A DNA stretch of 64,000 bases from Dyella amyloliquefaciens (lineage in GTDB: Bacteria > Pseudomonadota > Gammaproteobacteria > Xanthomonadales > Rhodanobacteraceae), in NCBI RefSeq assembly GCF_004296575.1, contig NZ_SAYT01000007.1, forward strand, positions 124,001-188,000, written 5' to 3'. The notes beneath the pieces are model-generated. The model did not search any database. It saw nothing but the letters and a program-made list of their open reading frames with translations, and was not told the origin of the DNA. This document shows, piece by piece, positions 1-64,000 of this stretch; the stretch's first letter is position 1, and every line of letters starts with the position of its first letter. The translations under genes were made by a program, and so were the position numbers.

Positions 1-50
1 GCAAGCGCACGCAACAACGCGGGCGCGAGGCCCAGCGATTCGAAAGACAT
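1..50 (-). CDS. rhlE: DEAD-box RNA helicase, N-terminal fragment (RhlE-like)
   Basis: Only the first 16 codons lie in the window; the gene runs off the left edge on the minus strand. The start reads MSFESLGLAPALLRALA, which closely matches the opening of RhlE-type DEAD-box helicases, where the phenylalanine and following residues form the Q-motif lead-in. RhlE unwinds RNA duplexes in ribosome maturation and mRNA turnover. No helicase motif is visible here, so the call rests on the N-terminal signature alone. Confidence 0.65.
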   Translation of the reverse strand, partial: MSFESLGLAPALLRAL

Positions 51-218
51 GGAAGCTCCAGAGCAACTCGGAGCGTTCTAACGAACCGCGTTGCAGTATT
101 CAAAAGAGGGGAGGGAGGCGGTAGGCCTCGCCGCCAAGTATAGCTGAAAAACGCGGCGCCCGGGCGTGGGCAGCTGAACGAGCGGAGAAAAACACGCCTA
201 AACGGTGCTTTTTCGCGC

Positions 219-884
219 TCAGACGGGCTTTTCACCCACGATCAGGTAGCAATCGAACGGCGTGCGGCCATGCAACGAGCGAATGGTGACATGCAGGCCG
301 GCGGCCTCCAGCAGTGCGCGAAGTTCGTCGGCGCTCGGGTAGTGCTGGGCGCCGATGCGCATCCAGCCGCTGGTACTGAGGAAGAACTCCGAGACGCGTG
401 TCGCCGCATAGCGCCAGCTGCGTTCGCGCAGCACGTTGCGCACGATCAGCATCCCACCCGGTGCGAGATGGGCCGCGGCATTCGCGAGCAGTTCGCGCTG
501 GCGTTCGGCGGAGAGGTAGTGCAGCACATCGAGGATGGCGACATGCCCGCGCAGCGGATACGCGGTGGCGCCGTCGGCCAGTCGCAGCGGCAGGGTGGTC
601 TCCAGCCCGGCCAGCCGCATGGCACGCCGCCCGGCGTCGATCTTGCGTGCGTCGTGGTCCACGCCCAGGTATTGCGGGAGCACTCCGCGCGCATGCAGGT
701 ATTGCCCGAGCAGACCGATGCCGCAGCCGATGTCCAGCAAGGGCATCGGGCGGAGCGCCATGAGATCGGCCACCGCGGCGTAGGCCGGATCGGTGGCCAG
801 CTTGCCCTGGACGTAACGACGCTGGAACCAGTGATCGTAGGACTCGGCGATGCGGTAAAGGGCGGTGGCATCCATGGCGGACAT
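219..884 (-). CDS. Class I SAM-dependent methyltransferase
   Basis: Predicted 221-residue cytoplasmic methyltransferase. The glycine-rich SAM-binding motif I is clear (LLDIGCGIGLLG, residues 49-60), followed by an acidic residue at the end of strand 2 (GVDHD) and a post-motif stretch LAPGGMLIVRN. The start at 884 is preferred because GGAG lies nine bases upstream; a second ATG follows three codons later. The substrate cannot be read from the sequence. It is divergent from the MFS gene at 1043, so the two may share the 158-bp promoter region. A small-molecule O-, N- or C-methyltransferase is equally possible. Confidence 0.8.
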   Translation of the reverse strand: MSAMDATALYRIAESYDHWFQRRYVQGKLATDPAYAAVADLMALRPMPLLDIGCGIGLLGQYLHARGVLPQYLGVDHDARKIDAGRRAMRLAGLETTLPLRLADGATAYPLRGHVAILDVLHYLSAERQRELLANAAAHLAPGGMLIVRNVLRERSWRYAATRVSEFFLSTSGWMRIGAQHYPSADELRALLEAAGLHVTIRSLHGRTPFDCYLIVGEKPV

Positions 885-1042
885 GTCAGCCGACTCCGTG
901 ACTGTATGGCGTGAAGAGAGTGTGCGCTGGCCTTGCGCCGGGCGCCACCAATCACGGGATGGTCTTGCACAGCGGCGGCCATGATGGTTCGCTTGGCGCC
1001 CTGTGTGCCGCCGTGCGGGCACGACCACGACGGAGCCACTGC

Positions 1043-2287
1043 ATGTCGCCGTTCGCACCACTGCGGGAGTTGAACACCACCCAGCGCCACACCGTGCTGG
1101 CCAGTTTCCTGGGTTGGACGCTGGATGCCTTCGACTATTTCCTGCTCACCTTCGTGATCGTGAGCGTGGCGCAGGAGTTCCACGTCGGCAAGGAGCATGT
1201 CACCTACGGCCTGTTCCTTACCCTCGCGGCGCGTCCGCTGGGCGCGTTGCTGTTTGGACGTCTGGCCGACCGTTATGGGCGGCGTCCGATCCTGATGCTC
1301 GACGTGATCCTGTTTTCGGTGTTCGAGCTGGCTACCGCGTTCGCCAATTCGCTCACCGCGTTGCTGGTGCTCCGTTTCCTGTTCGGCATAGCGATGGGCG
1401 GTGAGTGGGGCATTGGCGCGTCGCTGGCGATGGAGTCGATTCCGGCGAAGGCGCGCGGTGTGGTGTCGGGCCTGCTGCAAAGCGGCTATCCCGTGGGCTT
1501 CTTCCTGGGTGCACTGGTGAACTGGCTGCTGGTGGACCACATCGGCTGGCGTGGCCTGTTCGTGGTCGGCGCGGCGCCGGCGCTGCTGGTGCTCTACATC
1601 CGTCGCACGGTGCCCGAGTCGGAGGTGTGGCGGCAGGGCCAGGCGACGCAGCCGAAGCGGGGCCTGCTGGAATCGATGCGCGGGCATTGGAAGCTCGCCA
1701 TCTACCTGATGCTGCTGATGATGGCGTTCAACATGTTCAGCCACGGCTCGCAGGACCTGTACCACACGTTCGAGGAGGAGAGCCTGCATCTGCCGACCGG
1801 CTCGGGTGCTGCCTTCATGCTGGTGGCGATGCTCAATCTCGGCGCGCTGGTCGGTGGCCTGTTCTTCGGCGCGCTGTCCGAGCGCTTCGGGCGGCGGCGG
1901 ACGATCATCCTGGCGGCCCTGCTCGCCATCCCGATCATCCCGTTGTGGATGCACGGCGGTTCGCTACCCCTGCTCGCGGCAGGCGCCTTCCTGATCCAGG
2001 TGATGGTGCAGGGCGCCTGGGGCGTGGTGCCCACGCACCTGAACGAGCTGGCTCCCGAGGGCATGCGCGGCACCCTGCCGGGCTTCGCCTACCAGACCGG
2101 CAACCTGCTGGCAGCGGTGACGGCCAATGCCCAGCTATGGATCGCGGGCTGGCACGGCGGGGACCTGGCCTTCGCGATGTCGGCCTGGATCGCCGGCGTG
2201 GCGGTGCTGCTGGCCGTGCTGGCCTGGCTGGGGCCAGAGAAGCGCGGGGTGCGTTTCGGCCAGCCGGGCCCGGAGGCGGGCGGCTAG
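1043..2287 (+). CDS. MFS transporter, sialate/lactate:H+ symporter (SHS) type
   Basis: Predicted 414-residue inner-membrane carrier with about twelve hydrophobic segments. The N-terminal LDAFDYFLLTFV segment and the loop 2-3 motif RLADRYGRRP (near residues 74-83) are typical of the metabolite:H+ symporter/SHS branch of the major facilitator superfamily, whose members take up carboxylates such as lactate or pyruvate. The start at 1043 has GGAG upstream and gives the normal family length; the longer open frame from 911 begins with unconserved basic sequence. A second MFS signature (ALSERFGRRRT) lies in the second half. The substrate is inference. Confidence 0.85.
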   Translation: MSPFAPLRELNTTQRHTVLASFLGWTLDAFDYFLLTFVIVSVAQEFHVGKEHVTYGLFLTLAARPLGALLFGRLADRYGRRPILMLDVILFSVFELATAFANSLTALLVLRFLFGIAMGGEWGIGASLAMESIPAKARGVVSGLLQSGYPVGFFLGALVNWLLVDHIGWRGLFVVGAAPALLVLYIRRTVPESEVWRQGQATQPKRGLLESMRGHWKLAIYLMLLMMAFNMFSHGSQDLYHTFEEESLHLPTGSGAAFMLVAMLNLGALVGGLFFGALSERFGRRRTIILAALLAIPIIPLWMHGGSLPLLAAGAFLIQVMVQGAWGVVPTHLNELAPEGMRGTLPGFAYQTGNLLAAVTANAQLWIAGWHGGDLAFAMSAWIAGVAVLLAVLAWLGPEKRGVRFGQPGPEAGG

Positions 2288-2336
2288 GCGGCCGGGCTGC
2301 TAGAATCCAAGGTTTGCATTACTCACGAGACACGCA

Positions 2337-2822
2337 ATGAAGGCTGGCAAGGACAAAGTCATCTCGCTCCACTACACGCTGACCGTGGACGGTGAAAAGG
2401 TCGAGAGCTCGCTCGATCGCAACGAACCGCTGTGGATCCTGCTCGGCCACGGCCAGCTGATCCCGGGCCTGGAGAAGGCACTGGAAGGTCGCGAGGCTGG
2501 CGAGAACCTGCAGGCTGAGATCGCCCCGATCGAAGGCTACGGCGAGCGCCAGGAAGGTCTCACCCAGCGCGTGCCGAAGAAGTACTTCCAGCAGGCTGCC
2601 AAGCTGAAGCCGGGCATGACCACGGTGCTGGCGCTGAAGGAAGGCGGCCATCGCGTGGTGGTGGTGCAGAAGGTCGGCATGTCCACCGTCGACGTGGACC
2701 TCAACCATCCGATGGCCGGCAAGACGCTGACCTTCGATGTGACCGTCAATGAAGTGCGCGACGGTACCGAGGAAGAAGTCCAGCACGGTCATGCGCATCC
2801 GCCGGGCGCCGAGGCTCACTGA
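2337..2822 (+). CDS. slyD: FKBP-type peptidyl-prolyl isomerase SlyD
   Basis: 161-residue cytoplasmic prolyl isomerase and chaperone. The FKBP core starts KVISLHYTLTVDGEKVESS, has the LGHGQLIPGLEKALEG segment, then the inserted-in-flap chaperone domain (about residues 70-120), then returns to the FKBP fold with NHPMAGKTLTFDVTV. The C-terminal tail is short and carries only a few histidines (HGHAH...), unlike the long His/Cys metal-binding tail of E. coli SlyD, so nickel storage is probably reduced. A bidirectional terminator follows at 2892. Confidence 0.93.
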   Translation: MKAGKDKVISLHYTLTVDGEKVESSLDRNEPLWILLGHGQLIPGLEKALEGREAGENLQAEIAPIEGYGERQEGLTQRVPKKYFQQAAKLKPGMTTVLALKEGGHRVVVVQKVGMSTVDVDLNHPMAGKTLTFDVTVNEVRDGTEEEVQHGHAHPPGAEAH

Positions 2823-2840
2823 GCCGGCCAGCGCCTTCCC

Positions 2841-2961
2841 TGTGGGGGCGCACCCTGTGCGCGACCCGCGAAGGGTTGATCCCGGCCTTGCAAGAAAAGC
2901 CCGCCAACACGGCGGGCTTTTCTTTTGCTATGCGGGTCGCGCACGGGGTAGCGCTGCTACA
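2841..2961. repeat. Degenerate REP-like inverted repeat bracketing a terminator
   Basis: The left arm at 2841-2870 (GCGCACCCTGTGCGCGAC core) and the right arm at 2931-2961 are imperfect inverted copies of the palindromic element found intact at 12767, 23708 and 41512. The slyD/ohr terminator lies between the arms. The arms carry several mismatches, which suggests an old copy. Confidence 0.7.
2892..2924. terminator. Bidirectional intrinsic terminator between slyD and ohr
   Basis: A perfect 14-bp stem (2892-2905 with 2911-2924) has a 5-nt loop, a T-rich 3' end and an A-rich 5' end. It can end transcription of both slyD (plus) and ohr (minus). Confidence 0.9.
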
Positions 2962-2996
2962 CGGCGCCGTTGCCGTGCAGATCACTGGCGAATTGC

Positions 2997-3425
2997 TTAC
3001 ACCAGCGTGATCTGCACATCCACATTGCCACGCGTTGCATGCGAGTACGGGCAGATGTCGTTGTGCGCGGTGTCCACCAGGTCCTGCGCCACGGCGCGAT
3101 CGATGCCCGGCAGGCTCACGTCCAGCTTCACGGCGATGCCGAAGCCGGTCGGTTCGCGCGGACCGATGCCCACGTGCGCGGTCACCGAAGCGTCCTTCAG
3201 CGTCACACCCTTCTGGCGCGCCACAAAACGCACGGCACCTTCGAAGCAGGCCGCGTAGCCGGCGGCGAACAGCTGTTCCGGATTGCTGCCGGCGCCACCC
3301 GGGCCGCCCAGGCCCTTGGGTACGACCAGCTGAAGGTCGAGCACGCCGTCGTCGCTCTTGGCGTGGCCTTCGCGGCCGCCGGTCACGGTGGCGGTGGCGG
3401 TGTAGAGAATCTTGCTGATGCTCAT
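2997..3425 (-). CDS. ohr: Organic hydroperoxide resistance protein Ohr
   Basis: 142-residue OsmC/Ohr-family thiol peroxidase that reduces organic and fatty-acid hydroperoxides in the cytoplasm, using lipoylated partners as reductant in studied homologues. The two catalytic cysteines are visible as C60 (AACFEGA) and C125 (DICPYSHA), with R18 and E50 at the expected active-site positions. The length is normal for the family. The start lies 4 bp after the ohrR stop, and its ribosome site (GAGGA) is inside the end of ohrR, so the pair is co-transcribed. Confidence 0.96.
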   Translation of the reverse strand: MSISKILYTATATVTGGREGHAKSDDGVLDLQLVVPKGLGGPGGAGSNPEQLFAAGYAACFEGAVRFVARQKGVTLKDASVTAHVGIGPREPTGFGIAVKLDVSLPGIDRAVAQDLVDTAHNDICPYSHATRGNVDVQITLV

Positions 3426-3429
3426 GGTG

Positions 3430-3888
3430 TCAGTCCTCGGTGGGGGAGAGTTGGAGTTGCCGGGTGAGTCGCTTCAGTTCATCGCGCAGCGTTTGCATTT
3501 GATCGAGGGAGAGTTGCAGGCGCTGCGCCATGCATTTGGGTACGTCGCTGGCCTGCTCGCGCAGGGCAAGGCCAGCAGCGGTGAGCCGGATGTCCACTTC
3601 GCGCTCGTCTTCGATACGGCGTTTGCGATCGACCAGTCCCGCCGCCTGCAACCGCTTCAGCAGTGGCGTGAGCGTCCCCGAATCCAGCTGCAGGCGCTGG
3701 CCCAGTTCACGGACGGTCAGGCCGTCCTGCTCCCACAGCACCAGCATCACCAGGTATTGCGGGTAGGTCAGCCCCAGTGGATCCAGCAGCGGCCGGTACA
3801 GGCCGGTGATGGAGCGGGAGGCGGCATACAACGCAAAACAGAATTGCTGGTCGAGGAGCAGATGGTCGGGAGTGGGCTTCCGCTTCAT
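3430..3888 (-). CDS. ohrR: Peroxide-sensing repressor OhrR (MarR family, two-cysteine type)
   Basis: 152-residue winged-helix MarR repressor of ohr. The sensing cysteine is C17 (DQQFCFALY) and a second cysteine is at C119 (DVPKCMAQ), matching the two-cysteine mechanism known from Xanthomonas OhrR. The recognition-helix region [11 protein letters not shown] and the wing [10 protein letters not shown] are clear. The start at 3888 is chosen because AGGA sits eight bases upstream and the protein then opens like the family; the upstream in-frame ATG at 3948 would read through the operator. The order ohrR-ohr on one strand matches the Xanthomonas arrangement. Confidence 0.93.
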
Positions 3889-3913
3889 GGGCCAAATCCT
3901 AAGTGCAAAATTA

Positions 3914-3927
3914 AATTGTGTACAATT
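3914..3927. promoter_or_regulatory. ohrR: Candidate OhrR operator
   Basis: The inverted repeat AATTGT-GT-ACAATT lies 26 bp upstream of the ohrR start, in an AT-rich patch that stands out from the GC-rich surroundings. Known OhrR boxes are AT-rich palindromes built on CAATT/AATTG, so autoregulation of the ohrR-ohr unit is likely. Confidence 0.75.
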
Positions 3928-3989
3928 CAATTTTTCGATGGGAACCATAGGCCGGGCCTAAGGCCGGCTCGATGGTGGAATCGGGGAGA

Positions 3990-4553
3990 CTAGTCGAGCA
4001 GTCGTTTGCCGAAGGCGAAATGATCGCGCCAGTAAGGGCCGTCGATATCGTCCAGGCGCACCGTGCCGCCGCTGTTGGGGGCGTGTACGAAGCGGCCCTT
4101 GCCCACATAGACGCCGACGTGGCTGATGCCGCTGTTGCCGTCGAAGAACACCAGGTCGCCGCTGACCAGGTCGGTCATGCTCCGCACCCGGGCGCCGTGC
4201 AGCTCCGACATTTCGCGCGAGCTGTGCGGAAGCGTGAGGCCCGCTGCGTTGCGATAGATGTAGTCGACCAGGCCGCTGCAGTCGAAGCCGCCATCGGGCG
4301 TATTGCCACCCCAGCGGTACGGCGTGCCCACCAGGGCAATGGCGCGGAACAGCACGTCGTTCGCGGTGCCCGCGTTGCCTTCCGGTGCGCGGGCCGGCAG
4401 GTTGGCCAGGGCCGACTGGGATTCACGCGGCGAGGCCTTGCGCGGTCCACTGGCGCAGGCGGCCAGCAGCAGGAGGGCGGTACCCAGTAGCAGGAGACGC
4501 GCCGCTCGCCACGGCCGGGGTGCTGGGGTAGGGGCGTCGTCGTCCGGGTACAT
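3990..4553 (-). CDS. NlpC/P60 cell-wall hydrolase lipoprotein (Spr-like)
   Basis: 187-residue exported endopeptidase of the NlpC/P60 family, expected to cut peptide bonds in peptidoglycan stems. A hydrophobic segment (about 17-32) ends in the lipobox LLAAC with C33, so it is probably an outer-membrane lipoprotein. The papain-like catalytic set is visible: C92 in FDCSGLV, H145 in ISHVGVYV and H157 in FVHAPN. A basic, proline-rich stretch precedes the signal. The start at 4553 has AAGGG eight bases upstream. It stands alone, with about 90 bp on each side. Confidence 0.9.
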   Translation of the reverse strand: MYPDDDAPTPAPRPWRAARLLLLGTALLLLAACASGPRKASPRESQSALANLPARAPEGNAGTANDVLFRAIALVGTPYRWGGNTPDGGFDCSGLVDYIYRNAAGLTLPHSSREMSELHGARVRSMTDLVSGDLVFFDGNSGISHVGVYVGKGRFVHAPNSGGTVRLDDIDGPYWRDHFAFGKRLLD

Positions 4554-4643
4554 CAGGCATCCCTTCTGCGTGGATTGCCTGAGAGACTAGCAAATCAATT
4601 AGTTATGTAAAAGAGTGCAGGTAATACGCGAATTGATCTCGCT

Positions 4644-6077
4644 TCAATGTGAGCCGCCGCTGTCAACGGTGATGTTGCGTTGGCCAAGATTGTGACCCTC
4701 CCGGTCCTTCGCAACGACGCGGTATTGGCCCGGGCGGAGATACAACGTGTTGATACTGTTGGCGGTCAGGAAGGTGTAGCGGTCGGCGGGGATGGAATCC
4801 TCGCTCTCACCAGCGTAGTGAGCCTCTACTACGCAGGGCAGCTGGCTCTCGCAGAAGTCGGTGGACACCACGCGGGGCACGCGGGCGCCGTCGATGGAAA
4901 GCCAGTGCGGGCGCCGCTCGTGGCCCGGGGGCGGCAGGATCACGTCCACGTCGTGGCGATCCGGGTCGGATGACCACACGCTGCCGTTCTGGCGGCTGAT
5001 CAGTACGGACGGATCAGTCACCGGGAACTGGGCGGTGAGTTGCTTGTAGAGGTCCTTGTCGGGCATGGGGCCGATGTCGCGCCAGCGCGTCTGGTCGATC
5101 GAAAGTGGGTCGTATCCCGAGAGTTGCTTGAGCAGCATGGCCATCGGCTTGACCGTGCCGCCGAGGTTGCCTGGCGCCTTGTCGATGTGCGCATAACCGG
5201 CGTGGACGAACAGCTTGGCCTTCGGATCCTTGGCGAACACCTTCTGGTAGAGCAAGTTGGCCTGCCCTTGTTCGCGGTCGGCCAACACATCGTTTTCCGA
5301 TTCGTAGGACACCACCTGGAAGCCGAGCTTTATCGCCTGGCGAATGATGTCGCCATACAACGGCTCGTGCAGGTACTGGCTGCCGGAAGTGTTGATCGGG
5401 TAGCCGCGTTTCATCAGGTCGGTGTCGGTGTTGACCAGTGCCTCGGCAGCGAAATACGTGAAGCCTTCCGCCCGCAGCTTGGGCAGCAGTTCAAGGGTCA
5501 GCTCGCGCGTATGGGCGTCGTGGTGTGCCTCATTGATCATCACGATGTGCCGGTCGGCGGCCAGCTTCGCGATTTCGTCCAACGCACTGACGGGCTGCCA
5601 ATCGACAGGCGAGGGTAGCGGCACCGGTGTCTGCACCCGGTTGTCGAACGGGAAGTCGTAGATCGCCTCGTTGTAGAGCCCCAGTTCGTCCTCGACCGAG
5701 GCCAGCAACTGCTGGTCGATCAGGCGATCATCCCGGGTCAGTTGCTGCATGACCTCCTTGAGGTACATGTAGCGCGCCAGGTCGCTGCGCATGCGCGCGG
5801 TTTCCGCGAACAAGTCACGCGACACCTTCGTGCTCGACGACGCGGTGGCGGGGCCTTGCTGCGGCGGTTGTTCCTGTGGCTGCTGTTGCTGCGGCTGTTG
5901 TTGCTTCTTTTGCTGCTGCTGTTGCGGCTGCATCTGTTGCTCGATTTGCAGCAGCTGTCGCTGTTGCCCCATCGCTTCGGCGCAGATCGGGTAAACCATG
6001 GCTCCTGCCATCGCGCAGATCACCGCCAGGTGCCACACATGCTTCAACCTGCCGAACTGCACAACGGATCGTTCCAT
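4644..6077 (-). CDS. Exported Gln-rich protein with a TIKI/ChaN/EreA-like domain
   Basis: 477-residue protein of unknown function. Residues about 13-35 form a signal-like hydrophobic segment; residues 38-75 are extremely glutamine- and proline-rich; residues 90-140 look helical. From about 165 a domain begins with VMINEAHHDAHTRELTLELL (E183, H185, H186, H189) and a later FAAEAL glutamate, then LFVHAGYAH. This Glu-x-His and downstream Glu/His pattern resembles the ChaN/TIKI/erythromycin-esterase superfamily of metal- or haem-binding periplasmic proteins. The C-terminal 80 residues look like a small beta domain. The domain assignment is by motif only; the substrate and true relatives are unknown. 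Confidence 0.7.
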   Translation of the reverse strand: MERSVVQFGRLKHVWHLAVICAMAGAMVYPICAEAMGQQRQLLQIEQQMQPQQQQQKKQQQPQQQQPQEQPPQQGPATASSSTKVSRDLFAETARMRSDLARYMYLKEVMQQLTRDDRLIDQQLLASVEDELGLYNEAIYDFPFDNRVQTPVPLPSPVDWQPVSALDEIAKLAADRHIVMINEAHHDAHTRELTLELLPKLRAEGFTYFAAEALVNTDTDLMKRGYPINTSGSQYLHEPLYGDIIRQAIKLGFQVVSYESENDVLADREQGQANLLYQKVFAKDPKAKLFVHAGYAHIDKAPGNLGGTVKPMAMLLKQLSGYDPLSIDQTRWRDIGPMPDKDLYKQLTAQFPVTDPSVLISRQNGSVWSSDPDRHDVDVILPPPGHERRPHWLSIDGARVPRVVSTDFCESQLPCVVEAHYAGESEDSIPADRYTFLTANSINTLYLRPGQYRVVAKDREGHNLGQRNITVDSGGSH

Positions 6078-6130
6078 CGTTCAGGCCACTCGGGGTTAGG
6101 GGCGGGCGTTGACGACGCTACAATAACCGG

Positions 6131-7390
6131 ATGGATGCTTCACGCAGTGATGTGCTGATTCTTGGCGGCGGCGTCATCGGCCTGGCCTGTGCGTTCTACC
6201 TGCTGAAGTCCGGGGCTACCGTGCGCGTTTTGGAGCAGGGTACCCCGGGTTGCGGCAGTTCGCACGGCAATTGTGGAACGATTACCCCCAGCCACGCCGC
6301 GCCCCTGGCCATGCCCGGCATGCTCGGCGTCGCCTTGCGCTCGATGCTTCGGGCAGATGCCCCGCTCTACCTCAACCCCCGCTTCGACGGCCCCCGCCTG
6401 CGCTGGCTGCTGGGCTTTGCCAGCCACTGCAACTGGAGTGATTTCGAACATGCCGCCCGCGCGCGTTCGTCCATCCTGCAGCGCTCCCGCGGCCTGCTGT
6501 CCTCGCTGGTGCGGGAGGAGCGCCTAGACTGCGAGTTTGGCGAGGAAGGCGAGCTGTATGTGTATCGCACGCAGAAGGCGCTGCAGACCGACGACAGGCA
6601 CCATGCACAGGTGCTCGAGCGCCTCGGCGTCGAGGTGCAGCGCCTGCGGGGCGACGAGGTGGAGGCACGCGAACCGGCATTGAAGCCCGGCGTGGCGGGC
6701 GGCCTGTTCCACCCGGGCGATGCACGGCTGCGACCGGATCGTTACGCGGCCGAACTGGCCCGACGCGTCGTCGAACTGGGTGGTTCGATCGAAGCGGGTG
6801 CGCGCATCGACGACTTCGGCACGCAGGACGGGCGCATCGATCATGTACGGACCACGCGTGGCGTGTTCCGTGGCGATCGCGTCGTGATGGCGTTGGGTGC
6901 CTGGTCGCCACTGCTGGGCCGCACGCTCGGCCTGCGCCTGCCCATGCAGCCCGGCAAAGGCTACTCGCTGACTTACACGCGCCCTGCGCGGGTGCCGCGG
7001 CACGCACTGGTGTTGCGCGAAGCGGCGGTCTGCGTCACCACGTGGGAATCGGGTTACCGCCTGGGCAGCACCATGGAGTTCTCCGGTTACGTGGAAGGAC
7101 TCAACCGCACGCGCCTGGACGCCTTGCGTCGTGGCGCGGCCGAAGGGCTGCACGAACCGGAAGGGCCCGAACTGCTGGAAGAGTGGTGGGGCTGGCGGCC
7201 GATGAGCATGGACGAAGTGCCCATCATCGGGCCGAGTTCGCGCTGGTCCAACCTGATGCTGGCCACGGCGCACGGCATGCTGGGTGTCAGCATGTCGGCG
7301 GCGACGGGCGAACTGATCGCTTCGTTGATGCGCGGCGGCACGCCGTCGATCGATCCAGCGCCCTACGCACCGGTTCGCTTCGGCGTGTGA
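6131..7390 (+). CDS. FAD-dependent D-amino-acid dehydrogenase-like oxidoreductase (DadA family)
   Basis: 419-residue DAO-type flavoprotein. The Rossmann dinucleotide motif is at the start (VLILGGGVIGLACAFYL), followed by GSSHGNCGTITPSHAAPLA, typical of the DadA branch, and a C-terminal FAD segment LATAHGMLGVSMSAATGELIA. DadA-type enzymes oxidise D-amino acids to keto acids and pass electrons to the quinone pool at the inner membrane. The length fits the family. It is followed after 57 bp by glutathione reductase. A related amine oxidase substrate such as D-hydroxyproline is also possible. Confidence 0.85.
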   Translation: MDASRSDVLILGGGVIGLACAFYLLKSGATVRVLEQGTPGCGSSHGNCGTITPSHAAPLAMPGMLGVALRSMLRADAPLYLNPRFDGPRLRWLLGFASHCNWSDFEHAARARSSILQRSRGLLSSLVREERLDCEFGEEGELYVYRTQKALQTDDRHHAQVLERLGVEVQRLRGDEVEAREPALKPGVAGGLFHPGDARLRPDRYAAELARRVVELGGSIEAGARIDDFGTQDGRIDHVRTTRGVFRGDRVVMALGAWSPLLGRTLGLRLPMQPGKGYSLTYTRPARVPRHALVLREAAVCVTTWESGYRLGSTMEFSGYVEGLNRTRLDALRRGAAEGLHEPEGPELLEEWWGWRPMSMDEVPIIGPSSRWSNLMLATAHGMLGVSMSAATGELIASLMRGGTPSIDPAPYAPVRFGV

Positions 7391-7447
7391 CCTTTACGCC
7401 GCCTGCTCGTTTGCTCGCTTACGGTGGCACCTGGATAGGAGATTCCC

Positions 7448-8794
7448 ATGGCCGATACGTTCGACCTCATCGTGCTGGGCGGCGGCTCTGGCGGACTGGC
7501 CGCCGCTTTTCGCGCGGCACGCCACGGTGCTCGTGTGGCGATACTGGAGCCCGGTGCATTGGGCGGTACCTGCGTCAACGTCGGTTGCGTGCCGAAGAAG
7601 GCGCTGTGGTACGCGGCGCAACTGGCGCAGGGACAGCAGTTGGCGCGCGACTACGGCTTCGCCACGAACCCGGGGCCGTTCGACTGGGATCACTTCCGCC
7701 AGCTGCGTCAGAACTATATCGACGGCATCCGGCATCGCTATGCCACGAGGTTGGCTGAGACCGGCATCCAGGTGTTCGCCGAAACCGGCCGCTTCGTATC
7801 TCCCGACACGATAGCTACCTCCTGCGGCGACGAACTGCGCGCGACACAGATTCTCATCGCCACCGGCGGCAGGCCGCGTCGGCTTGACCTTCCCGGCTTT
7901 GATCTTGGCCTGGTATCCGATGACATCTTCGCGTTGCACCATTTGCCACGCCGTATCGCGGTCATCGGTGGCGGCTACATCGCGGTGGAATTCGCCGGCC
8001 TGCTGCGTGCGCTCGGCAGCGAAGTGACCCTGCATGTGCGCCATCGCATGCTCACCGACTTCGACGCGGAACTGGTCGATGCGCTGGGTGAGCGCATGCG
8101 CGAACAGGGCATCGCGATCACCGGCCAGGTGCAGGTATCGGGCCTGCATCGCGAGGGCGACGACATCGTGATCGACGACGAGGTGAATGGTCCCTGCGGT
8201 CCTTATGACGCGGTGCTGTGGGCAGTCGGTCGCGAGCCCAACAGCGATCGGCTGGACCTCGATGCGGCCGGGGTGCACATGGATGAAGGCGGGCATGTGG
8301 TCACCGACGCCTGGCAAACCACCAACGTGCCTGGCATCAGCGCGGTGGGTGACGTTACCGAACGCCCCCAGCTGACTCCTGTGGCGGTGGCGGCGGGGCG
8401 TCGCCTGGCTGATCGCCTTTTCGGCCGGCAGCCGGACAGTCGACTCGACTACGAGAACATTCCCACCGTGGTCTTCGCCGAGCCGCCACTTGCCATGATC
8501 GGCATGACCGAGGCGCAGGCGCGCGAATTTCATGGCGACCAGGTGCGCGTCTATCGCAGTCGCTTCACGCCGCTGCAGCTTGCGGTAGCGGGGCGCATGT
8601 CTCCGAGCCTGATGAAGATCCTCTGCGTGGGTGAGGATGAGCGCGTGGTCGGCATCCATGTGCTCGGCCCCGGTGCCGACGAGATGCTGCAGGGCTTTGC
8701 CGTGGCGATGAGGTTGGGATTGCGCAAACGCGACCTCGACGCGACGGTGGCGATCCATCCCAGTTCCGCCGAGGAGCTGGTGTTGATGAGCTAG
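7448..8794 (+). CDS. gor: Glutathione-disulfide reductase
   Basis: 448-residue cytoplasmic FAD enzyme that reduces oxidised glutathione with NADPH. The N-terminal FAD motif GGGSGGLAAA is followed by the redox-active disulfide GGTCVNVGCVPKK (C42, C47). A second dinucleotide motif (VIGGGYIAVEFAG) is followed by basic residues in HVRHRMLTDFD, as expected for NADPH preference. The C-terminal HPSSAEELVLM supplies the active-site His-Glu pair of the partner subunit. AGGAG lies just upstream of the start. Mercuric or other disulfide reductases lack this C-terminus. Confidence 0.93.
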   Translation: MADTFDLIVLGGGSGGLAAAFRAARHGARVAILEPGALGGTCVNVGCVPKKALWYAAQLAQGQQLARDYGFATNPGPFDWDHFRQLRQNYIDGIRHRYATRLAETGIQVFAETGRFVSPDTIATSCGDELRATQILIATGGRPRRLDLPGFDLGLVSDDIFALHHLPRRIAVIGGGYIAVEFAGLLRALGSEVTLHVRHRMLTDFDAELVDALGERMREQGIAITGQVQVSGLHREGDDIVIDDEVNGPCGPYDAVLWAVGREPNSDRLDLDAAGVHMDEGGHVVTDAWQTTNVPGISAVGDVTERPQLTPVAVAAGRRLADRLFGRQPDSRLDYENIPTVVFAEPPLAMIGMTEAQAREFHGDQVRVYRSRFTPLQLAVAGRMSPSLMKILCVGEDERVVGIHVLGPGADEMLQGFAVAMRLGLRKRDLDATVAIHPSSAEELVLMS

Positions 8795-8847
8795 CGGCAT
8801 CGCACTGCCGCGTGCCTGGGCTTTCCGGGCCACGCTAAACTCCGGGC

Positions 8848-9627
8848 ATGACCAGCACGTTCACACTCGATCGCGGCACCGCGCCGCTGCTCATCAGCCT
8901 GCCGCACGATGGCAGCCACATCCCCGAAGCCATCGCGGCGCGCATGCACCCGCTGGCGCAGCGCGCACCGGACACCGATTGGCACGTTGGCCGTCTCTAC
9001 GAGCCGTTGGCGAAGGAGCTCGGTGCAAGCGTGTTGCGGCCGCAGCTTTCGCGCTACGTGATCGATCTCAACCGTCCGGCCGATGGTCACGCCCTGTACC
9101 CGGGGCGCAAGGAAACCGGGTTGGTATCCACGGTCGGCTTTGACGGCGAACCGATTTACCTGGAAGGCGAGGAGCCGACGGCGGAAGAAATTCAACGCCG
9201 GGTAAACGAATGCTGGCGGCCGTATCACCAGGCGCTTTCGCAAGAACTTGAACGCCTGCTCGCCGAACACGGGCGTGTGGTGCTGTGGGAAGGGCATTCC
9301 ATCCGCAGCCGCGTGCCCATGCTGTTCGAGGGGCAGTTGCCGGACCTCAACATGGGCACCGCCGACGGCGCCAGTTGCGGTCCCGAGCTGCAGCAGCGCT
9401 TGCAGGCCGTACTGGAAAGCCAGTCGCGATATAGCCACGTGGTCAATGGACGCTTCAAGGGTGGCTACATCACCCGCCACTACGGACGTCCAGGAGCGCA
9501 CGTGCAGGCGGTGCAGCTGGAGCTGGCGCAGCTCAATTACATGGACGAAGACAGCTTCGCGTACGCCCCGGAGAAGGCTGCAACGCTGCAGGAGGTAATC
9601 CTGCAGCTGCTTCGCCAGTGCGTGTAA
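8848..9627 (+). CDS. hutG: N-formylglutamate deformylase
   Basis: 259-residue amidohydrolase that cleaves N-formylglutamate to glutamate and formate, the last step of one histidine-degradation branch. Visible family segments are SLPHDGSHIP (residues 17-26), DTDWHVGRLY, the LSRYVIDLNRP strand and WEGHSIRSR, which supply the metal-binding His/Glu residues. The length matches HutG. The other hut genes are not in the window, so this copy is detached from a hut operon and may also serve another formylated substrate. The start is 53 bp after gor. Confidence 0.88.
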   Translation: MTSTFTLDRGTAPLLISLPHDGSHIPEAIAARMHPLAQRAPDTDWHVGRLYEPLAKELGASVLRPQLSRYVIDLNRPADGHALYPGRKETGLVSTVGFDGEPIYLEGEEPTAEEIQRRVNECWRPYHQALSQELERLLAEHGRVVLWEGHSIRSRVPMLFEGQLPDLNMGTADGASCGPELQQRLQAVLESQSRYSHVVNGRFKGGYITRHYGRPGAHVQAVQLELAQLNYMDEDSFAYAPEKAATLQEVILQLLRQCV

Positions 9628-9816
9628 GGACGCAAGAAGCTTCGCTCCTTGTTAGGGACTTGCAATGTCAAGCCGCGGACGACGGAAATCTCGCGCAGAC
9701 TCAGGAAAAACCGGGTTCAAGGCTGCTTTAAAACGTGCCATCGTGTAGCCGTCGCGCCGCCCGCGTTGCCGGGTTCCGGCCGGGTCCGCGGCACATGACG
9801 TTCGAGGTTCTGCATC

Positions 9817-10077
9817 ATGCGTAAGTTCGCGATCGCTTCCCTGCTCGTGGCGGGCGTTGCACTCTGCGGTTCTGTGATGGCTCAGGACGCTGCCTCGCAG
9901 GCGGCGCCCGCGACCAACAAGACGGCTCCGTCGGCGGCCCAGCCGGCCAAGTCGTCGTCGCATCATCACAAGAAGAAATCCGACCCGTCGGGTCAGTCGG
10001 GCAGCGGCAGCCACAAGGGCAAGTCGGCCAAGAAGTCGGCCAAGTCCGCGTTGCCGGCCACGACCACCAGCCACTGA
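9817..10077 (+). CDS. Small exported Lys/His/Ser-rich protein, unknown
   Basis: 86 residues with a clear signal peptide (MRKFAIASLLVAGVALCGSVMA, cut predicted after AMAQ-like VMA). The mature part of about 64 residues has no hydrophobic core. It is Ala/Ser/Lys-rich, with an HHHKKK cluster near residue 50 and repeated KSAKKS blocks, so it is basic and probably disordered in the periplasm. Similar lysine-rich acid-shock-like or DNA/LPS-binding peptides exist, but no family is recognised. GAGG lies upstream of the start and a strong terminator follows, so it is a genuine monocistronic gene. Confidence 0.75.
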   Translation: MRKFAIASLLVAGVALCGSVMAQDAASQAAPATNKTAPSAAQPAKSSSHHHKKKSDPSGQSGSGSHKGKSAKKSAKSALPATTTSH

Positions 10078-10091
10078 GTCTGGATTTGCTT

Positions 10092-10129
10092 CAATCAAAA
10101 ACCCCGGCATACGCCGGGGTTTTTGATTG
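10092..10129. terminator. Strong bidirectional intrinsic terminator
   Basis: A perfect 17-bp stem (10092-10108 with 10113-10129) has a 4-nt loop, an A-run on the left and a T-run on the right. It serves the small exported gene (plus) and the RidA-type gene (minus), which converge here. Confidence 0.93.
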
Positions 10130-10143
10130 CCTGCACGTCGACG

Positions 10144-10566
10144 TCAACCCTTGGACAAGGACGCAACGCACTTCAGTTCGATGGCGATGGGTGTGGGCAG
10201 CGCCGTGATGCCCAGCGTCGTGCGACAGGCATCCACGCCGGCGAAGTACTCGGCGTACAGCCGGTTATAGATAGGAAAGTCGCGCGTCATATCGGTCAGG
10301 AACACGGTGACGTCCACAAGATCTTCCCAGCGTGCCCCGCTGGCTTCGAGCACGGCGCGCACGTTGGCGAATACCTGATGGCATTGTGCTTCGATGTCGT
10401 ACGCGACCAGCTTGCCTTCGGCATCATGGACGTTGCCGGGGATCGCATTGTCGCCGGGTTGGCGCGGGCCTACGCCGGACAGGAACAGCAGGTCGCCGAC
10501 GCGTCGCGCGTGCGGATAGGCGCCAACCGGCGCCGGCGCCTTGCTGGTCCGGACGACCTCACTCAC
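10144..10566 (-). CDS. RidA-family deaminase, probable 2-aminomuconate deaminase
   Basis: 140-residue YjgF/RidA-fold protein. The segment APVGAYPHARRVGDLLFLSGVGPRQPGD and the end TTLGITALPTPIAIELKCVA resemble 2-aminomuconate deaminases of the kynurenine/nitrobenzoate pathways more than housekeeping RidA. It would turn 2-aminomuconate into 4-oxalocrotonate with ammonia release. The GTG start at 10566 overlaps the TGA of the carbonic anhydrase gene (GTGA), a translational-coupling layout. The upstream genes for a muconic-semialdehyde-type dehydrogenase and a carbonic anhydrase support the role. General imine deamination is the alternative. Confidence 0.82.
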   Translation of the reverse strand: MSEVVRTSKAPAPVGAYPHARRVGDLLFLSGVGPRQPGDNAIPGNVHDAEGKLVAYDIEAQCHQVFANVRAVLEASGARWEDLVDVTVFLTDMTRDFPIYNRLYAEYFAGVDACRTTLGITALPTPIAIELKCVASLSKG

Positions 10567-11231
10567 CGGTTGAACTCCGGAATGGTGCCCAGGCGTTGCA
10601 GTGCGTGTTCGTAGGCGGGCTTCAAGTCGCCGCGCGCGCTGACATGCATGCCCAGATCGTTCACGTGCCCATCGAACAGGCTGTAGCACCACGCGTGCAC
10701 CGACAGCTTCTGCCCGCGCTCCCACGCATCCATCACCATGGTGGTGTGGCACACGTTGACCACCTGTTCCATCGCGTTGAGTTCGCACAGGCGTGCGTTG
10801 CGAAGGTTCATCAGGTCGATGGAGGTGAGCAGGGTGGAATGCTTCTGCGCGACATCGGCCACGTGGCGCAGCCAGTTGTCGACCAGGCCGAGCCGGCGAT
10901 CATCGAGTACCGCCTGCACGCCGCCGCAACCGTAGTGACCGACCACGATGATGTGCTCCACCTTGAGCACGTCGACGGCGAACTGGATCGTGCTCAGGCA
11001 GTTGAGGTCAGTGTGCGACACCACGTTGGCGACGTTGCGCTGGACGAAGATATCGCCGGGCGGCAGGTCCACGATCTGGGTCGCCGGTACGCGCGAATCG
11101 GAGCAGCCGATCCACAGGTACTTTGGTGCCTGCTGTTGTGAGAGGCGCTCGAAGAAGCGGGGATCCTGCGCACGGACGGCGGAGGACCATGCGCGATTGC
11201 TTTCGAGCAGGTTATCGAGGGGACTTTTCAC
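10563..11231 (-). CDS. Beta-class carbonic anhydrase
   Basis: 222-residue zinc enzyme interconverting CO2 and bicarbonate. The zinc set is C43 and D45 in IGCSDSRVPA, H99 and C102 in VVGHYGCGG, with R47 completing the Asp-Arg dyad. The start is a GTG at 11231 with GAGAG seven bases upstream; no ATG suits the family N-terminus MKSPLDNLLE. It lies between a semialdehyde dehydrogenase gene (10 bp spacing) and the RidA-type deaminase (overlap), so it is probably expressed with tryptophan catabolism, where decarboxylation steps release CO2. Confidence 0.94.
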   Translation of the reverse strand: MKSPLDNLLESNRAWSSAVRAQDPRFFERLSQQQAPKYLWIGCSDSRVPATQIVDLPPGDIFVQRNVANVVSHTDLNCLSTIQFAVDVLKVEHIIVVGHYGCGGVQAVLDDRRLGLVDNWLRHVADVAQKHSTLLTSIDLMNLRNARLCELNAMEQVVNVCHTTMVMDAWERGQKLSVHAWCYSLFDGHVNDLGMHVSARGDLKPAYEHALQRLGTIPEFNR

Positions 11232-11241
11232 AGCGATGCTC

Positions 11242-12693
11242 TCAATAGCGAATGCAGATGTTTTTCGGCTCGGTGAAGAAGCGCAGGGCTTCCGTGCCGC
11301 CTTCGCGGCCGAGTCCGGATTGTTTCGTGCCGCCAAAGGGCGTGCGCAGGTCGCGCAACAGCCAGCAGTTGATCCACACGATGCCGAAGTCCAGGTGTGC
11401 GCCGAAGCGGTGCGCGCGCGACAGGTCGCGGGTCCACACTGAGGCGGCAAGGCCGTAGCCGGTGCCGTTGGCGATGGCCAGTGCCTCGGCTTCGTCCTCG
11501 AAGGGAATGAGGGTCACCACCGGGCCGAAGATCTCGTGCTGGTTGGTGACGGCATCGCTGCCCAGTCCTTCGATGACGGTGGGCGCGACGAACCAGCCTT
11601 CCGCGCAGCGTCCCGGCATCTGCACGGCATCGCCGCCACAGAGCACCTGGCCGCCTTCCTGGCGCGCGGTCTCGATGCAACCCATCACCTTGTCGAAATG
11701 TTCGCGCGACACGAGCGCACCCAGGTTGCTGCCCGCGTCATTCGGATCGCCGACGCGCAGGGCCTTCACGCGTGCGAGATAGCGCTCGCGGAAGCTGTCG
11801 TAGATCGATCGCTGCACCAGCAGGCGCGAGCCGCACAGGCAGATCTCGCCCTGGTTGGCGAAGCCCGAGCGCACGATGGTGTCGAGGTTGGCGTCGCTGA
11901 GTTCGGCGTCTTCGAACACCACGGCCGGATTCTTGCCGCCAAGTTCCAGCGAAACCTTCTTGAAGTGCGGTGCCGCGGTGGCCGCGATCTGCGCGCCGGT
12001 GCGCGTGCTGCCGGTGAACGACACGGCCTTCACCGTGGGATGTTCCACGATGGCCTGGCCCACGCTGGGGCCGCGCCCCAACACGATATTGAACACGCCG
12101 GGTGGAAAGCCCGCTTCAATGCTCAGCTCGCCCAGCAGGGCGGCCGTGCACGGCGTGATCTCCGATGGCTTGGCCACCACAGTGTTGCCGGCGGCCAACG
12201 CGGGCGCGACCTTCCAGGTGAACAGGTACAGCGGCAGGTTCCAAGGGCTGATGCAGCCCACCACGCCCAGCGGCTGACGCAGCGTGTAGTTGATCGCACC
12301 GGTTTCCATGGCGTGCGATTCGCTGCTCCACGCCACGATGCCCGCGGCGAAATGGCGGAGGTTGGCGATGGCACGTGGAATGTCGAGGTTTCGCGCCTGC
12401 ACGAGCGGCTTGCCGCTGTCACGCGATTCCATCGCCACGAACTCCTCGAGCCTCGCTTCGATGAGATCGGCCAGCGTGTTCAACAGGCTGGCGCGTCGTT
12501 CCGTGGGTGTCGCGGCCCAGGCGGGCGCGGCGCGACGAGCCGCGTCGACGGCTTCTGCCACATCATCGGAAGAGGAATCGGGACAGTGTGCGAACACCTT
12601 GCCGGTGGCCGGTTCGAACACGTCCAGCCAGCGATCGTGCCGCGGCGCCTGCAGGCGACCGTCGATCAGGTTGGCGAGGCGCAGGGTTGGCAT
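11242..12693 (-). CDS. Aldehyde dehydrogenase, 2-aminomuconic/2-hydroxymuconic semialdehyde type
   Basis: 483-residue NAD-dependent aldehyde dehydrogenase. The conserved stretches are PWNLPL, the catalytic glutamate in SLELGGKNPAVV (E250) and the catalytic cysteine in NQGEICLCGSR (C285, a second C287). The C-terminal block FGIVWINCWLLRDLRTPFGG is the hallmark of 2-hydroxymuconic and 2-aminomuconic semialdehyde dehydrogenases, which oxidise ring-cleavage semialdehydes. The ATG at 12693 gives the family length but has only a weak ribosome site; an in-frame ATG at 12729 adds twelve residues. It leads a three-gene unit with carbonic anhydrase and the RidA-type deaminase. Confidence 0.88.
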   Translation of the reverse strand: MPTLRLANLIDGRLQAPRHDRWLDVFEPATGKVFAHCPDSSSDDVAEAVDAARRAAPAWAATPTERRASLLNTLADLIEARLEEFVAMESRDSGKPLVQARNLDIPRAIANLRHFAAGIVAWSSESHAMETGAINYTLRQPLGVVGCISPWNLPLYLFTWKVAPALAAGNTVVAKPSEITPCTAALLGELSIEAGFPPGVFNIVLGRGPSVGQAIVEHPTVKAVSFTGSTRTGAQIAATAAPHFKKVSLELGGKNPAVVFEDAELSDANLDTIVRSGFANQGEICLCGSRLLVQRSIYDSFRERYLARVKALRVGDPNDAGSNLGALVSREHFDKVMGCIETARQEGGQVLCGGDAVQMPGRCAEGWFVAPTVIEGLGSDAVTNQHEIFGPVVTLIPFEDEAEALAIANGTGYGLAASVWTRDLSRAHRFGAHLDFGIVWINCWLLRDLRTPFGGTKQSGLGREGGTEALRFFTEPKNICIRY

Positions 12694-12766
12694 CGGCACA
12701 AGCTTAAGGCCTGGGGCCCCGGAATGCACCGGACGCGTGCGTATGCGTTGGTGATCTGGGCTTGCT

Positions 12767-12847
12767 GTAGGAGCGCACCCAGTGCGCGATAAGCCAACGG
12801 AGCGGTGACGCCGTAACGTTGCGATCGCGCACTGGGTGCGCTCCTAC
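12767..12847. repeat. REP-like palindromic element, intact
   Basis: Perfect 24-bp inverted arms (12767-12790 and 12824-12847; core GAGCGCACCCAGTGCGCG) surround a 33-bp spacer. It lies between the SDR and aldehyde dehydrogenase genes on the same strand and could trim or separate expression of the two. Confidence 0.9.
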
Positions 12848-12868
12848 CGGAAAAGGTTGCGTGCTGCG

Positions 12869-13657
12869 TCAGGCCAGCGTGCGCGTGCGCCCACCGTCGA
12901 CGGCAATGCTCACGCCATTCACATAGGCCGCCGCCGGGGTGCACAGGAAGGCAATGACCGAAGCCACTTCCGATGCTTCGCCAAACCGACGCGCCGGCAC
13001 GGAGGCCAGGATGCCCTGCGCGATCTCGTCTCCCGAACGGCCGCTGGTGCTGGCCTGTGCCGAGAGCAGGCTGTCCAGTCGCGAGGTGCGGGTGTAACCG
13101 GGCAGCACGTTGTTGACGGTGATGCCGTCGGCGGCGAGTTCACTGGAAAGCGTCTTCGCCCAGGCGGCCACGGCGGCACGCACGGTGTTGGAGACGCCGA
13201 GCCCAGCGATGGGTTCTTTCACCGACGTGGAGATCACGTTGACGATGCGGCCATAGCTGCTGGCGCGCATGCCGGGCAGCAAGGCCTGCAGCAGCGTCTG
13301 GCCAGCCAGCAGGTGCTGGCGGAAAGCGGCCTCGTAGGCGCTGGCCTCGGCCGTGTGCGCCGGGCCGCCCGGAGGGCCACCCGTGTTGTTGATCAGGATC
13401 TGGATCGGGCCGGGGGCCACGATATCGTCGAGTGCGGTGCGCAGGCTGTCGGTCTGCGACATGTCCACCGCGAACCAGCGATGCTGCTGCCCGTGCTTGC
13501 GGGGCAGTTGGTCGACGACGGTCTTCAGTGCATCCGCGTTGCGCGCCAGTACGGTGACGCTGGCGCCCAGTTCGGCCAGTTCAATGGCGCTTGCGCGGCC
13601 GATGCCTTGTGAGGCGCCGCAGACAAGGGCGTGACGTCCGCTCAGGTCCAGCTGCAT
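12869..13657 (-). CDS. Atypical short-chain dehydrogenase/reductase lacking the Tyr-x3-Lys pair
   Basis: 262-residue Rossmann protein with the nucleotide motif CGASQGIG (residues 13-20), the NNTGG segment and a normal C-terminus (VNGVSIAVDGG). The usual catalytic Ser is present (S143), but thirteen residues on, where Tyr-x3-Lys belongs, the sequence reads S156-N-T-V-R160. Other SDRs with this SN-x-x-R pattern exist, so it is not a sequencing slip; the chemistry may differ or be lost. AAGGAG lies eight bases before the ATG at 13657. It is 28 bp behind a small membrane protein gene. Confidence 0.85.
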   Translation of the reverse strand: MQLDLSGRHALVCGASQGIGRASAIELAELGASVTVLARNADALKTVVDQLPRKHGQQHRWFAVDMSQTDSLRTALDDIVAPGPIQILINNTGGPPGGPAHTAEASAYEAAFRQHLLAGQTLLQALLPGMRASSYGRIVNVISTSVKEPIAGLGVSNTVRAAVAAWAKTLSSELAADGITVNNVLPGYTRTSRLDSLLSAQASTSGRSGDEIAQGILASVPARRFGEASEVASVIAFLCTPAAAYVNGVSIAVDGGRTRTLA

Positions 13658-13685
13658 GAGAGAGGCTCCTTGCGGTGGAAGGGAA

Positions 13686-14000
13686 CTAGCGCGCGTTGAG
13701 CTGGATGCCGAGTGCGCCGAACCAGCACAGCCACGCTGCCCACAGACTGTAGCGCCAGGCCTGGCGCCAACGCGTGATGGCGTTGTCTTCCAGTGCCGGC
13801 AGCACCGGGGAGCGCAGCGCCAGCTGCAGGCGCATCCAGATACGCAGCAGGTTGGCGGGGTGGCCGTCTGCTTCGGCAATGATCTGCCATTCGCGCGGAT
13901 GGTGGCGGCGCAGCAGCGAGGCCACGCGGTACTGCGACCCGAAATGCAGCAGGAAGCAGGCGACGCCAGCCATCAGTAGGGTGAGGTAGAGCTCGATCAT
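13686..14000 (-). CDS. Small two-helix inner-membrane protein (UspB-like layout)
   Basis: 104 residues with a transmembrane segment at the N-terminus (about 4-20) and another at the C-terminus (about 84-100), joined by a basic amphipathic loop (RVASLLRRHHPREWQ). The size and topology resemble UspB, a stress-induced membrane protein, but the match is by layout and not by firm residue identity. It lies between a MalM-like lipoprotein gene and an SDR gene on the minus strand with short gaps, so the three are probably co-transcribed. Confidence 0.7.
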   Translation of the reverse strand: MIELYLTLLMAGVACFLLHFGSQYRVASLLRRHHPREWQIIAEADGHPANLLRIWMRLQLALRSPVLPALEDNAITRWRQAWRYSLWAAWLCWFGALGIQLNAR

Positions 14001-14037
14001 GCCGTGCCTGTCTTCAGAATGCGTCGATCGCGCCGGC

Positions 14038-14901
14038 TCAGCTGCTCGGCGAGCTGCCCGTTGCCGGAGTATGGGGAGTATCGGTGGTGGTGCTCTTGGG
14101 GGCGGCGGTCTTGTCGCCCTCGCCGATCACGGGGAACGGAATCGAATCGCGCAAGGTGTTCAGCACGCCGTCGCCCTGCGCCGCCTTGGCGCAGATCGCA
14201 TTGTCCACGGCACCCTGGTAGGTCTTGTCCATGAGGCCGACCCACACCGTGCCATCCGGGCCATGCGGCACCTTGAAGGTACCGGCGGTGGCCATCTTGA
14301 CCGGAGCTTCGGCCGAGAACGCGGCGGGTGACTGCTCCCAGTACGTGTTGCCGGACTGCTGCTTGGCCGAGCTGTACAGCACCAGGTAGCGCGCGCGCTT
14401 GTCGGTGACTTCAATGCTGCCGAAGGCGCCGGTGGTTTCGTCGGTCCAGCCCATGTGCTCGCACAGGCCGACGTCCTGGGTGGCGATCGGCTGGAAGGCA
14501 TCGTCCAGCAAGACCACGGTGGGCGCGAACAGATAGCTTGCGCGCAGCCAGCGGCCGTTCAATTCCGACTTGATGGCAACGCGGTACGGCAGCTGCGTTT
14601 CGCGCGGCAGGCTGAAGCTCAGGAAGTAGCTGTGCTCGCCGTTGAAGCTCACCACGGTGCTGCCCGGACCCAGCACGAATTTCTTCGGCTGCCAGGGCAG
14701 GGTGTTCTGGAACGAGAAGTCCGCGAAGGTGCTGCAGCAGGGAGTGGCCTGCTGCAGTGTCTTGCGGGCTTGGTCGAGGCTGCCGTTCGCATTCTCCGGC
14801 GGCCGCAGGTTGGGCGGCACGAAGGTCTTCATGCTGTGGCATCCGGCCGCCAGGGCGGTGGAGACAGCAATGGCGGTGGCGGCGATCAGGCGATAGCGCA
14901 T
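14038..14901 (-). CDS. Exported lipoprotein, MalM-like
   Basis: 287 residues with a signal peptide ending in a lipobox (ALAAGC, C21). The mature part has CCSTFADFSF followed by LPWQPKKF, then a beta-rich region including YLFAPTVVLLDDAFQPI, which resembles the SVFAPNVLILD segment of MalM, the periplasmic protein of maltose operons. No maltose transport gene is nearby, so a role in sugar uptake is not supported by context. The C-terminus is low-complexity Thr/Pro/Ser. The gene starts 14 bp after asnS and may be read from the same transcript. Confidence 0.65.
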   Translation of the reverse strand: MRYRLIAATAIAVSTALAAGCHSMKTFVPPNLRPPENANGSLDQARKTLQQATPCCSTFADFSFQNTLPWQPKKFVLGPGSTVVSFNGEHSYFLSFSLPRETQLPYRVAIKSELNGRWLRASYLFAPTVVLLDDAFQPIATQDVGLCEHMGWTDETTGAFGSIEVTDKRARYLVLYSSAKQQSGNTYWEQSPAAFSAEAPVKMATAGTFKVPHGPDGTVWVGLMDKTYQGAVDNAICAKAAQGDGVLNTLRDSIPFPVIGEGDKTAAPKSTTTDTPHTPATGSSPSS

Positions 14902-14915
14902 GGCATAACCGTCAA

Positions 14916-16316
14916 TCAGAATTCGGCCGTCCCTGCCGCACGCGGGTAGGGAATGGCGTCACGAATGTTGGACAAGCCGCATACATACACCAGCAGGCGC
15001 TCGAAGCCGAGGCCGAAACCCGCATGCGGGACGGTGCCGTAGCGACGCAGGTCACGGTACCAGCCATAGGTGGCCGGATCGAGGCCGAACTGGACCATGC
15101 GGCGGTCGAGGTAGTCCAGGCGCTCCTCGCGCTGGGCGCCGCCGATGATCTCGCCAATGCCCGGAGCCAGCACGTCCATCGCGGCAACGGTCTTGCCGTC
15201 GTCGTTCAGGCGCATGTAGAAGGCCTTGATCTGTTCGGGGTAATTCATTACCACCACCGGGCGGCCGACATGCTTCTCGGCGAGATAGCGCTCGTGCTCG
15301 GTCTGCAGGTCGATGCCCCAGGCTACCGGGAACTCGAACTTCTGCCCGGAGTTCTTGAGAATTTCGATGGCGTCGGTGTAATCGATGCGTTCGAACGGTT
15401 CGGCGATAAAGGCTTCCAGACGGCTGATCGCGTCCGGCTGCACGCGCTCGGCGAAGAACGCCATGTCGTCCGCGCGCTCATCGAGCACCGCCTTGAAGAT
15501 GGCCTTGAGGAAGCCCTCGGCGCAGTCGGCATTGTCATTGAGGTCGGCGAAGGCGATCTCCGGCTCCACCATCCAGAACTCGGCGAGGTGGCGCGCGGTG
15601 TTGGAGTTCTCGGCGCGGAAGGTCGGACCGAAGGTGTACACCTTGCTCATAGCCAGGCAATAGGCCTCGACGTTGAGCTGGCCGGACACAGTAAGGAAGG
15701 CTTCGCGACCGAAGAAATCCTTGCGGAAATCGATCTTGCCGTCCGGCGTGCGCGGCAGGTTGGCCAGGTCCAGCGTGGACAGTCGGAACATGTCGCCGGC
15801 GCCTTCGGCATCGGACGTGGTGATGATCGGCGTGTTGATCCAGAAGAAGCCCTGCTCGGTAAGCCAGCGGTGGATCGCCGTCATCATCGTGTGGCGCACG
15901 CGGGTCACGGCGCCGAACAGGTTGGTGCGCGGGCGCAGGTGCGCCACTTCACGCAGGAACTCCATCGAGTGCTGCTTGGGCTGGATCGGGTAGGTTTCTG
16001 GATCGTCCACGAAACCGGTGACGGTCACTTCCGTGGCCTGGATCTCGAAGCTCTGGCCCTTGCCCTGCGAGGCCACCAGCGTGCCTGTGACGATCACGCC
16101 GGCACCGGCGGTAAGGTGCTTCACCTCGTCCTCGTAGTTGGACACTTCGCTGGTGACCACCGCCTGGATCGGGTCGAAGCAGGAGCCGTCGCTGACATTG
16201 ACGAAGGACAGGCCCGCCTTCGAATCGCGCCGCGTGCGGACCCATCCGCGCACGGTCACGGTGCTGCCGGCTTCGATAGAGCCGGAAAGAGCCTGCTTGA
16301 CGCTAACCACCGCCAT
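14916..16316 (-). CDS. asnS: Asparaginyl-tRNA synthetase
   Basis: 466-residue class IIb synthetase that charges tRNA-Asn; the length equals the E. coli enzyme. An OB-fold anticodon-binding domain is N-terminal ([20 protein letters not shown]). Class II motif 2 is [25 protein letters not shown] at the centre and motif 3 is the C-terminal [12 protein letters not shown]. The ATG at 16316 is preceded by AGGAG; the longer frame from 16355 has no homology. It is divergent from the Fe-S carrier gene at 16452, so both promoters lie within 135 bp. Confidence 0.97.
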
Positions 16317-16451
16317 GGATTGAAACTCCTGCTGGGCGCCGCATATCGGACGCATAAGACGAATCTGGCATCATAATGGACGTATCGTTCAGGTAGCGAC
16401 CCTGCGTGTCCGATTTCCGACCATCGAATCCCCCGAGTAGTTGCATCGCCC

Positions 16452-16778
16452 ATGACCATCACCATCACTCCCGCTGCCAGTGAGCGCATGCGCACCTTCC
16501 TTGCCGGTGCCCCCGGTGCTGCGGGCGTGCGTTTCGGCGTGAAGAAAACCGGTTGCTCCGGTTTTGGCTATGTGGTGGACCTGGCCCAGAAGGTGGGCGA
16601 GGGCGAGGAGACCCTGAACGTCGACGGCGTCCCCCTCATCGTGGACGGCAAGAGCCTGCCCCTCATCGACGGCACCGTCATCGATTTTCAGCGCCAGGGC
16701 CTTAACGCGAGCTTCGTGTTCCACAACCCCAACGCCACCGGCGAGTGCGGTTGCGGCGAGAGCTTCACGGTCGGCTGA
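16452..16778 (+). CDS. A-type iron-sulfur carrier (IscA/ErpA/HesB family)
   Basis: 108-residue protein that delivers iron-sulfur clusters to target apoproteins. The three cluster-binding cysteines are in place: one in KKTGCSGFGY and two in the C-terminal ECGCGESFTV. It is not beside isc or suf genes, so it could be IscA, SufA or ErpA in function; the residues alone do not decide. sufE lies some 28 kb away at 44557. Confidence 0.92.
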   Translation: MTITITPAASERMRTFLAGAPGAAGVRFGVKKTGCSGFGYVVDLAQKVGEGEETLNVDGVPLIVDGKSLPLIDGTVIDFQRQGLNASFVFHNPNATGECGCGESFTVG

Positions 16779-16830
16779 ACGTCCGGGCCGAGCCTGGGCC
16801 GGGTTGGGTGTGGCTCCATGGGTCACCCGC

Positions 16831-16944
16831 TTGCCCCAAACCCCTGAATTCCCTTACACTTCCGCTTCTGTCCAAGCCCAACAGGTTTGGATGGAACCTT
16901 GCCTCACCGCATAGTGCGGGAGGCTGCCAGGCCCCAAAAGGGCC
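16831..16944 (+). promoter_or_regulatory. rpsF: Promoter and structured leader of rpsF-rpsR-rplI
   Basis: A sigma70-like promoter is seen as TTGCCC (16831-16836), 18 bp, TACACT (16855-16860). The leader then folds into a hairpin at 16901-16924 (GCCTC/GAGGC and CCGCA/TGCGG pairs with one bulged A) and a second at 16930-16944. In many bacteria the S6:S18 complex binds a leader stem-loop to repress this operon; these hairpins are candidates by position only. Confidence 0.45.
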
Positions 16945-16968
16945 GCATCCACAAGGAGTTACCCACAG

Positions 16969-17370
16969 ATGTCCCTGCGACATTACGAAGTCGTGTTCCT
17001 GGTCCACCCTGACCAGAGCGAGCAGGTCCCGGCCATGATCGAGCGCTACAAGGCGCTGATCGAGACCGACGGCGGCAAGATACACCGCCTGGAAGACTGG
17101 GGCCGCCGCCAGCTGGCTTACCCGATCGTGAACCTGGCCAAGGCTCACTACGTCATGCTCAACATCGAAGTCAGCCAGAACGCGCTGAACGAGCTTGAGT
17201 CGGGCTTCCGTTTCAACGACGCCGTGCTGCGCCACCTGGTGATCAAGCGCGACGCCGCTGACACCGACCAGTCCTTCATCCTGAAGTCCAAGGAAAAGGA
17301 TGACGCCAAGTCCTCGCGCCGCCGCGACGACGAAGCCCGCGACGACAACGATCGCGACAGCGACGACTGA
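16969..17370 (+). CDS. rpsF: 30S ribosomal protein S6
   Basis: 133 residues. The body ([25 protein letters not shown]) is classic S6, which pairs with S18 on the platform of the small subunit. The C-terminal tail is rich in Asp and Arg ([17 protein letters not shown]), the region that RimK-type enzymes extend with glutamate in some bacteria, although no C-terminal Glu is present here. AAGGAG lies about ten bases before the ATG. rpsR follows after 15 bp. Confidence 0.98.
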
Positions 17371-17385
17371 TCAGGAGCCTAAGCC

Positions 17386-17616
17386 ATGTCCAAGTTCTTC
17401 CGCCGCCGCAAGTTCTGCCGCTTCACCGCTGAAAAGGTGAAGGAGATCGACTACAAGGATCTCAACACGCTGCGCCAGTACGTCACCGAGAACGGCAAGA
17501 TCGTTCCGTCGCGCATCACCGGCACCAAGGCCCGCTACCAGCGTCAGCTGGCGACCGCCATCAAGCGCGCCCGCTTCCTGGCCCTGCTGCCGTACACCGA
17601 CAACCACGACGTCTAA
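17386..17616 (+). CDS. rpsR: 30S ribosomal protein S18
   Basis: 76-residue basic ribosomal protein ([22 protein letters not shown] start; [14 protein letters not shown] end), partner of S6 in 16S rRNA binding. It is a normal-length family member with an AGGAG site upstream. A 224-bp gap with a palindromic repeat follows before rplI, which is unusual for this otherwise tight operon. Confidence 0.98.
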
Positions 17617-17630
17617 GCAGCGTCGTTCCT

Positions 17631-17761
17631 CCTCTCCCCTTTGGGGAGAGGATCGAGGTGAGGGGTGGGTGCTCGCGATAGGGTGACCTAGAGCGAGCTT
17701 CAATCACGCGATATCGCAAGATTGGCCCCTCACCCCAACCCTCTCCCCAAAGGGGAGAGGG
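17631..17761. repeat. Imperfect inverted repeat inserted between rpsR and rplI
   Basis: Both ends are self-complementary (CTCTCCCC...GGGGAGAG at 17632-17650 and again at 17741-17760), and the two ends are inverted relative to each other over about 25 bp with a few mismatches. The total is about 131 bp. The same GGGGAGAGG...GGTGAGGGG module recurs in single copy at 23639-23698 and 31690-31738, so it belongs to a dispersed family. No coding potential is seen. Confidence 0.85.
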
Positions 17762-17840
17762 AGCTGAATTTGAGCAACACCTTCGGACAACCGTCCACGG
17801 CTGCGCCGGGCCACACCGGTGCTAACGAAAAGGAACCACC

Positions 17841-18290
17841 ATGGAACTGATTCTTCTCGAGAAAGTCCGCAACCTCGGCAACCTGGGCGACAAGGTCAAG
17901 GTCAAGCCGGGTTACGGCCGTAACTACCTGCTGCCGCAGGGCAAGGCCGTGCCGGTCAACGCCGCCAACCTCGAAGCTTTCGAGAAGCGCCGCGCCGAGT
18001 ACGAAGCCAAGGCTGCCTCGCAGCTGTCCGGCGCTGAAGGCCGCAAGGCCAAGCTGGAAGGCGTCGAGGTGACCCTCGCCGTCAACGCCAGCCCGGAAGG
18101 CAAGCTGTACGGTTCGGTCGGCCCGCGTGAAATCGCCGAGGCCCTCCAGGCCGCCGGTCACGACGTTCACAAGAACGAAGTGATCCAGGGCGAAGGCCCG
18201 ATCCGCCACACCGGCGAGTTCGAAGCCGTGATCGCGCTGCATGCCGACGTGCAGAGCCAGGTCAAGGTGATCGTGGTCGGCGAAAAGTAA
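17841..18290 (+). CDS. rplI: 50S ribosomal protein L9
   Basis: 149 residues. The N-terminal domain [30 protein letters not shown] is unmistakable L9, with the long connecting helix (about 40-75) and the C-terminal rRNA-binding domain. It binds 23S rRNA near the L1 stalk and helps keep reading frame. AAGGAA precedes the ATG. A strong terminator at 18315 ends the operon. Confidence 0.98.
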
Positions 18291-18314
18291 GCCGATCCAT
18301 CGCTCGTAGTACCC

Positions 18315-18345
18315 AAACGGGCGCCTCCGGGCGCCCGTTTGCTTT
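18315..18345 (+). terminator. Intrinsic terminator after rplI
   Basis: An 11-bp perfect stem (18315-18325 with 18330-18340), a TCCG loop and a T-containing tail (GTTTGCTTTT). Confidence 0.85.
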
Positions 18346-18362
18346 TGGGTTGGGGCGTGGCG

Positions 18363-18404
18363 TTGTCCACTGTCTTATCCACAGATAACCACAGCTTTTC
18401 CACA
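18363..18404 (+). promoter_or_regulatory. DnaA-box cluster upstream of dnaB
   Basis: One perfect DnaA box TTATCCACA lies at 18375-18383, with near-matches TTGTCCACT at 18363-18371 and TTTTCCACA at 18396-18404. All three point the same way; the starts are 12 and 21 bp apart. The cluster is in the AT-rich promoter region about 100 bp before dnaB, which suggests control of helicase expression by DnaA. Confidence 0.6.
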
Positions 18405-18499
18405 GGGTTATTGTCTCGTCGCCTGAGATGGCGCCGCGTATGCTCTGTAGTCATTGCCATGCCGCCGGCGCCGCCGTCGGTTCGCTCCGAGGAACCGCG

Positions 18500-19927
18500 A
18501 TGTCCTTCGTTTCCGACCGCTCCGAAGAATCCGGGCGCCGCCGCCGTACCGAGCGCAAGCCGTCGCCGGCGATCGATGCGTTGCGTGTACCGCCGCACTC
18601 GATCGACGCGGAGCAGGCGGTGCTGGGTGGCCTCATGCTCTCGCCCGATTCGCTGGACAAGGTGGCCGACCGCCTGAGCGAACAGGACTTCTATCGCAAG
18701 GACCACCGCCTGATCTGGCGCGCCATCACCGAGCTGGCCGGCAAGGGCATGCCCTGCGATGCGGTGACCCTGGGCGACTGGTTCGAGGCCAATGGCCTGG
18801 CTGAGATGGTTGGCGGTGCCGCTTACCTGATCGAACTGGCCAACACCACGCCCAGCGCGGCGAACATCGCCGCCTACGCGGAAATCGTGCGCGAGAAGTC
18901 GGTGCTGCGCCAGCTGATCGATGCCGGCGTGGGCATTACCGAAGACGGTTACCAGCCCGAAGGCATGGGCGTGCAGGAAGTGCTGGAGCGCGCCGAGCAG
19001 GCCGTGTTCAAGATCGCCGAGTCCGGCGCGCGCGGCAAGAAGGACACGGTGTCGATGCGCGAGGCGGTGAAGGATGCCTTCCGCATTCTCTCCGAGCGCT
19101 TCGAGAACAAGGGCCAGCTCACCGGCGTGTCCACCGGCTTCTCCGATCTGGACGAGCTCACTTCGGGCTTGCAGCCGTCCGACCTGATCATCGTCGCGGC
19201 GCGCCCCTCGATGGGCAAGACCGCTTTCTCGGTGAATATGGCCGAAGCGGTGGCGATGCGCGGCAAGAAGGCCGTGGCGATCTTCTCGATGGAAATGTCG
19301 GCCTCGCAGCTGGCCTTCCGTATGATTTCCTCGGTGGGGCGCATCCATGCGCAGCACCTGCGCAACGGCGATCTCGCCGAAGAGGACTGGCCGCGCGTCA
19401 CCAACGCCATCGCGCTGCTGTCCGAAGCCAAGATCTTCATCGATGACACGCCGGGCCTGTCGCCGGTGGAGATGCGTTCGCGCTCGCGTCGACTGCACCG
19501 CGAGCACGGTGGCCTGGGCCTGATCGTGATCGACTACCTGCAGCTGATGCAGGTGCCGGGCATGAAGGAAAACCGCGCGACCGAAATCTCGGAAATCTCG
19601 CGCTCGTTGAAGGGCCTGGCGAAGGAACTCAACTGCCCGGTGATCGCCCTGTCGCAGTTGAATCGCTCGCTGGAACAGCGTGCCGACAAGCGTCCGATGA
19701 TGTCCGACCTGCGCGAATCGGGCGCTATCGAGCAGGACGCGGACGTGATCATGTTCATTTACCGCGACGAGTACTACAACAAGGAATCGCCGGACAAGGG
19801 ACTGGCTGAGATCATCATCGGCAAGCAGCGTAACGGCCCGACCGACACGGTGAAGCTGACCTTCCTGGGTCACTACACGAAGTTCGAGAATTACGCGCCC
19901 GATTCCTTTGTCGGTGCATTCGAGTAA
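18500..19927 (+). CDS. dnaB: Replicative DNA helicase DnaB
   Basis: 475-residue hexameric helicase that unwinds the replication fork. A short Arg-rich leader is followed by the N-terminal collar domain (PPHSIDAEQAVLGGLML), a linker and the RecA-like motor with Walker A in ARPSMGKTAFSVN and Walker B in LIVIDYLQLM. The ATG at 18500 with GAGGAA just upstream is preferred over an in-frame start at 18428 that adds 24 unconserved residues. No intein or frameshift is seen. rplI lies upstream, a common gammaproteobacterial order. Confidence 0.97.
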   Translation: MSFVSDRSEESGRRRRTERKPSPAIDALRVPPHSIDAEQAVLGGLMLSPDSLDKVADRLSEQDFYRKDHRLIWRAITELAGKGMPCDAVTLGDWFEANGLAEMVGGAAYLIELANTTPSAANIAAYAEIVREKSVLRQLIDAGVGITEDGYQPEGMGVQEVLERAEQAVFKIAESGARGKKDTVSMREAVKDAFRILSERFENKGQLTGVSTGFSDLDELTSGLQPSDLIIVAARPSMGKTAFSVNMAEAVAMRGKKAVAIFSMEMSASQLAFRMISSVGRIHAQHLRNGDLAEEDWPRVTNAIALLSEAKIFIDDTPGLSPVEMRSRSRRLHREHGGLGLIVIDYLQLMQVPGMKENRATEISEISRSLKGLAKELNCPVIALSQLNRSLEQRADKRPMMSDLRESGAIEQDADVIMFIYRDEYYNKESPDKGLAEIIIGKQRNGPTDTVKLTFLGHYTKFENYAPDSFVGAFE

Positions 19928-19954
19928 CGCGATAGCGCCGCACTCCGATCTTTA

Positions 19955-19982
19955 GGTGCCGTTCCGGTTCGGGAACGGTGCC
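19955..19982 (+). terminator. Hairpin after dnaB, possible weak terminator
   Basis: An 11-bp stem with two G-U wobbles (19955-19965 with 19972-19982) follows the dnaB stop by 27 bp. No T-run follows, so termination is uncertain. Confidence 0.4.
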
Positions 19983-20086
19983 TGTACCGCAGCCGCCTCT
20001 ATGCACCGTATGCACGCGAAACGACGGGGAGGTTCACATACCCCGGTGCACCCTCGTGGCCGTCCTTACCGCACGAGGCACAACAC

Positions 20087-20239
20087 ATGTCGTTGCTACT
20101 CCTGCTCATCATCGTGTTGCTTTTGCTCAGCGCGTTACCTGCCTGGCCTTACAGCCGTGCATGGGGTTACGGCCCCAGCGGTGGCTTGGGCCTCATTCTC
20201 ATCATCTTGATTGTCCTGCTGGTACTAGGTGTGATCTGA
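20087..20239 (+). CDS. Very small hydrophobic membrane protein, DUF3309 type
   Basis: 50 residues, almost all hydrophobic: a Leu/Ile-rich helix (2-17), a central PAWPYSRAWGYGPSGG block, then a second helix (35-50). This WPYSxxWGYxPSGG signature is that of DUF3309, a family of about 50-residue envelope peptides of unknown function often found near stress genes. The start has GAGG upstream. The gene is followed after 36 bp by a small lipoprotein gene and the two may be one transcript. Confidence 0.82.
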   Translation: MSLLLLLIIVLLLLSALPAWPYSRAWGYGPSGGLGLILIILIVLLVLGVI

Positions 20240-20275
20240 GGTTGCTGGTGCTCGGCGTCATACGAGGGCGTTGCC

Positions 20276-20494
20276 ATGAACCGAATCGTGATTCCTGCTT
20301 TGTTGGCGACCGCATGTCTTGCGCTCAGCGGTTGCGGTAGCCATACCCGCGTCGTACAGACCGACGAAACCTGCGGCAAGCAGATGACAGATCTGCAGGA
20401 TGCCCTGGCTTCCGGTGCAATGACGCAGCACGAATACGACAAGGCGCACCGTGCGGCGATGGAGCGTTGCACACGGCGTGACGATCACGATTGA
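20276..20494 (+). CDS. Small lipoprotein with a SHOCT-like C-terminus
   Basis: 72 residues. The signal peptide ends in the lipobox LALSGC (C20). The mature part contains LQDALASGAMTQHEYDKAH, which has the spacing of a SHOCT motif (short helical oligomerisation segment), plus cysteines near residues 33 and 65. Function unknown. Location after the DUF3309-type gene suggests an envelope role. Confidence 0.72.
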   Translation: MNRIVIPALLATACLALSGCGSHTRVVQTDETCGKQMTDLQDALASGAMTQHEYDKAHRAAMERCTRRDDHD

Positions 20495-20682
20495 GTGTCG
20501 CCGCGCTGCACACGCCCTGAAAATGCCATGACGGGGGCCTCGAAGAGGCTCGGCAGGGCGCCAGGATGAGCTTCAATCGTTGGGCTCGGGCAGGCTGGTA
20601 AGCTAGCGGCCTGTCCGGACCCGCCGGTCCGCATCGTTTTCCATCTTCCCGTCATGCGCCGTTGTCGCGGCGCCGAGCAGGC

Positions 20683-21771
20683 ATGAGCCGCACCACAGTC
20701 GCCACCATTCACCTGGGCGCCTTGCGCCACAACCTCGCCCGCATCAAGCAGCTGGCCGCGCCCGCCAAGGTGATGGCGGTGGTCAAGGCAGATGCCTACG
20801 GGCATGGCCTGGAGCGTGTGGCGCGCGCGCTGGACGGTGAAGCCGACGCCTTTGCCGTGGCGGCCCTCGGCGATGGCCTGCGCCTGCGCGCGGCGGGACA
20901 TCGACAGCGCATCGTGGTGTTGTCCGGGCCGGACCGCGCCAGCGACATCGCGGAGATGCAGCGGCTCAACCTCGATGCCGCGATCCATCACGAAGAACAG
21001 CTGCACTGGCTGACGCAAGCCTCGCCTGCTCGCGGTTCGCTGCGCGTGTGGCTGAAGGTGGACAGCGGCATGCACCGGCTCGGTTTTGCGCCGGAAGCGG
21101 TGGGCTTCGTCCATGCGCAACTGGCGGCGATGCCGGGTATCGATCCGGAGATCGGCCTGCTCACGCATTTCGCCGAGTCGGAAGTCTTCGGTGGCACCGA
21201 GACGGCCGCGCAGATCGCGCGCTTCGCCAACGCCACGCAAGGGCTCCAGGGGCCTCGGTCGCTTTCCAACTCGGCAGCCGTGCTCGGCTGGGCCGAGGCG
21301 AAGGGCGACTGGGTGCGCACGGGTGGCCTGCTGTATGGCCTGTCGGTGGTGGACGGACAGACGGGTGCGGATTTCGGTTTCCGTCCGGCCATGACGCTGA
21401 GCACGCGCCTCATCGCCGTCAACCGGATCGGCCGGGGCGAGCGGATCGGCTACAACGGCACCTGGACCTGTCCGGAAGACATGCCCGTCGGCGTTGCCGC
21501 GGTGGGCTATGGCGACGGCTATCCCCGCAGCGCAGTTGCCGGCACGCCCGTACTGGTGGGCGACCAGCGAGTACCGCTGATCGGCCGGGTGTCGATGGAC
21601 CTGATCACCCTGGACCTGCGTAATGCGCCGGACGCCCAGGTGGGCGATCGCGTGACGCTGTGGGGTCCGGAGCTGCCGGTCGAGATCATCGCCGCCCAGG
21701 CCGGCACCATCTCCTATGACCTGACCTGCGGCATGACCAGGCGCGTGCTGTTCGTCGAGGACGAGCACTGA
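20683..21771 (+). CDS. alr: Alanine racemase
   Basis: 362-residue PLP enzyme making D-alanine for peptidoglycan. The PLP lysine is K35 in AVVKADAYGHG, and the second catalytic base is the tyrosine of RIGYNGTW in the C-terminal domain; GRVSMDLITLDL is the conserved C-terminal strand. The ATG at 20683 matches the family start (SRTTVATIHLGALRHNL). It is 71 bp upstream of radA on the same strand. Whether it is the biosynthetic or a catabolic isozyme (DadX) cannot be decided; the dadA-like gene is 13 kb away. Confidence 0.95.
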   Translation: MSRTTVATIHLGALRHNLARIKQLAAPAKVMAVVKADAYGHGLERVARALDGEADAFAVAALGDGLRLRAAGHRQRIVVLSGPDRASDIAEMQRLNLDAAIHHEEQLHWLTQASPARGSLRVWLKVDSGMHRLGFAPEAVGFVHAQLAAMPGIDPEIGLLTHFAESEVFGGTETAAQIARFANATQGLQGPRSLSNSAAVLGWAEAKGDWVRTGGLLYGLSVVDGQTGADFGFRPAMTLSTRLIAVNRIGRGERIGYNGTWTCPEDMPVGVAAVGYGDGYPRSAVAGTPVLVGDQRVPLIGRVSMDLITLDLRNAPDAQVGDRVTLWGPELPVEIIAAQAGTISYDLTCGMTRRVLFVEDEH

Positions 21772-21842
21772 CCTGCGTCTCGCCGCCTGCGATGGCGGCC
21801 CGTTAAGCTCACGCATTACGCAAAGCGTTCCAGGGAATCCGC

Positions 21843-23222
21843 ATGGCCAAGGCCAAGACTGCTTACGTCTGTTCCGATTGCGGGGCAGAGCACTCCAAAT
21901 GGCAGGGCCAGTGCATCGAATGCAATGCCTGGAATACGTTGAGCGAATTCGTGGTGCAGCCGGCGGTGAAGTCGGTAGGCGCCGCACGCACGAGCGGTTA
22001 TGCGGGCGCGGCGGCGGGTTCACCCAAGGTCACGCCGCTCACGGCAGTAGCGCTGACTGCAGAGGCGCGCACGCTCACCGGCATCGGCGAACTCGATCGC
22101 GTGCTCGGCGGCGGCCTTGTGGATGGTTCGGTGGTGCTGATCGGTGGCGACCCGGGTATCGGCAAATCCACGTTGCTGTTGCAGATGCTCGGTACGTTGG
22201 GTACGCAGGTGCCCAGTGTCTACGTCACCGGCGAGGAATCGCTCGCACAGGTCGCCGCTCGCGCGCAGCGCCTGGATCTACCGCTGGGGCCGCTGCATGC
22301 GCTCGCGGAAACCTGCATCGAGCGGATCATCGAGCAGGCGCTGAGCAGTCGCCCACGCGTACTGGTGATCGATTCCATCCAGACCATCTGGACCGAGCTG
22401 CTCACCGCCGCGCCGGGATCGGTAAGCCAGGTGCGCGAGTCCGCAGCCAAGCTCACTCGTTTCGCCAAGGAAACCGGCACCTCGGTGTTCCTGGTTGGCC
22501 ACGTCACCAAGGAAGGCGGTATCGCCGGTCCGCGTGTGCTCGAGCACATGGTGGACGCGGTGCTGTATTTCGAGGGCGAGTCGGGTAGTCGCTTCCGCGT
22601 GCTGCGCGCGTTCAAGAACCGCTTTGGTGCAGTGAACGAACTGGGTGTGTTCGCCATGTCCGAAAAGGGCTTGCGCGAAGTGCCCAATCCGTCGGCGATC
22701 TTCCTTTCCGCGCATAGCGGTCCAACTTCGGGCAGCGCGGTGATGGTGACGCGCGAGGGCACGCGCCCGCTGCTGGTGGAGGTGCAGGCGCTGGTCGACC
22801 AGTCGTCGCTGGGCAATCCACGTCGCGTCGCGCTGGGCCTGGAGCAGAACCGCTTGGCCATGTTGCTGGCCGTGCTGCATCGCCACGGTGGCGTGGCGGC
22901 TTACGACCAGGACGTCTTCGTCAACGTGGTCGGTGGCATCCGTGTGCAGGAAACCGCGGCCGACCTTCCCGTGTTGCTGGCGGTGCTGTCCTCGCTGCGC
23001 GACCGGCCGCTACCGGAGAAAACCATCGCGTTTGGCGAGGTGGGTTTGTCCGGAGAGATCCGTCCGGTGCCCAACGGCGAGGAGCGCTTGAAGGAGGCCG
23101 CGCACCATGGCTTCCAGAGGGCCATCGTGCCCAAGGCGAATGCGCCGAAGAAGGCAAAGGTGGGTGAGATGGAAGTGGTGGCGGTGGAGCGGCTGTCGCA
23201 GGCGCTGGAGGCGTGTCGCTAG
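21843..23222 (+). CDS. radA: DNA repair protein RadA (Sms)
   Basis: 459-residue ATPase acting in recombinational repair by driving branch migration and D-loop extension. A four-cysteine zinc finger is N-terminal (C10, C13, C24, C27), followed by the RecA-like core with Walker A GGDPGIGKST, the RadA-specific KNRFG motif (FKNRFGAVNE) and the C-terminal Lon-protease-like domain (LGLEQNRLAMLLAVL through VGLSGEIRPV). The length is standard. Transcription runs into the composite repeat region starting at 23223. Confidence 0.97.
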   Translation: MAKAKTAYVCSDCGAEHSKWQGQCIECNAWNTLSEFVVQPAVKSVGAARTSGYAGAAAGSPKVTPLTAVALTAEARTLTGIGELDRVLGGGLVDGSVVLIGGDPGIGKSTLLLQMLGTLGTQVPSVYVTGEESLAQVAARAQRLDLPLGPLHALAETCIERIIEQALSSRPRVLVIDSIQTIWTELLTAAPGSVSQVRESAAKLTRFAKETGTSVFLVGHVTKEGGIAGPRVLEHMVDAVLYFEGESGSRFRVLRAFKNRFGAVNELGVFAMSEKGLREVPNPSAIFLSAHSGPTSGSAVMVTREGTRPLLVEVQALVDQSSLGNPRRVALGLEQNRLAMLLAVLHRHGGVAAYDQDVFVNVVGGIRVQETAADLPVLLAVLSSLRDRPLPEKTIAFGEVGLSGEIRPVPNGEERLKEAAHHGFQRAIVPKANAPKKAKVGEMEVVAVERLSQALEACR

Positions 23223-23360
23223 CCGGTATTCCCGCTGCTCTTTCTTATGTGAGAGCGCACCCTGTGCGCGAGGCCTTACGCCGCGGTCTTTCCTACCTGT
23301 CACTCCCGCGAAGGCGGGAGTCCAGTGACTTGGTTCCTTGGTGTGACGCTCCCGCCAGCT

Positions 23361-23698
23361 TGCCGCCTACGACCGAAGGAAGTCCCCGTGGGACGCGGCG
23401 GGCGTTTCGATCTCCTGCCGGCGACGCGTAGCTAGTCCCCGTGGGAAGCTCGAGTCACTTTTCTTTTGCTGGTCCAAAAGAAAAGTAACCCAAAGAAAAC
23501 GACCTGAAGAGCTGGTAGCGGACTGTTGGGAAAAGCCCTGAAGGTTCCGGGGCCTGGATTGCGACCGGCTTCGCCGCCAAGCACGGCTGCTCCGCAACGC
23601 GCCGATGCGCTGAGGACATAAGGCGAAGCCCGCTTCGCTCCCTCTCCCCTCCGGGGAGAGGGCTGGGGTGAGGGGCGGGTGCTCGCGGGAGTGCCACC
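23361..23698. repeat. Composite intergenic repeat, copy 1
   Basis: About 338 bp that align, in the same order and orientation, with 31324-31738. Landmarks are TGCCGCCTACGA, AGTCCCcGTGGGACGCGGCG, the palindrome GTCACTTTTCTTTT...AAAAGAAAAGTAAC (23456-23490), CTGAAGAGCTGG, GATTGCGACCG, GATGCGCTGAGGAC and the GGGGAGAGGGCTGGGGTGAG module. Here the palindrome arms are separated by only 8 bp. Confidence 0.85.
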
Positions 23699-23707
23699 TA
23701 TCCCTCT

Positions 23708-23792
23708 CCTGTAGGAGCGCACCCAGTGCGCGAAAAGCTTACGGAGCGGTTGCTGAGAGGCCGCGGTCGCGCACTGGGTGCGCTCCTACAGG
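23708..23792. repeat. REP-like palindromic element, intact
   Basis: Perfect 26-bp inverted arms (23708-23733 and 23767-23792) with a 33-bp spacer; same core GAGCGCACCCAGTGCGCG as at 12767 and 41512. Confidence 0.9.
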
Positions 23793-23808
23793 GAAAAGAA
23801 CCGCCGCG

Positions 23809-24417
23809 TTATTCCGGCGGCAGCGCCGCAAAATCCGGGTGCTCCTCAGCTCGCCGTGAGAATCGCACGAGGTTCGGATAAGCCTGTGCCCCGATCACAT
23901 CCGCGGCGACGATCTGGGTGAAGCCCCATGCCACGGCGATGGAAATATCCGCCTGGGTCGGCGCACTACCAAACAACCAGCCGTCTACGCCTGCCAGCTC
24001 CCGCTCCAGCAGGTCGTAAGCCGAGTGCAGCTGGCCCTGCACGCGCTGCATCCAGCCTTGGTCGCGCTTGTCCGCCTCGCGCTTGCGCTCGTAAACAATC
24101 TGCACGCTCTTCTCGCTAGCAGCGATGGCGATGCCGATCAGGCGCGTGGCCCGCAGGCGTTGTGCGGTATCGCCGGGCATCAGCGATGGCTTGCTGCTGA
24201 CGGACTGCGCCCAGTCGATGATCAGGCTGGATTCGGTGAGCATCGTGCCGTCGTCCAGCACCAGTGTCGGCGCCTTTACCAGCGGGTTGATCCGATGGAA
24301 TTCGTCGAAGTTGCGGAATACGGACAGCGAGCGGTGCGTAAAGGGAATGCCCAGCAGGCGCAGCGAAATTGCCGCGCGCCGCACGTAGGGCGAGTCGAGC
24401 ATGCCGATCAGATCCAT
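23809..24417 (-). CDS. Glutathione S-transferase family protein
   Basis: 202 residues with an N-terminal thioredoxin-like domain (MDLIGMLDSPYVRRAAISLRLLG) and an all-helical C-terminal domain. S9 in MLDSPYVRR is the likely thiolate-activating residue, and LVKAPTLVLDDG and TESSLIIDW supply the cis-Pro and Glu-Ser glutathione contacts. Members conjugate or reduce substrates with glutathione in the cytoplasm; the substrate is unknown. It lies 13 bp downstream of purU on the same strand, so probably co-transcribed with purU and ypjD. Confidence 0.9.
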   Translation of the reverse strand: MDLIGMLDSPYVRRAAISLRLLGIPFTHRSLSVFRNFDEFHRINPLVKAPTLVLDDGTMLTESSLIIDWAQSVSSKPSLMPGDTAQRLRATRLIGIAIAASEKSVQIVYERKREADKRDQGWMQRVQGQLHSAYDLLERELAGVDGWLFGSAPTQADISIAVAWGFTQIVAADVIGAQAYPNLVRFSRRAEEHPDFAALPPE

Positions 24418-24430
24418 GGTCGTCTCCGGG

Positions 24431-25291
24431 TCAGGAGTGGAAGACGACCGTCTTGCTGCCGTTGAGCAGCACGCGATCGTCGAGGTAGAGGCGAAGCGTG
24501 CGTGCCAGCACGCGCCGTTCGATATCGCGGCCGATGCGAATCAGGTCATCCGGCGTGTCCGCATGGGTCACGCGCTCGATGTCCTGCTCGATGATGGGGC
24601 CTTCGTCGAGATCCGCCGTGACGAAGTGGGCCGTGGCGCCGATCAGCTTGACGCCGCGGCGGTGCGCCTGGTGATACGGACGCGCGCCCTTGAAGCCGGG
24701 CAGGAACGAATGGTGGATGTTGATGCATCGTCCCGCCAGGCGTCCGGCGAGTTCGGTCGAAAGCACTTGCATGTAGCGAGCGAGCACCACCAGTTCGGCA
24801 CCCGACTGTTCGATCAGCGACCCTAGCGCGGCTTCCTGCCGGGTCTTGCTGCCGCCATCCACCGGCAGGTAGTGGAACGGAATGCCATCCAAATCCAGGT
24901 GGCGATAGGTGTCGCGCGGATGGTTGGCCACCACACCCACGATATCCATCGCCAGTTCGCCGATACGCCAGCGATAAAGCGTGTCCGCCAGGCAATGGTC
25001 GAATTTCGATACCAGCAGCATCACGCGCCGACGCTGCGAGCGATCGCGCAGCGTCCACTGCATTTTCAGCGATGGCGCAAACGCTTCGAAGCTGCCGTGC
25101 AATGGCTCCAGGCCATGCTGCGTGCTCTCGAACACCAGCCGCATGAAGAAGCGCCCGGTCTCGGCATCGCCGAACTGCTGGGCTTCCACGATGTTGCAAT
25201 GCTGGGCCGCCAGGTGGTTCGACACCGCTGCCACGATGCCGGCGCGATCCGGGCATGACAGGGTGAGGACGAACTGGCCGGCGGCGCTCAT
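24431..25291 (-). CDS. purU: Formyltetrahydrofolate deformylase
   Basis: 286 residues. An N-terminal ACT domain ([19 protein letters not shown]) precedes a formyltransferase-like catalytic domain with [19 protein letters not shown] and the conserved late Asp segment ([12 protein letters not shown]). The enzyme hydrolyses 10-formyl-THF to formate and THF, balancing one-carbon pools. The ATG at 25291 overlaps the TGA of the upstream ypjD gene (ATGA), which indicates translational coupling. The length is close to E. coli PurU (280). Confidence 0.95.
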
Positions 25292-26091
25292 GGCATGCGA
25301 TGCAGTATCAGTTCCAGCACCGCCTTGGTGCCGAAGAAGGCAAGCAGCAGGACGCCCATGCCGACCAGGGTCAGGTTCACCGCGCTGCGGCCGCGCCAGC
25401 CATAACGCCAGCGGCCAAACAGCAAGGCGCCGAAGACCAGCCACGCGATGATCGAAAGCACCGTCTTGTGCACCAAGTGCTGGCCGAACAGGTTGTCGAC
25501 GAACAGGATGCCGGTGAGCAGGGTGAGCGTCAGCAGCAGGAAGCCGGCAGCGATCAGGCGGAACAACAGGGTTTCGGTCAGCGTCAGTGGCGGCAGTGAA
25601 CGAAGCCAGGGCCCGAGCCGACGATGGCGCAGTGCGCGCTCCTGGACGGCCAGGAGAATGGCGAGCACCGCCGCGATGGACAGCACGCTGAAGGCAAGCA
25701 GCGCCACGGTGACGTGCAGCTTGATCTGCCATTCCAGCGGCTGGGGTGTCGTGGGCGGCGCCGCGAACGTATCGATGGCGAGCAGCAGGGCAGACAAGGG
25801 AAAGACGATGCCGCCCAGGGCCGCTACAGGCCGCCAGATGTTTACTACCAGGGTCAGGGCGGATACCACGCAGGCCACGAGGGACAGCGCGGCAAAGAAA
25901 TGCAGGTCCAATGCACCACGATGCAGGCTGAGCAGGATGGTGGCGTGGGTCAACACCGCGACACTGGCTGCTAGCAGCGCAATGCGCTGCAGCGTGAGTG
26001 ACGTGTTGTTGCGTGCAAACAGCGGCCACGTCGGCAGGCCCGCAGCAAGCAGGTAGTCGACGATGGCGATCAGGGCGGCGGCGGTCAGCAT
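25288..26091 (-). CDS. ypjD: CcsA/YpjD-type inner-membrane protein
   Basis: 267 residues with about eight transmembrane helices and no large soluble domain. It belongs to the cytochrome c assembly (CcsA/CcmC/CcmF-like) fold as seen in the YpjD/CorE branch; conserved histidines such as in [14 protein letters not shown] and [15 protein letters not shown] may bind haem. In many gammaproteobacteria ypjD sits beside ffh, and here ffh is 1.5 kb away on the other strand. The start [15 protein letters not shown] at 26091 is chosen over an upstream frame without hydrophobic character. Confidence 0.87.
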
Positions 26092-26216
26092 GGCGGGGAA
26101 GTGTGGCACAGGGCCGTCAACGCGTGAACGGCACTTGCCAGGGAGCGACGGTTTGCCCAAGGTTCGCCCGCCCAGGGGCGCACTCCCGCGGGCCGACCAA
26201 CGTGGGGAGCAAGGTG

Positions 26217-27530
26217 ATGTGGCATCGATGGAGCCTGGCGGTCTGTGCAGGCCTGTTTGGCTGGGCCTCGATGGCCCATGCGGCTAGCAACTCTTGCGAG
26301 GCGCGTTCGGCAGAGATTCTCGATGCCCTGCGCAAGGGTGACTTTGCATCGGCGACCACCCATTTCGACGCTCGCGTGAAGGCGGCGGTGGATGCGCAGA
26401 AGCTCGGCGAAATCTGGCAACACATGCTGCCTGCGCAATTCGGTGCATTCGATCATGCGGATGCGCCCAAGGCCGATCTGCAAGGCGGCGCGATGGTCGA
26501 GACGCCGCTGCATTTCGCCCATGGCAACCTGCTTATGCGGGTCGCCTGCCATGCCGAAGGTGAGGTGTCCGGGCTGCGCTTCCTCCCCGTGCCCGCATCG
26601 CCGGCCACGCTGGGGCAGGGAGAGCGCCAGCTTGAGGTGCCGTCCCCGTTGGGGCCGCTGCCCGGCATCTTCACGATGCCGAGTGGATCGGGGTCCTTTC
26701 CGGTCGTGGTGCTGGTCGCGGGCTCCGGTCCTCATGATGGTGACGAGACCATCGGCCCCAACAAACCCTTTCGCGATATTGCGCAAGGCCTGGCAGCTGC
26801 AGGCATCGCCAGTCTTCGCTATGACAAGCGCACGTTTACCTATGCGGCACAGATGGCCGCGCGCAACGACGTGACGATCGACGACGAAGTTACCGACGAC
26901 GCACTCGCGGCCATCAAGCTGGCGGGCGTCCAGCCGGGTGTCGACCCGCACCGCGTGTTCGTGCTCGGTCATAGCCTGGGCGCGTACATCGCGCCACGCA
27001 TCGGGCAGCGCGATGCCGCGCTGGCAGGACTGATCCTGCTGGCTGCGCCGGCGCGGTCGCTGCTGGATGTACAAGCCCAGCAGGTGCGCGAGATCGGCAA
27101 GCGGCAGGGACTGAGCGAAGCGCAGATCGCCAATCGCCTCCACCTCATCGAAGCCGAGCGGGAATGGCTGGCGGGCAGGGGCGCGAGCAAGTCCGCGACC
27201 GGTTCGTTTGGCGGTGTTCCCCAGAGTTACGAATTGAGCCTGCGCGACTACGACGTGGTGGCCACGGCCAAGGCGGTGGGTATGCCCATGCTGATCCTCC
27301 AGGGAGGGAGCGACTTCCAGGTGTCTCCTGAACAGGATTTCGCGCGGTGGCAAACCGCGCTGGCTGGACGGCCACGAGTGGCGTTCCGGCGCTACGACGA
27401 TCTCAGCCATCTGTTCATGCCCGCTGGAAGCAGCGCCACGCCAGCGGACTACCAGGTGCCGGGAAAGGTGGATCCCAGGGTGATCCGGGACATTTCCAAC
27501 TGGGTGAAGGAACAGCCCGCCGGGGGCTGA
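26217..27530 (+). CDS. Exported alpha/beta-hydrolase with N-terminal DUF3887-like domain
   Basis: 437 residues. A signal peptide (MWHRWSLAVCAGLFGWASMAHA) is followed by a DUF3887-like domain (about 25-115: ILDALRKGDFASATTHFDARVKAAV) and an alpha/beta-hydrolase domain. The nucleophile elbow is VLGHSLGAY; the oxyanion region VLVAGSGPHDGDE and the C-terminal DLSHLF histidine complete the expected triad. Relatives are periplasmic esterases or peptidase-like hydrolases of unknown substrate. It sits between divergent ypjD and ffh, an insertion relative to the usual adjacency of those genes. Confidence 0.87.
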   Translation: MWHRWSLAVCAGLFGWASMAHAASNSCEARSAEILDALRKGDFASATTHFDARVKAAVDAQKLGEIWQHMLPAQFGAFDHADAPKADLQGGAMVETPLHFAHGNLLMRVACHAEGEVSGLRFLPVPASPATLGQGERQLEVPSPLGPLPGIFTMPSGSGSFPVVVLVAGSGPHDGDETIGPNKPFRDIAQGLAAAGIASLRYDKRTFTYAAQMAARNDVTIDDEVTDDALAAIKLAGVQPGVDPHRVFVLGHSLGAYIAPRIGQRDAALAGLILLAAPARSLLDVQAQQVREIGKRQGLSEAQIANRLHLIEAEREWLAGRGASKSATGSFGGVPQSYELSLRDYDVVATAKAVGMPMLILQGGSDFQVSPEQDFARWQTALAGRPRVAFRRYDDLSHLFMPAGSSATPADYQVPGKVDPRVIRDISNWVKEQPAGG

Positions 27531-27552
27531 ATCCCGTCATGACACCCGCCTC

Positions 27553-27561
27553 TGCTATATT
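27553..27561 (+). promoter_or_regulatory. ffh: Extended -10 promoter of ffh
   Basis: TGCTATATT (27553-27561) gives an extended -10 element about 30 bp before the ffh start. No clear -35 hexamer is seen, as is common for extended -10 promoters. Confidence 0.45.
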
Positions 27562-27591
27562 TGCCCGCTTGTCCCTGGACTTCTGTCTGCC

Positions 27592-28974
27592 ATGTTCGAA
27601 TCGCTCAGCCAACGCCTCTCCGCCACCGTCAACCGCCTGCGCGGCCGCGGTCGCCTGACCGAGGAGAACATCCGCGAATCGCTGCGCGAAGTGCGCATTG
27701 CGCTGCTCGAGGCCGACGTGGCCTTGCCGGTGGTGCAGGCGCTGGTCGAGCGCGTGAAGGTGCGCGCGGTGGGCCAGGAAGTGCTCAAGAGCCTCTCGCC
27801 GGGCCAGGCCCTGGTGAAGGTGGTCAGCGACGAGCTGACCGCGTTGATGGGCACCGCCAATACCGAGCTCAACCTCGCGCAGCAGCCGCCGGCCGTGGTG
27901 CTGATGGCGGGCCTGCAGGGCGCCGGCAAGACCACCACGGTGGCCAAGCTCGCCCGCTTCCTCACCGAGCGCAAGAAGAAGAAGGTGATGGTGGTGAGCT
28001 GTGACGTTTACCGTCCGGCCGCCATCGAGCAGCTGCGTACGTTGGCCGAGCAGGTCGACGTGAAGTTCTTCCCGTCCGAAGCGGGCCAGAATCCGGTCGA
28101 TATCGCGAAGAACGCGATTGCCGCCGCCCGTCGCGAAGTGGTCGATGTGCTGCTGGTGGATACCGCCGGTCGTCTGCACGTGGACGAAGCGATGATGGCG
28201 GAGATCAAGGCGCTGCACGCCGCGATCACGCCGGTCGAAACGCTGTTCGTGGTCGACTCCATGACCGGCCAGGACGCGGCCAATACCGCTAAGGCGTTTG
28301 CCGAAGCGCTGCCGCTCACCGGCGTGGTGCTGACCAAAACCGATGGTGATGCGCGTGGTGGTGCGGCGCTGTCGGTGCGCTATGTCACGGGCCGTCCGAT
28401 CAAGTTCCTCGGCGCCGGCGAAAAGACCGATGCACTGGAACCGTTCCATCCTGATCGCGTTGCGCAGCGCATCCTCGGCATGGGCGACGTGCTGTCGCTG
28501 GTCGAGGAAGTGGAGCGCAAGGTCGACCAGGAAAAGGCGCAGAAGCTCGCCGAGAAGGTCATCAAGGGCAAGCGCTTCGATCTCAATGACATGCGCGACC
28601 AGCTCGAGCAGATGTCCAACATGGGCGGCCTGGCCGGCCTGATGGACAAGCTGCCCGGCGTGTCCGCGCTGCCAGACAACGTGAAATCCAAGGTCAACGA
28701 CGGCGAGATCAAGCGCATGGTCGCGATCATCCAGTCGATGACCAAGAAAGAACGTCGCCACCCGGATCTGCTCAACGGCTCGCGCCGTGCCCGCGTGGCA
28801 CGTGGCTCGGGCACGCAGCCGGCGGACGTGAACCGTCTGCTCAAGCAGTACATGCAGATGGAAAAGATGATGTCCAAGCTCTCCAAGGGCGGCACCAAGG
28901 GTCTGCTGCGGCAGATGCGTGGCGCCATGAAGGGCATGGGCGGCATGGGTGGTGGTTTCCCGCCGATGCGCTGA
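27592..28974 (+). CDS. ffh: Signal recognition particle protein Ffh
   Basis: 460 residues, the SRP54 GTPase that delivers nascent inner-membrane proteins to FtsY. The N domain (residues about 1-90) is followed by the G domain with G1 GLQGAGKTTTVAKL, G3 DTAGRL and G4 TKTDGDARGG, then the methionine-rich M domain (about 295-460) that binds 4.5S RNA and signal sequences, ending MKGMGGMGGGFPPMR. The length is normal. The SRP RNA gene was not found in the window. rpsP follows after 143 bp. Confidence 0.97.
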   Translation: MFESLSQRLSATVNRLRGRGRLTEENIRESLREVRIALLEADVALPVVQALVERVKVRAVGQEVLKSLSPGQALVKVVSDELTALMGTANTELNLAQQPPAVVLMAGLQGAGKTTTVAKLARFLTERKKKKVMVVSCDVYRPAAIEQLRTLAEQVDVKFFPSEAGQNPVDIAKNAIAAARREVVDVLLVDTAGRLHVDEAMMAEIKALHAAITPVETLFVVDSMTGQDAANTAKAFAEALPLTGVVLTKTDGDARGGAALSVRYVTGRPIKFLGAGEKTDALEPFHPDRVAQRILGMGDVLSLVEEVERKVDQEKAQKLAEKVIKGKRFDLNDMRDQLEQMSNMGGLAGLMDKLPGVSALPDNVKSKVNDGEIKRMVAIIQSMTKKERRHPDLLNGSRRARVARGSGTQPADVNRLLKQYMQMEKMMSKLSKGGTKGLLRQMRGAMKGMGGMGGGFPPMR

Positions 28975-29117
28975 GGCTGAACGGATCCGGCCGGCGAGTT
29001 CGGTCGGATCTGCCTGTCAGCTCTTCCTTTTTCCCCAAAATTCATTAAAATGTCGCGTTCACCGCGCACGGCCACGTGCGTGCTGCCGGCATCCCGGCAA
29101 TTCTGGAGCTTTTATTT

Positions 29118-29372
29118 ATGGTCAAGATTCGTCTTTCGCGCGGCGGCGCCAAGGGCCGTCCGTTCTACCACATCGTTGTCACCGATCAGCGCAACAAGCG
29201 CGACGGTCGCAGCATCGAGAACGTGGGTTTCTACAATCCGGTTGCTTCGGGCAAGGACAAGCGCCTTGAGCTGAACGTCGCTCGCGTGCAGGAGTGGATT
29301 GGCAAGGGTGCGCAGCTGACCGACAAGGTCGCGTCCCTCGTCAAGGAAGCCGGCAAGCAGCAGGCTGCCTGA
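29118..29372 (+). CDS. rpsP: 30S ribosomal protein S16
   Basis: 84 residues ([31 protein letters not shown]), a normal S16, which binds the 5' domain of 16S rRNA and is needed for 30S assembly. A GGAG site lies about ten bases before the ATG. It heads the conserved rpsP-rimM-trmD-rplS operon, and a TAAAAT -10-like box lies about 70 bp upstream at 29046. The rimM start is 2 bp after its stop. Confidence 0.98.
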
Positions 29373-29374
29373 GT

Positions 29375-29890
29375 ATGACGGCAGCCGGCCGGCGCGTCCT
29401 CGTGGGACGCATCGTCGGGCTGTATGGCGTGCAGGGCTGGCTCAAGATCGAATCCTGGACCGAGCCCCGCACGAAGATCTTCACTTACCAACCCTGGCTG
29501 CTTGCATCGGCGCCGGGTGTGGAAACGGAGATCTCGGGAGTCAAAGGTCGTCCGCAAGGCAAGGGGCTCATCGCCCAGTTTCCTGAAGTGGACGATCGAG
29601 ACGCAGCAGCAGCGTTGGTGGGACAAGACATCTATGTCGCCCGCGAACTGCTGCCGCCTCCCGGCAAGGACGAGTTTTACTGGGTCGACCTCGAGGGTCT
29701 GGAGGTCGTCACCACGGAAGGCGTGGCACTGGGGCGGGTCAGTCATCTGTTCGCGACCGGCGCCAACGATGTCGTGGTGGTGAAGGATGGTACGCGTGAG
29801 CGTCTGATTCCTTTTATCCAAGGTTCGTATGTGCGTTCGGTGGACTTGTCCGGTGGACGCATGGTGGTGGACTGGGATCCTGAATTCTGA
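29375..29890 (+). CDS. rimM: 16S rRNA-processing factor RimM
   Basis: 171 residues. The N-terminal beta-barrel ([22 protein letters not shown]) and the C-terminal PRC-barrel ([11 protein letters not shown]...LIPFI) are clear. RimM helps mature the 3' domain of the small subunit around S19. The start at 29375 nearly abuts the rpsP stop, so translation is probably coupled, and the operon position is the classic one. Confidence 0.96.
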
Positions 29891-29923
29891 GCGCGCCACG
29901 CGCCGCCACAAGGGTTGAGGATC

Positions 29924-30691
29924 ATGCGCATCGACGTCGTCACGTTGTTTCCCGACTTCATGCGTCAGTGTGCTGCCGTTGGTGTCGTGGGACGTGCGCA
30001 GCAGCGTGAGTTGCTGCAGGTGGAAACCTGGAACCCGCGCGACTTCGCCACCGACAATTACCGTACTGTGGACGGCCGCACCTGCGGCGGCGGGCCCGGG
30101 ATGGTGATGCTGATCCAGCCTTTGCGCGAAGCCCTCAAGGCTGTGCGTGAGGCCGCACCGGAACCGGTGCATGTGATTTACCTCAGTCCGCAGGGAGCGC
30201 GGCTGACGCAGGGCAGGGTGGAAGCGCTGGCGAAGCTGCCGCGCATCGCACTGCTCTGTGGGCGTTACGAGGGTGTGGACGAGCGTCTGCTGGCGCACGA
30301 GGTCGACGAGGAGCTTTCCATCGGCGATTATGTGCTGTCCGGCGGTGAGCTGGGCGCGGCAGTGATCATCGATGCCGTGGGCCGCTTGCAGGACGGCGCG
30401 TTGAACGACGCGCAGTCGGCGCAGCAGGATTCGTTTTCGGACGGACTGCTGGATTGCCCGCACTATGCAAAACCGGTGCATGACGCACTGGGCGACGTAC
30501 CGGACGTGTTGCTTTCCGGTGACCACGCGGCGATCCGCCGTTGGCGCCTGAAGCAATCGTTGGGACGGACCTGGTTGCGGCGTCCCGATCTTTTGGCGCA
30601 GCGCGCGCTGGATGCGGAATCCCGAGCGCTGTTGGATGAATTCCGTCGCGAACATGCTCAGCAGTCGCGGCACGACGATACGGCCCACTAA
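29924..30691 (+). CDS. trmD: tRNA (guanine-37-N1)-methyltransferase TrmD
   Basis: 255-residue SPOUT methyltransferase that adds m1G37 to tRNAs reading CNN codons, preventing +1 frameshifts. Visible family blocks are [12 protein letters not shown], the [13 protein letters not shown] loop, the knot segment [14 protein letters not shown] and [18 protein letters not shown] five bases before the ATG at 29924 supports this start over a TTG nine bases upstream. Length and operon context are standard. Confidence 0.97.
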
Positions 30692-30717
30692 GGGCGAGAA
30701 ATTAGACAGGTGTTGCC

Positions 30718-31110
30718 ATGAACAAGATCATCGAACAGTTCGAATCCGAGCAGATCACCCGCCAGCTGCCGGAATTCGGCCCTGGTGACACCGTGGTGGT
30801 CAACGTGAAGGTGAAGGAAGGTAACCGCGAGCGCGTCCAGGCGTTCGAGGGCGTCGTCATCGCCAAGCGCAGCCGCGGCCTGCATTCGGCCTTCACCGTG
30901 CGCAAGATCTCGCACGGCACCGGCGTGGAGCGCGTGTTCCAGGCTCACAGCCCGGCCATCGATTCGGTCGAAGTGAAGCGCAAGGGCAAGGTGCGTGGCG
31001 CCAAGCTGTACTACCTGCGCAACCTCGAAGGCAAGGCTGCCCGCATCAAGGAAGACGTCGCCGCCGTCTCGGCCGCCAAGGCCGCGAAGAAGGCTGCCGC
31101 TGCGGAGTAA
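30718..31110 (+). CDS. rplS: 50S ribosomal protein L19
   Basis: 130 residues; L19 lies at the subunit interface (bridge B8 region). The body [35 protein letters not shown] is typical. The C-terminal extension is Ala/Lys-rich ([12 protein letters not shown]), slightly longer than E. coli L19 (115) as in other Xanthomonadales. A terminator follows at 31138. Confidence 0.98.
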
Positions 31111-31137
31111 TCCCGGCACGTCTTTTCGAAACACCAG

Positions 31138-31168
31138 AAACCCCGTGGAGCGATCCGCGGGGTTTTTG
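31138..31168 (+). terminator. Intrinsic terminator after rplS
   Basis: A 12-bp stem with one wobble (31138-31149 with 31154-31165), a GCGA tetraloop and a TTTTTG tail end the rpsP operon. Confidence 0.9.
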
Positions 31169-31323
31169 TTTAGGCCTTCGGTATGCATGCCTTGCGGCAG
31201 GGAGACTCCCTCCTCGCCTCTGTGGGAGCGCACCCTGTGCGCGAGGCCTTTCGCGCCGGTCTTCATGTTCTCCGCTCTAGGGATCTCGGGGCTTGGCCTT
31301 CAGTAGCCCCGTTCGCGCCAGGG

Positions 31324-31738
31324 TGCCGCCTACGACGCAAAGCTAGTCCCTGTGGGACGCGGCGGGCGTTTCGATCCCCTGCCAGCGACGCGAAGCTAGT
31401 CCCGTGGGACGCTCGAGTCACTTTTCTTTTGCTGGCCCACGCACGCGCAGGAGCGCGTGCGAACGGCGAAGCCGGCCCGAAGGGCGGAGGGCAGGATGCC
31501 CGGAGTCAAAGAAAAGTAACCCAAAGAAAATGGCCTGAAGAGCTGGCAGCGATATGCAGGGAAAAGCCTTGAAGGATCCGGAGCCCTGATTGCGACCGTC
31601 TTCGCCGATAGCGAGCGGCTACCCCGCAACGCGTCGATGCGCTGAGGACTTAAAGTGGCTTCGTTGTTCGCCCCGGTCCATCACTTCTCCCTCTCCCTTC
31701 CGGGGAGAGGGCTGGGGTGAGGGGCGGGTGCTCGCGGC
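31324..31738. repeat. Composite intergenic repeat, copy 2, with an extra insert
   Basis: It aligns with 23361-23698 in the same orientation, but the palindrome GTCACTTTTCTTTT...AAAGAAAAGTAAC is split by about 68 bp of extra sequence (31440-31507). The insert itself starts with a perfect 8-bp hairpin, GCACGCGC-AGGA-GCGCGTGC (31441-31460). Confidence 0.83.
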
Positions 31739-31755
31739 GGCGCTGCTTACTGCTT

Positions 31756-31888
31756 GTAGGAGCGCACTTAGTGCGCGATCGGCGTATGGCAAAGTGTTGC
31801 CAAGGCCAAAAAAAGCCCGCCATAAGGCGGGCTTTCGCGTTGCGTGGAAACCGTGGCTGTGCTGCTCGCGCACTGGGTGCGCTCCTGC
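31756..31888. repeat. REP-like inverted pair enclosing the fimX terminator
   Basis: The left arm at 31756-31778 and right arm at 31866-31888 match the family core with a few changes (CTTAG for CCCAG on the left; CTCCTGC for CTCCTAC on the right). The 87-bp interior holds an intrinsic terminator, the same nesting as at 2841-2961. Confidence 0.8.
31808..31835 (-). terminator. Intrinsic terminator of fimX
   Basis: A 10-bp stem (31812-31821 with 31826-31835) and ATAA loop are preceded on the plus strand by seven A, which gives a U-run on the minus-strand transcript. It therefore ends the fimX mRNA. Confidence 0.85.
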
Positions 31889-31907
31889 AAAAGATGGCAG
31901 GGGCGCA

Positions 31908-33950
31908 TCACGCCAACCGCTGCGGCTCCTGCAGGAAGTTGCCTTGCACGAAGTCCACGCCGCAGGCGAACAGCAGCGAGGTACTGGCGGCGTCCTCGAC
32001 CCATTCGGCGATGGTCTGCTTCTTGAGTTCGCGTGCCTGACGGCAGATCTCGGCCACCTTCTTCTGGCTCTCCACCTGCTGTGGCAGGTCGGCCATGTAG
32101 CTGCGGTCGATCTTCAGGTAGTCGGCATCGATGTGATTGAGCAGCTGGAACGAGTTGAGGCCCGAGCCGAACTGTTCCAGCGCGAACTGGCCGCCCAGCT
32201 CCCTCCAGATCTTGATGAATTCCTGCGCGGGGCGCAGCGCGGTTACCACCTTGCTCTCGGTGGTTTCCAGCACCAGCTTGCCGTTCTTCAGTCCCGCCTG
32301 CTTAAGGCGTTCGCCCAGCCACGGCAGCAGCTTGGTGTCTTCCAGCGAGCTGGAGGTGAGCTTGACGAAGAAGGTGGTAGGCGAGCCGCTGCGGTCGCGG
32401 GCACGCAGATGTTCGATGGTCTGGTTCAGCACCCAGCGGTCGATGGCCGGGGTGAGGTTGTGCTTCTCGGCGATGGGCATGAAGAAGCCCGGCAGCACCT
32501 CGCCCTGCGGGCCGTTCAGGCGCAGCAGGATTTCCGAGAATTCGCCCTCGGCGTCCTGCAGGCTGATGGTCTGCTGGTGATAGAGGACGAAATCGTCCTG
32601 CGTCAGCGCCTGCTTGAGCACGCCCAGCCAGTAGCGCTCGCGTTCTTCCTCGGCCTTTTCGCGCGCCGCCGGATCGTGCAGCTCGCTGCGGTTGCCGCCC
32701 TGGCTCTGCGCATTGCGCAGGGCCTGGCTGGACTGGTTGAGCAGCAGCTCGGTGTTGGCGTTGCGCTCGCCCAGCAGGCTGCCGCCGATGCTGACGGTAA
32801 CGGTGAGCGAGTGGCTGCCGAGGTCGAAGATGCCGCCGGCAATAGCCTGCTGCAGGCCGGTGATCCACTGCTTGATCGTTTCGTCGTTGCGCGTATGCAA
32901 GAGCACGCCGACGGTGTGTTCGGCCAGCAGGCCGGCGGTGTCATGGGCGCCGAGCTGGCCTTCCACGCGATTGGCGAAGGCGGCCAGGAGCTCATCGGCC
33001 TTGGCCAGGCCCACGCCGCCCACGATCGTCTGCCAGTTGTCCGGCTCGATCAGCAGCAGCGACTGCCCCTTGGTGCCTTCGGTCGCGGCGGCCACCGCCT
33101 GGTCGATGCACTCCAGCATGCGGGCGCGATTGAACAGGCCGGTGACGGGATCGCGCTGCAGCTGCTCGATCACGCTGGCGTCGACCTGCTGGCGGCGGAA
33201 CACCACCTGCAGGCAGGGCTCGCCCTCGAAGGTCGCGTGGGCAAACTCCACGCTGGCCTTGAAGCTGGTGGCATCGGCGCGGCGCGCCTGCAACTCGATC
33301 GGGGTGCTGGGCTTCTCGCCGCGCGACAGGCCCTTGAGGGTGTTCTTGAACTCGTCGGCATCGGTCGGCCCGATCATGTCCAGCACGGGTAGGCCGAGCA
33401 GGTCGTCGAATTCGGTATAGCCGAAGGTATCCAGATAGGCCTGGTTGGCGCGCACGTGCATGCCTTCGTGCACGTAGGCGATGGCATCCGTGGAGGAGTC
33501 CAGCAGGGCGTCGCAGCGGCGCTCGGATTCGCGGAGCGCTGACTCCAGGCGGCGCAGCTGGCGGCGGGTGTTGAGCGCGTCGAACTCGCGCTGGATCACC
33601 GCCATCAGCTGGCGCGGCTGCGAGCGCAGGGCCACACTGCGGGCGCCGTTGACGAACAGCTCGGTGACCCCGGCGTTGTCCACCTGGCCGACCAGGGCAA
33701 CCAGCGAGAGGTCACGGCCGTGTGCATCGAGCATGCGCGACACCTCGCGCAGCTCCAGCGTGCCGACGGCGGGATCGAACAGCACGATGTCAGGGCCCAG
33801 CTCATCGAGTGCAGCGGTTACCTGCTCGGCGCTGGTGGCGCGCGCGGGCCGGACGGCAATGCCGTTGTTGCGCAGCAGGCTGATGATCTGTTCCGCGTCT
33901 TCGACTGACTTCTCGATGAAAAGGATCTTGATGACCTGGTCAGTTTTCAT
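31908..33950 (-). CDS. fimX: FimX-like c-di-GMP effector (REC-PAS-degenerate GGDEF-degenerate EAL)
   Basis: 680 residues. The order is a receiver-like domain (about 1-125), PAS (about 145-255), GGDEF-fold starting RDPVTGLFNRARML (about 268-420) and EAL-fold (about 440-680). The cyclase signature is absent (GVGLAKADELL at its place). The EAL motif reads EILLRL, and the usual DDFGTG loop reads EQFGSGLNSF, so neither synthesis nor hydrolysis of c-di-GMP is expected. This is the FimX pattern: a polar c-di-GMP sensor that controls type IV pilus assembly with PilZ and PilB. Start ATG 33950; a GTG two codons upstream is possible. No pil genes lie nearby. Confidence 0.85.
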   Translation of the reverse strand: MKTDQVIKILFIEKSVEDAEQIISLLRNNGIAVRPARATSAEQVTAALDELGPDIVLFDPAVGTLELREVSRMLDAHGRDLSLVALVGQVDNAGVTELFVNGARSVALRSQPRQLMAVIQREFDALNTRRQLRRLESALRESERRCDALLDSSTDAIAYVHEGMHVRANQAYLDTFGYTEFDDLLGLPVLDMIGPTDADEFKNTLKGLSRGEKPSTPIELQARRADATSFKASVEFAHATFEGEPCLQVVFRRQQVDASVIEQLQRDPVTGLFNRARMLECIDQAVAAATEGTKGQSLLLIEPDNWQTIVGGVGLAKADELLAAFANRVEGQLGAHDTAGLLAEHTVGVLLHTRNDETIKQWITGLQQAIAGGIFDLGSHSLTVTVSIGGSLLGERNANTELLLNQSSQALRNAQSQGGNRSELHDPAAREKAEEERERYWLGVLKQALTQDDFVLYHQQTISLQDAEGEFSEILLRLNGPQGEVLPGFFMPIAEKHNLTPAIDRWVLNQTIEHLRARDRSGSPTTFFVKLTSSSLEDTKLLPWLGERLKQAGLKNGKLVLETTESKVVTALRPAQEFIKIWRELGGQFALEQFGSGLNSFQLLNHIDADYLKIDRSYMADLPQQVESQKKVAEICRQARELKKQTIAEWVEDAASTSLLFACGVDFVQGNFLQEPQRLA

Positions 33951-34112
33951 AGGCACGTCGAGCTATCCATTGTTCGCCGCTGCTGTGAAGCCTGCCGTGA
34001 CAGCAGGGCGCGGGCCACCCGTGTTTTTAGCGGATTCCGCGAGTCACGGCTAGCGGAAATATTCCTGAAGTGACCGTGACCACACTGAGCACGGCCGCAC
34101 ATGTCGAGCGCA

Positions 34113-35123
34113 TTACAGCGGCCGCTTGGATGCCTCGCCGCCCACCTCGCGCACCAGCTTGGGTACCAGGTACCCGGGCAGGCGATGGCGGACGGCCTCC
34201 ACCAGGGCCAGTGCGCGCGTGTCGTCCACCTCGAAATGCGCCGAGCCCTGCACCCGATCGAGCTGGTGCAGGTAGTAGGGCAGCACGCCGGCCGCGAAAA
34301 GGCGCTCGGACAAGGCGGCCAGGGTGTCCGCGTCGTCGTTGATGCCGCGCAGCAGTACCGACTGGTTGAGCAGGGTCACCCCGGCTTCGCGCAGGCGGGC
34401 GCAGGCGGCGTCGACCGAGGCGTCGAACTCGTTGGCGTGGTTGGCGTGAAGGACCACCACCTTCTGCAGCGGCAGCCTGGCCAGCCAGTCGACGAGGGCG
34501 TCGTCCACCCGTTCGGGCAGCACCACCGGAAGGCGGGTATGGATGCGCAGGCGGGTGACGTGGGGGATGGCTTCCAGGCCCTGGCTCAGTTCCTCCAGCT
34601 TGGCGGTGGCCAGTGACAGCGGGTCGCCGCCCGAAAGGATGAGCTCGCTGATCGACGCGTCCTGCCGCACATGGTCCAGCGCCTTGCGCCACTGGCCGGC
34701 GGCGGCCATCTCGTCGCCATACGGGAAATGGCGGCGGAAGCAGTAACGGCAGTTGATGGCGCAGCTGCCGCTGGCGATCAGCAGGGCGCGGCCCTCGTAC
34801 TTGTGCAGCACGCCCTGGGCCGAGCGAGCGGCCATGTCGCCCACCGCGTCGATGCTGAAGCCCGGGACCTGCGCCGTTTCGGCCAGTTGGGGCAGCACCT
34901 GCAGCAGCAGGGGGTCGCAGGCGTCGCCCTGTCGCATGCGGGCCACGAAGCCACGCGGAACCCGCACGCTGAAGCCGGCGTCACCTGCCGGTAATGCATC
35001 GGCCAGATGTCCCAGGCCCACCAGCGCCAGCAGCTCGCGGCCATCCGTGACGGCCTCGCGCCACAGTGCGCGCCAGTCGGATCCGGGCTGAGATAGGCGG
35101 GCGGCTTGGCTTGCGGTTATCAT
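34113..35123 (-). CDS. epmB: EF-P beta-lysylation radical-SAM aminomutase EpmB
   Basis: 336 residues of the lysine-2,3-aminomutase family. The radical-SAM cluster motif is CAINCRYCFRR (C121, C125, C128), and VVLPERVDDAL, HANHANEF and the C-terminal YLVPKLVRE (PLP lysine region) are conserved. EpmB converts alpha-lysine to beta-lysine for attachment to elongation factor P by EpmA. It is divergent from efp at 35207 across 83 bp, the classic pairing; epmA is not in the window. It lacks the long N- and C-terminal arms of catabolic LAM enzymes. Confidence 0.95.
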   Translation of the reverse strand: MITASQAARLSQPGSDWRALWREAVTDGRELLALVGLGHLADALPAGDAGFSVRVPRGFVARMRQGDACDPLLLQVLPQLAETAQVPGFSIDAVGDMAARSAQGVLHKYEGRALLIASGSCAINCRYCFRRHFPYGDEMAAAGQWRKALDHVRQDASISELILSGGDPLSLATAKLEELSQGLEAIPHVTRLRIHTRLPVVLPERVDDALVDWLARLPLQKVVVLHANHANEFDASVDAACARLREAGVTLLNQSVLLRGINDDADTLAALSERLFAAGVLPYYLHQLDRVQGSAHFEVDDTRALALVEAVRHRLPGYLVPKLVREVGGEASKRPL

Positions 35124-35206
35124 AGTGGGTCTTGAAACGGGCCTCTGGCCCCGGAAACCCCCTATTCTAGCCGCCTGCGGGCGGCGCTACATCTGGAGCA
35201 GAGCGC

Positions 35207-35776
35207 ATGGCCACCGCCGGTCTTAACGACGTCAAGAAGGGTATGAAGATCCTTCACAACAATGACCCGTGGGTCATTACCGACGCCGACTTCATCAAGC
35301 CCGGCAAGGGTCAGGCGTTTACCCGCATCTTCATCCGCAACCTGAAGAACGGCCGCACCAGCGAATCGACCATGAAGTCCAGCGACAGCTTCGAAGTCGC
35401 CGACGTCGTGGATACCGACATGCAGTACCTGTACTCCGATGGCGAGTTCTGGCACTTCATGCACCAGGAAAGCTTCGAGCAGCACCAGGCCAGCAAGGCA
35501 GGCATGGGCGATGCCGTGAAGTGGCTGAAGGGCGAGGAAGAGTGCGTGGTGACGCTGTTCAACGGCGAAATCATTTCCGTGCAGGCCCCGAACTTCGTGG
35601 AGCTGAAGATCACCGAGACGGATCCGGGCCTGCGTGGCGACACCTCGGGCGGCGGCGGCAAGCCGGCGACGCTGGAAACCGGTGCCGTGGTGCGCGTGCC
35701 GCTGTTCGTCACCACCGAAGAAGTGATCAAGGTCGACACCCGCACGGGCGAATACGTCAGCCGCGTCGGCAAGTGA
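35207..35776 (+). CDS. efp: Elongation factor P
   Basis: 189 residues in three beta-barrel domains. EF-P binds stalled ribosomes and relieves stalling at polyproline. The modified lysine is at K34 in [10 protein letters not shown], the lysine-type loop that EpmA/EpmB beta-lysylate, which agrees with epmB next door. The domain II/III blocks ([25 protein letters not shown]) are normal. A strong hairpin follows right after the stop. Confidence 0.98.
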
Positions 35777-35957
35777 CGAACTGGCGCGCGGGCTTAGCCC
35801 GCGCCTTTGCCAGTTCGTCATCCCTGCGAAGGCAGGGATCCAGTGAAATACGTCGTGCGAAGCACGCTGATTCGCTCTTCGCACGGCCAAGCGCAAAATC
35901 ACTGGATTCCAGCTTGACCAGCCTACGGCTGTTGAAAAGCGCCTCGCTGGAATGACG
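35777..35957. repeat. efp 3' hairpin and GTCAT/CCAGTGA-type inverted repeat
   Basis: A nested hairpin begins at the base after the efp stop (outer arms 35777-35784 and 35810-35817, inner GCGCGGGCT/AGCCCGCGC) and may end efp transcripts, although no T-run follows. It overlaps a second element whose arms are GTCATCCCTGCGAAGGCAGG... (35817-35846) and a matching ...TCACTGGATTCCAG to GGAATGACG (35899-35957). The same family occurs at 50885-50968, 54390-54417 and 23298-23330. No gene is seen from 35777 to 36053. Confidence 0.78.
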
Positions 35958-36053
35958 AGCCTGAAAGCGTCATGCCGTTAGGCAACCATGGGGCGGCCAC
36001 CGCAAGGTGATCCGCCCCATGTCGTATCCACCATCGAGAAAGCGAGCCTAAGG

Positions 36054-37394
36054 ATGAGCCAGACCGCCCCGCAACCCATCGACCTGTTGATCGAAGCCCG
36101 CTGGGTCGTGCCCGTGGAGCCGCATGGCGTCGTGTTCGAGCACCACGCCGTGGCGGTAGACAAGGGCGCCATCGTGGCGCTGCTGCCGATCAGCGAGGCA
36201 CGGCTTGCGTATGCACCACGCGAGCGCGTCGAACTGGGCGAGCACGTGCTGATTCCCGGCCTGGTCAACACGCATACGCACAATCCAATGACTCTGCTGC
36301 GCGGCCTGGCCGACGACCTGCCGCTGATGGTGTGGCTGCAGAAGCACATCTGGCCGGTCGAGGGCCAGGTGATCGGCCACGAGTTCGTGCGCGACGGCGT
36401 GGAGCTGGCGGTGGCGGAGATGATCCGTGGCGGCACCACCTGCGCCAACGAAAACTACTTCTTTCCGGACGTCATCGGCGCCACCTACAAGCGCATGGGT
36501 TTCCGCGCGGTGGTCGGTCTGCCGGTGATCGAGTTCCCCACGGCGTGGGCGAAGACGCAGGACGAGTATTTCGATCGCGCCATCGAAGTGCACGACAGCT
36601 TCCTGGGCGATCCGCTGATCGGCACCTCGTTCGCGCCGCACGCACCATATACCGTGTCGGATGAAAGCTTCGAGCGCATCCGCGTGCTCTCCGACCAGCT
36701 CGATATCCAGGTGCACCTGCACACGCACGAAACCGCGCACGAGGTGGAAGAGGAGAAGGCCAAGAGCGGCCTGCGTCCGTTCCAGCGCCTGCAGAAGCTG
36801 GGCATCGTCAACGATCGCCTGATCGCCGTGCACATGACCCAGCTGACCGATGCCGAAATTGCTGCCTGCGCGGAAGCAGGTGTGTCGGTGGTGCATTGCC
36901 CCGAATCCAACCTCAAGCTGGCCTCGGGCTTCTGCCCGGCCGAGAAGCTGCGCCTGGCCGGCGTCAACGTGGCCATCGGTACCGACGGTTGCGCGTCCAA
37001 CAATGACCTGGACATGTTCGGCGAGCTGCGCACGGCGGCGCTGCTTGCCAAAGCCGTCGCCAATGATGCTGCCGCATTCGATGCCGCGTATGCGCTGCGC
37101 GCGGCGACGCTCAACGGCGCTCGTGCGATGGGACTCGAAGATCGCATCGGCTCCATCGAGGCCGGCAAGCAGGCTGACCTTGCCGCCATTCGCTTGTCCG
37201 ACCTGGAAACGCAGCCACTGTTCCACATCGCTTCGCAGCTGGCCTATGCCACGGGTCGCCACCAGGTGACCGACGTGTGGATCAGCGGCGTGCGCAAGCT
37301 GGCGGGCCGCGTGCTCACCGATATCGACACCGACGCCGTGTTGGCGAAGACGCACGCATGGCGCGAGCGTATCGCCGCGATCGATGCGGGTTGA
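36054..37394 (+). CDS. mtaD: TRZ/ATZ-family amidohydrolase, probable MTA/SAH deaminase
   Basis: 446-residue metal-dependent deaminase. The metal set is visible as H74 and H76 in NTHTHNPMTLLRG, HLHTHETAHEVEE, later histidine VVHCPESN and the aspartate in IGTDGCASNND. The pattern matches 5-methylthioadenosine/S-adenosylhomocysteine deaminases. It precedes a YciI-like gene and ubiG, and clearing SAH fits a unit with a SAM-dependent methyltransferase. Chlorohydrolase-type activity on other heterocycles is the alternative. The ATG at 36054 matches the family start; the longer frame from 35988 is not conserved. Confidence 0.87.
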   Translation: MSQTAPQPIDLLIEARWVVPVEPHGVVFEHHAVAVDKGAIVALLPISEARLAYAPRERVELGEHVLIPGLVNTHTHNPMTLLRGLADDLPLMVWLQKHIWPVEGQVIGHEFVRDGVELAVAEMIRGGTTCANENYFFPDVIGATYKRMGFRAVVGLPVIEFPTAWAKTQDEYFDRAIEVHDSFLGDPLIGTSFAPHAPYTVSDESFERIRVLSDQLDIQVHLHTHETAHEVEEEKAKSGLRPFQRLQKLGIVNDRLIAVHMTQLTDAEIAACAEAGVSVVHCPESNLKLASGFCPAEKLRLAGVNVAIGTDGCASNNDLDMFGELRTAALLAKAVANDAAAFDAAYALRAATLNGARAMGLEDRIGSIEAGKQADLAAIRLSDLETQPLFHIASQLAYATGRHQVTDVWISGVRKLAGRVLTDIDTDAVLAKTHAWRERIAAIDAG

Positions 37395-37407
37395 GCGAGG
37401 CCATCCG

Positions 37408-37662
37408 ATGAATCGCTATCTCGTGATGGCCATGCGTCGACCGGACTTCGATCCGGCGGTGGTGCAGCCGCACCTGGATTTCCTGCACGGATTGCGCACG
37501 GGTGGCCGCCTGGAGTTGTCGGGTGGTTTCAGCGACAAGTCCGGTGGCGCCTACCTCGTGCTCGCGGAGAACATGGACGAGGCGCTTTCGATCGTCCACC
37601 AGGATCCCGCTTACACCAGCGGCGGCTGGGAAATCACGGTCTACGAATGGCAGGCGCGCTAA
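37408..37662 (+). CDS. YciI-like protein
   Basis: 84 residues with a ferredoxin-like YciI fold: the start MNRYLVMAMRRPDFD, a central HLDFLHGLRTGGRLELSGGFSDKSGGAYLVL and an end GGWEITVYEWQAR. YciI proteins have a conserved His-Asp pair and may be small lyases or binding proteins; no in vivo substrate is known for most. It lies 13 bp after mtaD and 31 bp before ubiG, all on one strand, so it is part of that transcript. Confidence 0.87.
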   Translation: MNRYLVMAMRRPDFDPAVVQPHLDFLHGLRTGGRLELSGGFSDKSGGAYLVLAENMDEALSIVHQDPAYTSGGWEITVYEWQAR

Positions 37663-37693
37663 GCTCCGCCACCAGTCATTGAGGAAGCAATCG

Positions 37694-38416
37694 ATGCAAG
37701 CAGCTGCCAATGTCAGCCCCGAGGAAATCGCCCGTTTCGGCAAACTCGCCGCACGCTGGTGGGACCCGGATGGCGAGTCCCGCCCGTTGCATGATCTCAA
37801 TCCCGTTCGCGCTTCCTACGTGGGTGCACGGGTAAAGCTGCAGGGAGCGCGTGTCGCTGACGTGGGTTGTGGTGGCGGGCTGCTCAGCGAGGCACTGGCG
37901 AAGTCGGGCGCGCATGTCACCGGCATCGACATGGGCGAGAAGGTGATCGAGATCGCCCGCCTGCATCTGCACGAATCGCGACTCGACGTACCCGACCTCC
38001 ATGTCGACTACCGCCTGCAATCGTCAGCCGAGCTGGCGGCTGCCGAGCCGGAACACTTCGACGCCGTGTGCTGCATGGAGCTGATCGAACACGTGCCCGA
38101 TCCCGAGGCGCTGGTAAGCGACCTGGCGCGCATGGTGAAACCGGGCGGAGTGGTGGTGATGTCCACGCTCAATCGCACGCCGGTGGCTTTCGGTGCGGCG
38201 ATTCTCGGTGCGGAATACCTCATGCGCATGCTGCCGCGTGGCACGCACCACTTCGCGCAATTCCTCAAGCCGTCCGAACTGGGTCGGTTGCTGCGCCATG
38301 CTGGGCTCGAAGTGGAAGACGTTTCCGGCCTTGGCTACAACCCCGTCAACCGCAAGGCGTGGATCAGCCGTTTCACCTCGGTGAACTACCTCATCAGCGC
38401 CCGCAAGCCCGCATGA
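37694..38416 (+). CDS. ubiG: Ubiquinone biosynthesis O-methyltransferase UbiG
   Basis: 240 residues. The opening EEIARFGKLAARWWDPDGESRPLHDLNPVR is diagnostic for UbiG, followed by SAM motif I VADVGCGGGLLSEAL and the membrane-contact region around LMRMLPRGTHHFAQFLKP. It carries out both O-methylation steps of ubiquinone synthesis at the inner membrane. GAGGAA lies about ten bases before the ATG at 37694. The stop overlaps the start of gph (ATGA). Confidence 0.97.
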   Translation: MQAAANVSPEEIARFGKLAARWWDPDGESRPLHDLNPVRASYVGARVKLQGARVADVGCGGGLLSEALAKSGAHVTGIDMGEKVIEIARLHLHESRLDVPDLHVDYRLQSSAELAAAEPEHFDAVCCMELIEHVPDPEALVSDLARMVKPGGVVVMSTLNRTPVAFGAAILGAEYLMRMLPRGTHHFAQFLKPSELGRLLRHAGLEVEDVSGLGYNPVNRKAWISRFTSVNYLISARKPA

Positions 38417-39084
38417 AGCCCTTTCCCCAGGACATCCAGGGCGTGTTGTTCGATCTCGACGGCACGTTGCTCGACAGCGCCACTGACCTGTACGCCGCAC
38501 TGAAAACCCAGTGCGAGGAAATGCAGGTGTCCGTACCGCCCTTTGCGATGGTGCGCGAGGTCGTGTCGCGTGGTTCGCGGGCCATTCTGCGTTGCGCGTT
38601 CCCCGACTTCAGCGACGATGCACTGCTTCCCCTGTTGCCTCGCTATCTCGAGCTCTACCAGGCCGTGATGGCCGAGCACACGCAACCGTTCGAAGGTGTC
38701 GACGAGTTGCTTGCCGTCCTGGAAGCGCAGGGCATCGCGTGGGGCATCGTCACCAACAAGCCGGGCTTCCTTACCGATGACCTGGTGCAGCGGATCGGCT
38801 GGGCCGATCGCGCGGTCGCGGTGGTATCCGGTGACACCTTGCCGGTGAAGAAGCCCGACCCCGCGCCCGTGTTGCTCGCGTGCGAACGTGGCCGCCTCGA
38901 TCCGGCGCGCTGCCTGTTCGTCGGCGACGATCGCCGCGACGTGCTGGCCGGCGGCGCCGCAGGTGCCTATACCGTCGCCGTGCGCTGGGGCTACCTCGAT
39001 GGCGGCGATCCGGAGCAGTGGGGTGCCGATCTCGTGATCGATCACCCGGCGGAGCTGACGGCGCGCCTGCGAGTGACTGCATGA
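38413..39084 (+). CDS. gph: Phosphoglycolate phosphatase-type HAD hydrolase
   Basis: 223-residue HAD phosphatase. The catalytic aspartates are D14 and D16 in VLFDLDGTLLDS; motif II is GIVTNKPG and motif III/IV are VKKPDPAP and FVGDDRRDVLAG. It removes phosphate from 2-phosphoglycolate formed in DNA repair or oxygenation reactions; in Xanthomonadales the gene after ubiG is often called gph or mupP-like. It overlaps ubiG by 4 bp and the next gene by 4 bp. A MupP role in cell-wall recycling is an alternative worth noting. Confidence 0.87.
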   Translation: MKPFPQDIQGVLFDLDGTLLDSATDLYAALKTQCEEMQVSVPPFAMVREVVSRGSRAILRCAFPDFSDDALLPLLPRYLELYQAVMAEHTQPFEGVDELLAVLEAQGIAWGIVTNKPGFLTDDLVQRIGWADRAVAVVSGDTLPVKKPDPAPVLLACERGRLDPARCLFVGDDRRDVLAGGAAGAYTVAVRWGYLDGGDPEQWGADLVIDHPAELTARLRVTA

Positions 39085-39920
39085 GCGACACCGCGCTTCA
39101 GAGCTATATCGACAAATGGCTTGCGGTCCAGCCGCAGCAGCGCATCGCGCTGGCCTTCGTCAATCCGAATACGTATCCCGGCCATATCGCGCTGGCGGCG
39201 CTGGAACAGGAGTGGCTCGCCGCCGCCTATGGCATCCGCGAACCGCATGTGGCCGCCACCAAGTTGAACTGGTGGGCCGAGGAGCTTTCCGGTGCCGCCG
39301 CGAGCGGTGGCCGCCATCCGCTGACCCAGGTGCTGTTCGACGACGAACGGGCGCATGCGCTGCCGAGCGAGTTCTGGGTGGCGCCGATACTGGCCGCGAT
39401 GGCCCAGTTGGAAGAGGGCACCGCCGCCGATTTCGAGGCGCAGGTGGCCGCAGCCTCCTTGCTGCACGGCGCGATTGCGGAGCTGGAAACCACGTGGTGG
39501 TTCGGCAATGGTGCGTTCTCCGCACGTGCCGGTCGCGTTGCCACTTTGGCCCATTTGCTGTTCTCGCTGTTGCGGCTGGAAGAAGACGCCGAGCGCGACC
39601 GCCTGGCCTTGCCCATGGCCCGCCTGGCCCGGCATGGGCTGAGCCGCAGCGAGCTGCGCGTGGCCAGCCCCGAGCGCGAAGAAGCCATTCGCGCCCAGCT
39701 GGAAGACCTGCATGTGGCCTGGCGCGACGCCGATCGCCTGCCGGGGCCGCTGAGTGCCTTTCGCGGGCTGGAATCCCGCCATGGACGGGCCCTCGTCGCC
39801 AAGGCGCGCAAGGCGGCCGATCCGCTGGCCGTGCTGCGCCAGGGACAGGGGCGCCAGGGGCCGGCCGTGGCCTGGCAGGCCTGGCAGGCTGCACGGGCGT
39901 GGCGAAAGCAGGTCGACTGA
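39081..39920 (+). CDS. Squalene/phytoene-synthase-like protein (non-canonical)
   Basis: 279 residues, largely helical. The segment AATKLNWWAEELSGAAASGGRHPLTQVLFDD resembles the R/K-x-x-WWxxEL...HP block of the squalene/phytoene synthase fold, especially the NDUFAF6-like branch, but the DxxxD magnesium motifs of true prenyl synthases are not seen. Prenyl-diphosphate condensation is therefore doubtful; a lipid- or quinone-binding helper is more likely. It overlaps gph by 4 bp at the end of the mtaD-ubiG unit, which hints at a quinone link. The assignment is by a single motif and length. Confidence 0.6.
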   Translation: MSDTALQSYIDKWLAVQPQQRIALAFVNPNTYPGHIALAALEQEWLAAAYGIREPHVAATKLNWWAEELSGAAASGGRHPLTQVLFDDERAHALPSEFWVAPILAAMAQLEEGTAADFEAQVAAASLLHGAIAELETTWWFGNGAFSARAGRVATLAHLLFSLLRLEEDAERDRLALPMARLARHGLSRSELRVASPEREEAIRAQLEDLHVAWRDADRLPGPLSAFRGLESRHGRALVAKARKAADPLAVLRQGQGRQGPAVAWQAWQAARAWRKQVD

Positions 39921-40020
39921 GACGCAGCGTTTCCCCCACGCCACTATTGCGAGGCCACCGGCCTGCCCCAAGATTGATGTGCCACGGCGCCCGTGCGCCT
40001 GACGGAACACAGGATTCACC

Positions 40021-40974
40021 ATGTATACCGAGGAAAACACCGCCCGCCTGATGCCCGACGTGGCCCACCATGCCCAGCCGCACCTGGCGGGCGAGCTGGA
40101 CTGGGTCGGCATGGATGGCATCGAGGTGCCCGTCCGCTTCGACGCCGGCGACGGTGATGCGCAGCGCGCCAGCGCGCGCGTGGGTGCCTTCGTCAACCTG
40201 CGCCGCCCGGACAAGCGCGGCATCCACATGTCACGCCTGTACCTGCAGGTGGAGCAGGCCCTGAGCACGCAGACCCTGAGCGCCGCGTCGCTGCGCGAAC
40301 TGCTGCGTGGTTTCCTCGATTCGCACAAGGATCTTTCCGATCGCGCCTGCCTGAGCATCCGCTTCGAGCATCTGGTGCGACGCCCGGCCTTGCGCAGCGG
40401 CAACAGCGGCTGGCGCGCCTATCCGGTATGCATCGAGGCCAGCCTGGTCGGCGACGAGTTCCTGCTCGAGCTGGGTACCGAGGTGGTTTATTCCTCGACC
40501 TGTCCCGCGTCCGCAGCACTGTCGCGCCAGTTGATCCAGGAGCAGTTCACCAAGGATTTCAACGCGACCCAATCGATCGACTACGCTGCCGTGCTGGCAT
40601 GGCTGGGCAGCGAGAAAGGCATCGTCGCCACACCGCATGCCCAGCGCAGCGTCGCGCGCCTACGCGTGCGTCCTGCCGAGGGTGCCAAATTCGATCTGAT
40701 CAACCTGATCGATCGCACCGAGCAGTCCCTGGGTACGCCGGTGCAGACTGCGGTGAAGCGCGAGGACGAACAGGCCTTCGCGCTGGCCAATGGTGGCAAC
40801 CTGATGTTCTGCGAGGACGCGGCACGCCGCATCCAGAAGGCGCTCGATGCCGACACCGCGCTCAGCGATTTTCACATTCGCGTCGAACACCAGGAGAGCC
40901 TGCATCCGCACGATGCCGTGGCCTATGCCAGCAAGGGCGTCGAAGGCGGTTACGCGGGCAAGGGTTGCGCCTGA
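40021..40974 (+). CDS. folE2: GTP cyclohydrolase FolE2 (type IB)
   Basis: 317 residues. It converts GTP to dihydroneopterin triphosphate for folate synthesis and is the zinc-independent alternative to FolE. The family residues are in RRPDKRGIHMSRLY (metal His), PVCIEASLVG (Glu), the catalytic cysteine in YSSTCPASAALSRQL and the C-terminal HIRVEHQESLHPHDAVAYASK. In many bacteria folE2 is induced by zinc lack through Zur; no clear Zur box was seen in the 100 bp upstream. It stands alone. Confidence 0.95.
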   Translation: MYTEENTARLMPDVAHHAQPHLAGELDWVGMDGIEVPVRFDAGDGDAQRASARVGAFVNLRRPDKRGIHMSRLYLQVEQALSTQTLSAASLRELLRGFLDSHKDLSDRACLSIRFEHLVRRPALRSGNSGWRAYPVCIEASLVGDEFLLELGTEVVYSSTCPASAALSRQLIQEQFTKDFNATQSIDYAAVLAWLGSEKGIVATPHAQRSVARLRVRPAEGAKFDLINLIDRTEQSLGTPVQTAVKREDEQAFALANGGNLMFCEDAARRIQKALDADTALSDFHIRVEHQESLHPHDAVAYASKGVEGGYAGKGCA

Positions 40975-41039
40975 GGCGGCTGTCCGTCGCCGCCTGTTAG
41001 CATGCCCGGAGCCCTGACCGGGCTCCGCAGGAGATTTGC

Positions 41040-41498
41040 ATGCTGTCCCGTGTTTCGTTGCTGGCCGTTACCGTCGTGGCGCTTGCTGGCTGTTCGATGT
41101 TTTCGCACCACGCAAAGCAAGAGGCGCCGGTCGCCACGACCGCGCCTGCGCCGGTGCATCAATCGCTGATGAAGTCGATTACCGGCGATATCCGCTACGA
41201 GCTGCCGCAGGCGGTGCCCGCGGATGCCTATCTGCTGGTGACGCTGGCCGACGTCAGCCGGCAGGATGTAGCGGCACGCACCGTCTCCGAGGAACGGATC
41301 CAGCCCGTTGGCGCCTCGCCGGTGGATTTCCTGATCAGCTATGACCCGTCGGATCTGCGCGACGGGGTCGACTTCGCCATCAACGTGCGCCTGCAGCAGG
41401 GCGACAGGCTGCTGGCCATCAATGACACGCGCACGAGCGTGCTGGGGCGTTCGGGCGAAAACGGCCCGGTCAGCATCACGCTGAAGGCCGTTCCGTAA
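41040..41498 (+). CDS. YbaY-like lipoprotein
   Basis: 152 residues. The signal peptide ends in the lipobox VALAGC (C18). The mature beta-rich domain (ITGDIRYELPQAVPADAYLLVTLADVSRQDV...FLISYDPSDLRDGVDFAINVRL) matches the YbaY family of outer-membrane lipoproteins with a putative glycan-like or lipid-binding fold. Function unknown. AGGAG precedes the start. It converges with pyrC across an intact REP-like element. Confidence 0.87.
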   Translation: MLSRVSLLAVTVVALAGCSMFSHHAKQEAPVATTAPAPVHQSLMKSITGDIRYELPQAVPADAYLLVTLADVSRQDVAARTVSEERIQPVGASPVDFLISYDPSDLRDGVDFAINVRLQQGDRLLAINDTRTSVLGRSGENGPVSITLKAVP

Positions 41499-41511
41499 AG
41501 AGATTGCCTAT

Positions 41512-41593
41512 CCCTGTAGGAGCGCACCCAGTGCGCGATCGGGCTGCGGGGTCTCGCGGCGTCCGATCGCGCACTGGGTGCGCTCCTACAGGG
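41512..41593. repeat. REP-like palindromic element, longest perfect copy
   Basis: Perfect 31-bp inverted arms (41512-41542 and 41563-41593) with a 20-bp spacer fill the convergent gap between the YbaY-like gene and pyrC. It could fold into a long hairpin and act as a bidirectional transcript end. Confidence 0.92.
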
Positions 41594-41606
41594 AGGCTGC
41601 TGAAAA

Positions 41607-42944
41607 TCAGCGCGCGAAGGTCAGCCGTTGGCCGCGCACGCTGCCATCCACGTTCTTGCCGTCCCACACGCGCTGGCCATTGACGAAGGTGGCGGCAATG
41701 GAGCTGCTGAAGGTATAGCCCTCGAACGGCGACCAGGCGCACTTGGACAGCACTTCCTCGCGGCGCACGGTGTGCGGCCTGTTCGGGTCCACCAGCACCA
41801 GGTCGGCGGCGTAGCCCTCGCGCAGGAAGCCGCGTTCCTTCACGTCGAACAGGGTGGCCGGTGCATGGGTCACGGCTTCCACCATGCGCTCGAGCGTCAG
41901 CTTGCCCTCGAACACGCGCTGCAGTGCTGCCTGCAAGGCGAACTGCACCAGCGGCAGGCCGCCTGGCGCCTTGTCGTAGAGCTGGCCCTTTTCCTCGAGC
42001 AGGTGCGGGGCATGGTCGGTGGCCAGCACGTCGATGCGGCCCTCGGCCAGCGCCTTGGTGATGGCTTCGCGGTCGGCGGCGGTCTTGATCGCCGGGTTGC
42101 ACTTGATCAGGAAGCCCAGGCGCTCGTAGTCGCGGTCGTTGAAATGCAGGAAGTGGACGCAGGTTTCTGCGGTGATGCGCTTGCCCTTGATCGGGCCCGG
42201 CTCGAACAGCGCCAGTTCGTCCGCCGTGGAGATGTGCAGCACGTGCAGGCGGCTGTTGTGACGCCGGGCCAGTTCGATGGCCAGTCGGGTCGACTTGATG
42301 CAGGCCTCGCGCGAACGGATCAGCGGATGTTCGCGGGGCGGGATGTCGTCACCGTACTTTTCATGCGCCTTGGCGAGGTTCACGTCGATCATCGGCGTGT
42401 CTTCGCAGTGCGTGATGATCGGGGTGGGGGCTTCGCGGAAGATGCCGTCCAGCACCTCGGGGTTGTCCACCAGCATGTTGCCGGTGGAGGCGCCCATGAA
42501 CACCTTGACGCCGGGGGCCGCCAGCGGATCGAGGCGGCGGATGGCTTCCAGGTTGTCGTTGCTGGCGCCCATGTAGAAGGCGTAGTTCACCGCCGAGGTT
42601 TCGGCGCCGCGGGCGTACTTGGCTTCCAGCGTGTCGCGGTCGAGCGCCGGCGGCTTGGTGTTGGGCATCTCCATGAAGCTGGTAATGCCGCCAGCTGCGC
42701 ATGCGCGCGACTCGTGGGCGATGTCGGCCTTCTGGGTCAGGCCCGGTTCGCGGAAATGCACCTGGTCGTCGATCATGCCGGGGAACAGCCACAGGCCGCT
42801 GGCATCGACCACCTGCTCGCCAGGGCGGGCGTCCAGGTCCCCGGCAATGGCGTCGATGCGGCCCTGCTTCACTCGTACGTCGGCATGGAAACGACGGCCT
42901 TCATTGACCAGTTCGGCGTTCTTGATAAGCCACTCAGTGGCCAT
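41607..42944 (-). CDS. pyrC: Dihydroorotase
   Basis: 445 residues. It closes carbamoyl-aspartate to dihydroorotate in pyrimidine synthesis. The metal segment reads [13 protein letters not shown]: the usual Asp-x-His-x-His has Gln at the first His position (Q61) while H63 is kept, a variant I believe also occurs in related groups. The carboxylated lysine lies in PGVKVFMG, later metal ligands in ITHCEDT and LHVLHIS, and the catalytic Asp in [12 protein letters not shown] is seven bases before the ATG at 42944. The start overlaps the end of yidD by 11 bp. Confidence 0.93.
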
Positions 42945-43194
42945 GGTTGGCTCCAGCATTACGGCAACGACGGAAGGTGACCTGCTCGGGTACGGGGTCT
43001 TCGCCCCCCTCACAGAGCGGCTGGCAACGCAGCAGGCGCCAACCGGTCAACGCGCCGCCACGCAACGGTCCGAAGCGCGCAACGGCAATCCGTGCATAAT
43101 CGGAGCAGCTGGGGTGAAAGCGGCAGCGCGGACCCAGCAGGGGGCTTAGCCAGCGCTTGTAGAAGCCGAGCAGTAGAAGTATTAGTCGGGTCAC
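42934..43194 (-). CDS. yidD: Membrane protein insertion efficiency factor YidD
   Basis: 86 residues with the diagnostic block [27 protein letters not shown] and C-terminal [12 protein letters not shown]. YidD is a small peripheral inner-membrane protein that assists YidC-dependent insertion; it normally sits with rpmH-rnpA-yidC, but here it is detached and overlaps pyrC. The start is a GTG at 43194 with no strong ribosome site, so the start is less certain than the identity. Confidence 0.92.
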
Positions 43195-43257
43195 GACGGT
43201 TTGACGCTGCCGAAACAGTTTGCGGCATGTAGTGTCGCAAGTATTCCAGAAGCAAGG

Positions 43258-43286
43258 TTGCCGGTGTTAGATACATGGGCTATAAC
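43258..43286 (+). promoter_or_regulatory. dksA: Sigma70 promoter of dksA
   Basis: TTGCCG (43258-43263), 17-bp spacer, TATAAC (43281-43286), about 34 bp before the dksA start. It is one of the best promoter matches in the window. Confidence 0.7.
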
Positions 43287-43319
43287 ACCCGGCCGCCAAG
43301 GCCAAAATGGTGAAGGGAA

Positions 43320-44405
43320 ATGGCGAAAACGACGCGTAGTGCGACAGCCACCAAGCCGCAGAAGGGAAAGCCTGCTGGTAAGGTGAAGGACGTCAAGACC
43401 AGCAAGAAGACTGCGACTGCGCGCGCGGCTAAGCCGGCTGCGGCAGCCAAGACCGCTGCGGCCAAGAAGCCGGTGGCCAAAAAGGTCGCTCCCAAGAAGG
43501 TGGTGGCGAAGAAGGTTGTCGCCAAAAAGGTCGCCAAGGCCCCCGCCAAGTCCGTTGTAGCCAAGAAAGCCGCTCCCAAGCCGCCGGCGAAGAAGGCCGC
43601 TCCGGCCAAAAAGCCGGCACCGGCCAAGCCGGTCGCCAAACCGGTAGCCAAGAAAGTGGCTGCCCCAGCCAAGAAGCAACCGCCCAAGGCGGTCGCTGCA
43701 CCGGCAAAGCCCGCCCCCAAGGCAGCCCCGGCCAAGCCGGTCGCCAAGGTGGTGCCAGCCAAGCAGCAACCCGTCGCCGCCAAGGTCGCGGCGCCGGCAC
43801 CGGTCAAGGCGCCACCTCCGGCGCCGGCCAGGCCGGCAGCTCCACCCCTTGCCGGCAAGGTGGCCAGTGCCACCGCCCGTCATACCCCCCTCAAGAAGCA
43901 GAAAGCCCAGCAGTCCTCGATGAACAAATCCGCAACCCTCGATAACGGCATTACACGGGAAGACGGTCGCTACGCGCTGCCTTCGACCACCACGATCGAC
44001 CTGCCCAAGGGTTATCGTCCCTCGTCGAACGACGAGGAGTACATGAACCCCAAGCACCTGGCCTATTTCCGCAACAAGCTTCGCGAATGGCGCGATCAGC
44101 TGGTTGAGGAATCGCGCCAGACCATGGAAAACCTGCGTGACGAAGTGCGTGACGTGGGCGATGAGGCCGAACGTGCCACTCGCGAGACCGAAAACTCGCT
44201 GGAACTGCGCACGCGCGATCGCTACCGCAAGCTGATCTCCAAGATCGACAAGGCACTGCGTCGTATCGAGGAAGGTCGTTACGGCTACTGCGAAGAGACC
44301 GACGAGGAAATCGGCCTGGAGCGTCTCGACGCCCGCCCGATCGCCACGCTGTCGCTGGACGCGCAGGAACGCCGCGAACATCTGCAGAAGCAGATGGGCG
44401 ACTGA
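43320..44405 (+). CDS. dksA: DksA-family RNA polymerase regulator with histone-H1-like N-terminus
   Basis: 361 residues. Residues 1-200 are almost only Lys, Ala, Pro and Val (repeated AKK, PAKP and KKV units), like histone H1 or AlgP tails. Residues about 201-361 are a complete DksA: globular helices, the coiled coil (NLRDEVRDVGDEAERATRET) and the zinc-finger region. There only C324 (YGYCEETDEE) remains of the four cysteines, and the CIDC position reads LSLDA, so zinc binding is unlikely. DksA works with ppGpp in the RNA polymerase secondary channel. AAGGG precedes the first ATG; an internal ATG at 43920 would give a plain 161-residue DksA. Confidence 0.9.
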   Translation: MAKTTRSATATKPQKGKPAGKVKDVKTSKKTATARAAKPAAAAKTAAAKKPVAKKVAPKKVVAKKVVAKKVAKAPAKSVVAKKAAPKPPAKKAAPAKKPAPAKPVAKPVAKKVAAPAKKQPPKAVAAPAKPAPKAAPAKPVAKVVPAKQQPVAAKVAAPAPVKAPPPAPARPAAPPLAGKVASATARHTPLKKQKAQQSSMNKSATLDNGITREDGRYALPSTTTIDLPKGYRPSSNDEEYMNPKHLAYFRNKLREWRDQLVEESRQTMENLRDEVRDVGDEAERATRETENSLELRTRDRYRKLISKIDKALRRIEEGRYGYCEETDEEIGLERLDARPIATLSLDAQERREHLQKQMGD

Positions 44406-44435
44406 TCAGGTTCGCTATGTAGCTGCCGAACCGAC

Positions 44436-44460
44436 AAAGCCCCGCCATTGGCGGGGCTTT
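44436..44460. terminator. Intrinsic terminator after dksA
   Basis: An 11-bp perfect stem (44436-44446 with 44450-44460) with a 3-nt loop; AAA on the left and TTT on the right make it usable by dksA and, from the other side, by sufE. Confidence 0.75.
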
Positions 44461-44556
44461 GCGCTTGTGAGCTTGATTGGTTCACGAGTTCGGTGCGCCG
44501 GTTCAATGGCGTCACCCTTCTGGCGTTCGCTCCGTGTCGGAGTCGATGCAGCGCGC

Positions 44557-44991
44557 TCAGGCGTTCAGCGAGGCCGCCGCATAGGCCTTCAGTTTCGTCA
44601 GCATCGCGGCGAGGCCGTTCGAGCGCGTAGGCGACAGGTGCTTGGCAAGGCCAATGGCTTCGATGAAACGCGGCTCGGTGGCGACGATCTCGCGCGCCGA
44701 TCGATCTGAATAGACGCGCAGTACGAGCGCGATGAGGCCCGAGACGATGGCCGAGTCGCTGGCCGCCTGGAAGTGCAGCTTGTCCGCGTTGCCGCTGGGG
44801 ATCAGCCAGACCATCGACTGGCATCCGTGCACGCGGTAGTCCTCGGTCTTCAGTTCCTCGGGCAAGGGCGGCAACTGCTTGCCCAGGTCGATCAGGTACT
44901 GGTAACGCTCGGTCCAGTCACCAAAGAAGGCGAATTCGTCGACGATGTCCTGCTGCGCCTGCTCGGCGCTGGATGTGGCAATAGCATTCAT
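44557..44991 (-). CDS. sufE: Sulfur acceptor SufE
   Basis: 144 residues. The acceptor cysteine is C57 in YRVHGCQSMVWL, the SufE/CsdE signature; it takes persulfide from the SufS/CsdA cysteine desulfurase for Fe-S cluster building. No desulfurase is adjacent. It lies 69 bp after cysS on the same strand, so both may share a transcript, which links cysteine use with sulfur transfer. CsdE is the alternative name. Confidence 0.93.
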   Translation of the reverse strand: MNAIATSSAEQAQQDIVDEFAFFGDWTERYQYLIDLGKQLPPLPEELKTEDYRVHGCQSMVWLIPSGNADKLHFQAASDSAIVSGLIALVLRVYSDRSAREIVATEPRFIEAIGLAKHLSPTRSNGLAAMLTKLKAYAAASLNA

Positions 44992-45060
44992 ATCGTCATT
45001 ATCGCGCGTTTTGCCGAATGGCCGCTGATGCCCCCCGCCGTCGGCGAGAGGGTACGTGGC

Positions 45061-46446
45061 TCAGCCCTTGGCGACGCTCCACCGCGTTCCCTGCGCGCCG
45101 TCTTCGATGACGATGCCCATGGCCGTGAGTTCTTCGCGGATTTCGTCGGCTCGCTTGAAGTCACGGGCGGCTCGCGCGGCGCGGCGTTCTTCCAGCAGGG
45201 CTTCGACACGCGCCTCGTCGACGGCCTCGTCGCCCGATGCCTGCTTGAACCAGGCTTCTGGATCGTGCTGTAGCAGGCCGAGCAGGGCACCCGCACCCAG
45301 CAGCGCGGATTTCGCGGCGCGGCGGGCTTCGGCGTCGCTGGCCTGGCGTGCCGTGTCGGCGAGCTGGGACAGTTCGGCCAGGGCTTGTGGCGTATTGAGG
45401 TCATCGCACAGCGCGGCCTCGACGGTCGCCGGCACGGGCAGAGTCGCGTCCGCTTCGACATCCGTCAGATCACGCAGCACGCGGTACCAGCCGTCCAGCG
45501 TGCTGATGGCCTGGGTGATGGCGCCTTCGGACCAGTCCAGCGGCTGGCGGTAGTGGCCGCGCAGCAGCAGCAGGCGCAGCGCCTCCGGCGGATGCGCCTT
45601 GAGCAGTTCATGCACCAGCATCACGTTGCCCAGCGACTTGGACATCTTGCGACCGCTGAAGGTCAGCATGCCGTTGTGCAGCCAGTAGCGCGCGAACACC
45701 TTGCCGCCATGGGCGCAGGTGGACTGGGCGATCTCGTTCTCGTGGTGCGGGAACTGCAGGTCCACGCCGCCGGCGTGGATGTCGATGGTCTCGCCCAGGT
45801 GGGCCGCGCTCATCGCCGAGCACTCGATATGCCAACCGGGGCGCCCGCGGCCCCAGGGGCTGTCCCAGCCCGGCAGTTCCGGCGTAGAGGGCTTCCACAG
45901 CACGAAATCGCCAGGGCTCTTCTTGTACGGCGCCACTTCGACGCGTGCGCCGGCCAGCAGTTCTTCCGGATCGCGGCCCGACAGGGCGCCATACGACGGA
46001 AACGAATCGACCTCGAACAGCACATGGCCTTCCGCCGCGTAGGCATGCCCACCGGCGATCAGCTGTTCGATCATCGTGATGATCTGCGGGATATGCGTGG
46101 TGGCATGCGGCTCCACGTCCGGCGGGGCGATGCCCAGCGCCGCCATGTCTTCGCGGTAGGCCTCGGTATAGCGCCCGGTGATGCTTTCGATGCCCACGCC
46201 CAGTTGGATGGCAGCGGTGTTGATCTTGTCGTCCACGTCCGTGATGTTGCGGGCGTACACCACATGCGGGTAATGACGGCGCAGCAGCCGTACCAGCACG
46301 TCGAAGACCACCGGGCCGCGCGCGTTGCCGATATGCACGTAGTTGTAGACCGTGGGTCCACACAGGTACATCGTCACCCGGTTCGGATCGAGCGGGGCGA
46401 ACGGTTCGACGCGGCGCGTCAGGCTGTTGTGGAGCGAAATGGGCAT
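45061..46446 (-). CDS. cysS: Cysteinyl-tRNA synthetase
   Basis: 461-residue class I synthetase. The HIGH motif is YVHIGNARG and the KMSKS motif is [10 protein letters not shown]. Zinc ligands are in [19 protein letters not shown] and [11 protein letters not shown]. The length equals E. coli CysRS (461). The ATG at 46446 ([12 protein letters not shown]) matches the family start; the upstream frame to 46512 does not. The ribosome site is weak. Confidence 0.97.
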
Positions 46447-46673
46447 CGGTCGGGAGGTCCGGACGGTGGAAGCAGGCGCGAGGCAGCGCAAGCCGGTCGC
46501 GCATCTTAACAAGCCGCCGGGCTGGCCGCGTGCGTTTTCCAGCCCATCAGGCGAAGTACGGCCGGCAACTGCCCGACTTTAGGCAGGGTTCTAAGCGTCG
46601 ATTCAGAGTGAATTTGCTGCAATGGATGCTAGTGGTGCAAAGATGCGCCCGATTGCCGTAAGCGGAGGCCGAA

Positions 46674-47213
46674 GTGACCCGATGGTTGTTCCCCGCGCTG
46701 GTGCTGTCCTTGGTGACCGCCGGCGTGTCTGCACAGGATGCGAGGTACCAGCAGTACCAGAATGACGACAACACCCATTACGGGTGGGCCGATGTGCTGC
46801 GTGTCGATCCTGTGTATGGCGTGGCCCGTACCGAGGTACCGCGCCAGGAATGCTATGACCAGCAGGTGGTGCGCTCGGCGCCGCCGCAGGGCAGTGCGGC
46901 CGGGACCATCCTGGGCGCCGTGGTCGGTGGCGTGCTGGGCAGCACCGTCGGCAAGGGTGATGGCCGCACGGCCGCCACGGTGGCCGGTGCCGTCGCGGGT
47001 GGCGCCGTGGGCAACAGTGTGTCCCGCACGGGCGGTGGCGAGTACGAGAGCACCGAGACCCATTGCCGCCAGGTCAGCGCGGTGAGCGAGCAGCGCCGGA
47101 TCATGGGTTACGACGTGGAATACCGCTATCGCGGCGAAGTCTACGTATCCCGCCTCAACTACGACCCGGGCGAGCGCCTGAGGGTGCGGGTGAGCGTTTC
47201 TCCCGCCGACTGA
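46674..47213 (+). CDS. Exported glycine-zipper 2TM protein
   Basis: 179 residues. A signal peptide (MTRWLFPALVLSLVTAGVSA) is followed by a conserved pre-zipper segment ending QECYDQQVV, then a glycine zipper (AGTILGAVVGGVLGSTVGKG...AATVAGAVAGGAVGNSV, about 76-115) of the Rickettsia 17-kDa antigen type, and a C-terminal domain with HCRQVSAVSEQRRIMGYDVEYRYRG. Such proteins sit in or at the outer membrane; the function is unknown. The start is a GTG with GGAGG five bases upstream. A terminator follows directly. Confidence 0.87.
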   Translation: MTRWLFPALVLSLVTAGVSAQDARYQQYQNDDNTHYGWADVLRVDPVYGVARTEVPRQECYDQQVVRSAPPQGSAAGTILGAVVGGVLGSTVGKGDGRTAATVAGAVAGGAVGNSVSRTGGGEYESTETHCRQVSAVSEQRRIMGYDVEYRYRGEVYVSRLNYDPGERLRVRVSVSPAD

Positions 47214-47221
47214 GATTGCAG

Positions 47222-47248
47222 AACGCCGCCCTCGGGCGGCGTTTTTTC
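47222..47248 (+). terminator. Intrinsic terminator after the glycine-zipper gene
   Basis: A 9-bp stem (47222-47230 with 47235-47243), CTCG loop and a run of six T. It isolates the arginine leader from upstream transcription. Confidence 0.92.
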
Positions 47249-47267
47249 ATGGCTGCCCCACATCTTG

Positions 47268-47296
47268 TTGCATGGCAGCGAAAATCCCGTCATGAT
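47268..47296 (+). promoter_or_regulatory. Candidate promoter of the arginine cluster
   Basis: TTGCAT (47268-47273), 17 bp, CATGAT (47291-47296), a moderate sigma70 match. It would start transcription near 47303, about 20 bases before the leader ORF. Confidence 0.45.
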
Positions 47297-47321
47297 TAAG
47301 GTTCTACCACCCGGAACACCC

Positions 47322-47426
47322 ATGTCCGCAGCCGTCTATACCGCTACTGTCCTTACCAGTGCCCGCATGGCCGCTGGGATGACGTCGCGTGCTCGCCGAC
47401 CGCTGGTCCGACATCTGGCCGGGTAG
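47322..47426 (+). CDS. Candidate 34-residue leader peptide of the arginine cluster
   Basis: A 34-codon ORF (ATG 47322, TAG 47424-47426) lies between the candidate promoter and a terminator in front of argF'. It has five Arg codons (15, 23, 25, 26, 30), four of them within eight codons (SRARRPLVR), and ends six bases downstream of codon 31. No homology is recognised and the ribosome site (GGAA eight bases upstream) is weak. The role as a sensor of Arg-tRNA is inferred from its position and from RNA pairing that overlaps its stop codon. A chance ORF cannot be excluded from one sequence. Confidence 0.5.
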   Translation: MSAAVYTATVLTSARMAAGMTSRARRPLVRHLAG

Positions 47427-47487
47427 GCTGTCGCACGCGTTTCATGTGTATCGACGACAAAACCCGGCCTGCAGCCGGGTTTTTTTG
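47417..47487 (+). promoter_or_regulatory. Putative attenuator: antiterminator strand plus intrinsic terminator before argF'
   Basis: The terminator has a 9-bp stem (47460-47468 with 47474-47482), loop CTGCA and a T-run, and ends 40 bp before argF'. The 8-mer GGCCGGGT at 47417-47424, covering the last leader codons and the stop, is perfectly complementary to ACCCGGCC at 47462-47469, the 5' arm of the terminator. The two pairings exclude each other. A ribosome stalled at the Arg codons would leave the 8-mer free; one at the stop codon would cover it. Confidence 0.6.
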
Positions 47488-47526
47488 TTTCCGGAATCCG
47501 AAGTTTCGACCAGGACACTCACCAAC

Positions 47527-48534
47527 ATGACCCTCCGCCACTTTTTGACCACCCAGGACTACAGCCGCGCCGAGATCGATGCGTTGCTTGAACAGGCCGC
47601 CGCCTTCAAGCGCTCGCCTCGCGGCCAGCAGCTGGCCGGCAAGTCGGTGGCGCTGATGTTCTTCAACCCGTCGATGCGCACGCGCACCAGCTTCGAGCTG
47701 GGTGCGTTCCATATGGGTGGCCACGCCATCGTGCTGGCGCCGGGCAAGGACGCGTGGCCGATCGAGTTCGAGGTCGGTACCGTGATGGACGGCGATACCG
47801 AAGAGCACATCGCCGAAGTGGCGCGCGTGCTGTCGCGCTATGTGGACCTGATCGCCGTGCGCGCCTTCCCGAAGTTCCAGGACTGGTCGGTGGATCGCCA
47901 GGACAACGTGATCAAGGCGTTCGCCAAGTACGCCACGGTACCGGTGATCAACATGGAAACCATCACCCATCCGTGCCAGGAACTCGCGCACGCCATGGCG
48001 ATGAAGGAACACCTGGGCAGCCTGCAGAACAAGAAGTACGTGCTGACCTGGACCTATCACCCGAAGCCGCTCAACACCGCTGTGGCCAACTCGGCGTTGC
48101 TGATCGCCACCAAGATGGGCATGGACGTGACCTTGCTGTGCCCGACGCCGGACTACGTGCTCGATGAGCGCTACATGGAGTTTGGCTACCAGAACGCCAA
48201 GGAAAACGGCGGCTCGCTGAAGGTCAGCCACAACATCGAAGAGGCCTACAGCGGCGCCGACGTGGTCTATGCGAAGAGCTGGGGCGCGCTGCCGTTCTTC
48301 GGTCGCTGGGATCAGGAAAAGCCGATCCGTGACGCGCACAAGCACTTCATCGTCGACGAACAGAAGATGGCGTTGACCAACAACGGCCTGTTCAGCCACT
48401 GCCTGCCGCTGCGCCGCAATGTGAAGGCCACCGATGCGGTGATGGATTCGCCCGCCTGCATCGCCATCGACGAAGCCGAGAACCGCCTGCACGTGCAGAA
48501 GGCGGTGATGGCGTCGCTGATCGGCCAGCGCTGA
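47527..48534 (+). CDS. argF': N-acetylornithine carbamoyltransferase
   Basis: 335 residues. It transfers the carbamoyl group to N-acetylornithine, giving N-acetylcitrulline, the Xanthomonas-type route. The carbamoyl-phosphate motif is FFNPSMRTRTSFE (residues 45-57). The residues that mark the acetylornithine enzyme are present: W77 in KDAWPIEFE, E92, and K300 in PLRRNVKATDAV (the carboxylated lysine in the studied enzyme). HPKPLNTAVANS and the C-terminal DEAENRLHVQKAVMA also match. True ornithine carbamoyltransferases have STRTRTSFE and lack W77. It heads the arginine cluster, 40 bp after an intrinsic terminator. Confidence 0.95.
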   Translation: MTLRHFLTTQDYSRAEIDALLEQAAAFKRSPRGQQLAGKSVALMFFNPSMRTRTSFELGAFHMGGHAIVLAPGKDAWPIEFEVGTVMDGDTEEHIAEVARVLSRYVDLIAVRAFPKFQDWSVDRQDNVIKAFAKYATVPVINMETITHPCQELAHAMAMKEHLGSLQNKKYVLTWTYHPKPLNTAVANSALLIATKMGMDVTLLCPTPDYVLDERYMEFGYQNAKENGGSLKVSHNIEEAYSGADVVYAKSWGALPFFGRWDQEKPIRDAHKHFIVDEQKMALTNNGLFSHCLPLRRNVKATDAVMDSPACIAIDEAENRLHVQKAVMASLIGQR

Positions 48535-48544
48535 GCCCGGCGCC

Positions 48545-49171
48545 ATGTACCTGCCCACGCACTTCAAGGAAACGCGCAGCGAGATGTTGCACGCGCTGAT
48601 GCGTGAGTACCCGTTCGCCACCGTGATCGCGCAGGGCGAGCGTGGTGTATCCGCCAACCACCTGCCGCTGGAACTGGTGAGCGACACGCAGCTGCACGGA
48701 CACGTAGCGCGTGGCAACGAACTGGCGAAGCTCGACGGTGCCGAGGTGCTGGTGATTTTTCGCGGTCCGGACGGCTACGTGAGTCCGAACTGGTACCCCA
48801 GCAAGCGCGAAACCCATCGCGAGGTGCCGACCTGGAACTACGCGGTGGTGCATGTCCATGGCCGCCTGCGCATGACCAACGATGCCGTATGGCTGCGCCG
48901 CCTGCTGGAGCGCCTGACCGATCGCCATGAGGCCGGGCAAGCGGAGCCATGGCACGTGTCCGACGCGCCGGAAGATCACATCGAGAAGATGCTCAAGGCA
49001 ATTACCGGCCTGGAGATCGACATCGAGCGCATCGAAGGCAAGTTCAAGCTGAGCCAGAACCACCCGGCGGCCAATCGCGCCGGTGTCGTGGCGGGCCTGC
49101 AGGAGCGCGCCCGCCGTGCTGATGCGGAACTCGTCGATCTCATGTCGCAACAGGAAGAGGGCAGGTCATGA
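48545..49171 (+). CDS. PaiB-type FMN-binding split-barrel protein
   Basis: 208 residues with the opening MYLPTHFKETRSEMLHALMREYPFATVI and the SPNWYPSK...VPTWNYAVVHVHG block of the PaiB family. In Bacillus PaiB is described as a negative regulator of sporulation and protease genes; related proteins bind FMN or haem, so a redox role is as likely as gene control. It starts 10 bp after argF' and overlaps the following osmC gene by 4 bp, so it is transcribed with the arginine genes. Confidence 0.9.
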   Translation: MYLPTHFKETRSEMLHALMREYPFATVIAQGERGVSANHLPLELVSDTQLHGHVARGNELAKLDGAEVLVIFRGPDGYVSPNWYPSKRETHREVPTWNYAVVHVHGRLRMTNDAVWLRRLLERLTDRHEAGQAEPWHVSDAPEDHIEKMLKAITGLEIDIERIEGKFKLSQNHPAANRAGVVAGLQERARRADAELVDLMSQQEEGRS

Positions 49172-49647
49172 GCAGGGCGCACCAGCATAAGTACCAGGTC
49201 GAAGTGACCTGGACCGGCAACCAGGGCAACGGCACCAAGACCTATCAGGGCTATGGTCGCGACCACGATATCCGCATCACCGGCAAGCCGGTGCTGGCGG
49301 GCTCGTCCGATCCGCTGTTCCGCGGTGACGCCGGCAAGCACAACCCCGAGGACATGCTGGTCACGGCGCTGTCCACCTGCCACATGCTGTCCTACCTGCA
49401 CCAGGCGGTGCTGGCGGGCGTGGTGGTGACCGGCTACGTCGATCATGCCGAGGGCACCATGGAAACCGACGCCCATGGCGGCCGTTTCCTCGAAGTGGTG
49501 CTGCGCCCTGAAGTAACCATCACGGCCGGCAGCGACCCGGCCAAGGCGGAGGCCGCGCATGAACCTGCGCACCACGCCTGCTTCATCGCCAACTCCGTGA
49601 ACTTCCCCGTGCGCTGCGAACCGCGCATCATTGTCGAATCGGTTTGA
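49168..49647 (+). CDS. OsmC-family protein
   Basis: 159 residues of the OsmC/Ohr superfamily (opening [43 protein letters not shown]). One cysteine is in STCHMLS and a second in [10 protein letters not shown], the positions of the peroxidatic pair in OsmC, so peroxide reduction is plausible. It differs from ohr at 2997 in the motifs around both cysteines. The ATG overlaps the paiB-like stop (ATGA). The role inside an arginine cluster is unexplained. Confidence 0.9.
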
Positions 49648-49687
49648 CCGTCTACCGTTTAGCCATCCAAATCAGGATCTGCAAGCC

Positions 49688-50881
49688 ATGAGCAAAGACA
49701 TCGTCCTCGCCTTCTCCGGCGGCCTCGACACCAGCTTCTGCGTCCCCTACCTCAAGGAGCGCGGCTGGGCTGTGCATACCGTGTTCGCCGACACCGGCGG
49801 CGTGGACGCCGAGGAGCGCGCCTACATCGAGCAGCGCGCCAAGGAGCTGGGCGTGGCCAGCCACGTCACCGTGGACGGTGGCCCGGCGATCTGGGCTGGC
49901 TTCGTGAAGCCCTTCGTGCAGGCCGGCGAGGCCTACCAGGGCCAGTACCCGCTGCTGGTATCCGATCGCTACCTGATCGTGGACGCCGCCATCGCGCGCG
50001 CCAAGGAACTGGGCACCAAGGCCATCGCCCACGGCTGCACCGGCATGGGCAACGACCAGGTGCGTTTTGACCTGGCGGTGAAGGCGCTGGGCGACTATGA
50101 GATCGTCGCGCCGATCCGCGAGATCCAGAAAGAGCACACCCAGACGCGTGCCTACGAGCAGGCCTACCTGGAAGAGCGCGGCTTCGAAGTGCGCGCCAAG
50201 CAGAAGAGCTACACCATCAACGAGAACCTGCTGGGCGTGACGCTTTCCGGCGGCGAGATCGACCATTGGAAGACGCCGGGCGAAGGCGCCCGCGGCTGGT
50301 GCAAGCCACGCGCCGAATGGCCGTCCGAGAAGCTGTCGGTGACGATCGGCTTCGAGCAGGGCGAGGCGGTTTCGCTCAACGGCGAGAAGCTGCCGGGCGC
50401 CAAGCTGCTGGCCAAGCTCAACGAGCTGTTCGCGCCGTACGGCGTGGGCCGCGGCATGTACACCGGCGACACCACCATCGGCCTCAAGGGGCGCATCGTG
50501 TATGAAGCGCCGGGCCTGATCTCGCTGCTCGCCGCACACCGTGCGCTGGAAGAAGCCGTGCTGACCAAGCAGCAGAACCGCTTCAAGCCGGAAGTGGCGC
50601 GCAAGTGGGTGGAGGTTGTGTACGAAGGTTTCTACCACGACCCGATCAAGACCGACCTCGAGGCGTTCCTCGCTTCCAGCCAGTCCTGCGTGAACGGTGA
50701 AGTGGTGCTGGAAACCAGCGGCGCCATGGTCACCGCGGTGGAAGTGCGTTCCCCGCACATCCTCAACGCCAAGGGCGCGACGTACGCGCAGTCGGCCGAC
50801 TGGGGCGTGGCCGAGGCCGAGGGCTTCATCAAGCTGTTCGGCATGAGCAGCACGCTGTGGGCCGAGGTCAACCGCAGCTGA
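49688..50881 (+). CDS. argG: Argininosuccinate synthase
   Basis: 397 residues. It joins citrulline and aspartate with ATP. The PP-loop ATP motif is [13 protein letters not shown] (residues 6-18); [13 protein letters not shown] and the [16 protein letters not shown] segment fit the family. In this pathway it acts after the acetyl group has been removed by argE'. The start at 49688 is the family start; the longer frame from 49631 adds unrelated residues. A GTCAT-type repeat separates it from argE'. Confidence 0.97.
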
Positions 50882-50884
50882 CGC

Positions 50885-50968
50885 CCGTCATCCCGGCGGA
50901 GGCCGGGATTCAGTGACTTTCGCCGCAAGGTGCAAAGGTGCTGGATTCCTGCTTCTGCGGGAATGACG
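50885..50968. repeat. GTCAT/CCAGTGA-type inverted repeat between argG and argE'
   Basis: The left half (50885-50915) and right half (50939-50968) each form a short hairpin and are inverted relative to each other; the outer ends read CGTCATCCC and GGGAATGACG. It belongs to the family at 35817-35957 and 54390. It lies inside the arginine transcription unit. Confidence 0.8.
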
Positions 50969-51010
50969 CACAACGAAAGCCTGAGGCAATCACCCCACCA
51001 GACGGATCGC

Positions 51011-52108
51011 ATGAGCGCACTACTGGACGACACCCTTCGACATCTTCGCGCGCTGGTCAGCCATGACACGCGCAATCCGCCGCGCGAGATCGGCACGGGC
51101 GGTATTTTCGATTACCTGCGGGACAACCTGCCGGGTTTCGACGTCAGCGTGACCGATTACGGCGCGGGCGCCGTAACGCTTTACGCCGTGCGCGGCAATC
51201 CCAAGGTGCTGTTCAACGTGCACCTGGACACCGTGCCGGACTCGCCGCACTGGACGGCCAGTCCGCACGAGCTGCGCGTGACCGAAGACCGGGCCATCGG
51301 CTTGGGCGCCTGCGATATCAAGGGCGCCGCCGCTGCGCTGGTGGCCGTGGCCAACGTCACCGACGGTGACATGGCGCTGCTGCTGTCCACGGACGAAGAG
51401 GCGAACGATCCGCGTTGCATCGCCGGCTTCCTCAAGGACAAGCCGGCCTACGACGCCGTGATCGTGGCCGAGCCCACCAAGGGCGAGGCGGTGCTGGCGC
51501 ATCGCGGCATCCATTCGGTGCACATGCGCTTCAAGGGCAGTGCAGGGCACGCTTCGGGCGAGCAGAAGCCGAGCGACAGCGCGGTCCATCAGGCCATTCG
51601 CTGGGGCGGCGCCGCACTCGATTACGTCGAGAAGCAGGCGCATGAACGCTTCGGGGGGCTGACCGGCCTGCGCTTCAACATCGGCCGCGTGGACGGTGGC
51701 ATCAAGGCCAACATGATCGCGCCCGCGGCGGAGGTCCGTTTCGGCTTCCGTCCGCTGCCCACCATGCATCCCGACCAGTTGCTGGAGACCTTCCGCACGC
51801 TGGTGGAGCCGCAGCCTGTCGAGTTCGCCGAGCTGTTCCGCGGCGATTCGCTGCCGGCCGGCGATACGGCCACGGCCGAGGCACGCCGGCTCGCGGCGCG
51901 TGACCTTGCCGACGAATTGAACATCCCGATCGGCAACGCCGTCGACTTCTGGACCGAGGCGGCGCTGTTCTCGGCCGCGGGCTACATCTGCTTCGTCTAC
52001 GGCCCCGGCGACATCGCGCAGGCGCACACCGCCGACGAGTGGGTCTCGCTCGAACAACTGAAGCATTACGCAGAAACCATTTACCGCATCATCGACAAGA
52101 GCAAGTAA
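51011..52108 (+). CDS. argE': N-acetylcitrulline (acetylornithine-type) deacetylase
   Basis: 365 residues of the M20 zinc peptidase family. Metal and catalytic residues are visible in FNVHLDTVPDSP (His-x-Asp), the bridging Asp of LGACDIKGA and the STDEEAND glutamates. In Xanthomonas the enzyme at this position removes acetate from N-acetylcitrulline to give citrulline for argG; the neighbouring argF' implies the same here. The start at 51011 follows a GGATCGC stretch without a strong ribosome site. The next gene starts 3 bp after the stop. Confidence 0.92.
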   Translation: MSALLDDTLRHLRALVSHDTRNPPREIGTGGIFDYLRDNLPGFDVSVTDYGAGAVTLYAVRGNPKVLFNVHLDTVPDSPHWTASPHELRVTEDRAIGLGACDIKGAAAALVAVANVTDGDMALLLSTDEEANDPRCIAGFLKDKPAYDAVIVAEPTKGEAVLAHRGIHSVHMRFKGSAGHASGEQKPSDSAVHQAIRWGGAALDYVEKQAHERFGGLTGLRFNIGRVDGGIKANMIAPAAEVRFGFRPLPTMHPDQLLETFRTLVEPQPVEFAELFRGDSLPAGDTATAEARRLAARDLADELNIPIGNAVDFWTEAALFSAAGYICFVYGPGDIAQAHTADEWVSLEQLKHYAETIYRIIDKSK

Positions 52109-52111
52109 AAC

Positions 52112-53428
52112 GTGGAAGCCCACAAGCACACCAGGAAAACCATCGTCCGCCTGCTTTCGAGCATGGGTAGCGCGAAGGAGATCCAGCAATACCTCAAGCG
52201 TTTCTCGCAGCTGGACGCCAAGCGCTTTGCCGTGGTGAAGGTCGGTGGCGCGGTGCTGCGCGATGACCTGCCGGCACTGACCTCGTCGTTGACCTTCCTG
52301 CAACAGGTGGGCCTCACGCCGATCGTGCTGCACGGCGCCGGTCCGCAGCTGGACGAAGAGCTGTCCGCCGCCGGCATCGAAAAGCACACGGTGAACGGCC
52401 TGCGCGTGACCACGCCTCAGGCGCTGGCGATCGTGCGCAAGGTGTTCCAGGAGCAGAACCTGCGCCTGGTCGAGGCGCTGCAATCCATGGACACGCGCGC
52501 CACCTCGGTGCTGTCGGGCGTGTTCACGTCGACCTATCTGGATCGCGATACCTACGGCCTGGTGGGCAAGGTCAGCAGCATCAACCTGGCACCGATCGAG
52601 GCGAGCCTGCGCGCGGGCTCGATCCCGGTGATCGCCAGCATGGGCGAGACGGAAGAGGGCCAGATCCTCAACGTCAACGCCGACTTCGCCGCCAACGAAC
52701 TGGTACGCGTGCTGCAGCCGTACAAGATTGTGTTCCTCACCGGCACGGGTGGCCTGCTGGATGACCAGGGCCGCATCATCGACTCGATCAACCTCAGCAC
52801 CGAGTTCGAACATCTCATGTCGCAGCCGTGGATCAACGGCGGCATGCGCGTGAAGATCGAACAGATCGCCGATCTCCTGAACGACCTGCCGCTTACCTCG
52901 TCGGTGTCGATCACCCAGCCATCGGAGCTGGCCAAGGAGCTGTTCACTCACAAGGGTTCGGGCACGCTCGTGCGCCGTGGCGAGAAAGTGAAGCGCTTCG
53001 AGTCGTGGGAAGGCATCGACCTGGCGCGCATGCGCGAGCTGATCGAGTCGAGCTTCGGCCGCACGCTGGTGCCGGACTACTTCGAGCGCACCAAGCCGTT
53101 CCGCGTGTATGTGAGCGAGAACTATCGCACGGCGATGATCCTCACCCTGGAAGACGGGCTGCCCTACCTGGACAAGTTCGCCGTGCTGGACGACGCGCAG
53201 GGCGAAGGCCTGGGTCGCGCCGTGTGGCAGGTGATGCGCGAGGAGAATCCGCAGCTGTTCTGGCGGTCGCGCCACGGCAACAACGTCAACCATTTCTACT
53301 ATGCCGAATCCGATGGCTGCCTCAAGCAGCCGCGCTGGAAGGTGTTCTGGTACGGCATCGAAGACTTCGAGACGATCACGCGCTGCGTGGCGCATTGCGC
53401 CCAGCGCCAGCCGACCCTGGTGGATTGA
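52112..53428 (+). CDS. argB: Bifunctional N-acetylglutamate synthase/kinase (NAGS-K)
   Basis: 438 residues. Residues about 1-285 are an amino-acid kinase domain ([57 protein letters not shown]), and about 290-438 form a GNAT acetyltransferase domain ([35 protein letters not shown]). One protein thus catalyses the first two steps of arginine synthesis, as in Xanthomonas, and is the expected site of arginine feedback. The GTG start is 3 bp after argE'; the conserved [23 protein letters not shown] follows at once. Confidence 0.95.
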
Positions 53429-53431
53429 ATC

Positions 53432-54388
53432 ATGAGCACGACCAAGCATCGCATCGGCATCGTCGGCGCACGCGGCCATACGGGCGCCGAAGTGATCCGG
53501 CTGGTGGCAGCGCATCCGGCGCTGGAACTGGCCTTCGTTTCCTCGCGTGAGCTCAACGGGCAGCGCGTGGCCGACCAGGTGGAAGGCTTCCAGGGCGAGT
53601 TGCGCTACGCCAGCCTCGATCCCGAGGCCGTGGCGGCGCAGAGCGCCGACGTGGTGGTGCTGGCCCTGCCGAACGGCAAGGCGGAGCCGTACGTGGAAGC
53701 GATCGACAAGGCCAAGCCGGAGACGCTGGTCGTCGATCTGTCCGCCGACTATCGCTTCAACGAGAAGTGGTACTACGGCTTGCCCGAGCTCACCCGCGGA
53801 CGCTGGCGTGGCGAGAAGCGCATCAGCAATCCAGGTTGCTATGCCACGGCGATCCAGCTATCCATCGCTCCGCTGAAGGACTTGCTGGCGGCGCCCCCGG
53901 TGAGCTTCGGCGTGTCGGGCTACTCGGGCGCGGGCACCACCCCCTCGGACAAGAACGACCCGGAAAAGCTGCGCGACAATTTGATGCCGTATTCGCTCAC
54001 GGGGCACATGCACGAGAAGGAAGCGAGTCGCCATCTCGGCGTGCCGGTGGAGTTCATGCCGCACGTGGCACCGCATTTCCGCGGCCTTACGGTCACCACC
54101 AACCTGTATCTGTCGCGCCCGGTGAAGCGTGAGGACATCGTCAGCCGCTTCCATGGTGCCTATGACGGCGAGAAGCTGGTGCGTGTCGTCGACGAGGCGC
54201 CCTGGGTGAGCCAGATCGCGCACAAGCACCATGTCGACATCGGCGGTTTCGCCGTATCCAACGACGGCAAGCGCGTGGTGGTGGTGGCGACGCTGGACAA
54301 CCTGCTGAAGGGTGCTGCGACGCAGGCCATGCAGAACATCAACCGCGCCATCGGCGTGGACGAGTACACCGCGATTCCGCTTGCCTGA
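53432..54388 (+). CDS. argC: N-acetyl-gamma-glutamyl-phosphate reductase
   Basis: 318 residues. NADPH-dependent reduction of N-acetylglutamyl phosphate to the semialdehyde. The Rossmann motif is [17 protein letters not shown] (residues 8-24), the catalytic cysteine is in SNPGCYATA, and the active-site His is near [10 protein letters not shown]. It starts 3 bp after the synthase/kinase gene, so the two probably share ribosomes. A hairpin repeat follows at 54390. Confidence 0.96.
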
Positions 54389-54389
54389 T

Positions 54390-54417
54390 CGTCATCTCTG
54401 CTTTCGCAGGGATGACG
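54390..54417 (+). repeat. Single hairpin of the GTCAT repeat family between argC and argH
   Basis: A 12-bp stem with one wobble (54390-54401 with 54406-54417) and TTTC loop, beginning two bases after the argC stop. It could protect the 3' end of the upstream message or cause polarity. Confidence 0.75.
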
Positions 54418-54458
54418 AGCTCAAATCCGGCGCTCTATTCCATTTGTAGGGAACCCAA

Positions 54459-55754
54459 ATGACCCAGCCTCTCTGGCAAAAATCCAACATCAAGATCGAT
54501 GCCCGCATCATGAAGTTCCTCGCGGGCGACGACGTGCTGCTGGATCGCGAGTTCTTCCTGCACGACATCACCGCCAGCAAGGCGCATGTCGAAGGCCTCG
54601 CCAACATCGGCGTGGTCAGCGTGGACGAAGCGGCCGCGCTGAAGCGCGAGCTCGACGTGCTGGCCGAGGACTTTCGTGCCGGCAGCTTCGTGCTGGACGA
54701 GCGTTATGAAGACGGCCACTCGGCGATCGAGGCGCGCCTGACCGAGCGTCTGGGCGATGCCGGGCGCCGCGTGCACACGGGTCGCAGCCGCAACGATCAG
54801 ATCCTGGTTGCCACGCGCCTGTGGCTGAAGGAGCAGCTGGCGGCGCTGGAGCAGCACTGCAAGGCCATCGCCCAGGTCTGCCTCGACCGTGCAGCGCAGC
54901 CACCGATTCCGCTGCCGGGCTATACGCACCTGCAGCGCGCAGTGGTGTCGTCCACGGGCATGTGGTTTGCCGGCTTCGCCGAGGGCTTCATCGACAACGC
55001 TTTGCGCGCGCGGCAGACCGCTGCGCTGATCGATGCCAATCCGCTGGGTACCGCCGCGGGTTATGGCGTCAACCTGAAGCTCGACCGCGAACACACCACT
55101 GAGGCGCTGGGTTTCGCGCGCATGCAGGTGTCACCGATCTATGCCCAGCTCTCGCGCGGCAAGTTCGAGATGGCCGTGCTGGAGGCGATCGCGGGCGCGC
55201 TGCTGGATGTTCGCCGTCTGGCCTGGGATCTCTCGTTGTTCACCACGGCCGAATTCGATTTCGTGAAGCTGCCGTCCGAGTACACCACCGGCAGCTCGAT
55301 CATGCCGAACAAGCGCAACCCCGACGTGGTGGAACTGCTGCGTGCCAGCTACGCCAGCGTGGCCGCAGCGCGCACCGAGATCGAGCAGCTGCTGTCGCTG
55401 CCCTCGGGCTACCAGCGCGACCTGCAGTTCTCCAAGGGCTCACTGTTCCACGGCTGCCGTCACGGCCTGGCCGCACTCGAACTGGTCCCGGACCTGCTTG
55501 CCCGCCTGGCCTGGAACGAGCCGGCCATGCGCGCCGCGATCGAGCCGGCCATGTATGCCACCGATGTGGCGATCGAGCAGGCTGCGGCGGGCGTGCCTTT
55601 CCGCGACGCCTACCGTGCAGCGGCGGACGCCGCGGCATCGGCCAGCGAAGGACGTACACCCGAGGGCAGCCTTGAGGCCCGCGTCTCACCCGGTTCGGGC
55701 AACGACCTTCGCCTGGGTGACCTGCGCGATCGACTAAGCCGTCTGGACGGCTAA
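54459..55754 (+). CDS. argH: Argininosuccinate lyase
   Basis: 431 residues of the fumarase/aspartase superfamily, splitting argininosuccinate to arginine and fumarate. The signature loop [12 protein letters not shown] is at about residues 277-288, with HTGRSRNDQ near 104 and the catalytic His region PGYTHLQRA. It completes arginine synthesis in the cluster. The C-terminus is a little shorter than E. coli ArgH (457). The cupin gene follows after 14 bp. Confidence 0.96.
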
Positions 55755-55768
55755 ACAGGAGTTTCGGC

Positions 55769-56128
55769 ATGGGGACTGTCAGTACAGGGAATGCCGAACA
55801 CTACACATGGGGACAAGGTTGCGATGGTTGGCACCTGCTGGCCAGTAGCGACCTCAGCGTGATCGAGGAGCGCATGCCGGTCGGCACGGCCGAGCGCCGC
55901 CACCTGCATGCCCATGCACGCCAGTTCTTCTACGTGCTCGAAGGCGAGCTCGCGATCGAGCTGGAGGGCGAGACGTACCGGTTGCGGGTAAGGGAGGGAT
56001 TGCATGTTCCTCCCGGCATGGCCCATCAGGTCCGAAACGATGCGGCTGTCGATGCGCGGATGCTGGTGGTCTCCTCGCCGCGTAGCCATGGCGATCGAAT
56101 CGACGCACCGGTTGAGGTCGCCACATGA
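55769..56128 (+). CDS. Single-domain cupin protein
   Basis: 119 residues. Cupin motif 1 is RRHLHAHARQFFYVLEGELAIELEG (two His, a Gln in place of the usual third ligand spacing, and Glu) and motif 2 is LHVPPGMAHQVRN. The fold binds a divalent metal; small stand-alone cupins can be sensors, isomerases or dioxygenases, and the substrate is unknown here. It lies between argH and proB and overlaps proB by 4 bp, so it is made together with the glutamate-derived amino-acid enzymes. Confidence 0.88.
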   Translation: MGTVSTGNAEHYTWGQGCDGWHLLASSDLSVIEERMPVGTAERRHLHAHARQFFYVLEGELAIELEGETYRLRVREGLHVPPGMAHQVRNDAAVDARMLVVSSPRSHGDRIDAPVEVAT

Positions 56129-57285
56129 GCCCCGCAGCGATCGCGACCCAGGCCTTGCCCTCGTGGCGTCGTGCCGTGCTCAAGGTGGGAAGCAACCTGC
56201 TGGCCGCCGATGGTGGCGGTCTCACGGCGCGCTATGCCGAGGCGATAGCGGCATTCATCAGTGCCAGTCGGGCGTCGGGTCGGCAGGTCGTACTCGTCTC
56301 TTCCGGTGCCGTGGCGGCGGGCCGGGCACAACTGCGCGCGCATGCCCCCTCGGGCGGCGACCTGGCGGCACGGCAGGCGCTCGCGGCGTTGGGACAGGCG
56401 CCGATGATCGCGCTCTGGCAGTCGCTCAGTCCGCGTCCGGTGGCGCAGGTGCTGCTCACCCATGACGACCTGCGCAATCGCCGCCGGTATCTCAACGCAC
56501 GCGCCACGCTGCGCGAGCTTCTCGCGCTCGATGTGCTGCCCGTGGTGAACGAGAACGACACCGTGGCGGTGGACGAGCTGAAGCTCGGCGACAACGACAA
56601 CCTGGCCGCCATCGTGGCAGCGCTGGTGGATGCCGACCTGCTGCTGATCGCTTCGGATATCGATGCGCTGTACAGCGCCGATCCGAGGCGCGATTCGGGC
56701 GCTGTGCCTATCGCGCGGGTGGATGCGCTGACGCCTGAGGTGCTCGCCATGGCCGGCGGCAGCGGTAGCGCAGTCGGCACCGGTGGCATGCATACCAAGC
56801 TGGAGGCGGCGGCCAAGGCGGCCGCTGCCGGTATCCCCACGGCGTTGTTCAGTGGCCGGGAACAGGCCGCTGTCGGTCTGCTTGGGCAGAACCAGCTTCG
56901 CGGCACGCTGTTCGCTTCCGGGCGCAGCCGTATGCAGGCTCGAAAATACTGGTTGCGGCACGCACCGGCCGCACCTGGGCGCATCCATGTGGATGCCGGT
57001 GCCGTACGGGCCCTGGTCGGTGGGCGGGCCTCGCTGTTGCCGGGTGGCGTGCTCGAGGTCAGTGGCGATTTCCATCGCGGCGATCTGGTCGAGATCGTCG
57101 ATGACGCCGGAAGGCACGTCGCTCGCGGCCTCAGCCAATACGGCTTTGCCGAAGCCCGCCGACTGGCGGGGAAGCACAGCCGCGAGATCGAATCCTTGCT
57201 TGGTTACAGCTATGGCGCGGAGATCGTCCATCGAGACGATCTGGCGGCCGTGGCCGACTTTGAAACAGGAGAGAGTGACGCATGA
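56125..57285 (+). CDS. proB: Glutamate 5-kinase
   Basis: 386 residues. An amino-acid kinase domain ([61 protein letters not shown]) is followed by a C-terminal PUA domain (about 285-370: [32 protein letters not shown]). It phosphorylates glutamate for proline synthesis and is usually proline-inhibited. The ATG overlaps the cupin stop and its stop overlaps proA, a fully coupled trio. Confidence 0.97.
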
Positions 57286-58547
57286 GCGACATCCGTTCGC
57301 TGGCCATGGCTTGCCGTGAAGCCGCACCTGTCGTGGCCATGCTGGGCACTGACGCCAAACGTGCCTTGCTGCGCGGCATGGCCTCGTCGCTGGAGCATGG
57401 CATGGCGTCGATCCTCGAGGCGAATGCGTTGGACATGCGCGCCGCTGCCGAGAAAGGTGTGCAGGGCGCCATGCTTGACCGCCTGCGGCTCGACGAATTG
57501 CGCGTCGCAGTCATCGCACAGGCGTTGCGCGATGTAGCGGAGCTCCCAGACCCGGTCGGCATAGTGACGCGCCGAGAGACCCGGCCGAACGGCATCACCG
57601 TCGAGCGCGTTCGCATTCCCTTGGGCGTCGTGGCGATGATCTACGAGGCGCGGCCCAATGTAACCGCTGATGCAGCAGCCCTGTGCCTGATGGCAGGCAA
57701 CGCCGTGATCCTGCGTGGTGGATCCGAAGCCATCCATTCCAATCGCGCGATCGCGGCAGCATTACACGAGGCGCTCGCATCACACGGATTGCCGAGAGCC
57801 GTGGTCACGCTGGTGGAGGATCTCAGCCGCGACACCATGGTCGAGCTGCTGCAGCTCAGTGATATCGTCGACCTGGCCATTCCCCGCGGCGGCGAGGGGT
57901 TGATCCGTTTCGTCACGGAGCATGCCCGCGTACCCGTCATCAAGCACTACAAAGGTGTTTGCCACCTGTATGTGGATCGTGCGGCCGATCTCTCGCTGGC
58001 GCTCAACTTGTTGGTGGACGGGAAGACTTCGCGCCCCGGCGTATGCAATGCGCTGGAGACGCTTCTTGTCCATCGTGAGGTCGTCGGCGAGTTCCTGTCG
58101 CTTGCTGCAGCCCCGCTGAAAGCACGTGGCGTGGAGATCCGTGGCGATGATGCGACGCGTGCCCTCGCGCCTGGCGCGCTCCCTGCGAGCGATGATGACT
58201 ACGCGGCCGAGTTCCTCGACCTGATTCTGGCCGTACGCGTGGTGGACGACCTCGATGACGCGATCGCGCACATCCGACGTTACGGCTCGGATCACACCGA
58301 GGTGATCGCGACCCGTGATGAGGCCACGGCACAACGCTTCGTTCAATCACTGCGCTCGGCCGTAGTGATGGTCAACGTCTCCTCGCGTTTTTCCGATGGC
58401 GGGCAGATCGGCCTGGGTGCCGAGATCGGCATCTCGACCACGCGCTTGCATGCTTATGGCCCGATGGGAGCCGAGTCGCTCACCATCGAGCGCTTCGTGG
58501 TGCGTGGCGACGGCCAGGTGCGCCATCCGGAGGGCTGCGTCGGCTGA
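57282..58547 (+). CDS. proA: Gamma-glutamyl phosphate reductase
   Basis: 421 residues of the aldehyde-dehydrogenase superfamily; it reduces gamma-glutamyl phosphate to glutamate semialdehyde. The opening segment, the VIYEARPN-like [12 protein letters not shown], the [12 protein letters not shown] block and the catalytic cysteine in [15 protein letters not shown] are all present. It overlaps proB by 4 bp. A terminator at 58569 ends the unit; proC is not in the window. Confidence 0.97.
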
Positions 58548-58568
58548 TGCGACTTCACCGGTGTGATG

Positions 58569-58611
58569 CCGGTGCACGGAGACGACAGGGTCGCTCGTGC
58601 ACCGGTCTTTT
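58569..58611 (+). terminator. Terminator after proA
   Basis: A 10-bp stem (58569-58578 with 58596-58605) encloses a second small CGAC/GTCG stem and is followed by TCTTTT. It ends the arginine-proline unit. Confidence 0.75.
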
Positions 58612-58622
58612 GATGCAGCGGA

Positions 58623-59117
58623 TTACTTGACTGGGTTTTCCAGGCTGCGGTGGTCATAGCTCACCACGCGCGTCATCTGCCACTGCCCATCCTTGTAGCG
58701 CCAGATGTGGAGAAACTTGCCCTGGCCCTGGCAGCCCTTGCTGCCGATCTCGCAGAAGCGGTGGGTGCCGGCTTCGATCGCGCCGAAGTCCTTGATGGGA
58801 TATACCTCGAGCTTGCCTACCAGTTCGCGGCGCACCTTGTGGCAGATGTTCCTGCGGGTGGCGTCCACCACGGCGTCCCGTGAGGTCATGAGGCCGCCCT
58901 TGTCGTGATAGAACTCCACGTCGTCGGCGAAGTACTTGCCGAACGTGTCGAGGTCACAGGTGTTATAGGCGTCGAAGACCTTCGTATCGAGTTCGTTGAC
59001 GACGCGCACCAGCGCATCGCCGGTCGGCAGCGGCGCAGGTGACTCGGCATGGGCCATGCCGATGGCGAACAGCGCCGGCAGCAGGCAGGTCAGGCGGGTG
59101 TGCAGTACGTTGCGCAT
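58623..59117 (-). CDS. Exported NTF2-like protein
   Basis: 164 residues. A signal peptide (about 1-24, ending MAHAES) is followed by an NTF2/SnoaL-like cone fold: VFDAYNTCDLDTFGKYFADDVEFYHDKGGLMTSRDAVV, then a beta-rich half ending WQMTRVVSYDHRSLENP. Family members bind small hydrophobic ligands or act as isomerases; cysteines near 93, 122 and 129 may form disulfides. It lies downstream of kynU on the same strand with a 155-bp gap, so co-transcription is possible but unproven. Confidence 0.83.
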   Translation of the reverse strand: MRNVLHTRLTCLLPALFAIGMAHAESPAPLPTGDALVRVVNELDTKVFDAYNTCDLDTFGKYFADDVEFYHDKGGLMTSRDAVVDATRRNICHKVRRELVGKLEVYPIKDFGAIEAGTHRFCEIGSKGCQGQGKFLHIWRYKDGQWQMTRVVSYDHRSLENPVK

Positions 59118-59272
59118 GGTCAGTCCTTGGCTGGGTGGTGCCGATCATTACGCAATCGGCGTGCCAGCACGAGGGGCGACGCAAGGTCTTGATCTGCCTT
59201 GAGGGTCGCTGCGACGACGGGTGGCCAGGCATGTCCGCGGACAGTATCCGGCCGTCCGGACGTCCGTTTGCC

Positions 59273-60553
59273 TCAGCCCCGGTTAGCCCAGGCGCGTACG
59301 GCCTCGGCAAAGGCCAGGCAGTCGGCGAAACGGTTGTACAGCGGTGCGGGCGAGATCCGGATGACATCCGGTTCGCGCCAGTCGCCGATGATGCCGTGCT
59401 CCATCAGGTACTCGAACAGCGAGCGGCCGCGCTCACGGCCGCCCAGCACGCGGATGGAGAGCTGCGCGCCACGGCGTGCCGGATCGCGTGGCGTGACCAC
59501 GTCCAGTACGTCGCCCAGTTGGCTGTGCACCAGCCATTCCAGGTAGCCGGTGAGGTGCAGCGACTTCTCGCGCAGCCGCTGCATGCCGGCACGACGGAAG
59601 ATTTCCAGCGACACACGCAGGGGCGCGAGCGCGAGGATCGGCGGATTGCTGAGCTGCCAGCCGTCTGCACCATAGGTGGGTTCGAACTGCGGGCCCATCT
59701 GGAAGCGGGTGGTCTTGTCGTGGCCCCACCAGCCTGCGAAGCGGGGCAGGGTGGTGCGTGCGTGACGCTCATGCACGAAGGCGCCGCCGACGGCGCCCGG
59801 TCCGCTGTTGAGGTACTTGTAGCTGCACCAGATGGCGAAGTCGGCGCCGCTGTCGTGCAGTTGCAATGGCCGGTTGCCCACGGCGTGCGCGAGGTCGAAG
59901 CCCACCATGCAACCGTGGCGATTCGCCAGGCGCGTGATGGCGGCGAGATCGAAGGCCTGGCCGGTGCGGTACTGGATGCCCGGCAACATCACCAGCGCGA
60001 TGCGGGAGCCGTGCTCGGCCAGCACGCGTTCGATCGCTGCCATCGAGAGGGTGCCGTTCGGCTCGTCGCTTTCCAGCTCGATCAAGGCGGTGGCGGGATC
60101 GAAACCATGGAAGCGGACCTGCGACTCCATCGCATAGCGATCGGTCGGGAACGAGCCCGCTTCGATCAGGATCGCGTAGCGCTCGGGCGTCGGGCGATAG
60201 AAGCTCACCATCATCAGGTGCAGGTTCACGCCCAGCGTGTTCATCGCCACGACTTCATGGGGCTGTGCGCCCACGACAGCGGCGAGGTCGTCGCGCACGA
60301 ATTCGTGGTAGTCCATCCACGGCAGGCGGCCCTTGAAATGGCCTTCCACGCCCAGCTCGCCCCAGTAGTCGAGTTCCGCGCTCAGCGCGGGACGCACGGC
60401 ACGCGGCTGCAGGCCCAGCGAATTGCCACAGAAGTAGTGGCTGTCGCGATCTTCGTGCGGAGGAATCAGGAACTCGTCGCGGAAGGCACGCAGCGGATCG
60501 GCGGCATCCTGGGCCTGGGCCCAGGCGAGGGTGGCTTCGTAGCCTGCGGACAT
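59273..60553 (-). CDS. kynU: Kynureninase
   Basis: 426-residue PLP enzyme that splits kynurenine or 3-hydroxykynurenine into (hydroxy)anthranilate and alanine. Diagnostic segments are HYFCGNSLGLQPRAV, the PLP contacts in GFDLAHAVGN and the Schiff-base lysine in WCSYKYLNSGPG. The length fits. With the ACMSD-type gene two positions upstream on the same strand, 3-hydroxykynurenine is the likely substrate. Kynurenine monooxygenase and 3-hydroxyanthranilate dioxygenase are not in the window. Confidence 0.96.
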   Translation of the reverse strand: MSAGYEATLAWAQAQDAADPLRAFRDEFLIPPHEDRDSHYFCGNSLGLQPRAVRPALSAELDYWGELGVEGHFKGRLPWMDYHEFVRDDLAAVVGAQPHEVVAMNTLGVNLHLMMVSFYRPTPERYAILIEAGSFPTDRYAMESQVRFHGFDPATALIELESDEPNGTLSMAAIERVLAEHGSRIALVMLPGIQYRTGQAFDLAAITRLANRHGCMVGFDLAHAVGNRPLQLHDSGADFAIWCSYKYLNSGPGAVGGAFVHERHARTTLPRFAGWWGHDKTTRFQMGPQFEPTYGADGWQLSNPPILALAPLRVSLEIFRRAGMQRLREKSLHLTGYLEWLVHSQLGDVLDVVTPRDPARRGAQLSIRVLGGRERGRSLFEYLMEHGIIGDWREPDVIRISPAPLYNRFADCLAFAEAVRAWANRG

Positions 60554-60605
60554 GGCAACTCTCTTCTTTGCGCCGCGCCGGGTGGCGCGGCGAGAAGAAG
60601 GCAGC

Positions 60606-61112
60606 TTACTTCAGTCGTGCGGCAATGGCATCGCAGCCCTTGTCGAAGGCGGCCTTCCACTGGGCGCCCGCCTGGCTCTGCGAGGGACGCACGCAGCGCA
60701 GCTGGATGGCGTGGTTGTCCTTGAACCAGTAACGCTCGCTGTAGCTGTACGGGGCGCCGTTTTCCTGCGCCGTGTACACGAAGCTGTCAGCACCCTGGCC
60801 GGTGGCCGCCTGGTAGCCGGTCAGCGACTTGGCCTTGCTCATGGCGCCGCTCACGTATTGCTGGAATGCGCTGACGTCGGCCACCTGCTTCACCGTCACC
60901 GTCACGCGGGCGAGGCTGGTGCTGCCCGTTGCCGACGGATCGGGCACCTGGAATACGCGCACTTCCGGATCGCCCTGGGTTTCCATGATGCCCACCCACT
61001 GGTCGGGCGTACTGAAGTTGACGCTGCCGCCTGCCATGCTGATGTCAGTGGCGTGCGACGCGCCAGCCAACACGAGGGCAGCGACGAAAACCGTGGTGCG
61101 GAAGAAACTCAT
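60606..61112 (-). CDS. Small exported protein of unknown function in the kynurenine locus
   Basis: 168 residues. A signal peptide (MSFFRTTVFVAALVLAGASHA) precedes a mature domain of about 147 residues with VNFSTPDQWVGIMETQGDPEVRVFQVPD, RVTVTVKQV and YWFKDNHAIQLRCVRP. The order of strands recalls PsbP/Mog1-like folds (DUF1795 type), but I do not recognise a family with certainty. The ATG overlaps the stop of the upstream decarboxylase gene (ATGA), and kynU follows after 52 bp. An envelope protein translated in lockstep with a cytoplasmic decarboxylase is odd. Confidence 0.8.
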   Translation of the reverse strand: MSFFRTTVFVAALVLAGASHATDISMAGGSVNFSTPDQWVGIMETQGDPEVRVFQVPDPSATGSTSLARVTVTVKQVADVSAFQQYVSGAMSKAKSLTGYQAATGQGADSFVYTAQENGAPYSYSERYWFKDNHAIQLRCVRPSQSQAGAQWKAAFDKGCDAIAARLK

Positions 61113-62143
61113 GCCTGCTCCTGTGGGACGGCGTTGGGTTCGAATCGGTGGAGCGGCAGCCCCAGCCATTCCAGGGCGGTGCCATGGAAGAGCTGCGCAC
61201 GGGCGACATCATCCAGGCCCAAGGCCTCGATGCCACTGCCAGGATGCTGTTCCCCCAAGGGGAAAGGATAATCGGTCCCCAGCATCACGCGCTCGACCCC
61301 GGTCACATCCAGGAGATAGCGCAGGGCGTGCGGGTCGTGCACGCAGGAGTCGAAATACAGCCGTTGCAGGTACTCGCGTGGGTTGCGCGGGTTATCGGTG
61401 GCCACCAGGTCCGGGCGCATGCGGTAGCCGTGCTCGATGCGGCCGATGCTCCAGGGGAAACTGCCGCCGCCGTGGGCCAGCATCACGCGCAACTTCGGCA
61501 GACGTTCCAGCACGCCGCCGAACACCAGGCAGCAGCCGGCACGCGACTGCTCGGCCGGCATGCCCACCAGCCAGGGCAGCCAGTACTTGGGCATGCTGGC
61601 GGCGCCCATCATGTCCCAGGGGTGCACCATCACCGCGGCGCCGAGGTCGGCAGCGGCTTCGAAGAACGGGAACAGCTCCGGCGCATCCAGGTTCCAGTCG
61701 TTGCAATGCGAGCCAACCTGCACGCCCTGCAGACCCAGTTCGTCGATGCAGCGTTCCAGCTCGCGGATGGCGAGTTCCGGTGATTGCAGCGGCACGGTGC
61801 CGATACCGGCGTAGTGGCGTGGATGCGCATTGCACAGCGCCGCCATGTCGTCGTTGAGATGGCGATGCAGCTCCAGCGCCTGATAGCCGGGTGCCCAGTA
61901 GGAGAACAGCACCGGCACGGTCGATACGACCTGCACGTCCACGCCGAAGCGTGCGTAATCGTCGATGCGCTGTTGCGCGTCGAAGGCCGAATCCCACACC
62001 TCGCGGAAGAACTTTCCGTCCTTGTAGATGCGGTGGCGTCCATCGTTGTGGATCATCACCGGAAAGCGCTCGTCGCCGTACTTGGCCGCCAGGTTGGGCC
62101 AGTCGCGGGGCAGGATATGGGCGTGGGTATCGATCTTGAGCAT
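61109..62143 (-). CDS. 2-Amino-3-carboxymuconate-6-semialdehyde decarboxylase-type amidohydrolase
   Basis: 344 residues of the ACMSD branch of the amidohydrolase fold. The metal ligands are the His-x-His of MLKIDTHAHILP (H7, H9), the later histidine of AVMVHPWDMMG and the aspartate of MLGTDYPFPLGE; AHGGGSFPWSIGRIEHGYRMRPD is typical of ACMSD. It would decarboxylate the ring-cleavage product of 3-hydroxyanthranilate, giving the semialdehyde used by the dehydrogenase at 11242. The start at 62143 is the family start. It heads a minus-strand unit with the exported protein and kynU. Confidence 0.9.
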   Translation of the reverse strand: MLKIDTHAHILPRDWPNLAAKYGDERFPVMIHNDGRHRIYKDGKFFREVWDSAFDAQQRIDDYARFGVDVQVVSTVPVLFSYWAPGYQALELHRHLNDDMAALCNAHPRHYAGIGTVPLQSPELAIRELERCIDELGLQGVQVGSHCNDWNLDAPELFPFFEAAADLGAAVMVHPWDMMGAASMPKYWLPWLVGMPAEQSRAGCCLVFGGVLERLPKLRVMLAHGGGSFPWSIGRIEHGYRMRPDLVATDNPRNPREYLQRLYFDSCVHDPHALRYLLDVTGVERVMLGTDYPFPLGEQHPGSGIEALGLDDVARAQLFHGTALEWLGLPLHRFEPNAVPQEQA

Positions 62144-62282
62144 ACGCCGAGTGTAGGCCTTCGGCATGACCGCGTCGTGCCGCGGTCGCACATTGGCCTG
62201 GGACGCCCCTGAACGTGCATCCGTCGCCCGATGGCGGCATCATGGACGGCGCGCTGACGCCGCGCTCGCCATGGGAGGCAGC

Positions 62283-62657
62283 ATGAAGTTCCTGGTCATG
62301 ATCTACAACGACGACGCCCTGCTCGATGCGCTGCCGCAAGGCGAGTTCGACACCATGATGAAGGGCTGTTTCGAGAAGGCCGACGCGCTGCGTGCGGAAG
62401 GTTGCCTGCTCGATTCCATGCAGCTCGAATCGCCCGCACAGGCCAAGTCGTTGCGCATGCGCGACAACAAGATGAGCGTGATGGACGGGCCGTTTGCCGA
62501 AGCCAAGGAGTATCTCGGCGGCTTCAACCTGATCGAAGCCCGGGACATGGACGACGCCCTGCGCATCGCCAGTTTATTTCCCTGGGCGAGCATGGGCCGG
62601 ATCGAGGTGCGCCCGGTGCGCGATATGGATGCGGTGAGGCGACGGGTCGGGGCCTGA
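62283..62657 (+). CDS. YciI-related DGPF-domain protein
   Basis: 124 residues with the opening MKFLVMIYND and the hallmark SVMDGPFAEAKEYLGGFNLIEA. DGPF/YCII-related proteins are small dimeric ferredoxin-like folds, often encoded beside an ECF sigma factor; no sigma gene is visible here. The function is unknown. It is divergent from the ACMSD-type gene and converges with the ketosynthase gene. AGG lies close to the start. Confidence 0.9.
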   Translation: MKFLVMIYNDDALLDALPQGEFDTMMKGCFEKADALRAEGCLLDSMQLESPAQAKSLRMRDNKMSVMDGPFAEAKEYLGGFNLIEARDMDDALRIASLFPWASMGRIEVRPVRDMDAVRRRVGA

Positions 62658-62661
62658 AGCA

Positions 62662-62684
62662 TCCTCTCCCGCGTTGGGAGAGGA
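62662..62684. terminator. Hairpin in the convergent gap
   Basis: A 9-bp perfect stem (62662-62670 with 62676-62684), loop GCGTT, just after the DGPF gene stop. It lacks a T-run, so it may be a weak terminator or a small palindrome of the CTCTCCC type. Confidence 0.5.
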
Positions 62685-62697
62685 CCCATGCCTCCGC

Positions 62698-63912
62698 TTA
62701 CGGTGCGCGGCGAACCGCCACCACCGCGTTGAGGCCGCCGAACGCGAACGAGTTGCTGATCGCGACATCCACCTTGCGCTCTCGCGCTTCGTTCGGCACG
62801 TAGTCGAGATCGCAGGCCGGATCGGGACCGAGGTAGTTCAGCGTGGGTGGCACGATGCCATCGTGGATGGCGCCGATGGTCGCCACCAGTTCCAGTGCAC
62901 CGCCTGCACCCAGGGCATGGCCATGCATGGGCTTGGTCGAGGAGATCCACAGCTCACGTGCATGCTCGCCGAAGACGCGATGGATGGCGCGCGTCTCGGT
63001 GCTGTCATTCGCTACGGTGCCGGTGCCGTGCGCGTTGATGTAGTCCACCTGGTCGGGAGAAAGGCCACCGTCGCGCAACGCCATGTTCATCGCAGCCGCC
63101 GCGCCGATGTCCGACGGTGCGGCGATGTCGCCCGCATCGGAGCTCATGCCGGTACCGACCAGTTCGCAGATGATCTCCGCGCCGCGCTGCTGAGCGGACT
63201 CCAGCGTTTCGATGACGTACATCGCCGCGCCTTCGCCCAGCACCAGGCCGCGACGGCCCTGGCTGAAGGGGCGGCAGGTATCGGGGGCCAGCACGCGCAT
63301 GGCTTCCCAGGCGCGCAAGGTACCCAAGGTAATACAAGCTTCGGTGCCGCCCACCACGGCCGCATCGACCAGGCCGCTGCGGATCATCATGGCGGCCTGC
63401 GCGAAGGCATGGTTCGACGAGGCGCAGGCGCTGGCCACCACGAACGAGGGCCCGGTGATGCCGTGCACCATGCTCACCTGGCTGGCCGGTGCGTTCATCA
63501 TCATGCGCACGATGCCCAGCGGATGGAAACGCCCCTGGTGCTCGCCATAGAGGCGCTCGTAGAGGTCATCGCGCGTCGTTTCGCCACCGACACCCGTGCC
63601 GATCACCACCGCCGTGCGCGAAGCCGCCTCGCCCTCGAAGCTGATGCCCGATTGCTGGATGGCTTCCCTGGCGGCAATCAGCGCGTATTCGCTGAAGGGA
63701 TCGAGCAGCGAGCGGCGTGCTTCGTCGAAGAAGTTGGCCGGATCGTAGTTGACCACTTCTGCCGCGATACCGCCGTTGCGCAACTGGCCCGGCTGGATGT
63801 GATGGATGGGACCGATGCCGGAACGGCCTTCGGTCATCGCCTTCCAGACGGAAGGCGCATCGTGGCCAAGGGCGCAGATCGCGCCCATGCCGGTGATGAC
63901 GATACGACGCAT
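62698..63912 (-). CDS. Beta-ketoacyl-ACP synthase, FabF/NodE-like
   Basis: 404-residue thiolase-fold condensing enzyme. The catalytic cysteine is in VVASACASSNHAF, and the two histidines are in INAHGTGT and TKPMHGHALGAGG. Some segments (VLAPDTCRPFSQGRRGLVLGEGAAMYVIE) resemble NodE-like synthases of specialised fatty acyl or polyene pathways more than the housekeeping FabF. It is 19 bp behind an acyl carrier protein gene, so the pair probably builds a dedicated acyl chain; an aryl-polyene/xanthomonadin-type pigment is one possibility. The rest of the cluster lies beyond the right edge. Confidence 0.88.
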   Translation of the reverse strand: MRRIVITGMGAICALGHDAPSVWKAMTEGRSGIGPIHHIQPGQLRNGGIAAEVVNYDPANFFDEARRSLLDPFSEYALIAAREAIQQSGISFEGEAASRTAVVIGTGVGGETTRDDLYERLYGEHQGRFHPLGIVRMMMNAPASQVSMVHGITGPSFVVASACASSNHAFAQAAMMIRSGLVDAAVVGGTEACITLGTLRAWEAMRVLAPDTCRPFSQGRRGLVLGEGAAMYVIETLESAQQRGAEIICELVGTGMSSDAGDIAAPSDIGAAAAMNMALRDGGLSPDQVDYINAHGTGTVANDSTETRAIHRVFGEHARELWISSTKPMHGHALGAGGALELVATIGAIHDGIVPPTLNYLGPDPACDLDYVPNEARERKVDVAISNSFAFGGLNAVVAVRRAP

Positions 63913-63931
63913 GGTTGAGCAGGCTCTTTGC

Positions 63932-64000
63932 TTAGCCCTCGGCGGACTTCAGGGCGATCTGGCGTTCGATCGCCTCGACAAGCTGGCCGACGGTGCCGTT
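63932..64000 (-). CDS. Acyl carrier protein, C-terminal fragment
   Basis: The last 22 codons of a gene cut by the right edge. The sequence NGTVGQLVEAIERQIALKSAEG has the helix IV pattern of acyl carrier proteins (x-TVGxLVEAI). The phosphopantetheine serine lies outside the window. It immediately precedes a ketosynthase gene in transcription order, which supports the call. Confidence 0.65.
   Translation of the reverse strand, partial: NGTVGQLVEAIERQIALKSAEG

What the first reader, a model, noticed from the sequence alone, without database searches (positions are those of the whole stretch)
47303..47527. Candidate Arg-codon leader peptide and transcription attenuator controlling the arginine cluster
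Between a moderate promoter and argF' lie a 34-codon ORF with Arg at codons 15, 23, 25, 26 and 30, then an intrinsic terminator (47460-47482 plus T-run). The 8-mer GGCCGGGT (47417-47424), overlapping the last leader codons and the stop, is a perfect complement of the terminator's 5' arm (47462-47469). Geometry fits: a ribosome stalled at codons 25-26 would leave the 8-mer free to block the terminator, while a ribosome at the stop codon would cover it and let the terminator form. Classic amino-acid attenuators (his, trp, leu) work this way; I do not know of a described arginine attenuator in Xanthomonadales.
Basis: partly seen in the sequence, partly recalled or inferred. Interest (0 to 1): 0.8.

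Follow-up and report, generated by a model that had tools for sequence, protein, structure and literature searches.

The report
Arginine attenuator with fixed leader peptide
A short coding sequence followed by a transcription stop signal in front of the arginine-making genes very probably acts as an arginine-supply switch found widely in one bacterial order, and in part of that order its little peptide has become fixed in sequence, which the textbook mechanism does not require.

Summary
In all 103 argF' upstream regions taken from four Lysobacterales families, a short ORF carries [GS]MTSRARR and a terminator follows. A complement of the terminator's 5' arm is found in 102 of 103, in 99 starting 15-18 nt after the last conserved Arg codon. 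Antiterminator and terminator letters vary together (32 of 34 loci; at least three changes on the tree). In 28 of 34 loci from other families of the order, unrelated leaders carry Arg runs, the classic design (by eye). The ArgR repressor was not found in 59 of 61 relatives. In Xanthomonas the leader matches sRNA-Xoo5 (RF02242), mapped just before N-acetylornithine carbamoyltransferase, so that "sRNA" is probably a leader RNA. Best reading: attenuation by Arg-tRNA supply, with a possible nascent-peptide contribution in one clade.

The parts
47268..47296 (+). promoter-like block TTGCAT-17-CATGAT
   Evidence: similar block in 50 of 51 family-f1 loci, 0 of 51 shuffled (listed); no hit in the consensus scan; function inferred
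47322..47426 (+). leader ORF, 34 codons, MSAAVYTATVLTSARMAAGMTSRARRPLVRHLAG
   Evidence: motif in 103 of 103 f1-f4 loci
47361..47402 (+). conserved block A-R-M-A-A-G-M-T-S-R-A-R-R-P (codons 14-27)
   Evidence: codons 20-26 encode the same residues in 103 of 103 while synonymous letters vary
47397..47399 (+). CGA, last conserved Arg codon (26), followed by CCG
   Evidence: CGA in 102 of 103 loci against 2.8% of 217 Arg codons in nine window genes
47417..47424 (+). antiterminator 8-mer GGCCGGGT
   Evidence: complement of 47462-47469; a complement in 102 of 103 loci, 99 of them 15-18 nt after the Arg codon
47459..47486 (+). intrinsic terminator (stem 47459-47483, T-run to 47486)
   Evidence: a terminator in 103 of 103 loci
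47527..48534 (+). argF', N-acetylornithine carbamoyltransferase
   Evidence: NF003384, 613 bits against cut-off 288
49688..50881 (+). argG
   Evidence: NF003385
51014..52108 (+). argE-type acetylornithine deacetylase
   Evidence: NF006439
52112..53428 (+). acetylglutamate kinase-synthase
   Evidence: NF003386; AA_kinase plus NAT domains
53432..54388 (+). argC
   Evidence: TIGR01850
54459..55754 (+). argH
   Evidence: TIGR00838

Best explanation
A ribosome-mediated transcription attenuator that reports the supply of charged arginine tRNA. Transcription starts just upstream of the leader ORF. When charged Arg-tRNA is short, the ribosome waits at codons 23-26, above all at the rare CGA codon 26. 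Its leading edge then lies short of the 8-mer at 47417, which pairs with the terminator's 5' arm, so polymerase reads on into argF' and the arginine genes behind it. When arginine is plentiful, the ribosome reaches the stop codon at 47424, covers the 8-mer, and the terminator forms. Shown: anatomy, conservation, linked stem changes, near-fixed spacing, ArgR not found. Inferred: transcription start, stalling, direction of the response, and co-transcription of the cluster.
For: Motif in 103 of 103 f1-f4 loci, terminator in 103 of 103, antiterminator in 102 of 103. Arg codon to antiterminator spacing is nearly constant (sd 1.07 nt) while antiterminator to terminator varies (26-57 nt, sd 4.67). 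Stem letters go together in 32 of 34 loci where both could be read (of 37), and the argF' tree needs at least 3 changes of the antiterminator letter and 4 of the terminator letter. RNAalifold gives the terminator with the full leader and the antiterminator without the 3' arm in two of three sets. Arg-run leaders of unrelated sequence in 28 of 34 loci of other families. ArgR found in only 2 of 61 relatives, and those two show no leader before their argF-like gene. Leader Arg codons are mostly CGU/CGC/CGA, the set read by tRNA-Arg(ACG) (present; decoding recalled). In Salmonella's his leader CGA is read slowly and relieves attenuation (PMC4046918, passages). A small RNA covering this leader was seen on Northern blots in Xanthomonas (PMC3039613, passages).
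Against: No arginine-response data. A classic attenuator does not need a fixed peptide around its control codons. The Xoo5 bands (about 130 and 100 nt) are shorter than the roughly 159 nt predicted to the terminator end in Xanthomonas. A protector pairing upstream is not convincing (8 of 49 loci beat 95% of shuffles). Six of 34 loci outside f1-f4 have no such leader (L100, L106, L296, L297, L300, L306). The script found no antiterminator in L086 nor in 4 of the 28 Arg-run loci (L104, L287, L288, L301), and implausible ones in L102 and L303. Three further f4 loci with the peptide (L284-L286) have antiterminators no better than shuffles (35-82% as good). ArgR was sought by one Pfam domain only; other arginine regulators were not.
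Confidence: 0.87

Rival explanations
1. The leader peptide is an arrest peptide: the nascent chain A-x-x-A-[AS]-G-M-T-S-R-A-R-R stalls the ribosome at CGA-CCG, helped or set by a small molecule (arginine or a pathway intermediate), rather than by tRNA charging alone.
For: Protein-level conservation ends about one codon after CGA and reaches back about 13 residues, the reach of the upper exit tunnel (tunnel distances recalled); N and C termini vary across families. Pro follows in 96 of 103. The peptide group lies on one side of one tree branch. Arrest motifs of the type R-A-P-P are known (PMC7897499, passages).
Against: Relatives carry plain Arg runs in its place. Stalling gives expression here, so a stall induced by arginine would have the wrong sign for a biosynthetic cluster. 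No structure or toeprint.
Confidence: 0.3
2. The conserved product acts in trans: the terminated RNA (Xoo5) is a regulatory sRNA, or the free peptide has its own target.
For: Xoo5 was found as an sRNA (PMC3039613, passages). The attenuator products peTrpL and rnTrpL have trans roles (PMC7298713, passages).
Against: The window scores only 27 bits against the Xoo5 gathering score of 50, so the RNA as a whole diverges between families. Peptide ends vary. Of 120 copies located by pattern, 116 stand before argF' and 4 are cut off by the locus end.
Confidence: 0.1
3. An ordinary terminator and a chance ORF, with no regulation.
For: The Arg count in the ORF alone is not significant (P = 0.08).
Against: Conservation, linked stem changes and near-fixed spacing.
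Confidence: 0.02

Closest known systems
his, trp, leu, thr attenuators of Proteobacteria (design recalled)
   Same: leader ORF with codons for the end product, antiterminator near the ORF's end, intrinsic terminator before the first gene
   Different: senses arginine; in the f1-f4 clade few Arg codons but a fixed peptide and a locked rare CGA codon; no clear protector pairing
sRNA-Xoo5 (Rfam RF02242), Xanthomonas oryzae
   Same: same RNA at the same place, upstream of N-acetylornithine carbamoyltransferase; 8 of 8 Xanthomonadaceae loci tested score 119-150 bits
   Different: catalogued as an sRNA; the passages read give no ORF, terminator switch or arginine role
speF leader orf34 (SpeFL), Salmonella
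   Same: 34-codon leader with consecutive Arg codons; ribosome pausing in low arginine favours expression (PMC6386406, passages)
   Different: Rho-dependent termination, mRNA decay and translation control of a decarboxylase; no Pfam match for our peptide
ArgR repression of arginine genes
   Same: same pathway, low arginine turns genes on (recalled)
   Different: DNA-binding protein; not found in 59 of 61 relatives
peTrpL/rnTrpL, Sinorhizobium
   Same: attenuator leader peptide and RNA as products
   Different: trans roles reported there (PMC7298713, passages), untested here

Membership tests
ribosome-mediated transcription attenuator | leader ORF under selection as coding sequence | tested here: met
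   103 of 103 f1-f4 loci; of six columns in codons 0-7 with at least three minority letters, five are third positions
ribosome-mediated transcription attenuator | control codons for the pathway's end product | tested here: met
   R-A-R-R in 103 of 103; Arg runs in 28 of 34 other loci, by eye
ribosome-mediated transcription attenuator | intrinsic terminator before the first gene | tested here: met
   103 of 103
ribosome-mediated transcription attenuator | mutually exclusive antiterminator, with compensatory change | tested here: met
   102 of 103; 95 of 103 with at most 5% of mononucleotide shuffles as good; letters linked in 32 of 34 with at least three changes on the tree
ribosome-mediated transcription attenuator | protector (1:2) pairing | tested here: inconclusive
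   8 of 49 loci
ribosome-mediated transcription attenuator | read-through rises on starvation for the amino acid | not testable with these tools
   needs a reporter or RNA-seq
Rfam RF02242 Xoo5 | score at or above the gathering threshold of 50 bits | tested here: not met
   window 27 bits, E 8.8e-4; met by 8 of 8 Xanthomonadaceae loci
nascent-chain arrest peptides | conserved residues near the stall site | tested here: met
   block of about 14 codons ending at CGA-CCG; the stall site is inferred
nascent-chain arrest peptides | peptide-dependent stall | not testable with these tools
   needs toeprinting
SpeFL (DUF2618) | sequence homology | tested here: not met
   no Pfam match at E 1 for three leader peptides

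The most novel reading that the evidence does not exclude
A hybrid switch: an Arg-run attenuator, the design of the other families, turned once, in the f1-f4 clade (which includes Rhodanobacteraceae and Xanthomonadaceae), into a programmed arrest peptide whose nascent chain and CGA-CCG codon pair together set the stall that reports arginine supply.
Probability: 0.35. Interest if true: 0.82.

Novelty: new variant of a known kind. Interest (0 to 1): 0.68.

Why it matters
Arginine is not among the amino acids I know (recall) to have a described his/trp-type attenuator on its biosynthetic genes. Here one seems to serve much of an order in which ArgR was mostly not found, including Xanthomonas, Stenotrophomonas and Lysobacter. 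It gives a likely function to the catalogued sRNA-Xoo5, and the contrast between plain Arg runs and a fixed peptide in neighbouring clades makes it testable how a tRNA-sensing leader can evolve towards an arrest peptide.

Tried and rejected
Chance ORF: rejected on conservation. Rfam at gathering thresholds: nothing in the window. Consensus promoter scan: nothing. Protector helix between the 5' UTR and the antiterminator: not convincing. A similar leader before carA at 20 loci of 21 genomes: none consistent. NCBIfam and Pfam for three leader peptides: none. The motif elsewhere in the class: 5 of 369 genomes, all in the same order (at most 22 candidates per genome were scored). Literature: the capped listings showed no arginine attenuator for biosynthesis genes in this order; 11 papers were opened, as passages only. 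RNAalifold on the divergent f1 set (15 sequences) gave no clean terminator or antiterminator. The automatic frame choice misread 3 of 28 leaders (L292, L302, L313), so its codon counts are rough. I had first taken L061 and L098 as independent switches of the stem; the tree supports at least three changes but not their direction, because the other families mostly carry the GCTGGG/CCCAGC set, so retention is possible.

Full report
What is there. They stand before a cluster whose first gene is N-acetylornithine carbamoyltransferase, followed by an FMN-binding-domain protein, an OsmC-like protein, argG, argE, a fused acetylglutamate kinase-synthase, argC and argH.

Is it more than chance? Within the window the evidence is modest: P = 0.08 for the Arg count; 17 of 1000 shuffles give as good an antiterminator. 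So I compared relatives. I took argF' upstream regions from 111 genomes: 51 were best-matching loci of two searches and 60 were chosen by me to spread over genera and families. All 103 from families f1-f4 (71, 27, 2 and 3) carry [GS]MTSRARR in a short ORF before argF'; the 8 from f5-f8, f10 and f11 do not. The peptide filter was mine, but within f1-f4 no locus was dropped. A pattern free at Ser and Arg third letters occurs in 46 of 61 relatives, exactly the f1-f4 genomes of that sample, with one extra copy in one genome and one hit for the reversed control.

RNA switch. A terminator was found in 103 of 103, and an antiterminator of at least 6 pairs to its 5' arm in 102 of 103 (not L086). In 99 of these it begins 15-18 nt after the last conserved Arg codon, while the terminator starts 26-57 nt further on; the stop codon lies 24 nt after that Arg codon in 91 of 103 and elsewhere (3-27 nt) in 12. 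Stems differ by family in step: 67 of 71 f1 loci have GCCGGGT/ACCCGGC/GCCGGGT; 24 of 27 f2 loci have G[CT]TGGG with CCCAGC; L061 in f1 and L098 in f4 carry the f2-type set. L066, L070, L074, L086, L087, L091, L093, L095-L097 and L099 have weaker, wobble, shorter or no pairing. On the argF' tree the linked letters go together in 32 of 34 loci where both could be read (37 looked at; L117 and L285 are wobbles; none read in L118, L194 and L284), with at least 3 changes of the antiterminator letter and 4 of the terminator letter; direction is not settled. RNAalifold on 56 f1 and 26 f2 sequences returns the terminator, and the antiterminator once the 3' arm is removed; a third set of 15 does not.

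Other families. By eye, 28 of 34 loci from f5-f11 have different leaders with Arg runs (such as RRRR, LRRRRT, VVVRRRP) and a terminator; L100, L106, L296, L297, L300 and L306 have none. Of the 30 genomes, three f4 loci carry MTSRARR and one (L295) has no upstream sequence. Automatic scoring finds a terminator of score 37.5 or more in all 28, against 31.5 or less or none in the other six, and an antiterminator in 24 of 28, in 15 of them with at most 5% of shuffles as good; the L102 and L303 ones are implausible, and those of the three f4 loci L284-L286 are no better than shuffles. Two f9 loci use a different stem, GCCAGGTT/AACCTGG. ArgR was found in 2 of 61 relatives, both f12, where an ORF ends a few bases before the argF-like gene and no leader or terminator is seen.

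The fixed peptide. On a tree of 58 argF' proteins the MTSRARR group of 36 is one side of one branch (100/99); the Arg-run loci lie outside it, L287 (RDRRP, a long branch) nearest. Among 98 distinct sequences, six columns of codons 0-7 have at least three minority letters, five of them third positions, so the protein sequence is selected. Two codons are locked beyond that: TCG for Ser and CGA for the last Arg, each 102 of 103, although CGA makes up 2.8% of 217 Arg codons in nine window genes and 1.7% of 866 in 50 argF' genes. In the wider listing (capped) three f4 genomes have CGT instead; one of these (L097) is the exception counted in the 103. In the Arg-run leaders CGA is also raised (38 of 148 against 8.5% of 389 in argF'; rough). 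CGU, CGC and CGA are read by tRNA-Arg(ACG) (recalled), present in this genome together with TCT, CCT and CCG tRNAs (23 loci scanned). In Salmonella the same tRNAs read CGA more slowly than CGU or CGC, and CGA in the his leader relieves attenuation (PMC4046918, passages). So CGA looks like a tuned stall codon; the reason for the fixed residues is open, and arrest by the nascent chain is the most interesting candidate.

Already catalogued RNA. A permissive Rfam search gives RF02242 Xoo5 over 47365-47428 at 27 bits, below the 50-bit threshold; the other eight hits of that search are weaker. Eight of eight Xanthomonadaceae loci give 119-150 bits, and in the three alignments shown the model begins 2 nt before the leader's ATG. 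PMC3039613 (passages) mapped Xoo5 in Xanthomonas oryzae by 5' RACE between PXO_00354 and PXO_00353, the latter named N-acetylornithine carbamoyltransferase, with Northern bands near 130 and 100 nt. The passages I read call it an sRNA and give it no function. The predicted terminated RNA in Xanthomonas is about 159 nt (56 + 103), longer than the bands, so processing or another end must be allowed.

Verdict. An arginine-specific attenuator found widely in the order, known as an RNA in one genus but, so far as my searches show, not as a switch; with a conserved peptide that may add a layer.

Noticed in passing
window 47222-47246: A terminator-like hairpin with T-run right after the upstream glycine-zipper gene, seen by eye and not listed by the scan; if real it separates that gene from the leader.
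   Followed up: no
window 47356-47377: Leader codons around 12-19 can form a hairpin (CCAGC/GCTGG in many f1 loci) just before the control codons in the RNAalifold model; possibly a polymerase pause hairpin.
   Followed up: no
L011 upstream end: The contig end reads like sequencing-adapter translation (VGSEMCIRDS, recalled as a known artefact).
   Followed up: no
PMC3039613, table of sRNA-Xoo1 mutant proteins: Argininosuccinate synthase and N-acetylornithine carbamoyltransferase are listed as lowered in a mutant of another sRNA, Xoo1, in the same paper.
   Followed up: no
L307, L310: In two f9 loci the antiterminator pairs with the terminator's loop and its flanks (CTTTGG with CCAAAG) rather than only the 5' arm.
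   Followed up: partly
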